From: an uncultured Bacilli bacterium
Lineage (GTDB): Bacteria; Bacillota_I; Bacilli_A; RF39; UBA660
Direction: 5' to 3'
DNA: 35,003 bases
NCBI GenBank assembly: GCA_944358815.1
Contig: CALVRX010000015.1
Coordinates: forward strand, 1 to 35,003
A model generated the notes under the pieces. That model did not search any database. It was not told where the DNA came from and saw nothing but the letters and a program-made list of their open reading frames with translations. Below, piece by piece: positions 1 through 35,003 of the stretch. Position 1 is the first letter of the stretch; every line of letters begins with the position of its first letter. A program made the position numbers and the translations under genes.

Positions 1-19
1 TAACAAATCCACAGTGCGA

Positions 20-51
20 GGTTTATTATATAACTAATTATATAATAAATC
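20..51. repeat. Perfect AT-rich hairpin upstream of the HD gene/serS operon
   Basis: Eleven-base arms at 22-32 and 39-49 are exact reverse complements around a six-base spacer. One G-T and one G-C pair can extend the stem outward. No T-run follows on either strand, so it does not look like a standard intrinsic terminator. It could be an operator, an RNA leader structure or the tail of an upstream unit. The function is unknown. Confidence 0.5.
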
Positions 52-72
52 AAAAAATATAAATAGAAAGGG

Positions 73-115
73 ATTAATCAATATAGAAATTAATTAGTAT
101 TTCTATAAGATTAAT
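73..115. repeat. Imperfect inverted repeat just before the first gene
   Basis: An outer 7-base arm pair (73-79 with 109-115) and an inner 9-base pair (82-90 with 99-107) fold into one long hairpin with a small asymmetric bulge (AA against A). It ends about 16 bases before the chosen start codon of the HD gene. In RNA it would sit just upstream of the ribosome binding site, so a role in translation or attenuation is possible. No T-box consensus was seen. Confidence 0.45.
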
Positions 116-131
116 TATACAAGGTATGAAT

Positions 132-644
132 ATGGATAATTGGTTAAAATATTTTACTAAAGAAGAGCTTGCGGGATTTATGAATGCCGAAAATCTTTAT
201 GGTAAAGCCTATTTGATTTGTGAAAGAGTGTTTCAAGGAATGAAACGAAAATCTGGTATGCCCTATTTAAAATATTTAGTGTCGGTAGCGGATAAATTTT
301 CCGATGAAAAGAGCAAAGTTATCGCACTATTACATAATATAATGAAAGAGACAAATATTACGGCTTATGATTTAAGTAATATAGGTTTCCCTAGTGATAT
401 TGTGAAAACAGTAGTTTTGATGACGAGAAAAAATGGAGAATCATACGATGAGTTTATAAATAGGATTATTAATAGTCAAAATGATCAGGCTTTACAGGTT
501 AAAAAAGCGGATATTGAACAAAGTATGAATGTGGATGATATTGAAGTGACTGATGATTATTTGAATAGAATTGAAGTGAAATATAAACCTCAATATGAAA
601 AGATTGTAGGATATTTAGATAACTTAGAAGGAGAAGCAAAATGA
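132..644 (+). CDS. Degenerate HD-domain (RelA/SpoT hydrolase-like) protein
   Basis: A 170-residue soluble protein. Its middle (ALLHNIMKETNITAYDL, then GFPSDIV) matches the pattern of small HD phosphohydrolases related to the (p)ppGpp hydrolase domain, where ALLHDVVEDT and GFPxEVV are typical. The metal-binding HD pair reads HN here, and the N-terminal His expected near PYLKYLVSVA is absent. A later KAD matches the family's KLAD motif. Metal-dependent hydrolysis is therefore doubtful, and a binding or structural role is more likely (inference). The start at 132 is preferred over the ATG at 126 because AAGG at 121-124 lies seven bases upstream of it but only one base from the other. The stop overlaps the serS start (ATGA), so the two genes are translationally coupled. 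Confidence 0.65.
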   Translation: MDNWLKYFTKEELAGFMNAENLYGKAYLICERVFQGMKRKSGMPYLKYLVSVADKFSDEKSKVIALLHNIMKETNITAYDLSNIGFPSDIVKTVVLMTRKNGESYDEFINRIINSQNDQALQVKKADIEQSMNVDDIEVTDDYLNRIEVKYKPQYEKIVGYLDNLEGEAK

Positions 645-1927
645 TAGACATAAAGTTAATACGTGAAAATAAAGAATTAGTAAAAGAAAATATAAAGAAA
701 AAATTTCAAGATAAAAAGTTACCTTTAGTAGATGAAGTATACAATTTAGATATTAAGTGCCGCGAGGCAAAAACTAAGGGTGATGAACTTAGAAAAGAGA
801 AAAATGAGAAAAGTGCCTTAATTGGTTCATTAATGCGCGATGGTAAAAAAGAAGAAGCTGAAAAGATTAAGGCTGAAGTTAGTAAATATGGTGCTGAAAT
901 TGAAAAATTGGAAAAAGAAGAAGAAGAGCTTAGAGAAAAAATTCATGATGATATGATGGTAATTCCAAATATTATGGATCCTTCTGTACCAATTGGTGAA
1001 GATGATAGTAAGAATGTAGAAATTGAAAGATTTGGCGAGCCAGTTATTCCTTCATTTGAAATTCCACATCATGCAGATATATGTGCGAGACTTAATGGTC
1101 TTGATAAGGAAAGTGCTGGCAGAACTAGTGGTAATGGATTTTACTATTTGATGGGCGATGTGGCAAGATTACATTCGGCTATGCTTAGTTATGCTCGTGA
1201 TTTTATGATCGATAAAGGTTTTACTTACTGCATTCCACCATTTATGATTAGAAGTGATGTGGTAAATGGGGTTATGAGTTTTGAAGAGATGGATGCAATG
1301 ATGTATAAAATCGAAGGTGAAGATTTATATTTGATTGGGACGTCTGAACATTCAATGATTGGTAAGTTTCAAGGACAAATTATTAAGGAGGAAGATTTAC
1401 CAATTACGCTTACTTCCTACTCTCCTTGTTTTAGAAAAGAAGTTGGAGCACATGGTATAGAAGAACGTGGTTTATACAGAGTACATCAATTTGAAAAACA
1501 AGAGATGGTAGTGTTATGTAAACCTGAAGATGGTATGAAATTTTACGATAAGATGTGGCAATATACAGTGGAATTTTTTAGAAGTTTAAATATACCGGTT
1601 AGAACGTTGGAATGTTGCAGTGGTGATTTAGCTGATTTGAAGGTTAAATCATGTGATGTCGAAGCGTTTAGTCCAAGACAGAATAAGTATTTTGAAGTTG
1701 GATCTTGCTCAATACTCGGTGATGCGCAAGCTAGAAGACTTGGAATACGAATGAAAACAGAAAAAGGAAATGAATATGTGACTACTTTAAATAATACAGT
1801 ACTTGCAACACCTAGGGGTTTGATTGCCTTTTTAGAGAATAATGTAAATGAAGATGGCAGTGTTAATATTCCAGAGGTTTTAAGACATTATATGGGAGGA
1901 AAAGAAAAATTAGTTCCTAAAAACTAA
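641..1927 (+). CDS. serS: Serine-tRNA ligase
   Basis: Cytoplasmic class II aminoacyl-tRNA synthetase that charges tRNA-Ser (and tRNA-Sec where present). It has 428 residues, normal for the family. The N-terminal third is a highly charged coiled-coil arm (about residues 25-105, rich in K and E) that binds the long variable arm of tRNA-Ser. Class II motif 2 is visible as CFRKEVG followed by RGLYRVHQFEK. The motif 3 region reads TLNNTVLATPRGLIAFLENN, with the conserved Arg. The TLNNT version, rather than the common TLNGSG form, marks it as a divergent SerRS subtype. It is the second gene of an operon with the HD-like protein, overlapping it by four bases. A hairpin terminator is built into its last codons. 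Confidence 0.95.
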   Translation: MIDIKLIRENKELVKENIKKKFQDKKLPLVDEVYNLDIKCREAKTKGDELRKEKNEKSALIGSLMRDGKKEEAEKIKAEVSKYGAEIEKLEKEEEELREKIHDDMMVIPNIMDPSVPIGEDDSKNVEIERFGEPVIPSFEIPHHADICARLNGLDKESAGRTSGNGFYYLMGDVARLHSAMLSYARDFMIDKGFTYCIPPFMIRSDVVNGVMSFEEMDAMMYKIEGEDLYLIGTSEHSMIGKFQGQIIKEEDLPITLTSYSPCFRKEVGAHGIEERGLYRVHQFEKQEMVVLCKPEDGMKFYDKMWQYTVEFFRSLNIPVRTLECCSGDLADLKVKSCDVEAFSPRQNKYFEVGSCSILGDAQARRLGIRMKTEKGNEYVTTLNNTVLATPRGLIAFLENNVNEDGSVNIPEVLRHYMGGKEKLVPKN

Positions 1928-1934
1928 TTTTTTT
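1905..1934 (+). terminator. Intrinsic terminator of serS, overlapping its stop codon
   Basis: Arms 1905-1915 and 1922-1932 form an 11-base perfect stem with a six-base loop, and the T-run reaches 1934. The serS stop codon (1925-1927) lies in the right arm. The stem is almost all A-T, so it may be weak. Confidence 0.7.
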
Positions 1935-2174
1935 AATGACTATGTTCTGATGATGAAAAAGGAATAATAATATTTTTAATTGATAAATAAAGATATGGCT
2001 ATGTTATAAATTATGCCGAAGATATAGAAAAAAATGGTTTTAACATTATAATAAAAAAGGAATTTCACCTTTTGTATCGTATGTTAATTTACGAAAGGAG
2101 GAATTCCTATATTTTATTTAATAGAACAAATTAGATTTTTAATATATGTTATTTGGGAATATTTTGACTACAAG
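1935..2174. other. Convergent intergenic region, possible gene relic
   Basis: About 240 bases between convergent serS and the nuclease gene. One + frame is open for roughly 45 codons (about 1990-2133) with a protein-like reading around YGYVINYAEDIEKNGF, but it has no start codon and a TAA lies just before it in the same frame. It could be a decayed gene fragment or chance. The stretch also contains the hairpin described at 2053-2108. Nothing else was recognised. Confidence 0.25.
2053..2108 (-). terminator. Probable terminator of the polA-nuclease operon
   Basis: On the - strand, an outer stem (AGGAATT at 2058-2064 with AATTCCT at 2102-2108) encloses smaller paired segments (CCTTT/AAAGG and CGTA/TACG) and is followed by a run of six T. 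The loop is long for a classical terminator. It lies about 65 bases past the nuclease stop codon. Confidence 0.5.
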
Positions 2175-2897
2175 TCAAGATAGGTGGCTATCGCCATTGG
2201 TGTAGTTAATAGTTATACCATCTTGGACATTATATATATAGACATTGAAGCAGAGGCTTTGACATTTATCTTCTACAGAACTAGCTTCTATTTGAACACC
2301 ACTAGCCAGTAAGTTATTATGTTCATAAATTGGAGTAACGCGATATAGGACATGATTACTTGTATCTTTGATGTAATTGGCAACTTCATTTTCGAAGTCT
2401 AGCATGGCACCAGTATTCATTTGTCTAGTACAAGTAATTAAATTTTTTTCATTGGCGTTTTCCCCTGTTAATTGATAGCCAATTAGATGACAACGATTGT
2501 AAAGATATTTACCACTTACAATGTCATATTTAACTGTATGCCAGCCAGATGGTTTTATCATGCCAATAGATCCTCTTTCTTCAGTGGGCATGGTTTCTTT
2601 ACCTACTTTGGCAAAGGCTACCCCTGCTCTTTTTAAATAATCTAAATTACTATATGATTCAAAGGTTTCTTTAGTATAATCTTCATCTTGGAAACTTGGT
2701 TTATTATTATTTATTTCTATGTATGATTTGCCATTATAATTTGGAATGTTTTCTAATTTATATGTTTGCTTTTCAATTAAAGGCTCCGTCATGAACTGTT
2801 TAATTTCATTTTGATATGTAATACATAAAATTAAAATTATGGTTAAAGCAGTAATAATTATATTTCGTTTAGGATTTACTTTACTTCTTCTTTTCAT
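2175..2897 (-). CDS. Membrane-anchored or secreted DNA/RNA non-specific endonuclease
   Basis: A 240-residue protein with a basic N-terminus (MKRRSKVNPKR) followed by one hydrophobic segment (about residues 12-27), which is a signal peptide or anchor, so the nuclease domain faces outside. The core NRCHLIGYQLTG plus NLITCTRQMN is the beta-beta-alpha-metal signature of this family: the His is the general base and the Asn after NEK a metal ligand. CHL stands in place of the GHL of EndA, a form I recognise from many Gram-positive homologues. The likely role is degrading extracellular nucleic acids for uptake, nutrition or biofilm turnover (inference). The start at 2897 is chosen because AGAGG lies just upstream and the ATG overlaps the polA stop as TAATG, indicating coupled translation. 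Confidence 0.85.
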   Translation of the reverse strand: MKRRSKVNPKRNIIITALTIILILCITYQNEIKQFMTEPLIEKQTYKLENIPNYNGKSYIEINNNKPSFQDEDYTKETFESYSNLDYLKRAGVAFAKVGKETMPTEERGSIGMIKPSGWHTVKYDIVSGKYLYNRCHLIGYQLTGENANEKNLITCTRQMNTGAMLDFENEVANYIKDTSNHVLYRVTPIYEHNNLLASGVQIEASSVEDKCQSLCFNVYIYNVQDGITINYTNGDSHLS

Positions 2898-5482
2898 TAT
2901 TTTGCCTCTGCCCAATTTTTACCGTAATGAATATCAATAGCTAATGGAACTGTAAGGTCACAAACATTATCCATGACGTCCGTGACTATTTGTTTTACTT
3001 GTTCTAGTTCGTCTTTTGGAACATCAAATATTAATTCATCATGAACTTGAATTATCATTTTACTTTTAAGTTTATTTTCTTTAAAGGCTTTATAAACTTT
3101 AACCATAGCTAATTTAATAATATCAGCAGCGGTTCCTTGAATTGGAGTATTGAGAGCTATACGTTCACCACTTTGTCTAATTGTATATACGGTATTTTTC
3201 AGTTCTGGTATGTTTCTTTTACGATTAAACATAGTAGTGACATAGCCTTTTTCTTTAGCATGGGCAATTGATGAGTCCATATATTCTTTAATACCTGGAT
3301 ATGTTTCTAAGTAGGTATCGATGAATTTTTTAGCTTCTGCTGGTCTGATACCAACGTTTTCGGCTAAGCCATAGCTACTAATGCCATAGATAATACCGAA
3401 GTTAACGGCTTTGGCTACTCTTCGCATTTCACTAGTTACAAGTTCTAGTGGTACTTTAAAAATATCACTAGCGGTTTTAGCGTGAATATCAAGTTTGTTA
3501 TGAAAGGCTTCTTTTAAGGCTTTGACATCAGCCATGTGGGCTAAAACACGAAGTTCAATTTGGGAATAATCAGCGCCTAAAATATAATCATAATTAGGAA
3601 TAAAGGCTTTTCTAATTGATCTACCATAATCATCTCTAACTGGGATGTTTTGAAGATTTGGTTCTATAGAAGATAATCTTCCAGTTCTAGTTAAGTTTTG
3701 GGTATAGATGGTATGAATTTTACCATCTTGGATAGTATTAATTAGTCCTTCGACGTAAGTTCCATATATTTTAGATAGTTTTCGGTATTCAATTATTTGA
3801 TTTATAATTGGATGTTTATCTTTTAATTTTTTTAGTACATCGATAGCTGTTGAGTAGCCACTAGCTGTTTTCTTTTTATGCGGAAGATTTAATTTTTCAA
3901 ATAGAACTTCGCTTAACTGGCTAGGAGATGAAATATTGAATTCACAGCCGGCATTGTTATAAATATCTTTACTTAAAAGTTCAAGTTTTATTTGAATATC
4001 TTCACCCATGTTTCTTAAGACATTAGCATCGACTTTAACGCCGGTATATTCCATATCAGCTAAGACAGTGGCTAAAGGCATTTCTATTTCATTAAAAAGA
4101 TATTCTTGTTTTTCTTCTTTGATTTTATTTTGGAAAAATTCTTTAGTTTCATAGATAAATTTGGCTCTATTTACACATTCTTTAGCAATAGTGTTATCAT
4201 CTGGTTTTTTTAAGCTAGAATTTTTACCATAGATTTTTTCATAGAAGTTTAGTTCATAGTCCACTTGGTTAGCTAGGTAGGCTATATCTTCTTTCATATT
4301 ATAGTCTAATAAAGCACCTGCTATCATAGTATCAAAGGTGGCGTTTTTTATTTCTATATCTTGCCATTTTAAAGCAACTATCATTTTTTTTAGGTCATAG
4401 GTATATTTAGTGTTTTCGGTTAAGAATTTGGGCTTTTGTTTTAAAATATCTAAAGGGATAAAGTAAGCTACTTTTTCGTTATAAACTCCCATACCTAATA
4501 TTTCTGATTTATGATAGTTTTGACCTAGTATTTCTAGGTATACAGCAACATCACCATCTATGTGTATATCGTTTATATTAGTAATTGTTTTAATATTTAT
4601 TTCTTTTTTGGGGGTTTCTTTTTTCTTATTTTTTTTCAAGAAAGAGTAAAATTCTAAATCTTCATACATTTTGTTTAAGTTTTCGGTATCTTCGCCTTTA
4701 TATTTAGTATCTTCGATAGTTATTTCTAGAGGAACATTTTTAACTATAGTGGCAAGATGATAAGATTTATAGGCATTTTCTTTATCAGTTAATAATTTTT
4801 CTTGTAGTTTTCCTTTAATTTTATCGATATTTTCATAAATGCCATCTAAAGTTTTATATTCGTGAAGCAATTTTAAAGCGGTTTTAGAACCAACTCCTTT
4901 AACACCAGGAATATTATCGGAGGCATCACCCATTAAGGCTTTTAGATCAATGACATTAATTGGTTTTATACCGTAAGTTTCTTCAAAAGTTTTTTCGTTA
5001 TATCTAATATAGTCTTTTTGCTTTAAAAGTTTAATATCAACATCACTTGATATTAACTGAAGTAAGTCTTTATCACTACTGACGATAGTACCAATAAAAT
5101 CAGGATCATCATCACAAAATTTTGTGAAAGTTCCAATGATGTCATCGGCTTCATAGTTATCGATTTCATAGTATTTGATACCCATGGCGGTTAAGAGTTT
5201 TTTGGCGACTGGGAATTGCTTTTTGAGTTCATCTGGTGTTTCTACTCTACCACCTTTATAGTCTTCGTATTCTTTATGTCTAAAGGTTTTTCCTTTATCA
5301 AAAGCGACTAAAATATATTCTGGATTTTCTTCATTTATGATTTTATGAATCATATTTACAAAGCCAAATAAGGCATTTGTGGGAAATCCTTTACTATTAT
5401 TCATAAAGTTACCATTATAGGCAGTGGCATAATAACTTCTAAACATGAGGTTATTACCATCTATCATTATTATTTTTTTCAT
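2897..5482 (-). CDS. polA: DNA polymerase I
   Basis: 861 residues, used in Okazaki fragment maturation and repair synthesis. The N-terminal 5'-3' exonuclease domain starts IMIDGNNLMFRSYYA and carries the DNIPGVKGVGSKTA helix-hairpin-helix. In the middle 3'-5' exonuclease-like domain the first acidic motif (normally DxE) reads VYLEI, so proofreading is probably lost, as in Bacillus Pol I. The polymerase domain has motif A DYSQIELRVLAH, motif B RRVAKAVNFGIIYG (Phe at the sugar-selectivity position) and motif C QVHDELIFDV. The start at 5482 (MKKIIMIDG) is preferred over an upstream in-frame codon at 5518 because AGGTGAT sits correctly before it. The polA stop overlaps the start of the nuclease gene. 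Confidence 0.95.
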   Translation of the reverse strand: MKKIIMIDGNNLMFRSYYATAYNGNFMNNSKGFPTNALFGFVNMIHKIINEENPEYILVAFDKGKTFRHKEYEDYKGGRVETPDELKKQFPVAKKLLTAMGIKYYEIDNYEADDIIGTFTKFCDDDPDFIGTIVSSDKDLLQLISSDVDIKLLKQKDYIRYNEKTFEETYGIKPINVIDLKALMGDASDNIPGVKGVGSKTALKLLHEYKTLDGIYENIDKIKGKLQEKLLTDKENAYKSYHLATIVKNVPLEITIEDTKYKGEDTENLNKMYEDLEFYSFLKKNKKKETPKKEINIKTITNINDIHIDGDVAVYLEILGQNYHKSEILGMGVYNEKVAYFIPLDILKQKPKFLTENTKYTYDLKKMIVALKWQDIEIKNATFDTMIAGALLDYNMKEDIAYLANQVDYELNFYEKIYGKNSSLKKPDDNTIAKECVNRAKFIYETKEFFQNKIKEEKQEYLFNEIEMPLATVLADMEYTGVKVDANVLRNMGEDIQIKLELLSKDIYNNAGCEFNISSPSQLSEVLFEKLNLPHKKKTASGYSTAIDVLKKLKDKHPIINQIIEYRKLSKIYGTYVEGLINTIQDGKIHTIYTQNLTRTGRLSSIEPNLQNIPVRDDYGRSIRKAFIPNYDYILGADYSQIELRVLAHMADVKALKEAFHNKLDIHAKTASDIFKVPLELVTSEMRRVAKAVNFGIIYGISSYGLAENVGIRPAEAKKFIDTYLETYPGIKEYMDSSIAHAKEKGYVTTMFNRKRNIPELKNTVYTIRQSGERIALNTPIQGTAADIIKLAMVKVYKAFKENKLKSKMIIQVHDELIFDVPKDELEQVKQIVTDVMDNVCDLTVPLAIDIHYGKNWAEAK

Positions 5483-5510
5483 TTTATCACCTAAAATTAT
5501 TTTATCATTA

Positions 5511-5535
5511 AAAAACACTTTGTAACAAGTGTTTT
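5511..5535 (-). terminator. Intrinsic terminator of the first Fic gene
   Basis: Nine-base perfect stem (5512-5520 with 5527-5535), six-base loop, T-run on the - strand. It separates the Fic gene from polA. Confidence 0.75.
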
Positions 5536-5543
5536 GATAGTTA

Positions 5544-6686
5544 TTAGCGTTTTTTAGTATATCTTTCTAATTTTAAATATTTGAATTCTTTTGGATTAAT
5601 ATCTACAAGAGATGGATTTAAAATTAAGTTACTATTATGTCTGGTTGGTGTGATAAATTTTTTAGTATCACCAATATTTAAAAGAATTTCTTTTTCAATT
5701 AATGGGTCTATTTTTTCTTTAGCAATATCTAAAATTCTTTTTTTATCATTATATTGATTATATATAGTAGCTAAGTTTTTAATGGTTAAGTTACCATTTA
5801 AAGAAATAAAATATTCAATCATTTGAGATTCTTCTTTAGATAATTTATATGGGGTATTTTGTTTAATGATATGGATGACGTGCTCTTTTTCTAGCTCTTT
5901 TAAAACTTGAACTAGCATATATTGCAGAAATAAGGTAATATCACCACGTTGTCTAGCGGTTATAATTTTATTTTCATAGTTTTGTTTATCAAATGAGATG
6001 GCTCTATTTAAGATAATATAAGGATAAGTTTTTTTATTTAATAGATACCACATAGAAAGGGTACGGCTAGTTCTGCCATTCATATCAAAGTAAGGATGGA
6101 TAAAGACAAAGTAAAAATGTATAACTTGTGATTTAATAAAACTATCCATTTCTGATGTTTGATTGTTGTTATTGATATAGTCGAATAATTCATCCATATA
6201 GTAATCTATTTTATCGGCATCGATACCTAAATATGGTGTGACGTCTAATCTGCCACCTTTTAGAATATATACTGGTTTTTGACGATAGTATGTACCCATA
6301 TTAAGCCGGTCGTGTTGGTTTAGTAAGTCTTTACTAATAATAGCATACAGTTTTTTGACACTTTCTTTATTTATTTGTTTATGGGTTAAAATATACCTAT
6401 ATCCATTATATAAATTGTTTATTCTAGGTTTAATTTTATCTGATGTTTCTTTATTTTGCATGACATTGCCAATTACTGACAGATCATCAGTGATACCTTC
6501 AATGTTATTATTTGCTTGTATTTCTATTGGTATCATCATATCTTTAGCAAATTTAAATTTTCGCATATAGTTTTTATCTTCTAAGAATTTTAATATATCT
6601 TCTTCAAATTGGTTTAGGTAATCGCGGTGATAGAAAACAGTGTTACCATAACCGGTTTCTAATTGTGTTTTGACAGTTTTTTCCAT
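5544..6686 (-). CDS. Fic-domain protein (probable AMP transferase)
   Basis: 380 residues, cytoplasmic. The Fic motif HPYFDMNGRTSR (residues 197-208) keeps the catalytic His197, Asp201, Asn203 and Arg205. Met202 replaces the usual Gly, a substitution Fic proteins tolerate. An N-terminal segment ANNNIEG (58-64) resembles the autoinhibitory helix motif [S/T]xxxE[G/N]: the inhibitory Glu63 is present but Asn59 replaces Ser/Thr. Family knowledge suggests transfer of AMP from ATP to a protein Ser, Thr or Tyr, self-inhibited until activated; the target is unknown. The C-terminal 120 residues look like a winged-helix module (inference). It is a single-gene unit with a consensus promoter (6713-6741) and its own terminator. 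AAGGTGAT precedes the ATG. No antitoxin partner is adjacent. Confidence 0.85.
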   Translation of the reverse strand: MEKTVKTQLETGYGNTVFYHRDYLNQFEEDILKFLEDKNYMRKFKFAKDMMIPIEIQANNNIEGITDDLSVIGNVMQNKETSDKIKPRINNLYNGYRYILTHKQINKESVKKLYAIISKDLLNQHDRLNMGTYYRQKPVYILKGGRLDVTPYLGIDADKIDYYMDELFDYINNNNQTSEMDSFIKSQVIHFYFVFIHPYFDMNGRTSRTLSMWYLLNKKTYPYIILNRAISFDKQNYENKIITARQRGDITLFLQYMLVQVLKELEKEHVIHIIKQNTPYKLSKEESQMIEYFISLNGNLTIKNLATIYNQYNDKKRILDIAKEKIDPLIEKEILLNIGDTKKFITPTRHNSNLILNPSLVDINPKEFKYLKLERYTKKR

Positions 6687-6712
6687 ATTATCACCTTCTT
6701 TTTAGCAAGTGT

Positions 6713-6741
6713 ATTATAGTCTTTTATAATTATTTTGTCAA
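6713..6741 (-). promoter_or_regulatory. Consensus sigma-A promoter of the first Fic gene
   Basis: On the - strand, TTGACA (6736-6741), a 17-base spacer and TATAAT (6713-6718) match the consensus perfectly. The -10 box lies about 26 bases before the start codon. Confidence 0.9.
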
Positions 6742-6812
6742 AAAGATTAAAATGCAGGTATGTTTTTAAGGGAAAAATTATAATGACTAGAATTTTATAA
6801 TAAATTTATATA

Positions 6813-6843
6813 TTAAAACAAGTCAGTTTACCTGGCTTGTTTT
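6813..6843 (-). terminator. Intrinsic terminator of polC
   Basis: Stem AAAACAAG...CTTGTTTT, extended by CAG/CTG past one mismatch or wobble, then T residues on the - strand. The polC stop codon (6842-6844) overlaps the base of the stem. Confidence 0.7.
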
Positions 6844-8842
6844 AAAATAAAGACAACTGACTAGATTCATCCATACCATCTAGTATGCCCATAGAACGAA
6901 GTTTTTCAATTAAAGTTGAAGATAGTTTGGCTCTTTTTTGAAGGTCTTCAATACTGATAAACGGTTTTTTTTCTCTTTCTTCAACAATGTTTTTAGCAAC
7001 AACTTCGCCTAGTCCGTCAATGGCTCTAAATGGTGGGATTAGGTTTCCGTCATCGTCGATAACGAAATCGTGATAATGACTTTTATATAAATCAATTGGC
7101 TTGAACTTGATTTTTCTAGCTAGAGCTTCGAGGGCTAGTTTTAAACATTCTAAGACAGATGATTCTTTGTTTGTAGCGTCATAACCTTTTTCATTGATTT
7201 CGAGGATTCTAGCTCTGACAGCATCATAACCTTTAATCATAGATTCAATATCAAAGTCATCATATTCGGCAGAGAACTGAGCAGCATAATAGACTGCTGG
7301 TTTATGGACTTTATAATAAGCAAGTCTAAAGGCATTGATGACATAAGCAACCGCATGGGCTTTCGGGAACATGTATTTAATTTTACTACATGATTCGATA
7401 TACCAATCGGCTATTCCAGCGGCTTTTAATTCTTTGACATATTCAGCCCATTGTTCGGGTTCTTTACTAGCTTTACCTTTACGGACAAATTCCATTATTT
7501 TAAAGGCTTTTAAACGGTCCATGCCCTCTTTCATTAGATAAACCATAATATCATCACGACATCCGATAACTTCACTAAATGGGACTATTCCCTGTTCAAT
7601 TAAGTCTCTAGCGTTACCATTCCAGACATCAGTACCATGAGATAGTCCAGAGATTTTAACTAGTTCGGCAAAGGTTTTAGGTTTTGTTTCTTTAACCATT
7701 TGTAAGGTAAATGGGGTACCGAATTCAGGAATACCTAAGGTACCTGTATCATTCATAATTTGTTCTTTAGTTACTCCTAGTGGTTTAGGAGATAGGAAGA
7801 TACCCATAGTTTCTTTATCATCTAATGGGACTTTAGTGACATCATCACCAGTGATATTTTGAATAAGTCTTAGTTTTGTTGGTCCAGAGTGACCTAATAT
7901 ATCTAGTTTTAAAACATCTTGGTCAATGGCGTGATAATCGAAATGGGTTGTACGCCAAGCAGATGTCGGATCGTCAGCTGGGTATTGATATGGAGTAAAG
8001 TCAAAAACGTCCATATATCCTGGAATAACAACAATACCACCTGGGTGCTGACCAGTCGTTCTTTTGACGCCAGTACAACCTTGAGCAAGTCTTTCAACTT
8101 CAGCAGTACGCATACTGATTCCTTTATCCTCACAGTAACCTTTGACATAACCAAAAGCCGTTTTAGTGGCAACTGTACCAATGGTTCCAGCACGATATAC
8201 ATTATCAACACCGAACAATACTTTGGTATATTCGTGAGCAGCGGCTTGGTTTAAATCAGAAAAGTTTAAATCAATATCTGGCACTTTATCAGCATGGAAA
8301 CCTAGGAAGGTAGCAAATGGCATGTCTTGCCCTTCTTTATTCATTTTTGTTTGACATTTAGGACAGTTCATATCTGGGAGGTCATAACCACTACCATAGT
8401 CTTCACTTAATTGTTTACCATTAATTTCAAAAATGGAGTGTTTACAATTTGGACAAACATAATGTGGAGGTAAAGCGTTAACTTCAGTGATTCCCATCAT
8501 TGTAGCAACTAATGAGGAACCAACTGATCCCCTACTTCCAACTAGGTATCCATCATCGTTTGATTTTTTTACTAGTTTTTGAGCAATTAAGTAAATTACA
8601 TCAAAGTGAGCACCGATAATACCAGTTAGTTTATCTTCAGCTGCTTTATCTATTTGTTCATCGGTGAGGTTATCTGAGTTATTTTTTTTTAAATCTTGTT
8701 TGACAAAGTTTTTCACACCATCATAGTAACTACGCATTACTTGATTTAAATTAGCATATACATATTTATTATATTCTTCGTCTTTTAATCCTAATTTGTC
8801 AGCATGTTTTTTTATGATGTTAATGGGTTCTTCACCGTACAA
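6842..8842 (-). CDS. polC: DNA polymerase III PolC, C-terminal part (polymerase core)
   Basis: Polymerase half of the replicative enzyme, in the same frame as the N-terminal half at 8909-11368 and separated from it by a TAA at 8909-8911. It includes the PolC zinc ribbon (CPNC ... CPKC), the palm acidic motif DIDLNFSD, a second catalytic Asp in QDVLKLDILG, the GSRGSVGSS segment, and the C-terminal helix-hairpin-helix/OB region ending at QLSLF. The 22 codons between the TAA and this TTG codon also read as conserved PolC sequence (DKAESIYGKPLPYNIEERLA), so the TTG is only the first possible start, not a credible natural one. No good ribosome binding site precedes it. If the TAA is an error, the true gene is 6842-11368 (1508 residues). 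B. subtilis PolC is about 1437. Confidence 0.85.
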   Translation of the reverse strand: MYGEEPINIIKKHADKLGLKDEEYNKYVYANLNQVMRSYYDGVKNFVKQDLKKNNSDNLTDEQIDKAAEDKLTGIIGAHFDVIYLIAQKLVKKSNDDGYLVGSRGSVGSSLVATMMGITEVNALPPHYVCPNCKHSIFEINGKQLSEDYGSGYDLPDMNCPKCQTKMNKEGQDMPFATFLGFHADKVPDIDLNFSDLNQAAAHEYTKVLFGVDNVYRAGTIGTVATKTAFGYVKGYCEDKGISMRTAEVERLAQGCTGVKRTTGQHPGGIVVIPGYMDVFDFTPYQYPADDPTSAWRTTHFDYHAIDQDVLKLDILGHSGPTKLRLIQNITGDDVTKVPLDDKETMGIFLSPKPLGVTKEQIMNDTGTLGIPEFGTPFTLQMVKETKPKTFAELVKISGLSHGTDVWNGNARDLIEQGIVPFSEVIGCRDDIMVYLMKEGMDRLKAFKIMEFVRKGKASKEPEQWAEYVKELKAAGIADWYIESCSKIKYMFPKAHAVAYVINAFRLAYYKVHKPAVYYAAQFSAEYDDFDIESMIKGYDAVRARILEINEKGYDATNKESSVLECLKLALEALARKIKFKPIDLYKSHYHDFVIDDDGNLIPPFRAIDGLGEVVAKNIVEEREKKPFISIEDLQKRAKLSSTLIEKLRSMGILDGMDESSQLSLF

Positions 8843-8908
8843 TTCTTGCGCCAGTCTTTCTTCAATGTTATATGGTAAAGGTTTGCCATAAATGCTTTCG
8901 GCTTTATC

Positions 8909-8911
8909 TTA
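8909..8911 (-). other. In-frame TAA interrupting polC (codon 820)
   Basis: On the - strand the reading is ATG ATA TAA GAT AAA GCC GAA. Both sides continue PolC in one frame. The family normally has Tyr at this position (pattern xxYxKAxxIYG), so a TAT or TAC to TAA change is the simplest explanation. There is no indel. Confidence 0.9.
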
Positions 8912-11368
8912 TATCATCTCTGTGGTTGTTTCAGTACAGTTTGGAATTTTTGGGGCAAAAGGTATTCCTCCAGTATCAATAATGACTTCAATTATATCAA
9001 TCATATCAGCAATTTTATTAGGATTATCAATAACAATTTCTTCGGCAAGTTCTTGTGGTAAAAATGAGAAGGCTTCAAGCATTTCGTCTGTAGTTCGAAG
9101 GTATTGAGATGGAATTTGGGTAATACCTTTTTTAGCTAATGGATGTCTGCCACCACCAGGTACTTTTTGATTAACGATAATTTCCCTATAAATTCTATCT
9201 TCAGGGTCAATTTGGTGGACGTCGCCAGTAGCGACTATTAGTTTACCAGCTTCTTTGGTAACTCGAATGATTTTTTTGATGTGTTCTAGAAGTTCGGCTT
9301 TATTGGCAAAATCGCCCATTTGAAGTAAGTGATCATAGACCTCTGGTGGTTGAACTTCGACATAGTCATAGAAGTTAATTAAGTTGACCAATTCTTCATC
9401 ATTTTTACTACGGGCTAATATAAATATTTCACTTTCATAGCAGCCACTACCAATTAATAAACCTTCACGATGTTTTTCAATTTCACTACGTAAGATTCTA
9501 GGTGTTTTATAAAGATATTTAGTGTTGGCATAGGAAATTAATTTAAACATATTTTTTAAACCTTTTTTATTTTTGGCAATGATGTTGACGTGGTAACTAG
9601 AACCATATTTATATATTTCATCTTTAGAGACTAGTTTATCTAAATCTTTGATAGTTTCAAAGTTACGAGATACTAGTTTTTTTAGCATTTTATGGAAGAC
9701 TAAGGCTGTTCCTTCAGCATCATAGTCACCTCTATGGTGCGCTGATTCATCCCATGGAACGTCATATCTTTTAACTAAAGCAGATAAGCTATGTCTAGCG
9801 TATCCAGTATCTAAGGCTCTAGAAAGTTCTAGCGTATCGATAACGGTGTTTTTAAATTCACCTAAATTATATTTACTATGAGCCATGACAATAAATGAAA
9901 CATCGAATTTAGCATTATGGGCAACCATAGGTAGGTCACCTGTCCACTGCATAAATCTTTTAACTGCATTTTCTTCGTTGTCTTTATCTTTTAGCATATC
10001 ATCGGTGATGTTAGTTAGTTCAGTGATTTTGGCAGGTAATTTTCTACCAGGATTGACTAATTCATCAAAGCGGTCTAATATTTCACCATTATGAATTTTA
10101 ACAGCACCTATTTCGATGATAGAATCTGCACCACCGGCATTAAATCCGGTTGTTTCTAAGTCAAAAACAACATAAGTGGTATCTAATAGTTTGTGGTCTG
10201 ATGGTCTTAAGACAATATTAACGGTATCATCAATCAAGGTAAGTTCGGTGCCATATAGAGCTTTAAATTTATCTTTTTCTTCTTTGCCTTTATTATATTT
10301 AGTAACTAGGTTAAAGACATGTGGAAAAGCCTGGCAGCCATTATGGTCAGTGATGGCAATAGCTTTATGTCCCCAGTCCATAGCTCTTTGAACTAGTTTT
10401 ACTTCATCAGCTACACCATCCATTTGACTCATTTTAGTATGAGTATGTAGTTCTACTCTTTTTCTTGGGGCTTCGTCTTGACGTTTTTGGTCTTCTTTAT
10501 CAGAAATATTAATGTCTCTAGCATTTAAGACTATTTCTCCAGAGTATTTATCGTTTTTAGTGTAACCTCTGATGATATAATATTTACCTTCTTTAAGGGA
10601 CTTTTTATATTTAGTAAAATCACTATCTTCTCTACAGAAAATTTTACAGTACATACTATCAGTACCATCAGTTATTTTTAAAGTGATGATTTTAAAGTTA
10701 CTTTTAGAGGATTCAAAGATGTCAATGCCGAAGATTTTGGCTTCGACAGTAACATTATCCATTTCAAAAGTTACTAAATTAATTGGTGTTGGTTCATCAG
10801 TTATTTCTTTGCCCATGATAAATGGAGATTCTTTTTTTTCAGTAATTTTAGGGATTACTTTGGTTTTTTCTTTTTCTATTTCTTCTCTTAATTCTTGAGC
10901 TTTTTCTTCATCTATTTTAGTGATGATATTAATATTAAAGCCTGCTTTATTTAAATCTTGTTTGAGAGTTTGTTTAATACTATTAAATTTCATTTCTTCG
11001 GCTTTATTAGTCAGATTAATTAATAGATTATCATCATCTAAGGTGATTTCGCTATTGACAAACATATTTAAAAGTGGGGCTTCTTTACTATAGTTTTCAA
11101 GAAAGTGGCGGTAATAATCTTTAAGATTATCTAGTGTAAAGTGCTGAGTGTCAATTTTGGCGTTTACAGATTTGACAGTATTGAAGCGTTGTTTTAAATT
11201 ATGAATAAATTTTGTATATATATCAATTGGTAGCGGATTATTTAAAGATAAGCAAAAAAGATATTTATCTTTACTTTTATTACATATAATTTTATCTAAT
11301 TTACCATTTTCAAAATAATCTTTATTCATGTTAAGTTGTGTTAGTAATAGTGTTAGTTTATCTTGCAT
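8909..11368 (-). CDS. polC: DNA polymerase III PolC, N-terminal part (OB, PHP, proofreading exonuclease)
   Basis: 819 residues before a premature TAA. In order: an N-terminal PolC-specific region (about 1-200), an OB fold that binds ssDNA (about 205-305, VTVEAKIFGIDIFESS), the first part of the PHP domain (VELHTHTKMSQMDGV), then an inserted DEDDh exonuclease (VVFDLETTGFNAGG, HNAKFDVSF, HRGDYDAEGTA) that proofreads, then the second part of the PHP domain (GDVHQIDPED). It ends at the junction to the polymerase core. The start at 11368 is preferred because AGGTGAT lies just upstream. The GTG at 11377 falls inside that ribosome binding site. This enzyme copies the chromosome in low-GC Gram-positives and is essential. 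Confidence 0.9.
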   Translation of the reverse strand: MQDKLTLLLTQLNMNKDYFENGKLDKIICNKSKDKYLFCLSLNNPLPIDIYTKFIHNLKQRFNTVKSVNAKIDTQHFTLDNLKDYYRHFLENYSKEAPLLNMFVNSEITLDDDNLLINLTNKAEEMKFNSIKQTLKQDLNKAGFNINIITKIDEEKAQELREEIEKEKTKVIPKITEKKESPFIMGKEITDEPTPINLVTFEMDNVTVEAKIFGIDIFESSKSNFKIITLKITDGTDSMYCKIFCREDSDFTKYKKSLKEGKYYIIRGYTKNDKYSGEIVLNARDINISDKEDQKRQDEAPRKRVELHTHTKMSQMDGVADEVKLVQRAMDWGHKAIAITDHNGCQAFPHVFNLVTKYNKGKEEKDKFKALYGTELTLIDDTVNIVLRPSDHKLLDTTYVVFDLETTGFNAGGADSIIEIGAVKIHNGEILDRFDELVNPGRKLPAKITELTNITDDMLKDKDNEENAVKRFMQWTGDLPMVAHNAKFDVSFIVMAHSKYNLGEFKNTVIDTLELSRALDTGYARHSLSALVKRYDVPWDESAHHRGDYDAEGTALVFHKMLKKLVSRNFETIKDLDKLVSKDEIYKYGSSYHVNIIAKNKKGLKNMFKLISYANTKYLYKTPRILRSEIEKHREGLLIGSGCYESEIFILARSKNDEELVNLINFYDYVEVQPPEVYDHLLQMGDFANKAELLEHIKKIIRVTKEAGKLIVATGDVHQIDPEDRIYREIIVNQKVPGGGRHPLAKKGITQIPSQYLRTTDEMLEAFSFLPQELAEEIVIDNPNKIADMIDIIEVIIDTGGIPFAPKIPNCTETTTEMI

Positions 11369-11467
11369 TTGAATCACCTTTTTTATTATAGCATAATGGT
11401 ATCGTTAAAGCGAATAAAAGTTTTATTTACATTTGGCTTTTACTTTGTTTGTCAAGATGATGTATAG

Positions 11468-11515
11468 AAAAAAGAACTATTCTTTAATAAGTTGTTTTGA
11501 TTTAGATAGTTCTTT
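11468..11515 (-). terminator. Terminator of rnr, built into its 3' coding end
   Basis: Ten-base perfect stem (11471-11480 with 11506-11515), a 25-base loop and a T-run on the - strand. The rnr stop codon (11477-11479) is inside the hairpin. The long loop lowers confidence. Confidence 0.55.
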
Positions 11516-13648
11516 ATAGTTTAAATTAAAATAGATAATACGATGTGGAATAGAGATTTCTTTAATTAATACATAAACTTTTTCACCTAATTTAAGTTTA
11601 TGATTATGTCCAGTATGTTTAGCATGAGCCAAATCTTGAGGGGTTACATGACCTATGACATTATTATCTAATCTTATTTCTGTATCATATGGTGTCATAT
11701 TGATGATTCTACCAGAATATATGTGTCCACTATCTGCTTCAAATTCTCTTTGCATATATTCTGCCATTTTTAAATCAAGAGTTTCTCTTTCTGCCATATC
11801 GGCTTCTCTTTCCATTTGAGAATCATGTTCACATATTTCTGGAAGGATATTATAGTATGGAATTAGTTGTTCTGGTGTATAGTTATTATAAGGATTAGTT
11901 AGTCTATGGACTATTAAATCAGGGTGTCTTCTAATTGGTGATGTAAAGTGAGTATAGTAATTTAGTCCTAGTCCATAATGTCCATCACAGGAACTAGAGT
12001 ATTTAGCTTTACTCATGCTTTTAAGAATTAATTTAGAGATGACTAGATAATTTTCATTGTCTTTAAAGTGATTTAAGAAGTAGTTTAAATCTGTAGAATT
12101 ATAGTGTCCATTTTTAATTTTATTAATCAAAGGGTCAATCTCATCTTTGGAACATAGTCCTTCTTGCTTTAGAGTTTTTAAGGCGGTGATTAAGTTGTCA
12201 TCATTGGGATTACCATGAACTCTATAAATTTCTGGGGTCTCTAACCATCTATGATATTCAGCAACACTACTATTGGCAGCCACCATAAAGTTTTCGATAA
12301 GTTTTTCAGCTGTTTTTTGATTTCTAGCTTCAAATTCTAAAGGCTCGCCAGTTGGTGAGACAATGACTTTTATTTCATCAGAGGCAAAGTCAACTTTACC
12401 TTCTTTAGCGTTTTCTTGATTTAAAATAGCGGATAGTTCCTGCATTGTTTTTAAGTCTTCTACAAATGGTTCATAGCCTTTAGGAACAATATTTTGTTCT
12501 AAAATTTTATTGACGTCATCATAGTTCATTTTCTTTTTTGAGTTAATGACGCTATCATATATAACATAATCTATAATTTCACCATTTACAATATACATAT
12601 CAACTGTTTTGGTAAGTCTATCAACGCCTTCATTTAAAGAACAAATGCCATTAGAAATTTGATGTGGAAACATTGGTATGACTGAGTCAGCTAAATAAGC
12701 AGAAGTGCCTCTTTTTTGAGCTTCTTTGTCTAGAGCGCTACCTTCTTTGATATAATGACTAACGTCAGCAATGTGTACGCTTAAAATGTAGCTATTATCG
12801 CTTATTTTTTGAATACTTATAGCATCATCCATATCTTTGGTATCAATACCATCAATGGTAAATATTTGTTTATCTCTTAAATCTTTTCTATTTTCGAAGT
12901 CTTCAGGCAAGACTCTATCTGGAATAGATTTAAGTTCTTCTAGTACTTCTTCTGAAAATTCTTTTAAAAAACCGTGCTGGGCAGCTATAGTTGCAACTTC
13001 AATATCAGGGTCATCTTTATGACCAATTACTTTATCAATATGTCCTTCAAAGACGGCTTTATGTTCAATTATGGCAATGCGCTCTTTATCAATATCTACA
13101 AGCACACGGCTACCAACTACTAGTTTTCGTAGTTGTTCTTTAGGACATATAACAGTGACATTACCATGAATAGTATATGGAATAAATTCACCATCACCGG
13201 CATATTCGAAAATAGTTTTACCAGTGGCACGTTTGACGATTTTTTCGACATGGGCATCAGCATAGTTAGTTTTTCCGTGATGAATATTATTTAAAACGAC
13301 AATGTCTCCTTCTAGAGCACCATTTAAATGTTCTTCACGAATTAGGTATTTTATTTTATGACCTTGATATTCGATAAAAACAAATCCTTGTCCCATTTGA
13401 TTGATATGGATAACACCTTGAACTTTACCAAGTCCTTTACAATCAAATATTTTATAATATCCTTCATCATCAAGATAGATTTTACCTTGTTCTTCTAATT
13501 CATTTAAGATATTAATAAAAGAAGCCTGCATAGTTTCCCCTTTAACGTGCACAGCTTTGCGCACTTGGTCTAATGTAAGCTTCTTAATTTCAATATTTTT
13601 TATAATTTCATTTTTTAATTCTTCATCGTATTGCAATTTATTTGACAT
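11477..13648 (-). CDS. rnr: Ribonuclease R
   Basis: 723-residue 3'-5' exoribonuclease of the RNB/VacB family, which degrades structured RNA and takes part in rRNA and tmRNA-linked quality control. It has an N-terminal winged-helix region (about 1-65), two cold-shock/OB domains (about 70-215), and a catalytic RNB domain with the acidic cluster GIDTKDMDDAISI and the HIADVSHYI segment. A C-terminal S1 domain (GHIYSGRIINMTPYDTEIRL, about 630-710) completes it. The lysine-rich tail of many RNase R proteins is short here. The start at 13648 (MSNKLQ) is preferred over the upstream in-frame codon at 13699 because GGTGGGGG lies just before it. It is the last gene of a prfA-prmC-rnr run, 68 bases after prmC. 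Confidence 0.93.
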   Translation of the reverse strand: MSNKLQYDEELKNEIIKNIEIKKLTLDQVRKAVHVKGETMQASFINILNELEEQGKIYLDDEGYYKIFDCKGLGKVQGVIHINQMGQGFVFIEYQGHKIKYLIREEHLNGALEGDIVVLNNIHHGKTNYADAHVEKIVKRATGKTIFEYAGDGEFIPYTIHGNVTVICPKEQLRKLVVGSRVLVDIDKERIAIIEHKAVFEGHIDKVIGHKDDPDIEVATIAAQHGFLKEFSEEVLEELKSIPDRVLPEDFENRKDLRDKQIFTIDGIDTKDMDDAISIQKISDNSYILSVHIADVSHYIKEGSALDKEAQKRGTSAYLADSVIPMFPHQISNGICSLNEGVDRLTKTVDMYIVNGEIIDYVIYDSVINSKKKMNYDDVNKILEQNIVPKGYEPFVEDLKTMQELSAILNQENAKEGKVDFASDEIKVIVSPTGEPLEFEARNQKTAEKLIENFMVAANSSVAEYHRWLETPEIYRVHGNPNDDNLITALKTLKQEGLCSKDEIDPLINKIKNGHYNSTDLNYFLNHFKDNENYLVISKLILKSMSKAKYSSSCDGHYGLGLNYYTHFTSPIRRHPDLIVHRLTNPYNNYTPEQLIPYYNILPEICEHDSQMEREADMAERETLDLKMAEYMQREFEADSGHIYSGRIINMTPYDTEIRLDNNVIGHVTPQDLAHAKHTGHNHKLKLGEKVYVLIKEISIPHRIIYFNLNYKELSKSKQLIKE

Positions 13649-13716
13649 TTTTCCCCCACCTAACAATTTCATTATAACGAGTTTTTTGGCTTTTAACAAT
13701 AGTTTGTTATTAATTT

Positions 13717-14430
13717 CTAGAAATTGTTAAAAATGAAGATATAACGATCTTTACCTGTAAGGTCTTGTTCAGTGGTTATTTTAGCATTTGGAAAATAGGT
13801 TTGAGCAATTTTGGTGATAGGTTTAGATTGAGTCATGCCGATTTCGAAAGCTATTAGATTTTTTTCTTTTAAAAATGGTTTGACATTTTCGAGGATTTGA
13901 CGATAAAAATAAAGTCCGTTTTCATTAGCAAATAAAGCAAGATGGGGTTCATTATTTTTGACTAAAGGGTCGATTGTTTCATCTTTAGCGATATATGGGG
14001 GATTACTGATTATAATATCAAATTGTCCTTGGATATTATTTAAAATATCACTTTCTTTAAAGTTGATATTGACATGATTTCTTTGAGCATTTTTTTTAGC
14101 TACGTTCAAGGCTTTAGATGATATATCTGAGGCAGTAACATGACTATTTAGATGCTTTGCTAAAGTAATAGCAATAGCTCCACTACCGGTTCCAATATCT
14201 AAAATATCTAGTGGAGTTTTAAATGTTTTAGCATATTTAATGGTTTTTTCAACGAGAGTTTCGGTTTCAAATCTTGGAATTAGTACATCTTCATTAACTA
14301 ATACATTAATATCGTAAAAGTCAACATTGCCAACAATATACTGAACTGGTTTGCCTGCTTTTAGTTGATTTAATCCTGCTTTTAGTTTATCTTTCGGAAG
14401 ATATTTTTGTAGATATTCAATATCAGTCAT
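13717..14430 (-). CDS. prmC: Release factor glutamine methyltransferase PrmC
   Basis: S-adenosylmethionine-dependent enzyme that N5-methylates the Gln of the GGQ motif in RF1 and RF2. It shows the SAM-binding loop DIGTGSG (78-84) and the diagnostic NPPY (143-146). The linker GKPVQYIVG and VLIPRFETE match the family. At 237 residues it is about 40-50 shorter than usual: the first helices of the N-terminal release-factor-binding domain seem to be missing, and the gene abuts the prfA stop (TAA then ATG), so no longer start is available. Sitting directly after its substrate gene prfA is the standard bacterial arrangement. Confidence 0.92.
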   Translation of the reverse strand: MTDIEYLQKYLPKDKLKAGLNQLKAGKPVQYIVGNVDFYDINVLVNEDVLIPRFETETLVEKTIKYAKTFKTPLDILDIGTGSGAIAITLAKHLNSHVTASDISSKALNVAKKNAQRNHVNINFKESDILNNIQGQFDIIISNPPYIAKDETIDPLVKNNEPHLALFANENGLYFYRQILENVKPFLKEKNLIAFEIGMTQSKPITKIAQTYFPNAKITTEQDLTGKDRYIFIFNNF

Positions 14431-15486
14431 TTAGGCTTCTTTTAATTTTCTATTTTGATCTTCAGTGATTAAGGCTTCAATAATATCTTCTAGATTACCT
14501 TCCATCACTTTATCTAAATTTTTAGTGGTATAACCAATTCTATGGTCAGTTACTCTATTTTGAGGATAGTTATAGGTTCTTATTTTTTCAGATCTATCAC
14601 CTGTACCGATTTTGCTTCGTCTTTCTGAGCCTAATTTTTCTTCTTGTTCTCTTAGTTTAGCTTCATAAAGTCTTGTTCTAAGCATTTGCATAGCTCTTTC
14701 TTTATTTTGAATTTGGCTACGTTCATTTTGACAAGTTACCACAGTTCCAGTTGGAATATGAGTAATTCTAACGGCACTATCGGTAGTATTTACACACTGT
14801 CCACCAGCTCCAGTACTACGATAAACATCAATTCTTAAATCACTTGGGTTGATTTCAACATCGACTTCTTCGGCTTCTGGCATGACTAAAACAGTGGCAG
14901 TTGAAGTATGAACACGTCCCTGCGTTTCAGTTACGGGTACTCTTTGAACACGATGAGCACCAGATTCATATTTTAATTTAGAGTAAACATTGTCCCCTTT
15001 TACCATGAATTCCACTAATGGAAAACCGCCAGCATCGGAATGTTCTTCAGATATAACTTCGATTTTCCAACCTTGTTTTTCAGCATATTTAGTGTACATT
15101 CTATAAAGATCACCAGCAAAAATATTGGCTTCGTCTCCACCAGCTGCGCCTCTAATTTCTACAATAACGTTTTTACCATCATTTGGATCTTTTGGAAGAA
15201 GAATTACTTCGATTTGTTTTTCTAAAGTTTCTTTTTCATTTGTTAATCTAGTTACTTCTTCTTTAGCAAAATCGCCTAATTCAGAATCTTTGGTCATCTC
15301 TTTAGCTTCTTCTAAATCTGATTCAATTTTTTTATATTGTTGATAAGCATCGTAAGCATCTTTTAAAGAGGCTTGCTCTTTTGTTAGTTTTAAAGTTTCT
15401 TTGATGTTACTTAAAACTTCTGGTTTACTAAGTTCATGCGCTAGTTCATTATATTTTTCTTCGATTGCTTTTAATCTTTCTAACAT
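14431..15486 (-). CDS. prfA: Peptide chain release factor 1
   Basis: 351-residue factor that reads UAA and UAG stop codons in the ribosomal A site and triggers peptide release. The stop-recognition loop PVT (184-186, RF1-type PxT) and the catalytic GGQ (228-230) are both present. The residue after GGQ is Cys ([13 protein letters not shown]) where His or Ser is commonest. The N-terminal helical domain (about 1-95) and the [12 protein letters not shown] segment match the family. The start at 15486 is chosen because AAGGGTGAT lies before it. The GTG at 15495 is inside that site. It is preceded by a clear sigma-A promoter and followed without a gap by prmC. Confidence 0.95.
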
Positions 15487-15510
15487 TTTTATCACCCTTT
15501 TGACTAATAA

Positions 15511-15539
15511 ATTATACTATATTTTATGATTTTTATCAA
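15511..15539 (-). promoter_or_regulatory. Sigma-A promoter of prfA-prmC-rnr
   Basis: On the - strand, TTGATA (15534-15539), a 17-base spacer and TATAAT (15511-15516), about 25 bases before the prfA start. Confidence 0.8.
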
Positions 15540-15547
15540 ATATTAGA

Positions 15548-15575
15548 AAAGCAAGTTAGTGATTTAACTTGCTTT
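15548..15575 (-). terminator. Terminator after the surface-protein gene
   Basis: Eleven-base perfect stem (15548-15558 with 15565-15575) with a six-base loop. The T-run on the - strand is short. It separates the surface-protein operon from the prfA promoter. Confidence 0.65.
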
Positions 15576-15579
15576 ATTT

Positions 15580-16476
15580 CTATTTTATAGTATATGGATC
15601 TGACTGGGTTCCACTTCCTGATAGTTTTAAATTTGAGGATAAATAGACGACCACATGGACGCCAATGCGCTTATCGTCCGCGAAGTGTTCGCCAATGGTG
15701 CCGCTTGTATCCACAATGTTCACATAGTGAGAATCGCCGTTATAAGGTGATAAGGTCCACCAATCCATACCATTAAACATCCATGTGCTTTTTCTACATG
15801 TACTATAATTATAGCTGAATTTGCGGTAAGTATTACAGTTCGTATTTGAATTTGTTCTTATATATTCACTAACTGTTGCTAAAGCTACTTTTCCATTCCA
15901 TTTCTTACTATTTTCATCATTTACTTGTCCACCCAAATCATTATTAAGCTCCGTTACTGCTCCTATACCCCAATCATGTGATACTATTTGACTTTGGGCA
16001 GTACTGTCTAACCCATTTAAATATTTGCCATTTAAATATGTATTAAGACTTGCATTTGCCCAATCATTAATCCTGTATGTATCCCATACTTGATTTTTCA
16101 TATCACTTGTTGACATTATTTTAATCGTTCCATCACATTCAACTGATATGATTCTCCAGTCGGCTATGGGTCCAATAAATGTTATATAATTATTGGGATT
16201 AGCTCCAGTAAAGAAATATCTACATTCATACGGGTCTTTTTCTAATTGACCATCTTCTATTACTTTATCAGCAGCGGTTTGAGTACATTCTTTATATAGT
16301 TCATCGATGGCACCTTTGACGTTTGTCGATTTTAAACCACTAGATGAATTATCATAAAAAACTTCATTACTTGGAAATGTTACAGCTGCATATACTCCAA
16401 TACCTACACATATTAAACCTACTACAGTAAAACTGATTAAATTAGTTTTTATAAACGAGATTTTATCTTTTCTCAT
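15580..16476 (-). CDS. Membrane-anchored surface protein, C-terminal lectin-like/DUF6273-type domain
   Basis: 298 residues. A short basic N-terminus is followed by one membrane segment (about 12-32, LISFTVVGLICVGIGVYAA), a stalk motif (SSGLKSTNVKGAIDELY), and a large outer domain starting near DPYECRYFFTG and ending VVVYLSSNLKLSGSG...DPYTI. The pattern of NDWANASLNTYLNG, HDWGIGAV, KWNGKVAL and WWTLSPYN recalls DUF6273/FISUMP-like ectodomains with a C-type-lectin-like fold (inference; no search done). A second family member lies at 34304-35003 and a stalk-only copy just upstream. The start at 16476 is chosen for AAGAGG upstream. Codons for about residues 244-277 are unusually G+C-rich and NNC-rich for this genome. 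The function is unknown; adhesion or ligand binding is a guess. Confidence 0.7.
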   Translation of the reverse strand: MRKDKISFIKTNLISFTVVGLICVGIGVYAAVTFPSNEVFYDNSSSGLKSTNVKGAIDELYKECTQTAADKVIEDGQLEKDPYECRYFFTGANPNNYITFIGPIADWRIISVECDGTIKIMSTSDMKNQVWDTYRINDWANASLNTYLNGKYLNGLDSTAQSQIVSHDWGIGAVTELNNDLGGQVNDENSKKWNGKVALATVSEYIRTNSNTNCNTYRKFSYNYSTCRKSTWMFNGMDWWTLSPYNGDSHYVNIVDTSGTIGEHFADDKRIGVHVVVYLSSNLKLSGSGTQSDPYTIK

Positions 16477-16489
16477 ATTTACCTCTTTT

Positions 16490-16687
16490 CTATTTACATG
16501 CGTTATATAATTCATCAACGGCGTTTTGGACATTAGTTGATGTCATGCCACTTACACTATGATCATAGGTAGTTTGATTACTTGGAAAATAGGTAGTTGC
16601 TGATACTCCTACTATGCCAAAGACAAATAAACCTAATGTAATTCCTATTAAATAGCTTTTGGCAAATTCTTTGATTTTGTTTAGCAT
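16490..16687 (-). CDS. Small membrane protein, stalk-only paralog of the next gene
   Basis: 65 residues: a basic N-terminus (MLNKIKEFAKSY), one membrane segment (about 12-31) and a short outer part YFPSNQTTYDHSVSGMTSTNVQ... ending DELYNACK. This aligns closely with the first ~65 residues of the downstream protein (FPSN, YD, SG, STNV, DELY and a Cys in register), but it stops where the large outer domain would begin. AAAGGA precedes the ATG, and its stop lies 13 bases before the next start, so the two are co-transcribed. It may be a truncated duplicate or a genuine small partner subunit. Confidence 0.65.
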   Translation of the reverse strand: MLNKIKEFAKSYLIGITLGLFVFGIVGVSATTYFPSNQTTYDHSVSGMTSTNVQNAVDELYNACK

Positions 16688-16738
16688 TTTTAAGTTTCCT
16701 TTCTATCTTTAGCTTTATATAACACAAAAATTACTTTC

Positions 16739-16778
16739 TGTAATACATTTTGTTTAACTTACGAATTGTATTACGTAA
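16739..16778. promoter_or_regulatory. Candidate operator between divergent surface operon and RHH regulator
   Basis: TGTAATACA (16739-16747) faces TGTATTAC (16767-16774) as an inverted pair, and TTACG (16759-16763) faces CGTAA (16774-16778). The repeats lie between the two divergent genes and overlap the likely promoters. Paired short inverted elements fit a ribbon-helix-helix dimer-of-dimers operator (inference). Confidence 0.5.
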
Positions 16779-16787
16779 ATTTATAAT
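16759..16787 (+). promoter_or_regulatory. Possible promoter of the RHH regulator
   Basis: TATAAT (16782-16787) with a poor -35 (TTACGA, 16759-16764) at a 17-base spacing. It overlaps the inverted repeats, which would allow autorepression. Confidence 0.45.
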
Positions 16788-16806
16788 TTAAGTAGTGGGG
16801 TGTGAT

Positions 16807-16998
16807 ATGGAAAAATTTAAATTACCAAGCAATGAGGATGAGCAATCAGTATTAAAAACTATTAGAATAAAGTTTGCTACTTTAAAACAAATTGAGGAAT
16901 TAGCAAAAGAAAGTAATTTATCGGTAAACAGAGTAATTAATGAATGTATAGAGTTTGCTCTTAAAAATTTAGAAAGTAAATCTGAAAAAGCAGATTGA
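16807..16998 (+). CDS. Ribbon-helix-helix (Arc/CopG-like) DNA-binding protein
   Basis: 63 residues. The segment LKTIRIKFATLKQIEELAKE, followed by SNLSVNRVINECIEFAL, fits a beta strand plus two helices of the Arc/MetJ fold: an alternating strand (TIRIKF), helix A (ATLKQIEELAKE), a turn (SNLS), and helix B (VNRVINECIEFALKNL). Such proteins dimerise and bind short inverted DNA sites. The start at 16807 is chosen over the GTG at 16795 because GGGGTGTG forms the ribosome binding site. It is transcribed divergently from the surface-protein unit across a region with inverted repeats, so it probably regulates itself and that unit (inference). No toxin gene follows it; the next element is a terminator. 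Confidence 0.7.
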   Translation: MEKFKLPSNEDEQSVLKTIRIKFATLKQIEELAKESNLSVNRVINECIEFALKNLESKSEKAD

Positions 16999-17007
16999 TT
17001 TATAAAA

Positions 17008-17036
17008 AAATACAGGCGAGTTTTCGTCTGTATTTT
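17008..17036 (+). terminator. Intrinsic terminator of the RHH gene
   Basis: Twelve-base stem (17008-17019 with 17024-17035) including one G-T wobble, with a four-base loop. T residues are part of the right arm. Confidence 0.7.
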
Positions 17037-17060
17037 GCATATTATAAGTAATGTTTAACT

Positions 17061-17085
17061 AAAAAAATCACCTAGTAAGGTGATT
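17061..17085 (-). terminator. Intrinsic terminator of rpoE
   Basis: Eight-base stem (17066-17073 with 17078-17085), four-base loop, run of seven T on the - strand. The ~100 bases between it and the rpoE stop hold no ORF or structure that I recognise. Confidence 0.75.
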
Positions 17086-17189
17086 AATAAGTTTAAATTG
17101 AAAATTATTGTTTTATATACGTTTTAATACTGATTGAACTGTCCTAAAATATGAAAAGGTTATTTTTTAATGCAGGTTATGGCAAAAAA

Positions 17190-17645
17190 TTAGTCAAGTT
17201 CATCTTCACCAATGATAGTTAAGTCATCATCATCAACGTCATCAACTGCATCTAAATCCGGATCGTCTAATTCAGAATCGTCATCCATATCGTGAAGATC
17301 TTCTGGTGCCATATCATCTAATTCATCATCTAGTTCTTCTTCAGTTTCAGTTAGGTCTTCTTCGTCGTCAGTATCATCTTCAAGGTTTACTTTTACAGAG
17401 TGACGATCTCTTAAATCCCAAGTAGCGTCATCTAATAAAATAAATGTTTTATCAGTAGTTAGAGTTGTATAAAAATCCCCTATTTTACTAGCATATTCTT
17501 CATCTGACATACCTAATAATTGGCATATTTTTTTAAAAATATCGGGAGTACTTAAACTCTTTTTTTCTTCTTTTAGAATCATAGCAGCTAAATCAGTGAA
17601 AGAATAAAGTTCCAATTCGTCTTTAGACATTTTTGATAATTTCAT
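17190..17645 (-). CDS. rpoE: DNA-directed RNA polymerase subunit delta
   Basis: 151 residues. The folded N-terminal domain (about 1-90: LELYSFTDLAAMILKE, STPDIFKKI, TLTTDKTFILLDDATWDLRDRH) matches the HARE-HTH domain of Gram-positive delta. The last ~60 residues are almost all Asp and Glu, the disordered acidic tail that mimics nucleic acid and helps recycle RNA polymerase. Delta is found only in Firmicutes, which supports the taxonomic call. TAGGAGG precedes the ATG. It has its own promoter (17685-17712), whose -35 lies in the end of ywiB, and its own terminator. Confidence 0.92.
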   Translation of the reverse strand: MKLSKMSKDELELYSFTDLAAMILKEEKKSLSTPDIFKKICQLLGMSDEEYASKIGDFYTTLTTDKTFILLDDATWDLRDRHSVKVNLEDDTDDEEDLTETEEELDDELDDMAPEDLHDMDDDSELDDPDLDAVDDVDDDDLTIIGEDELD

Positions 17646-17684
17646 ATTATACCTCCTAAATACTTCTATAGTTAATCTTAGAAC

Positions 17685-17712
17685 ATTGTATCATATTCTA
17701 TTTATGTGTCAA
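17685..17712 (-). promoter_or_regulatory. Strong sigma-A promoter of rpoE
   Basis: On the - strand, TTGACA (17707-17712), a 16-base spacer and TACAAT (17685-17690) with TGA just upstream (extended -10). The -35 box overlaps the ywiB stop codon. Confidence 0.8.
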
Positions 17713-18064
17713 GTGTAAATTTTAAATTATATGTAAAGGTATCAATATCAGTGTCGTTTACCTTTAATTTATAGGTAATTTTTAGTTCTTTATTTGTTTG
17801 GATTAATTCAGTGGTTATAGTTTCTAAATTTATAGTTCCATAATTAGTTATATATGTTCCTGATTGTTTTATACCTTTTTTTAAATTTATTTTTAGATGA
17901 TAATCCGCTTTTCTTTCAATAGTAATGATATTGCCAACAGTTATTTTAGTTTGAATATTGTTATCTTGATAGATGATTTGATTATTTCTTTTAAGTCCTT
18001 TTCCTTCAAAGGTGTGGATTTGATTTTGGCTTTTTAGTGTGGCTAAAATTTTTATTTTACTCAT
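17702..18064 (-). CDS. ywiB: YwiB/DUF1934 family beta-barrel protein
   Basis: 120 residues, no membrane segment or signal. The protein is built of alternating strands (KIKILATLKS, FEGKGLKRNNQIIYQ, TKITVGNIITIERK, YHLKINLKKG, ELKITYKLKVND), which fits the DUF1934 calycin-like barrel represented by B. subtilis YwiB. The molecular function of the family is not established. In Bacillus ywiB belongs to the same general neighbourhood as argS and rpoE, which supports the call. The start at 18064 is chosen because GAGG lies seven bases upstream. The upstream in-frame codons overlap that site. Confidence 0.7.
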   Translation of the reverse strand: MSKIKILATLKSQNQIHTFEGKGLKRNNQIIYQDNNIQTKITVGNIITIERKADYHLKINLKKGIKQSGTYITNYGTINLETITTELIQTNKELKITYKLKVNDTDIDTFTYNLKFTLDT

Positions 18065-18083
18065 TTTTTTACCTCGCACAAAG

Positions 18084-18092
18084 ATTATAACA
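18084..18092 (-). promoter_or_regulatory. Extended -10 promoter of ywiB
   Basis: On the - strand, TGTTATAAT (TGn + TATAAT) lies about 20 bases before the start. No good -35 box is visible. Confidence 0.6.
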
Positions 18093-18162
18093 CAGATATG
18101 ATTTTTTTACTTATATTTTTGAAAATTTTTCCAATAATAATTTTAGAAAGCGAAGTGATTGG

Positions 18163-20142
18163 ATGAAGAAGAAAAAGTCAAAGAAGTGGTTAATTGTTAT
18201 TTTGGGTATTATTTTCTTTTTCGTTTTAATTTACTTTGGTATTTATTTATATGCGAAGATGCAGCCAAAGTTACCAATTACAGGAGCAAATGGTTATCAT
18301 TTATATGATATTAATGGTGAGGTTTATACTGCTAGTTCTAATGAAAGTGTGGATCTTAAAGATATTTCCAAGCATTTGATTAATGCGACGATTGCAGTGG
18401 AAGATAAAAATTTTTACAAGCACCACGGTTTTGACTTTTTAAGAATTTTAAAGGCAATGTTTATTAATGTTAAATCTGGAGAAACTTTACAAGGCGCATC
18501 AACAATTACACAACAATATTCAAAGAATTTATTTTTAGATTTTGATAAAACATGGGACAGGAAAATAAAAGAGGCTTGGATTACGATTAGATTAGAGAGT
18601 CACTACAGTAAAGATGAAATTTTAGAGGGTTATTTAAATACAATTAATTATGGTGGAATTTTTGGAATTGAAAATGCGGCTAAGTATTATTTTAATAAAA
18701 AGGCAAAAAATTTAACTTTAGCTGAGGCTAGTATGCTGGCGGGGATACCGAAAAATCCGAGTAAATATTCACCACTGGTAGATGAGAAAAGTGCGAAAAT
18801 GAGGCAAAAAATTATTTTAGATGCGATGGTTAAGAATGGGTATATTACGCAAAACGAAGCAGATATAGCATATAATACTGAACTAGATTATGAAAAAAGC
18901 GAAGAAGAAGCTAATTTAAAAATGATGATGTATTATCAAGATGCGGTTATGGAGGAGCTTAATTCAATTAAAACTATTCCTTCTTCTTTTTTGGAAACTG
19001 GTGGGCTTAAAATATATACTAATTTAGATATGAAGGCGCAAAAGGCTTTAGAAGACAGCGCAAATAAGAATATTACTAATCCAGATATTCAAATGGCAGG
19101 TGTGGTTATGGATCCAAAAAGTGGCAAGGTGTTAGCTTTATCTGGAGGGCGTGATTATAATAAGAGTCAATATAACAGAGCAACGATGGCTAAAAGACAG
19201 GTGGGTTCCACTATTAAACCATTCTTGTATTACTCGGCTTTAGAGAATGGTTTTACACCATCAACGACTTTTACAAGTGAAAAAACAACTTTTAGTTTTT
19301 CTGGAAATAAAACTTATACTCCGAAAAATTATAATGATGAATATGCAAATGGTCCGATTAGTTTAGCAGCAGCAATTAGTTATTCGGATAATATTTATGC
19401 GGTAAAGACACATTTATTTTTAGGGGATAATGCTCTTCCCGATATTTTAAGGCGAGTTGGAATTGAGGAAGAGTTAAATCCACTACCTTCACTAGCACTT
19501 GGCGCTGAGGAAATTAATATGATGGATATGATGGCCGCTTATAGTGCACTGGCTAATGAAGGATATAAAGTTAAGCCATATTTTATAAGTAAAGTAACAG
19601 ATATGGATGGTAATATTTTATATGAATATAAGCCACAATTAGAAAATGTGTTAAATAAAAATACAGTGTATGTGTTAAATGAACTTTTAACGACGACTTA
19701 TGCGAAGGAATTTCAAGATTATAACACGCCAACTTGTCTTAGTATTGCACCAAAAATGACGCATAAGTATGCTTTAAAGTCTGGAACAACAAATACTGAT
19801 AATTTAATTTTTGGATATAACAAAGAATTAGTTGTAGGAATGTGGACAGGATATGATGACAATAAAGATGTTTCTAGTAAGGATAGTTCTAATTTAAAAA
19901 ATGCTTGGGTAGATGTGATGGAAAGTTATTTAGAGGGTAAAACTGATGAGGAAACATGGTACGAGACACCTAAAAATGTGGTTGGTGTAGCTATTGATCC
20001 AATTAGTGGTAAAGTAGCAAGTAATGGTGGTAAGGCAAAAGTTTTGTATTATATAAAAGGAACTGAACCTGTTGAAAATAAGGCTTCTTTAGATGAGGCT
20101 ATCCCTACGGTAAAAGTAGAAGATGAAAAAAATTCCCAATAA
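18163..20142 (+). CDS. Class A penicillin-binding protein (PBP1A-like)
   Basis: 659-residue bifunctional peptidoglycan synthase. It has a short basic cytoplasmic tail, one membrane segment (about 9-31), then a GT51 glycosyltransferase domain with catalytic Glu80 in AVEDKNFYKHHGFD and the motifs GASTITQQYSKN, RKIKEAW and GYLNTINYG. The transpeptidase domain has the active-site STIK (349-352), SDN (408-410) and KSGT (539-542). It polymerises lipid II and cross-links the stem peptides at the outer face of the membrane. No PASTA or fibronectin extension follows the transpeptidase. The ribosome binding site is weak (AAGTGATTGG). It converges on the second Fic gene with no bases between the two stop codons. 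Which PBP1 paralog it corresponds to cannot be decided here. Confidence 0.93.
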   Translation: MKKKKSKKWLIVILGIIFFFVLIYFGIYLYAKMQPKLPITGANGYHLYDINGEVYTASSNESVDLKDISKHLINATIAVEDKNFYKHHGFDFLRILKAMFINVKSGETLQGASTITQQYSKNLFLDFDKTWDRKIKEAWITIRLESHYSKDEILEGYLNTINYGGIFGIENAAKYYFNKKAKNLTLAEASMLAGIPKNPSKYSPLVDEKSAKMRQKIILDAMVKNGYITQNEADIAYNTELDYEKSEEEANLKMMMYYQDAVMEELNSIKTIPSSFLETGGLKIYTNLDMKAQKALEDSANKNITNPDIQMAGVVMDPKSGKVLALSGGRDYNKSQYNRATMAKRQVGSTIKPFLYYSALENGFTPSTTFTSEKTTFSFSGNKTYTPKNYNDEYANGPISLAAAISYSDNIYAVKTHLFLGDNALPDILRRVGIEEELNPLPSLALGAEEINMMDMMAAYSALANEGYKVKPYFISKVTDMDGNILYEYKPQLENVLNKNTVYVLNELLTTTYAKEFQDYNTPTCLSIAPKMTHKYALKSGTTNTDNLIFGYNKELVVGMWTGYDDNKDVSSKDSSNLKNAWVDVMESYLEGKTDEETWYETPKNVVGVAIDPISGKVASNGGKAKVLYYIKGTEPVENKASLDEAIPTVKVEDEKNSQ

Positions 20143-20160
20143 TTAATTAGGAATTTTTTT
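20126..20160. terminator. Bidirectional terminator shared by the PBP and second Fic genes
   Basis: Nine-base perfect stem (20128-20136 with 20150-20158), with T-runs on both strands. Both stop codons (20140-20142 on +, 20143-20145 on -) lie in the loop, so one hairpin ends two genes. Confidence 0.8.
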
Positions 20161-21387
20161 TATTTTTTTATATTGATTATCGTGTTGATTATTATTATGG
20201 AAAAACATTAAATATTTAGATAATTCATTTTGGTTTGCAAAGATTACACCATTATTTTTTAAGTTTTCAAACATGGCACTATTTTTTTCATGAATTTTTT
20301 GTTCACCAACAACATTTTCAAATAATGGGTCTATCAATAAATAATTAGTACCTTTCATACTACTATCTTGATAACTAGCTACGACAAAAGCATGTGGATC
20401 TAATGCTGGTTCAAATAGAGATACATTTAAGACTTGAGCAGTAATATCACGTTCATCTAGATAATCTTTAACCATAGAAGCTAGTTCTTCATCCAAGCTA
20501 TAATGAACTGGAAGTGTTGGGATTTGTTGTTTAATTTTTTGGACTAGGTTCATGATAGTTTTTGGTGATGATTTTTTTTGTTCTTTATTATGATAGTGAT
20601 TTTCTAATTCGATAATTGAATCACATATTTTACAGTAATAGAAGTTTATAATAGATGAAAAATCATTTTCTTCACCAATGGCTTTTTGCATAGCTTTTTT
20701 ATATGCTCTATTTTCATTGCTCGAAATATAGATTGGTGGTAAGCCAACATCCATAAATAATTTGTTAGTAAAGGCTCTAATGGATCTACCATTTCCATCA
20801 GGGAATGGATGAACTTTGATTAAATGACATTTTAATATTATACATTTTTCAATGTAGGAAAATAAAAAGCTAGGATTGTCTTTTACTGTTTCTTGCATAT
20901 CTAATATTTCTTTTAAATCATAATCAAGCATTTTTAGTTCATATCTAATATAAGGTGCGGGAGTTAAATCTACTGGCACGCCATCTAAATGAGCATCACC
21001 ATTTCTAATTACGTCGCCAAAATCTGGATATGGGGCTTTGGAAAATAGTTTGCGATGTAAATCCAATAATGTATATATATCAAATCTATAATTTATTTCA
21101 TCCGAAAATAAATATTCATACATTTCTTGTAATCCTTGTTTCTCAAAATCCATATGAGCATTTTCTAAAATTGATTCACATGCTGCATAGTGTTTAATGA
21201 ATTCTTTAGCACATTGGTCTAAATGTCGTTTTTCAGGTTTTAGTTGATAATAGAATATCAACAATCGTCTCGGAACTGTTGGGACGTGTTTATATAGTTG
21301 TCTAGTTCTCTTTTCTTCTATATAATCAGCAAATAATACTTTGATTATTTCCACTAATTCTTTTTGATTTGTAATAATTCCACCCAT
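20143..21387 (-). CDS. Fic-domain protein with extra C-terminal domain
   Basis: 414 residues. It has a textbook Fic motif, HPFPDGNGR (193-201), with all catalytic residues, so it probably transfers AMP (or another NMP) to a protein. The N-terminal helix carries ESILEN (81-86), resembling an inhibitory helix with the Glu kept but the Ser/Thr altered. After a Lys-rich linker (about 260-275) a further ~130-residue domain follows with spaced HAFVVASY and NYLLIDPLF, reminiscent of the His and Asp regions of papain/transglutaminase-like folds. A matching catalytic Cys is not obvious, so this domain may be inactive (inference). The start at 21387 is chosen for AAGGGTGAT upstream. It has its own sigma-A promoter and shares a terminator with the convergent PBP. 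Confidence 0.8.
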   Translation of the reverse strand: MGGIITNQKELVEIIKVLFADYIEEKRTRQLYKHVPTVPRRLLIFYYQLKPEKRHLDQCAKEFIKHYAACESILENAHMDFEKQGLQEMYEYLFSDEINYRFDIYTLLDLHRKLFSKAPYPDFGDVIRNGDAHLDGVPVDLTPAPYIRYELKMLDYDLKEILDMQETVKDNPSFLFSYIEKCIILKCHLIKVHPFPDGNGRSIRAFTNKLFMDVGLPPIYISSNENRAYKKAMQKAIGEENDFSSIINFYYCKICDSIIELENHYHNKEQKKSSPKTIMNLVQKIKQQIPTLPVHYSLDEELASMVKDYLDERDITAQVLNVSLFEPALDPHAFVVASYQDSSMKGTNYLLIDPLFENVVGEQKIHEKNSAMFENLKNNGVIFANQNELSKYLMFFHNNNQHDNQYKKIKKIPN

Positions 21388-21410
21388 AATAATCACCCTT
21401 TTTGCATGAT

Positions 21411-21439
21411 ATTTTAGCAAAATAATAAATTCAAGTCAA
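21411..21439 (-). promoter_or_regulatory. Sigma-A promoter of the second Fic gene
   Basis: On the - strand, TTGACT (21434-21439), a 17-base spacer and TAAAAT (21411-21416) with TGC upstream (extended -10). Confidence 0.75.
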
Positions 21440-21481
21440 ATTTGGTATGTTAACCCTGAAGGAGTAAACAAAACTGAAGAC

Positions 21482-21505
21482 AAAAAAACTACTTAACGTA
21501 GTTTT
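21482..21505 (-). terminator. Intrinsic terminator of pduL-ucpA
   Basis: Eight-base perfect stem (21485-21492 with 21498-21505), five-base loop, run of seven T on the - strand. It overlaps the stop codon of the dehydrogenase gene. Confidence 0.8.
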
Positions 21506-22280
21506 AAACTCCCATAGTCATAGTTTCTGGAAGGGTGGATCCACCATCAATGACAATACCTTGAGCAGTAATATAACTAGATTCATCGGAAGCTAAGAAG
21601 GCAGCTAAATTACCTAGTTCCTCGATAGTTCCTAGTCTTTTCATTGGAATGGCTTTAGCTATACCATCAACTACACTTTGGGGGTTAGTTTCATTTGACT
21701 CTTTAGCCATACCACTAACCATTGGTGTCATAATATAACCAGGCATAATAGCATTCACTCTAATATTTTGATTTACAAGTTCAGCAGCTAATCCTTTGGT
21801 AAAACCGATTAAAGCAGCTTTGGTTGTAGCATAAGCTACTTCTCCACTATCGGCAACTAAAGGTCCTGTGACACTTGATAGATTGATAATAGAACCTTGC
21901 TTCATATATGGAATAGTGGCTTTAGTGACATTCCAAGTACCTTTGATATTAATGTCAAAGTGAAAGTCTCTAAGGTCATCATCCATTTCCATAAAAGGTT
22001 TTAATTTACATACTCCAGCATTATTGACTAAAATATCAATATTACCCCATTTGTCATATATATCTTGAATTGCCTCTTTAACATTATTCATATTTCTAAT
22101 ATCAACTTTATAACCTAAGACGTTATTGTTTTGGTTTAAATTTTGGACAGTTTCAGTAAGTTTATCATCATAGTCTAATATGGCAACTTTAGCACCTTCT
22201 TTTAAGAAGACTTTGGCAATGCCAAGACCATTACCCATGGCGCCACCAGTAATAATGGCGATTTTGTTTTTTAGTTTCAT
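21504..22280 (-). CDS. ucpA: SDR-family oxidoreductase, UcpA-like
   Basis: 258-residue short-chain dehydrogenase/reductase. It has the Rossmann cofactor loop TGGAMGNG (11-18), NNAG (86-89), catalytic Ser135/136, Tyr150 and Lys154 (YATTK), and the C-terminal GGSTLPET. The match to the E. coli UcpA pattern is unusually close in VNNAGVCKL, FHFDINIKGTWNVTKA and AAFLASDESSYIT. The Asp in the second strand (AILDYD) favours NAD(H) (inference). The substrate is not known. It starts directly at the pduL stop, so the two are one transcript and perhaps share a pathway handling aldehyde or alcohol and acyl phosphate intermediates. Confidence 0.85.
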   Translation of the reverse strand: MKLKNKIAIITGGAMGNGLGIAKVFLKEGAKVAILDYDDKLTETVQNLNQNNNVLGYKVDIRNMNNVKEAIQDIYDKWGNIDILVNNAGVCKLKPFMEMDDDLRDFHFDINIKGTWNVTKATIPYMKQGSIINLSSVTGPLVADSGEVAYATTKAALIGFTKGLAAELVNQNIRVNAIMPGYIMTPMVSGMAKESNETNPQSVVDGIAKAIPMKRLGTIEELGNLAAFLASDESSYITAQGIVIDGGSTLPETMTMGV

Positions 22281-22859
22281 TTATTCATCTCTTTCAATTT
22301 CAATGATGTCTAAAACATCACCGGTTTTAACGCCAAAGGCATTACCTTCATCTGTATCGATGTGCATCTCTAAAAGAGATGGTTCTAGTATTTTCAAATG
22401 AACATTATATAAGATTCCACCTTTTGGTCCATCAACTTTGACTTTAACTTTTTTTACACCTTCTAAGTGATACTTTTTAACTTCTTCTGGACTGATATGA
22501 ATATGACGATTGGCTAAAATACATCCTTTATCTAGGTGTAATTCACCTTTTGGTCCAATTAAGGTTATTGGGCTTGATCCTTCTAAGTCACCAGATGTTC
22601 TAATAGGTGGATCTACTTTTAAAGTGTAGGCATCAGTTTTAGAGATTTCAATTTGGGTATAATTTCTAAGTGGTCCAAGAACTCTAACATGATTAATTTG
22701 TCTATCACCATTTTGAATAGTAACAAATTTATCTGATGCGAATTGACCTGGTTGACGAAGGTCTCTAACTTTATTCATTGGTTCATCGCCAAATAAGGTT
22801 TTATAATCGTCTTGTGTTAAATGAACATGACGATTAGATACTCCTAATATTACTTGCAT
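22281..22859 (-). CDS. pduL: Phosphate propanoyltransferase (PduL-type phosphotransacylase)
   Basis: 192-residue zinc enzyme that interconverts acyl-CoA and acyl phosphate (propionyl- or acetyl-CoA with phosphate), feeding ATP formation by acetate/propionate kinase. It has two related beta-barrel halves, each with a metal-binding His motif (SNRHVHLT near residue 10 and ANRHIHIS near residue 115), plus the conserved KVRDLRQPGQFA and PIRTSGDLEGS. It starts directly at SNRHVHL without the N-terminal encapsulation helix of microcompartment PduL, and no shell genes are present. It therefore probably serves as a free cytosolic substitute for Pta. AAAGGAGG precedes the ATG. It is the first gene of a two-gene operon with the dehydrogenase. 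Confidence 0.92.
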   Translation of the reverse strand: MQVILGVSNRHVHLTQDDYKTLFGDEPMNKVRDLRQPGQFASDKFVTIQNGDRQINHVRVLGPLRNYTQIEISKTDAYTLKVDPPIRTSGDLEGSSPITLIGPKGELHLDKGCILANRHIHISPEEVKKYHLEGVKKVKVKVDGPKGGILYNVHLKILEPSLLEMHIDTDEGNAFGVKTGDVLDIIEIERDE

Positions 22860-22883
22860 ATATAAATCCTCCTTTACTCTTTA

Positions 22884-22911
22884 AGTATAACATATTTTAG
22901 CAGTTTATGAA
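22884..22911 (-). promoter_or_regulatory. Sigma-A promoter of pduL
   Basis: On the - strand, TTCATA (22906-22911), a 16-base spacer and TATACT (22884-22889) with TGT upstream (extended -10). It overlaps the presumed gerQ promoter on the other strand. Confidence 0.65.
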
Positions 22912-22917
22912 TATATT
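22890..22917 (+). promoter_or_regulatory. Possible sigma-E promoter of gerQ
   Basis: ACATATT (22890-22896) and AATATATT (22910-22917) each differ at one position from the B. subtilis sigma-E elements KMATATT and CATAYAHT. The 13-base spacing is slightly short. gerQ is a mother-cell gene in Bacillus, which supports the reading. Confidence 0.35.
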
Positions 22918-22937
22918 TATATGGAAAGGATGATTAA

Positions 22938-23297
22938 ATGAACAATAATTTTGTAAACCAAAATGGATTTCCTGGTAATCCAATTTACAGTGGTAGTGGA
23001 AATATACCTAATCAACAAGTACAGATGAACTATAATGTACCGGTCGAACAGTCTTATATTGAAAATATTTTAAGATTAAACCGGGGTAAAAAAGTTGAGG
23101 TGTATGCTTCTTATCCTGATTCTAATGAATGGCGAGATAAGGTTTTTAAAGGAATTATTGAACAATCTGGACGTGATCACATTATTTTAAGTGATCCTAG
23201 CAGTGGTAATTGGTATTTAATTTTAATTATATATGTTAATTATATTAAGTTTGATGAGCGAATTATTTCTGACCCAGAATTTTATCCAACTAATTGA
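22938..23297 (+). CDS. gerQ: Spore coat protein GerQ
   Basis: 119-residue spore coat protein which in B. subtilis is cross-linked into the coat by transglutaminase and is needed to position the cortex hydrolase CwlJ during germination. The conserved core begins QSYIENILRLNRGKKVEVYAS and continues with FKGIIEQSGRDHIILSDPSSG and YVNYIKFDE, nearly the family consensus. The N-terminal ~35 residues are an Asn/Gln/Gly-rich flexible stretch, shorter than in Bacillus. AAAGGATG precedes the ATG. It diverges from pduL and is followed by the LemA gene, which has its own promoter. Its presence is strong evidence for endospore formation. Confidence 0.9.
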   Translation: MNNNFVNQNGFPGNPIYSGSGNIPNQQVQMNYNVPVEQSYIENILRLNRGKKVEVYASYPDSNEWRDKVFKGIIEQSGRDHIILSDPSSGNWYLILIIYVNYIKFDERIISDPEFYPTN

Positions 23298-23322
23298 AAT
23301 ACAATAGGATATTTGTTATAAT
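23294..23322 (+). promoter_or_regulatory. Sigma-A promoter of the LemA-family gene
   Basis: TTGAAA (23294-23299), a 17-base spacer and TATAAT (23317-23322) with TGT upstream (extended -10). The -35 box overlaps the gerQ stop codon. Confidence 0.85.
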
Positions 23323-23339
23323 GTTTTTAAGGTGATGAT

Positions 23340-23885
23340 ATGGGTGCATTTATTGTTTTGACATCAATTTTACTAGCACTAAGTTTACTTATTATTTGGG
23401 TAGCAACTAGTTTTAATCAATTCCAAGTATTAATTATTAGAATAAACGAAGCCGAAGCAAATATCGATGCGGTACTTAGAAAAAGGTTTGATTTGTTAAA
23501 TAAATCTATAGATATAATTAAAGCTAATACGAAGACAGAAGATGATGTTTTAGGACAAATTGTAAAGTTACGTTCTAGGAAATTAAGTAATTTTGATTTA
23601 GATCGAAAGTTATATGATGCTTTAAAGGAGTTTGAAAAGTACAAAGAAGAATATCCTAAACTTAAAAATGTAGAGTCATTTATGAAAATAGATATTGCTT
23701 TAAATGAATCAGAGGCAGAGATTGTTGCTTTCAGAAAATATTACAATGACATCATTACAGATTATAACAAATTAGTTAAATCTTTTCCAACAAATATAAT
23801 TGCTGTAATATTTAAATTTAAAAGCAAACTTTATTTTGATGGTAAGGATATGAATGACGAAATTGTCGATGATTTTAAATTATAA
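23340..23885 (+). CDS. lemA: LemA family protein
   Basis: 181 residues: an N-terminal membrane segment (about 4-24) followed by a long helical domain. It shows the family pattern of FNQFQVLIIRINEAEANIDAVLRKRFDLL near the start, then NESEAEIVAFRKYYNDIITDYNKLVKSFPTNIIA, equivalent to the usual RRFYNxxVxxYNxxIxxFPxNxxA. LemA proteins are membrane-anchored four-helix bundles of uncertain function, in some bacteria linked to stress sensing or signalling. AAGGTGAT precedes the ATG. It converges on divIC with nine bases between the coding regions, and both end in the same hairpin. Confidence 0.85.
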   Translation: MGAFIVLTSILLALSLLIIWVATSFNQFQVLIIRINEAEANIDAVLRKRFDLLNKSIDIIKANTKTEDDVLGQIVKLRSRKLSNFDLDRKLYDALKEFEKYKEEYPKLKNVESFMKIDIALNESEAEIVAFRKYYNDIITDYNKLVKSFPTNIIAVIFKFKSKLYFDGKDMNDEIVDDFKL

Positions 23886-23915
23886 AAAGTTCCATTATCT
23901 GGAACTTTTCTTTTT
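23885..23915. terminator. Bidirectional terminator shared by lemA and divIC
   Basis: Ten-base perfect stem (23885-23894 with 23900-23909), five-base loop. T-rich on the + side (to 23915), with a short T stretch on the - side. The hairpin encodes the last residues of DivIC. Confidence 0.75.
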
Positions 23916-24326
23916 GCGACTACGGAGATGTTTAAAAATAATAAATAAGATAATTAAAGCTGTGGCGCCGGCACAAGCATATATGATATATGTTTCGTCT
24001 TTTTTGGTTTGTTTTTTGGCTTTTTTAGTTTTTTCTTCTGTTTTAATAACATATTCTCCATTTTTAGTATATAAGTAGTTTTCTCTAGCATATCTAGCAA
24101 CATAATCTTTATTTTGTAGTTTGGTGATTTCAGTTTTTAGTTCACTGGCATCAGTTTTTAAAGTACTTAGTTTATTACTAAGATTGGCTTCTTCATTTTT
24201 TAATTTATATAAATCCATCGTTGTAGTAACTAAAGTGAAAGCACAGTAGATAATGATAAAAATAGCAATTGGGCCAAAGACAACGAGACGTCTTTTAGCT
24301 TTTTTTGGTACTTTTTTCTTTGCCAT
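23895..24326 (-). CDS. divIC: Septum formation initiator DivIC/FtsB-like protein
   Basis: 143 residues. A basic N-terminus (MAKKKVPKKAKRR) precedes a membrane segment (about 15-36), a coiled coil (about 40-72, LKNEEANLSNKLSTLKTD...), and the family hallmark YVARYARENYLYTKNGEYVI. This is the FtsB/DivIC protein that, with FtsL and DivIB, activates septal wall synthesis. Unusually, a Lys-rich linker leads into a second hydrophobic stretch (about 112-134, YIIYACAGATALIILFIIF) and a basic end, suggesting two membrane spans. Gene order yabP-yabQ-divIC is as in Bacillus, which fixes the identity. The stop lies in a terminator shared with lemA. Confidence 0.85.
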   Translation of the reverse strand: MAKKKVPKKAKRRLVVFGPIAIFIIIYCAFTLVTTTMDLYKLKNEEANLSNKLSTLKTDASELKTEITKLQNKDYVARYARENYLYTKNGEYVIKTEEKTKKAKKQTKKDETYIIYACAGATALIILFIIFKHLRSRKKKSSR

Positions 24327-24392
24327 TTTATCACCATCTTTCTAGTAAAAGTATAGCATTTTTCACTTATTTTTACAATGAGATGGATTTTT

Positions 24393-24695
24393 TTAGACAA
24401 TTTGTTTACGACTTTTAGAAAAAATTTTTTTAATTTTATTTTTAATAATATTTTCTAGGATATATCCTAAAATAATCATGATTAGTTCATAGGGATGAAA
24501 GGTGGCGTTATTTATTTTTAGAAGTAAGATAAAATATATTAAAACATTTAAAAAAACTACAAAGGTGGTGCCTATTAGCTTAATAATTTTATGTGAATTA
24601 TAAATTATTTTATGGTTAATATCTAAAAATACTGAAAAAAATATACCATATATGAAGGAAAAAAGAAGAGAAATTATTTGAGTATTTAGAGGCAT
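24393..24695 (-). CDS. yabQ: Spore cortex biosynthesis protein YabQ
   Basis: 100-residue integral membrane protein with three hydrophobic segments (about 5-25, 38-60, 68-85) and a basic C-terminus. The opening LNTQIISLLFSFIYGIFFSVFLD matches the YabQ pattern of a polar start followed by FxxGxxxGxxxD. In B. subtilis YabQ is made in the mother cell and is needed for cortex assembly. It lies between yabP and divIC, as in Bacillus. The start overlaps the yabP stop (TAATG), so the two are translationally coupled. The sequence alone is weakly conserved; the call rests largely on position. Confidence 0.8.
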   Translation of the reverse strand: MPLNTQIISLLFSFIYGIFFSVFLDINHKIIYNSHKIIKLIGTTFVVFLNVLIYFILLLKINNATFHPYELIMIILGYILENIIKNKIKKIFSKSRKQIV

Positions 24696-24985
24696 TATTT
24701 AAATAATTTACTTAAAAGTCCGCCATCTTTTTCTTTATTTCCTTCTTCTGTATAGGTAAGGCTATCTACTTTACCTTTAATTGAGACATTACCTTGATAG
24801 GTGTCTAGTTTGATGATTTCTAAGTCTTCTCCTTTTAATGTGATATTGCCCATACTGGTTTCCATAAAAAATTCATTTTCATCGAAGTTATCTATTTTTT
24901 TGACACCGGTAATAATGATGTTTTTTCTTTCATTAATGGTAATACTATGATTTAATGAGGTTATAACACTATCAATTTTGTCCAT
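24695..24985 (-). CDS. yabP: Sporulation protein YabP
   Basis: 96-residue soluble protein of the YabP/YqfC family, made under mother-cell control during sporulation in Bacillus. The pattern NHSITINERKNIIITGVKKIDNF...FFMETSMGNITLKGEDLEIIKLD, then GNVSIKGKVDSLTY, is typical: short beta repeats with LxITG and GxLxIxGxxL elements. The last ~18 residues (GNKEKDGGLLSKLFK) match the common ...FxKLFK tail. It is coupled to yabQ by a one-base overlap. AGGAAGGGGAAA precedes the ATG. A sequence resembling a sigma-E -10 lies at 25007-25014. Confidence 0.88.
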   Translation of the reverse strand: MDKIDSVITSLNHSITINERKNIIITGVKKIDNFDENEFFMETSMGNITLKGEDLEIIKLDTYQGNVSIKGKVDSLTYTEEGNKEKDGGLLSKLFK

Positions 24986-25006
24986 AAAATTTCCCCTTCC
25001 TAGGAA

Positions 25007-25014
25007 ATTATATG
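25007..25014 (-). promoter_or_regulatory. Possible sigma-E -10 element of yabP-yabQ
   Basis: On the - strand, CATATAAT fits the sigma-E -10 pattern CATAYAHT exactly. No convincing -35 is visible, and the same bases contain TATAAT, so a sigma-A reading is possible. Confidence 0.35.
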
Positions 25015-25025
25015 ATTTTGAATCT

Positions 25026-25050
25026 AAAAAAAGACGAACTATTCGCCTTT
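25026..25050 (-). terminator. Intrinsic terminator of spoVG, stop codon in the loop
   Basis: Nine-base stem (25030-25038 with 25042-25050) including one wobble pair. The three-base loop is exactly the spoVG stop codon (25039-25041). A T-run follows on the - strand. Confidence 0.75.
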
Positions 25051-25308
25051 TTCTTCTTTAACTTTTTTATACTCTTCAAGGATGGCGTCTTCGAACATTT
25101 TACGGCATTCTGGAGTAATTGGATGTGCGACATCATGATAAGTTCCGTCACTGTTCTTACGACTTGGCATGGCTACAAATAAGCCATTATCACCCTCGAT
25201 AATTCTAATTCCGTGAATTGCGAAGCAGTCATCTACTACAACTGATACGATACCACGCATACGGTTTTCACTGTCGACTGTACGTACGTTGACTGATGTA
25301 ATTTTCAA
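25039..25308 (-). CDS. spoVG: Septation/regulatory protein SpoVG
   Basis: 89 residues, an RNA/DNA-binding regulator found across Firmicutes. In Bacillus it affects asymmetric septation and cortex formation; in other genera it regulates virulence and metabolism. The sequence follows the family closely: NRMRGIVSVVVDDCFAIHGIRI, GDNGLFVAMPSRK, YHDVAHPITPECRKMFEDAIL. The start codon is TTG at 25308 (reading MKITSVNVR), supported by a strong GAGAGG five bases upstream. No ATG is available. A sigma-A-type promoter lies upstream at 25343-25371, and the terminator is built into the stop codon. Confidence 0.95.
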   Translation of the reverse strand: MKITSVNVRTVDSENRMRGIVSVVVDDCFAIHGIRIIEGDNGLFVAMPSRKNSDGTYHDVAHPITPECRKMFEDAILEEYKKVKEEKGE

Positions 25309-25342
25309 GCTAACCTCTCCCTTCTAGCATGATTTCATTTTC

Positions 25343-25371
25343 AGTATACAATATTTTATTTAAAAAATCAA
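25343..25371 (-). promoter_or_regulatory. Sigma-A-type promoter of spoVG
   Basis: On the - strand, TTGATT (25366-25371), a 17-base spacer and TATACT (25343-25348), placed right after the veg stop codon. In B. subtilis spoVG uses sigma-H; no clear sigma-H motif was seen here. Confidence 0.6.
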
Positions 25372-25373
25372 GT

Positions 25374-25616
25374 TTATTCATATATTTTAATGGTTTTTGT
25401 TATAATATCGGCATAGGAGAAGGATTTTATGCTTTTATTTTGGACCAATTCGATTAAAAAAACACAATTATATAGTTTGATTATTTTAGCTTCATAAGTT
25501 TCTGATTTGTTTCGACCTAGGTTACATTTAATTTTAACTAGTTTATTCAAATGGGGTTTTAGGGCATCTTGAATGTTTTTTAAGTTATAGGGCTTTTTAG
25601 CGGGGATAACCAACAT
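25374..25616 (-). CDS. veg: Veg protein
   Basis: 80-residue soluble protein of the Veg family (linked to biofilm formation in B. subtilis and among its most highly transcribed genes). It matches the pattern NIQDALKPHLNKLVKIKCNLGRNK, then YNCVFLIELVQN and SFSYADIITKTIKI, against the Bacillus SL.G..GKR..LKANGGR, Y.SVFVIQL and SYSYADILTETVEL. The start at 25616 is chosen because AAAGGA lies seven bases upstream. A longer in-frame extension to 25694 runs through yabG in another frame and is not credible. veg begins 20 bases inside the end of yabG, so the two are coupled. The order yabG-veg is conserved in Bacillus. Confidence 0.85.
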   Translation of the reverse strand: MLVIPAKKPYNLKNIQDALKPHLNKLVKIKCNLGRNKSETYEAKIIKLYNCVFLIELVQNKSIKSFSYADIITKTIKIYE

Positions 25617-26379
25617 ACATAGTTCCTTTCGTAATAATTCCTCCCATTCCATCTTTACCATATTTAGTTCTATCGAGAATATCTTTAATATCAATATCTT
25701 TATTAATATCTGACAAACTCATTTTGGCAGCGACGATAGCAGGATCTAGGGCGTGAATGTTTATGCGTTTAGGACTTGATGCGAAGTTAGCTCCAGCTCT
25801 GATTAATTCTTCATAGTATGATGAACAACCACCGGCTATAACGATTAATTTTTCATGGCTATTTTCATATTGTCTAGCTTCTTTAATGGCATCTGAGAAG
25901 TATTTACTATTTTTATAAGCATCAATATTATCTTGACTACCTTTTCTTTTATAATAGGCATCGTGACCGGTGATAACAACAATATTAGGTTTATATTCGT
26001 TTAGCCATTTTTGCATGTTTTTTGGCATATTTTGTTCATCTTCTCTAATACCCATAGCCCATATATTTATATCATTATAGTAATCTAAGCAACGTTTTAG
26101 AAAGTCGGGGTCACTATCAATGTGGAGAATTTTACCAGGAAGATAGAAAAAATCATTTCTATCTAATTCTTCACCTTGATGAATTCTTTCTAAAAATGGT
26201 TTTTCCCCTTCAATATCACCACCTTCGTGTTTTTTGAGGTCGGATAGTTGACTGTCAACAAGTAGTCTTACGTTAATTCCTTTTAATTCACACATGTCAC
26301 CTTCTATTTTAAGTATTTTAAAGATGATGTCATTATTATGTGAATTGCGGGTTACTAAATCACCTACTTTAAATTCCAT
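25597..26379 (-). CDS. yabG: Sporulation-specific protease YabG
   Basis: 260-residue cysteine-type protease family that processes spore coat proteins in the mother cell. In Bacillus it acts on several coat proteins and prepares targets such as GerQ for cross-linking; in Clostridioides it processes CspBA and SipL-linked proteins. Recognisable parts are the N-terminal SH3-like segment FKVGDLVTRNSHNNDIIFKI, LPGKILHIDSDPDFL, NIVVITGHDAYYK, VIAGGCSSYYEELIRAGANFASSPKR (conserved Cys) and the end GGIITKGTMYVGYPR. The start at 26379 is chosen for GGGTGATA upstream. Its target GerQ is encoded about 3 kb away. Confidence 0.92.
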   Translation of the reverse strand: MEFKVGDLVTRNSHNNDIIFKILKIEGDMCELKGINVRLLVDSQLSDLKKHEGGDIEGEKPFLERIHQGEELDRNDFFYLPGKILHIDSDPDFLKRCLDYYNDINIWAMGIREDEQNMPKNMQKWLNEYKPNIVVITGHDAYYKRKGSQDNIDAYKNSKYFSDAIKEARQYENSHEKLIVIAGGCSSYYEELIRAGANFASSPKRINIHALDPAIVAAKMSLSDINKDIDIKDILDRTKYGKDGMGGIITKGTMYVGYPR

Positions 26380-26394
26380 ATTATCACCCAAATA

Positions 26395-26422
26395 AGTATA
26401 TGCTTAAGTTTTTGTTATATAA
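26395..26422 (-). promoter_or_regulatory. Possible mother-cell (sigma-E/K) promoter of yabG
   Basis: On the - strand, CATATACT (26395-26402) fits the sigma-E -10 pattern CATAYAHT exactly and nearly fits sigma-K. The upstream TTATATA (26416-26422) is a weak -35 at a 13-base spacing. Confidence 0.4.
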
Positions 26423-26423
26423 C

Positions 26424-26450
26424 AAAAAGTCTTATTTTTTTAAGACTTTT
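26424..26450 (-). terminator. Intrinsic terminator of the GNAT gene
   Basis: Ten-base perfect stem (26425-26434 with 26441-26450), six-base loop, short T-run on the - strand. The stop codon (26432-26434) is in the stem. Confidence 0.75.
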
Positions 26451-26893
26451 GGGGCGTTAAAAATAATTTCTTCACTATAATACTGATCTGTTCTAGCGGT
26501 TTCTTGCCAATGATAGGTGTCGATGATTTTATCAAATTCTTCTATTCTTTTGGTAGGAATGGTTATTAATGGTGTGTCTGTTTTTAAATATTCAAAGGAG
26601 TCTTCTAATATTTGCTTACTATAGCCTTTTTTTCGATAATCTTTGTTGACAAGTAAAGTACATATTTTCTTTTCATCAGTATTTTTTAAGGTGGAGAGGC
26701 TTACTATTTCCAAACCATCTAAATAGAAAATTATATCACCCTCTCCTTTTAAAATTCTCGGGATATTTACGGTATAAAACCATTTTAAATAATTAGGATA
26801 TTGGTCTTGATTATACGTTGTTTGCATGTATACAGCTAAAACGGCTTTAGAAAAGTTTTTGTTTGACATTTGACTTAATATATATTTTTCCAT
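26432..26893 (-). CDS. GNAT-family N-acetyltransferase
   Basis: 153 residues, cytoplasmic. The segment KKICTLLVNKDYRKKGYSKQILEDSFEYL matches GNAT motif A, with the acetyl-CoA pyrophosphate-binding loop (usual R/QxxGxG/A) reading RKKGYS, slightly degenerate. The rest fits the fold: an N-terminal helix, the strand DIIFYLDGLEIVSLSTLKN, and a C-terminal WQETARTDQYYSEEIIFN where the product usually sits. The substrate cannot be read from the sequence. AAAGGAGAG precedes the ATG. It lies between the MacB-like transporter and yabG, with a terminator on each side, so it is probably transcribed alone. Confidence 0.75.
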   Translation of the reverse strand: MEKYILSQMSNKNFSKAVLAVYMQTTYNQDQYPNYLKWFYTVNIPRILKGEGDIIFYLDGLEIVSLSTLKNTDEKKICTLLVNKDYRKKGYSKQILEDSFEYLKTDTPLITIPTKRIEEFDKIIDTYHWQETARTDQYYSEEIIFNAPKVLKK

Positions 26894-26926
26894 ACTACTC
26901 TCCTTTTAGCTATATATTTTAACACA

Positions 26927-26951
26927 AAATAGTCCCTAAGTGGAACTATTT
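26927..26951 (-). terminator. Hairpin at the end of the MacB-like gene
   Basis: Ten-base stem (26927-26936 with 26942-26951) including one wobble pair, five-base loop. The T-run is short (TTTTG). The TAG stop of the transporter (26946-26948) is in the stem. Confidence 0.6.
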
Positions 26952-29435
26952 ATTTAATATGGCATCTATTGGTTTAATTTTATTTACTCTACTTATGGAT
27001 GTAAAGGTTATGACTAGGGCAATTATGATAGTAAATATGAACATACCTATGGGAACTAAAGGACTTTTTTGAATACCATTTAAGGTATAATACATTTTTC
27101 CAAACATTGATTGATTTAATAAACTGCAGGCGTATAACCAACCTATAGTGGCTAAAATCCAAGATATTAAACCAATGATGATAGATTCATAAGTAAATAT
27201 TTTTAAAGTGTCTTTATTTCTCGCACCTAGGGCTTTTAAAATACCTATTTCTTTTTTAGAATAAGATATGGAAACACCGATAAAGTTTGAGAATAGTAAT
27301 ATAGCGAATAAGACAAAGATTAAGCTAAGAACTAATATATATTTATATAAAGCATCATAGGTAGTGATTACAGATGTTATATCATTTTCATGAGGTGGTG
27401 TAAAGGTGTAAAATGTGCCTATTGGATATGTATTACTAGAGATTTTGAATTTACTAAAGACGTTTTGTAAGTTGTCTATGTCATTATCATATATTTGAAT
27501 ATCGATTAGTTTTTTGACATTGGGTTCATATTCTTCTATATACTGATTACTTACTAAAGTACTATCTTCTATGGTTATGCCTATGATGTCTACTGGAACT
27601 TGTTTGGTAGTGTCGGTTTGATTTAAAATTAGTTTTAATTTTATATTTTGAATATTATTTGTGTTTAAATAGTTTTGAATGAAATTAGTGGCGGCAGTTC
27701 CATAGGATATATTGGTATTTTTCGATAAGTAAGTATTTAAATCATCATTTATGTTAGGATCATATTTTTTTAAGTCATTTAAGGATAGGACAATTTGATT
27801 TTTTTCTAAGGAATTTATGGTTTGGATGCCATTTTTAGTAATGATATTTGTATTTGGCGTGATATTTTTTAACTTCATAGATGATGATACGCTTTGAGGG
27901 TCATTGACAATATTTGAAAGCATCATGTGATTTAATACTTTGGTTTTGTCGGTATTTAATGTAGCAGAGTCGGTGAAGCCTTTAACATAGATGAAGTTAC
28001 CTTTCGATGCGTAGTTTTCATTAAAGTAAGTATATAGTGATTCATTTTCAAAAGTGTTTTTATTTTTATAATTTTTATATAAACTATCATCGTCATTAAT
28101 GATACCACTGATGGTTACACTGTCATTACCTATTTTAATTGGATGTTTCTTAGAGATTATTTCATTAATATTACTTGGTTTATATAGGGCATTATTACTA
28201 TCTAAAATACCGTATTTTATCATGTAGTCAGCAAAATATTTATGGATGATTATTTCTCTATCTGTTTTAGGCATACTCCCTATTAAATTTTGAATTAAAT
28301 TATTATCTTTTATTTCAATGAAGAAGTTAGCTGAAGGGGACATTTCATAGTACTGCGGTTTTTCATTAAGTTCTTCACCGCCAAAAGTTACAGATACCAT
28401 TTCATCATTGTCATAAAGGGCATAAACGGGGTTTAAAGTTGATTTAGTTTCTTTTTCGATGGTTGTTAAATCATTATCTTTTAAATCTAGAAGGTCTGAG
28501 CCTTTACTTCCTAAAAATCTAGCTTTGCCGACACTATAGGTGAATTCATTATTTTCTTTCATGGTATTGGCGATAAATTTGGCATCATCAAATACTAAGC
28601 AGTTTATAGTAAAGCCCATGAATATTAGAGCCATGGCAGTTAGGATACAGGTCATAAATAGTCTAAATGGTTTTACTTTTAAACTTTTGAGAGCCATTTT
28701 AAAGGCATAATTAAATGGGAGTTTTGATTTTGTTAATTTAAAGTCTTCGGTGTTCATTTTCTTTTCAGGGTTGGTGTCATGAATAATGTTTCCATCAGAT
28801 AGTTCGATTATGCGATCGGCATAGTTGGCAGCAGATTCCATGTCATGAGAGACAACGATGACTAGTCTTTCTTTAGATATTTCTTTTAGAAGCTCAAATA
28901 TTTGTTTACTGGATGTTTGGTCTAGATTACCAGTTGGTTCATCGGCTAGAATTATTTTAGGTTTTTTGATTAAGGCTCTAGCGATGGCAACTCTTTGTTT
29001 TTGACCACCAGATAGTTCATTTGGTTTTCTTTGGTCTAAACCTTCTAGACCGAGTTTGGTTAGTAAGTTATCAATGGTTTCTTTTTTTATTTTTTTATTT
29101 TGGAGTTTAATAGCAATATCGATGTTTTCATAGACAGTATACTGCTCTAGAATATTGAATTCTTGAAATATAAAACCAATGTAGGTATTTCTATATGAGT
29201 CATACTGTTTGTTATTAAAAGTACTAATGTTTTTACCATTTATTAAAAGTTCCCCACTAGTTATGGTATCTAACCCGCCTAAAAGATTTAACATAGTGGA
29301 TTTACCACTACCAGATTTTCCGGTGATGAAAATCATACCACTATTTCCTATTTTTAGGTTTATGTTATTTAAGGCTTTTGTTTCTACGCCTTTTTTAGTT
29401 TTATATATTTTATTTACATTTTTAAATTCTATCAT
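26946..29435 (-). CDS. MacB-like ABC transporter, ATPase-permease fusion
   Basis: 829 residues in one chain. The N-terminal ATPase (1-220) has Walker A GKSGSGKST, signature LSGGQKQRVAIARAL, Walker B ILADEPTGNLD and the switch His in VVSHD. Then come one membrane segment (about 256-282), a ~430-residue extracellular domain, and three C-terminal membrane segments with the FtsX/MacB motif SYSKKEIGILKALGARNKDTLKIF. This is the type VII (MacB) layout, which transmits force across the membrane rather than carrying substrate through it; in Gram-positives such proteins often act in antimicrobial peptide or lipid defence or in sensing. The substrate is unknown. No two-component system is adjacent. It follows ftsX after a terminator. 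Confidence 0.88.
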   Translation of the reverse strand: MIEFKNVNKIYKTKKGVETKALNNINLKIGNSGMIFITGKSGSGKSTMLNLLGGLDTITSGELLINGKNISTFNNKQYDSYRNTYIGFIFQEFNILEQYTVYENIDIAIKLQNKKIKKETIDNLLTKLGLEGLDQRKPNELSGGQKQRVAIARALIKKPKIILADEPTGNLDQTSSKQIFELLKEISKERLVIVVSHDMESAANYADRIIELSDGNIIHDTNPEKKMNTEDFKLTKSKLPFNYAFKMALKSLKVKPFRLFMTCILTAMALIFMGFTINCLVFDDAKFIANTMKENNEFTYSVGKARFLGSKGSDLLDLKDNDLTTIEKETKSTLNPVYALYDNDEMVSVTFGGEELNEKPQYYEMSPSANFFIEIKDNNLIQNLIGSMPKTDREIIIHKYFADYMIKYGILDSNNALYKPSNINEIISKKHPIKIGNDSVTISGIINDDDSLYKNYKNKNTFENESLYTYFNENYASKGNFIYVKGFTDSATLNTDKTKVLNHMMLSNIVNDPQSVSSSMKLKNITPNTNIITKNGIQTINSLEKNQIVLSLNDLKKYDPNINDDLNTYLSKNTNISYGTAATNFIQNYLNTNNIQNIKLKLILNQTDTTKQVPVDIIGITIEDSTLVSNQYIEEYEPNVKKLIDIQIYDNDIDNLQNVFSKFKISSNTYPIGTFYTFTPPHENDITSVITTYDALYKYILVLSLIFVLFAILLFSNFIGVSISYSKKEIGILKALGARNKDTLKIFTYESIIIGLISWILATIGWLYACSLLNQSMFGKMYYTLNGIQKSPLVPIGMFIFTIIIALVITFTSISRVNKIKPIDAILNK

Positions 29436-29488
29436 TTTAGCCCCTACCTTTTATTTTAATCATATCACATTTTAGTTTTGAAGTATAG

Positions 29489-29515
29489 AAAAAGTTCTGA
29501 CGAATCAGAATTTTT
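29489..29515 (-). terminator. Intrinsic terminator of the prfB-yitT-ftsEX operon
   Basis: TTCTGA/TCAGAA stem extended by A-T pairs around one mismatch. The loop reads TTCG on the - strand, a stable tetraloop. A run of five T follows. It overlaps the ftsX stop codon. Confidence 0.8.
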
Positions 29516-30413
29516 AGATTTTTAAATATTTTTTTACTGCACGCCATGAACCAATCATACCAACGGCAATACCAATGGCAAGTAAAATAAGAGATGTGAT
29601 ATAAACAAATGGTACTGGTTCGATTAGTTTGATAAATGGTGAGAATAAATGACCATCAAAGTTACGATATAGGCTATTATAACCATAAATAGTAATAAGT
29701 ATTGGAACTATTGAACCTAAGGCTCCTAATAGAAGTCCTTCAATGATAAATGGTATTCTTATATTTAAGTTAGATGCACCTATTAAACGCATAATACCAA
29801 TTTCTCTTTGTCTAGAGTTTATAGTAATTTTAATGGTATTAGAAATTAAGAAGGCAGTAACTAAAATTAGGGCAATGACGGCACCAATACAAATTTTATG
29901 GACAAAGTCAAAAACTGATACTAGTTGTTCAACCATGCCTTCACCATATTTAACTAAGGTGATTCCCTCAATTTTTTCAATTTGGTTAGCAACATTTTTG
30001 ATTTTTTCAATGTCTTTGACTTTAACTTGGAAAGTGTTTTGAATTGGATTTTCATCATCAGTCCAGTTTTTCATAATACTATCAAAGACATCTGATGATT
30101 CACGCATTTCTTTAGTGATGTCTTGTTTAGATCTAAATTCATAAGTATCGACATTACTAATTGTACTTATGGAATCTTTAATTTCATCTATTTGTTCATT
30201 AGTGGCATTATTATCAATAAAAGCAACAATGGTTACGTCTCTTTCAACTAGTTTTGTGAAGTTGTCAACGTTATTGGATAATACTATGGATACGGCTACA
30301 ACAATTAAAGTTATCGTTATACAGGAAATTGAGGCGAATGAGAGTGAAAAGTTTCTAAATACACCTTTAAAGGCGTCTCTAAAGTTTCTTCCAATAATTC
30401 TAAATGTTTTCAT
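29514..30413 (-). CDS. ftsX: Cell division ABC transporter permease FtsX
   Basis: 299 residues. Membrane segments lie at about 22-43, 172-196, 219-242 and 265-290, with a large extracellular loop (about 45-165) after the first; this loop activates peptidoglycan hydrolases at the cell surface. The family motif NSRQREIGIMRLIGASNLNIRIPFIIEGLLLG is clear. With FtsE it links ATP hydrolysis inside to wall cleavage outside, and in Bacillus it controls CwlO and the timing of sporulation entry. The start at 30413 (MKTFRIIGRN) is preferred, with AAAGGA upstream. It overlaps the end of ftsE by 14 bases. Confidence 0.94.
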   Translation of the reverse strand: MKTFRIIGRNFRDAFKGVFRNFSLSFASISCITITLIVVAVSIVLSNNVDNFTKLVERDVTIVAFIDNNATNEQIDEIKDSISTISNVDTYEFRSKQDITKEMRESSDVFDSIMKNWTDDENPIQNTFQVKVKDIEKIKNVANQIEKIEGITLVKYGEGMVEQLVSVFDFVHKICIGAVIALILVTAFLISNTIKITINSRQREIGIMRLIGASNLNIRIPFIIEGLLLGALGSIVPILITIYGYNSLYRNFDGHLFSPFIKLIEPVPFVYITSLILLAIGIAVGMIGSWRAVKKYLKI

Positions 30414-31095
30414 TGTTATATGTTCCTTTCGCATCATCTTTTAAGACTCTTCCTGAATCTAAGACAATAACTCTTTTATTCATTCTTTTAACGATATTAA
30501 TATCGTGAGTAACCATAATAATAGTCGTCCCAAGTTTATTAATTTCTTCTAAGACTTCCATAATTTCCATACCAGTAGCTGGGTCTAGATTTCCAGTTGG
30601 TTCGTCACAAATTAATAGTTTTGGACCATTGACAATAGCACGGGCTATGGCGACACGCTGCTGTTCTCCTCCAGATAGTTGTGATGGATAGTTTTTAATT
30701 TTATTTTTTAGTCCAACTAATTCTAGAACTTTTAAAACTTTAGCATGAATTTCATCCTTAGGTAAACCAAATATTTCTAAGGCAAAAGCGACATTTTCAT
30801 AAACAGTTGATTTAGGTAGGAGTTTAAAGTCTTGGAAGACAACGCCAATTTTTCTTCTAATTTTATATACTTTACCATTTCTAAGTTTACCAACATCAAT
30901 ACCACCGACAATTATTTGTCCAGATGTTGGTTTTTCTTCACGGTAAAGCATTTTAATTAGGGTTGATTTACCACAGCCAGTTGAGCCAATGATGAAAACA
31001 AAATCACCTTTAGCAATGGTTAAGTTTAAATTTTGAATAGCGGTGACGCCAGTTTTATAGGTTTTTTTGACATTGGTCATTTTTATTAAATCCAC
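30400..31095 (-). CDS. ftsE: Cell division ATP-binding protein FtsE
   Basis: 231-residue ABC ATPase on the inner face of the membrane, partner of FtsX. It has Walker A GSTGCGKST, Q-loop VFQDFKLLP, signature LSGGEQQRVAIARA, Walker B LLICDEPTGNLDP and the switch His in MVTHD. The start is read as GTG at 31095, giving MDLIKMTNVKKTY, which aligns with the family N-terminus; AGAAGTGA upstream is a modest binding site. An ATG five codons later is possible but would trim the first strand. It follows the YitT gene by 18 bases and overlaps ftsX. Confidence 0.93.
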   Translation of the reverse strand: MDLIKMTNVKKTYKTGVTAIQNLNLTIAKGDFVFIIGSTGCGKSTLIKMLYREEKPTSGQIIVGGIDVGKLRNGKVYKIRRKIGVVFQDFKLLPKSTVYENVAFALEIFGLPKDEIHAKVLKVLELVGLKNKIKNYPSQLSGGEQQRVAIARAIVNGPKLLICDEPTGNLDPATGMEIMEVLEEINKLGTTIIMVTHDINIVKRMNKRVIVLDSGRVLKDDAKGTYNNENI

Positions 31096-31113
31096 TATAT
31101 CACTTCTTTCTAA

Positions 31114-32001
31114 TTAAGCTTTATGTCCCCTTATTTCATATGTATCGATGACTATTACAAAGGCTTCAGGGTCTAGTTTTTTTATGGCTTCCGTGGCGAC
31201 AAAGTATTCTCTGGTAGGGATGGCGCATAGAAGGACTTTTTTTCTTTTATTAGTATATCCTCCTTCAGCATCAATTTCAGTAACACCACGGTTTAGGCTT
31301 TCCATAATAAAGTCTTTAATTGGTTTTTCTTCAGAGGTAATGATTTCTAATGTTTTATATTCAGAAATACCTAATATTACTCTATCACTAATGATTCCAG
31401 ATGAATATAAGGTAATAAATGAATAGATGAATGATTGCCAGCCAAAGAAGATACCACCGGCAAGCATGATTAATCCTTCTGAATAGATATTGGCTTTGCT
31501 ATAAGGCATTTTACCATAATTTGATAGTATTTGTTTTAAAACATCAGTTCCACCTGTTGTAAAGTTATTTTTAAATACCAAACCGGTTCCAATACCACTA
31601 ATTAAAGCCCCACAAAGGGCAATGACAATCATTTCTGTATCGCCTAAATCAATATATTTTGGAAAAAATTCAGTAACTTTAACTAAAACTGGGTACAAGA
31701 TAGAACCAACAATAGTTGGTTTTGTCTTTTCTGTTCCTAGGAAGACAAAACTAGCAATTAATAATAAAACATTGCCAAGTAAAATGACTAATGAGGGGTC
31801 TAAGTTAAAAAGTTTTTCAGTGATGATAGATAGTCCACTTAAGCCAAAGATTAAGTTACACGGTTTTAAGAAAATGTTAAAGGCAGCTGCTGATAAAAAA
31901 ATACCGATTAAAAATTCTACATATCTTTTTAATTTTTTACTACTGGTAATTTCTTTTAAAAGACTTTTGGAATCTATTTGCTTTTTTTTAGCAAATATCA
32001 T
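31114..32001 (-). CDS. YitT family membrane protein (DUF161 + DUF2179)
   Basis: 295 residues with five to six membrane segments (about 28-48, 52-72, 78-100, 105-118, 125-145, 170-195), then a soluble C-terminal DUF2179 domain (about 205-290). Family marks include AAAFNIFLKPCNLIFGLSGLSII, GIGTGLVFKNNFTTGGTDVLKQI, and ending SRGVTEIDAEGGYT-type plus TREYFVATEAIKKLDPEAFV. The function of YitT proteins is unsettled; DUF2179 resembles a ligand-binding regulatory module. It overlaps prfB by four bases (ATGA), with TAAGGAGG upstream, so it is coupled to release factor 2 and sits between prfB and ftsE. Confidence 0.88.
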   Translation of the reverse strand: MIFAKKKQIDSKSLLKEITSSKKLKRYVEFLIGIFLSAAAFNIFLKPCNLIFGLSGLSIITEKLFNLDPSLVILLGNVLLLIASFVFLGTEKTKPTIVGSILYPVLVKVTEFFPKYIDLGDTEMIVIALCGALISGIGTGLVFKNNFTTGGTDVLKQILSNYGKMPYSKANIYSEGLIMLAGGIFFGWQSFIYSFITLYSSGIISDRVILGISEYKTLEIITSEEKPIKDFIMESLNRGVTEIDAEGGYTNKRKKVLLCAIPTREYFVATEAIKKLDPEAFVIVIDTYEIRGHKA

Positions 32002-33096
32002 CTAGCATTCCTCCTTAAATTAGCATTTATAAATTTATCTAGGTCACCATCCAATACTTTATTTACATTAGTTTCTTCACAATTTGTCCGATGGTCTTTG
32101 ATTAGGGAGTATGGATGAAGGACATAACTTCTAATTTGGGAGCCAAAATTAATATCTTTTTGTTCACCCTTTAACTGCATTAATTCTTGTTTTTTGTTTT
32201 CTTCTTCAATTTCATATAATTTACTTTTTAAAATTTGCATAGCTTTAGCCTTGTTTTGAACTTGGCTACGTTCATTTTGACAGGTGACAACGATGCCAGT
32301 TGGCAAATGAGTTATTCTAACTGCACTGTCAGTGGTGTTGACGCTTTGTCCACCAGCACCACTACTGTGGAAAACATCAATTTTTAAATCTTTTTCATTG
32401 ATGTCCACTTTAATGGAATCATCAATGACTGGTGTAACAGATACGGAAGCAAATGATGTGTGTCTTCTAGCACCTGAGTCAAATGGTGATATTCTCACTA
32501 ATCTATGAATACCTTTTTCGTTTTTTAGGTAACCATAGGCATTTAGTCCTTTGATAATTAAAGTAATACTTTTTATTCCAGCTTCTAGACCAGGCTGCTG
32601 ATCGATGATTTCTATTTTGTAATTTTTCTTTTCTGCATATCTTAAATACATTCGATATAACATATTAGCCCAATCACAGGCTTCTGTTCCACCAGCACCT
32701 GAATGGATTTCTAAGACAGCATCATTTTTATCATAGTCACCATTTAGTAAAACTAGTGTTTCTACTTCATCAATTTTTTTAGTTAATGTTTGATTTTCTT
32801 GTTCAAGCCAGTTAATGCTTTCTAAATCATCTGGAGTTAAAGTTTTAGACATTTCTAAGTAGTCATTTGTTTCATCTAATAGGTTTTTAACATCGCCGAG
32901 AACTTTTTTTTCACTATTTAATTGATTTATGATTTGTTCACTATGTTTTTTATCATCCCAAAAGTTAGGTTTAGCCATTTCTGTTTCTAGACTTTTTATA
33001 TGTTCTATTTTGTTATCTGGGTCAAAGTGACCTCCATAATTCAGTTAATTTTTTTTGATGTTGTTCGTAGGTATTGATTATTTCTTTTAGTTCCAT
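31998..33096 (-). CDS. prfB: Peptide chain release factor 2, programmed +1 frameshift
   Basis: 365 residues after frameshifting, as expected for RF2. Frame 0 runs from the ATG at 33096 (AGGAGG upstream) for 24 codons to CTT followed by an in-frame TGA (33022-33024). Skipping the T gives GAC and continues DPDNKIEHIKSLETEMAKPNFWDD in the +1 frame to the stop at 31998. An internal Shine-Dalgarno-like TGGAGG sits three bases before CTT, as the mechanism requires. RF2 reads UGA and UAA; when it is scarce, slow termination at the UGA favours the shift (autoregulation). The SPF recognition motif (about 203-205) and GGQ (248-250) are present. An annotation starting at 32978 would miss the first 39 residues. 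Confidence 0.95.
33020..33036 (-). promoter_or_regulatory. prfB recoding site
   Basis: On the - strand it reads TGGAGG TCA CTT TGA C: an internal Shine-Dalgarno, a three-base spacer, the slippery CTT, and a TGA stop with a C after it. This is the conserved RF2 frameshift design. Confidence 0.93.
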
Positions 33097-33120
33097 CGAT
33101 GTGCCTCCTATCATTAATTC

Positions 33121-33129
33121 ATTATATCA
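33121..33129 (-). promoter_or_regulatory. Extended -10 promoter of the prfB operon
   Basis: On the - strand, TGATATAAT (TGn + TATAAT) lies about 25 bases before the prfB start. The -35 region is poor. Confidence 0.6.
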
Positions 33130-33163
33130 GATTATTACATTTTTTACTAGCTTATTTAGATGG

Positions 33164-33194
33164 AAAAAATATACAAATTAATTGCATATTTTTT
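33164..33194 (-). terminator. Intrinsic terminator of yunB-yutD
   Basis: Twelve-base A/T-rich stem (33164-33175 with 33183-33194) with one wobble pair. The seven-base loop contains the yutD stop codon. T-run on the - strand. Confidence 0.65.
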
Positions 33195-33459
33195 TTATTA
33201 TAAAATATTTACAATCGTAAGCTCCATTGGTTTTAACATAGTCTTCAACTTGTTTAATATCATTTATATCTTTATATTTTGGGTTATTTTTATCACAAAA
33301 GCCTTTTAGCCTTAGTTTTCCATACGCCCAATCACCTAATATATAATCATAATCTTCAAAATATTCAGTGTATTTTTGTTTAACTATTTCGTAATCGAAG
33401 GCATTTTTATAATCTTTGATTAGTTCATATTCATTATTATCTATTTTATACGTTTTCAT
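33178..33459 (-). CDS. yutD: YutD family protein
   Basis: 93 residues, soluble. The family pattern is clear: EYELIKDYKNAFDYEIVKQKY, DYDYILGDWAYGKLRLKGF, an acidic/Lys linker, and the end GAYDCKYFIIKKI (YutD has NFGCAYFVLRKI there). The function is not established. The start at 33459 is chosen for GGTGATAAAA upstream. It lies 29 bases after yunB and shares its transcript. In Bacillus yutD and yunB lie close together, so this is conserved context. Confidence 0.88.
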   Translation of the reverse strand: MKTYKIDNNEYELIKDYKNAFDYEIVKQKYTEYFEDYDYILGDWAYGKLRLKGFCDKNNPKYKDINDIKQVEDYVKTNGAYDCKYFIIKKICN

Positions 33460-33488
33460 TTTTATCACCATTTTTATTATATCATAAT

Positions 33489-34241
33489 TTAATTAGTTGG
33501 TATGGTTAAAGATGGTGATGTGGTATTTAGATTGCCATAATAATCTGGTACACTACCATTTATCAGTTTTAAGGTTATAGGTACTTTAGTTTTTAGTTCA
33601 ACTGATTTATCAAAATATGGTAACATGACTTGTTCGGTAATTTTAATATTGGCATAGACTTTGATTAAGGCATTATTAATGCCATAATTAGTCACTTCTG
33701 TCGAGATATTACTGATGACATCACCAGTTAATGAAATTTTAATGGGTATTTGTTTACCAAAATTAGAAAAGATTGGATTATTAAAAATAAAGCCACTGTT
33801 TAAGTAATATATGACACCATTCTTTAAGGATGTTTCGTCGTAATTTTCTAAAAGATCGGCTTTATATTCGACTTTTTGTAAGTCTCCTTTTTCGATATAT
33901 TTTAAGTTTTGTTGAATACTTTTAGTAGCTTTTGTTAAATATTTATTAATTAAACCAGTGTTGAAATCAATAGAATTGATATTGCCATTATTATCATTAG
34001 TGATAAGGAATAATTTATTTATATCTATTTTATCGGTAATATATTTATCAATGGCATCATTAATAATAATACTAGAAAATTTTTTAGCTTCTAAAGAGGC
34101 ATATTTAAAAATTGATGGCATGATTTTATTTTTGATGTAGCCAAATACTAAATATAAACTGATTAAAAAAAGTACTAGAAAAACGGCAATAAAATTAATA
34201 GGTTTTATTTGATATTTTCTTTTGAGTTTAATTTTATTCAT
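33489..34241 (-). CDS. yunB: Sporulation protein YunB
   Basis: 250 residues: a basic N-terminus, one membrane segment (about 15-37), and a large extracytoplasmic domain. The family pattern appears as AKKFSSIIINDAIDKYI (Bacillus has AKRIASLVINDAISKQ), then NSIDFNTGLINKYLTKATKSIQQNLKYIEKGDL. In Bacillus YunB is made under sigma-E in the mother cell; its loss causes a mild sporulation defect. No Shine-Dalgarno sequence precedes the ATG, and a terminator ends only about 14 bases upstream, so the 5' leader must be very short or transcription must read through from the upstream gene. Confidence 0.88.
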   Translation of the reverse strand: MNKIKLKRKYQIKPINFIAVFLVLFLISLYLVFGYIKNKIMPSIFKYASLEAKKFSSIIINDAIDKYITDKIDINKLFLITNDNNGNINSIDFNTGLINKYLTKATKSIQQNLKYIEKGDLQKVEYKADLLENYDETSLKNGVIYYLNSGFIFNNPIFSNFGKQIPIKISLTGDVISNISTEVTNYGINNALIKVYANIKITEQVMLPYFDKSVELKTKVPITLKLINGSVPDYYGNLNTTSPSLTIPTN

Positions 34242-34255
34242 ATTTAATTATATTC

Positions 34256-34277
34256 AAAAAGGCTTGTTTTAAGCCTT
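34256..34277 (-). terminator. Intrinsic terminator after the second surface-protein gene
   Basis: Seven-base perfect stem (34259-34265 with 34271-34277), five-base loop, run of five T on the - strand, immediately before yunB. Confidence 0.8.
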
Positions 34278-34303
34278 GAATGAATTCAGATGATATATTG
34301 TTT

Positions 34304-35003
34304 CTAGTTTATGGTATAAGGATTAGAACTACTACCATTTCCACCTGTAATTTTGATATTAGATGAAAGATAAACTGGCGGAAGTACATCTCCATATATA
34401 GTATCATTAACAGATGTATTAAAAAAGATTAACCCTCCAAAATTTAAATATACAGTGTCAGTAGCATTACTATTTGCTGACAAAGTCCAGCCAGTAATGT
34501 TTGCCCATATAGTACTATTGCATTTATTTGAATTAGCACTATTATAATTATCAGTTAATTTTTTTATCGTTCCACATCCTGTTTGATTACTGTTAGTTCT
34601 AATAATTTCGGATGCTGTTGGTAAAGCTATTTTGCCATTCCATTTAGTCGCATTTTCATCATTTATTTGGCCGGCTAAATCATTATTATTATTTGTGACT
34701 GCTCCTATTCCCCAATCATGCGCTACTATTTGACTTTTAGCTGTTGAATTTAAACTATTATAATACGTACCATTTAAATATGTGTTTAAACTGGCTGTTG
34801 TCCAATTATTTGTTCCTGATGAATTCCAGTTTATATCATTAAGTATTGTATTTTTCATTATTTTTATGGTTCCATCACATTCGGCTGATATAATACGCCA
34901 GCCGGCTTTTTCATTATTAAATGTTATATAATTATTGGGATTAGCTCCAGTAAAGAAATATCGACACTCATACGGATCTTTTTCTAATTTAGCATTTTCG
35001 ATT
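34304..35003 (-). CDS. Partial surface protein, paralog of the protein at 15580-16476
   Basis: The last 233 codons of a gene that begins beyond the right edge; the frame is open to the end of the window, so the Met at 34858 is internal. It repeats the landmarks of the other paralog in order: KDPYECRYFFTGANPNNYITF, WRIISAECDGTIKIM, WTTASLNTYLNG, SQIVAHDWGIGAV, TKWNGKIALPTASEIIRTNS, WTLSAN, and VYLSSNIKITGGNG...NPYTIN. The missing N-terminus presumably holds a membrane segment and a stalk (inference from the paralog). Composition is A/T-rich throughout, unlike the G+C patch in the other copy. A terminator follows. Confidence 0.8.
   Translation of the reverse strand, partial: IENAKLEKDPYECRYFFTGANPNNYITFNNEKAGWRIISAECDGTIKIMKNTILNDINWNSSGTNNWTTASLNTYLNGTYYNSLNSTAKSQIVAHDWGIGAVTNNNNDLAGQINDENATKWNGKIALPTASEIIRTNSNQTGCGTIKKLTDNYNSANSNKCNSTIWANITGWTLSANSNATDTVYLNFGGLIFFNTSVNDTIYGDVLPPVYLSSNIKITGGNGSSSNPYTIN

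Follow-up and report, generated by a model that had tools for sequence, protein, structure and literature searches.

This analysis revealed that a GC-rich patch in an uncultured bacterium of the Bacilli (RF39 lineage) is very probably the variable region (VR) of a gene targeted by a diversity-generating retroelement (DGR). It lies in the stretch analysed here, 35,003 nucleotides of contig CALVRX010000015.1, referred to as the window. In all likelihood the sequence was written by DGR retrohoming, and it is doubtful that it is still being rewritten. A compositional oddity in an AT-rich genome pointed in this way to a probable hypermutated gene, whose reverse transcriptase (RT) and template lie elsewhere or were not assembled. 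An earlier sequence-only reading had raised a DGR target as one possible cause of the patch, the least certain of those it offered. In favour of that guess are complete DGRs that target homologous DUF6273 genes in congeners, an RT of DGR type encoded by the genome itself and a gap-free match of the patch to the template class of the congeners. On the other hand, the genome's own template repeat (TR) was not found, its RT is a truncated one, and the patch shows only a weak adenine bias.

The sequence-only reading counted 51 G or C among the 100 bases of the patch against about 30% around it. Our counts agree, the flanking 200 bp containing 23.5% (15446-15645) and 31.5% (15746-15945) GC. When the 35-kb window, which has a mean GC content of 30.4%, was scanned, 100-bp stretches with at least 51% GC occurred only within 15604-15767, its GC maximum. 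Judged by composition, the GC content alone is only moderately surprising; in 9 of 200 trials with an order-3 Markov null, a GC count of 52 was reached at some point of the 35 kb. The strength of the observation is the codon pattern together with the location of the patch, rather than the GC peak. As had been estimated, 21 of the 34 codons at positions 244-277 end in G or C, and 16 end in C (NNC). NNC codons account for 15 of 32 codons in the patch versus 28 of 265 in the remaining gene (p = 2e-6). Four of the codons had been described as rare in neighbouring genes, which holds for CGC and GCG (1.1 and 2.8 per 1000 in the window's other genes), whereas GGC and GTC are less rare (9.3 and 13.6).

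Table 1. Coordinates of the target gene, its parts and its paralog in the window
Feature	Coordinates	Strand	Basis
DUF6273 target gene, 298 codons including start; ORF readable from 16533	15580..16476	-	Pfam DUF6273 match and ORF
N-terminal hydrophobic helix, probable membrane anchor	16378..16470	-	model helix 2-32, low confidence, pLDDT about 50-59
DUF6273 domain, probable C-type-lectin-like fold, residues about 65-297	15583..16281	-	VIA-align structural matches
Candidate VR, 34 codons co-linear with the congeners' template repeat	15652..15753	-	gap-free G017 TR alignment; shuffle score; paralog alignment
GC-rich, NNC-rich patch as first reported	15646..15745	-	51/100 GC, 16/34 NNC codons
Tail directly after VR, 52 bases identical to paralog C23b (18449-18500)	15600..15651	-	100% over 52 bp
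Paralog cut by contig end, AT-rich variable segment (30% GC)	34304..35002	-	57% identity; VR composition

The target gene scored 36.9 bits against the Pfam profile of DUF6273 (PF19789; curated cut-off 23.5). The AlphaFold2 model of its product, with a mean pLDDT of 83, was matched by VIA-align to the DUF6273 domain of the Thomasclavelia ramosa IgA peptidase (Z 16.4 over 191 residues) and to many C-type lectins (Z 5-7), the higher score being reached only with another DUF6273 domain. Foldseek returned just one significant PDB match for the model, so that the C-type-lectin likeness rests on VIA-align and on published models. The latter, made for phage DUF6273 targets, agree on a C-type-lectin-like fold and place the VR in a hairpin at the surface (PMC10743442). 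The N-terminal helix of the model suggests surface anchoring, and we infer that the product is a surface-anchored binding protein.

The assembly of this genome comprises 1.05 Mb in 50 contigs and is 63% complete. It contains 41 matches to the window gene, of which about twenty extend into the lectin part. Alignment of 19 of these genes showed one strongly variable segment, from W-T-L-S-P to Y-L-S-S, and this segment is the patch. The patch had been called the part most divergent from the paralog at 34304; the same is true with respect to all paralogs, between the conserved blocks WWTLSP and VVYLSSN. The segment is raised in GC in C13 (56 versus 31%), C47 (51 versus 31%) and C40 (44 versus 32%), and shows no such rise in C43, C10 and the 34304 paralog. 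A surface loop under ordinary diversifying selection, whose GC content peaks by chance, is a very improbable explanation of the patch. The Markov null does reach such GC values and variable surface loops are common to many families, but the same composition, codon pattern and template frame are found at this segment in paralogs and congeners, and a DGR cause is directly visible in the latter.

Thirteen third-position bases of the template can be followed through the family: 2 are changed in the C13 VR, 4 in the window VR and 9-11 in most AT-rich paralog VRs. VRs that keep these bases tend to be the GC-rich ones, the two measures being non-independent. This fits the idea, offered as such and not as a result, that VRs are written at high GC and then drift toward the composition of the genome. 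Leader-only copies of the family's N-terminus, ending in a stop, lie just 5' of full genes in the window (16490-16669) and on C40, C3, C41, C18, C37 and C23. On C41, a DUF6273-like segment is also found in a 737-residue protein with a prepilin-like N-terminus (MKNEKGFLLAEALIV; L040:14327-18281), adjoined by a similar protein of 573 residues.

With regard to the genus, relatives of the RT of this genome were found in 34 of 44 genomes, and self-comparison of the loci around such RTs yielded seven TR/VR pairs in seven congeners. In these pairs, 101 of 212 template adenines were changed versus 3 of 576 other bases, so that 101 of 104 differences fall at adenines. These loci are real DGRs, with near-repeats whose differences are almost confined to template adenines. 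Their VRs form the ends of DUF6273 or similar genes. The mean GC content is 49.7% for TRs and 58.2% for VRs (range 47-64% for both together, 55-64% for VRs), while the surrounding loci have 27-31%. The congener RTs belong to the same PHROG as Brt of BPP-1, score above the RVT_1 cut-off and carry the [IV]GNxTSQ and YMDD motifs. Where loci were read closely, target and RT are separated by an Avd gene, accompanied in some loci by a MutS-domain-I-like gene. Three Avd proteins were tested against bAvd, two scoring 47.0 and 44.9 bits (cut-off 40) and the third, at 38.3, just below; congener Avd falls into phrog_3206 (Avd), the PHROG of BPP-1 Avd. Two or three tandem TR-like units were seen between target and RT at L088:5515-6395, L089:9538-10473, L090:3137-3793 and L094:5106-5883, so that several templates may be present in some congener DGRs.

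Matches to a second template class, which translates for example to LSPNSSNSNNVFNVNNNGNVNNNNANNTNNAVRP, occur in 23 of the 44 genomes, VRs and TRs both counted. In G017, the TR of this class adjoins the RT on contig C2, and three VRs on three other contigs (C4, C1 and C20) differ from it at 55 of 108 adenines and 2 of 198 other bases. In G012, six VRs similar by comparison with the G017 TR lie on six contigs. As these VRs sit on other contigs, the congener DGR acts in trans on dispersed DUF6273 genes. Two features of such loci deserve mention. At L097:5639-6301 (G017 C2), an IS605 OrfB-like N-terminus runs directly into the template repeat, at the position of the near target in other species. 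Unmutated template copies, with the TR leader in front and a target-gene tail behind, lie 311 bp 3' of two remote VRs (L169:1257-1358 on G017 C4 and L170:1208-1309 on G017 C1), with similar copies in L126, L128 and L136; local templates, recombination products and assembly chimeras are the candidates for their origin.

No gap is needed to align the window VR (LSPYNGDSHYVNIVDTSGTIGEHFADDKRIGVHV) with the template frame of G017, and the VR scores about 12 s.d. above shuffled sequence against the template class, whose composition and frame it shares. Compared with the foreign G017 TR, it is changed at 21 of 36 adenines versus 24 of 66 other bases (uncorrected p = 0.027), the latter being far more non-adenine differences than are seen in true TR/VR pairs. 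When codon positions 1 and 2 are compared with the consensus TR of the congeners, 18 of 33 adenines versus 6 of 24 other bases are changed (uncorrected p = 0.024). Two other VRs of the genome show the bias clearly, the corresponding counts being 22 of 33 versus 1 of 24 for the C40 VR (uncorrected p = 9e-7) and 16 of 33 versus 1 of 24 for the C13 VR (uncorrected p = 2e-4); several genes and templates entered these comparisons. The adenine bias of the window VR against foreign templates is weak. As had been noted, its end reads VHVVVYL in place of the VRPVVYL type, and this V-H-V for the usual V-R-P is a change that template adenines do not explain.

The absence of an RT from the window, reported by the sequence-only reading, was borne out, and the genome-wide search it had suggested for an RT and a template near-repeat was successful in its first part. 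A single RT, of the DGR type, is encoded on contig C41. It lacks about 40 N-terminal residues, and no intact DGR RT was found in the 63%-complete assembly. At L040:7501-8947 this RT overlaps a target-leader ORF of the DUF6273 family, and, barring a local assembly error, the locus is probably a decayed DGR. The RT is of the other lineage and only 48% identical to the RT that goes with the matching TR class in G030. Searches of the incomplete assembly with both TR classes revealed no TR for the window VR, and an adenine-tolerant TR search over stretches of the genome returned paralogs only. The best non-paralog matches, on C7, lie within ordinary sequence and were rejected as chance; mutagenesis at template thymines (antisense) was also rejected, its matches being no better. 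Neither Avd nor a second RT was found in the 63% of the genome that is assembled. The TR and RT of the window VR would have been lost or be missing from the assembly. Contigs C3, C10, C13, C15, C23, C37 and C39 terminate in or beside DUF6273-family genes, a pattern that assembly breaks at variable or repeated genes would produce; with a genome that is incomplete and contigs that end at this family, loss and non-assembly of the driver are both compatible with the data.

Within the DGR reading, we regard it as rather probable that the VR is a frozen relic, written by an ancestral DGR that then decayed and subject now to ordinary mutation only. The truncated RT running into a target-leader ORF, the missing TR and Avd and the many non-adenine differences from the congeners' TR are in line with this, as is the C13 VR, which looks nearly the same as its G033 counterpart, as if static since the species split. 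On the other hand, a second intact DGR may be missing from an assembly whose contigs break in this very family, and most template-like third positions are kept in the patch, which, with 4 of 13 changed, argues that it is not old.

The window gene lies between prfA and rpoE (15496-17189), an interval that holds a DUF6273 gene, other genes or nothing among congeners and is empty in several other species. In G021, the homologous gene at this site is identical at 121 of 181 residues before the VR, 9 of 33 in the VR and 9 of 23 in the tail, with a GC content of 56% in the VR versus 30%. Compared with the foreign G017 TR, the G021 VR is changed at 12 of 36 adenines versus 12 of 66 other bases (p = 0.07), an adenine bias that is only suggestive. 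Outside the tail shared with C23b (Table 1), the window gene and C23b are identical at 325 of 489 nucleotides (66%). As the 52 bp are identical while the rest is this divergent, the DUF6273 paralogs appear to exchange tails.

Such recombination, and the gain and loss of DUF6273 genes at the rpoE-prfA site, would be compatible with a cassette imported from a higher-GC relative or another paralog without any retroelement. We consider this very improbable for the patch. The shared tail ends at the VR and is itself AT-rich, a DNA search of the patch through the genus found no full-length relative in 44 congeners, and this segment is also raised in GC in G021 and in several of the paralogs. A higher-GC donor was dropped from consideration, the loci of relatives being as AT-rich as given above while their templates and VRs are not. 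The recombined-cassette idea is thus not needed for the patch and survives in a limited form outside it: at most, donor import may account for the tail of the gene.

The mechanism that we propose follows that of the BPP-1 DGR, for which retrohoming is established. The DGR of congener genomes comprises RT, Avd, TR and often the MutS-domain-I-like gene. By analogy with BPP-1, TR RNA would be copied into cDNA with random bases opposite template adenines, and the mutated cDNA would take the place of the VR with which DUF6273 lectin genes end at their 3' side, whether these genes adjoin the TR or, in trans, lie on other contigs. Templates consist of runs of AAC/AAT (Asn) codons in a fixed frame of Ser-Pro, Val, Gly and Ala codons, with about 50% GC. 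Replacing A by any base leaves NNC codons and raises the GC content to 55-64% in a 30%-GC genome. The GC-rich, NNC-rich patch would then result from the loss of adenines from an Asn-codon template of about 50% GC.

DUF6273 DGR targets and DGRs with remote targets are already known. The former include the tentaclins of gut phages nd4 and nd12 (PMC10743442) and targets in Faecalibacterium prophages (PMC11792537). Like the window gene, the phage targets have a DUF6273 domain, for which a C-type-lectin-like fold is modelled, with the VR at its C-terminal end, and the RT of nd12 is about 37% identical to that of this genus and in the same PHROG. In contrast, the phage systems are phage-borne, with one or two targets adjoining the RT, whereas here the genes are chromosomal, beside housekeeping genes, with about 20 dispersed paralogs and a template of their own that was not seen. 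The BPP-1 DGR of Bordetella phage (NC_005357) shares the RT and Avd PHROGs and the adenine-specific TR/VR differences with the congeners, but is phage-borne with a single annotated target beside the RT. In Treponema denticola, of another phylum, remote chromosomal targets are served by one core DGR and leftover targets persist in genomes without RT or TR (PMC4891356). Single TRs serving many VRs have been published (PMC6642488), and Roux et al. stated of their own survey that VR searches adjoining the RT miss remote targets (PMC8144416). A literature search for DGRs in RF39 found nothing, and a dispersed chromosomal DUF6273 family in this Bacilli group was not found in the literature searched. 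We know of no DGR link for the DUF6273 domain of the T. ramosa IgA peptidase. That domain, which has the same fold as the window protein, is part of a protease (9qa6; PMC12402451).

A broader picture, which we hold only tentatively, is a chromosomal surface-variation system of these uncultured Bacilli in which about twenty dispersed DUF6273 lectins have their binding faces rewritten in trans by one or two DGRs. The lectins would also swap tails and be gained or lost at insertion sites, rpoE-prfA being one, and the GC content of a VR would record the time since it was last rewritten. Provided that the family is active, the lectin repertoire of these Bacilli could alter binding while gene content is unchanged. 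A DGR here would serve a genome-wide surface-protein family in a little-studied uncultured Bacilli group.
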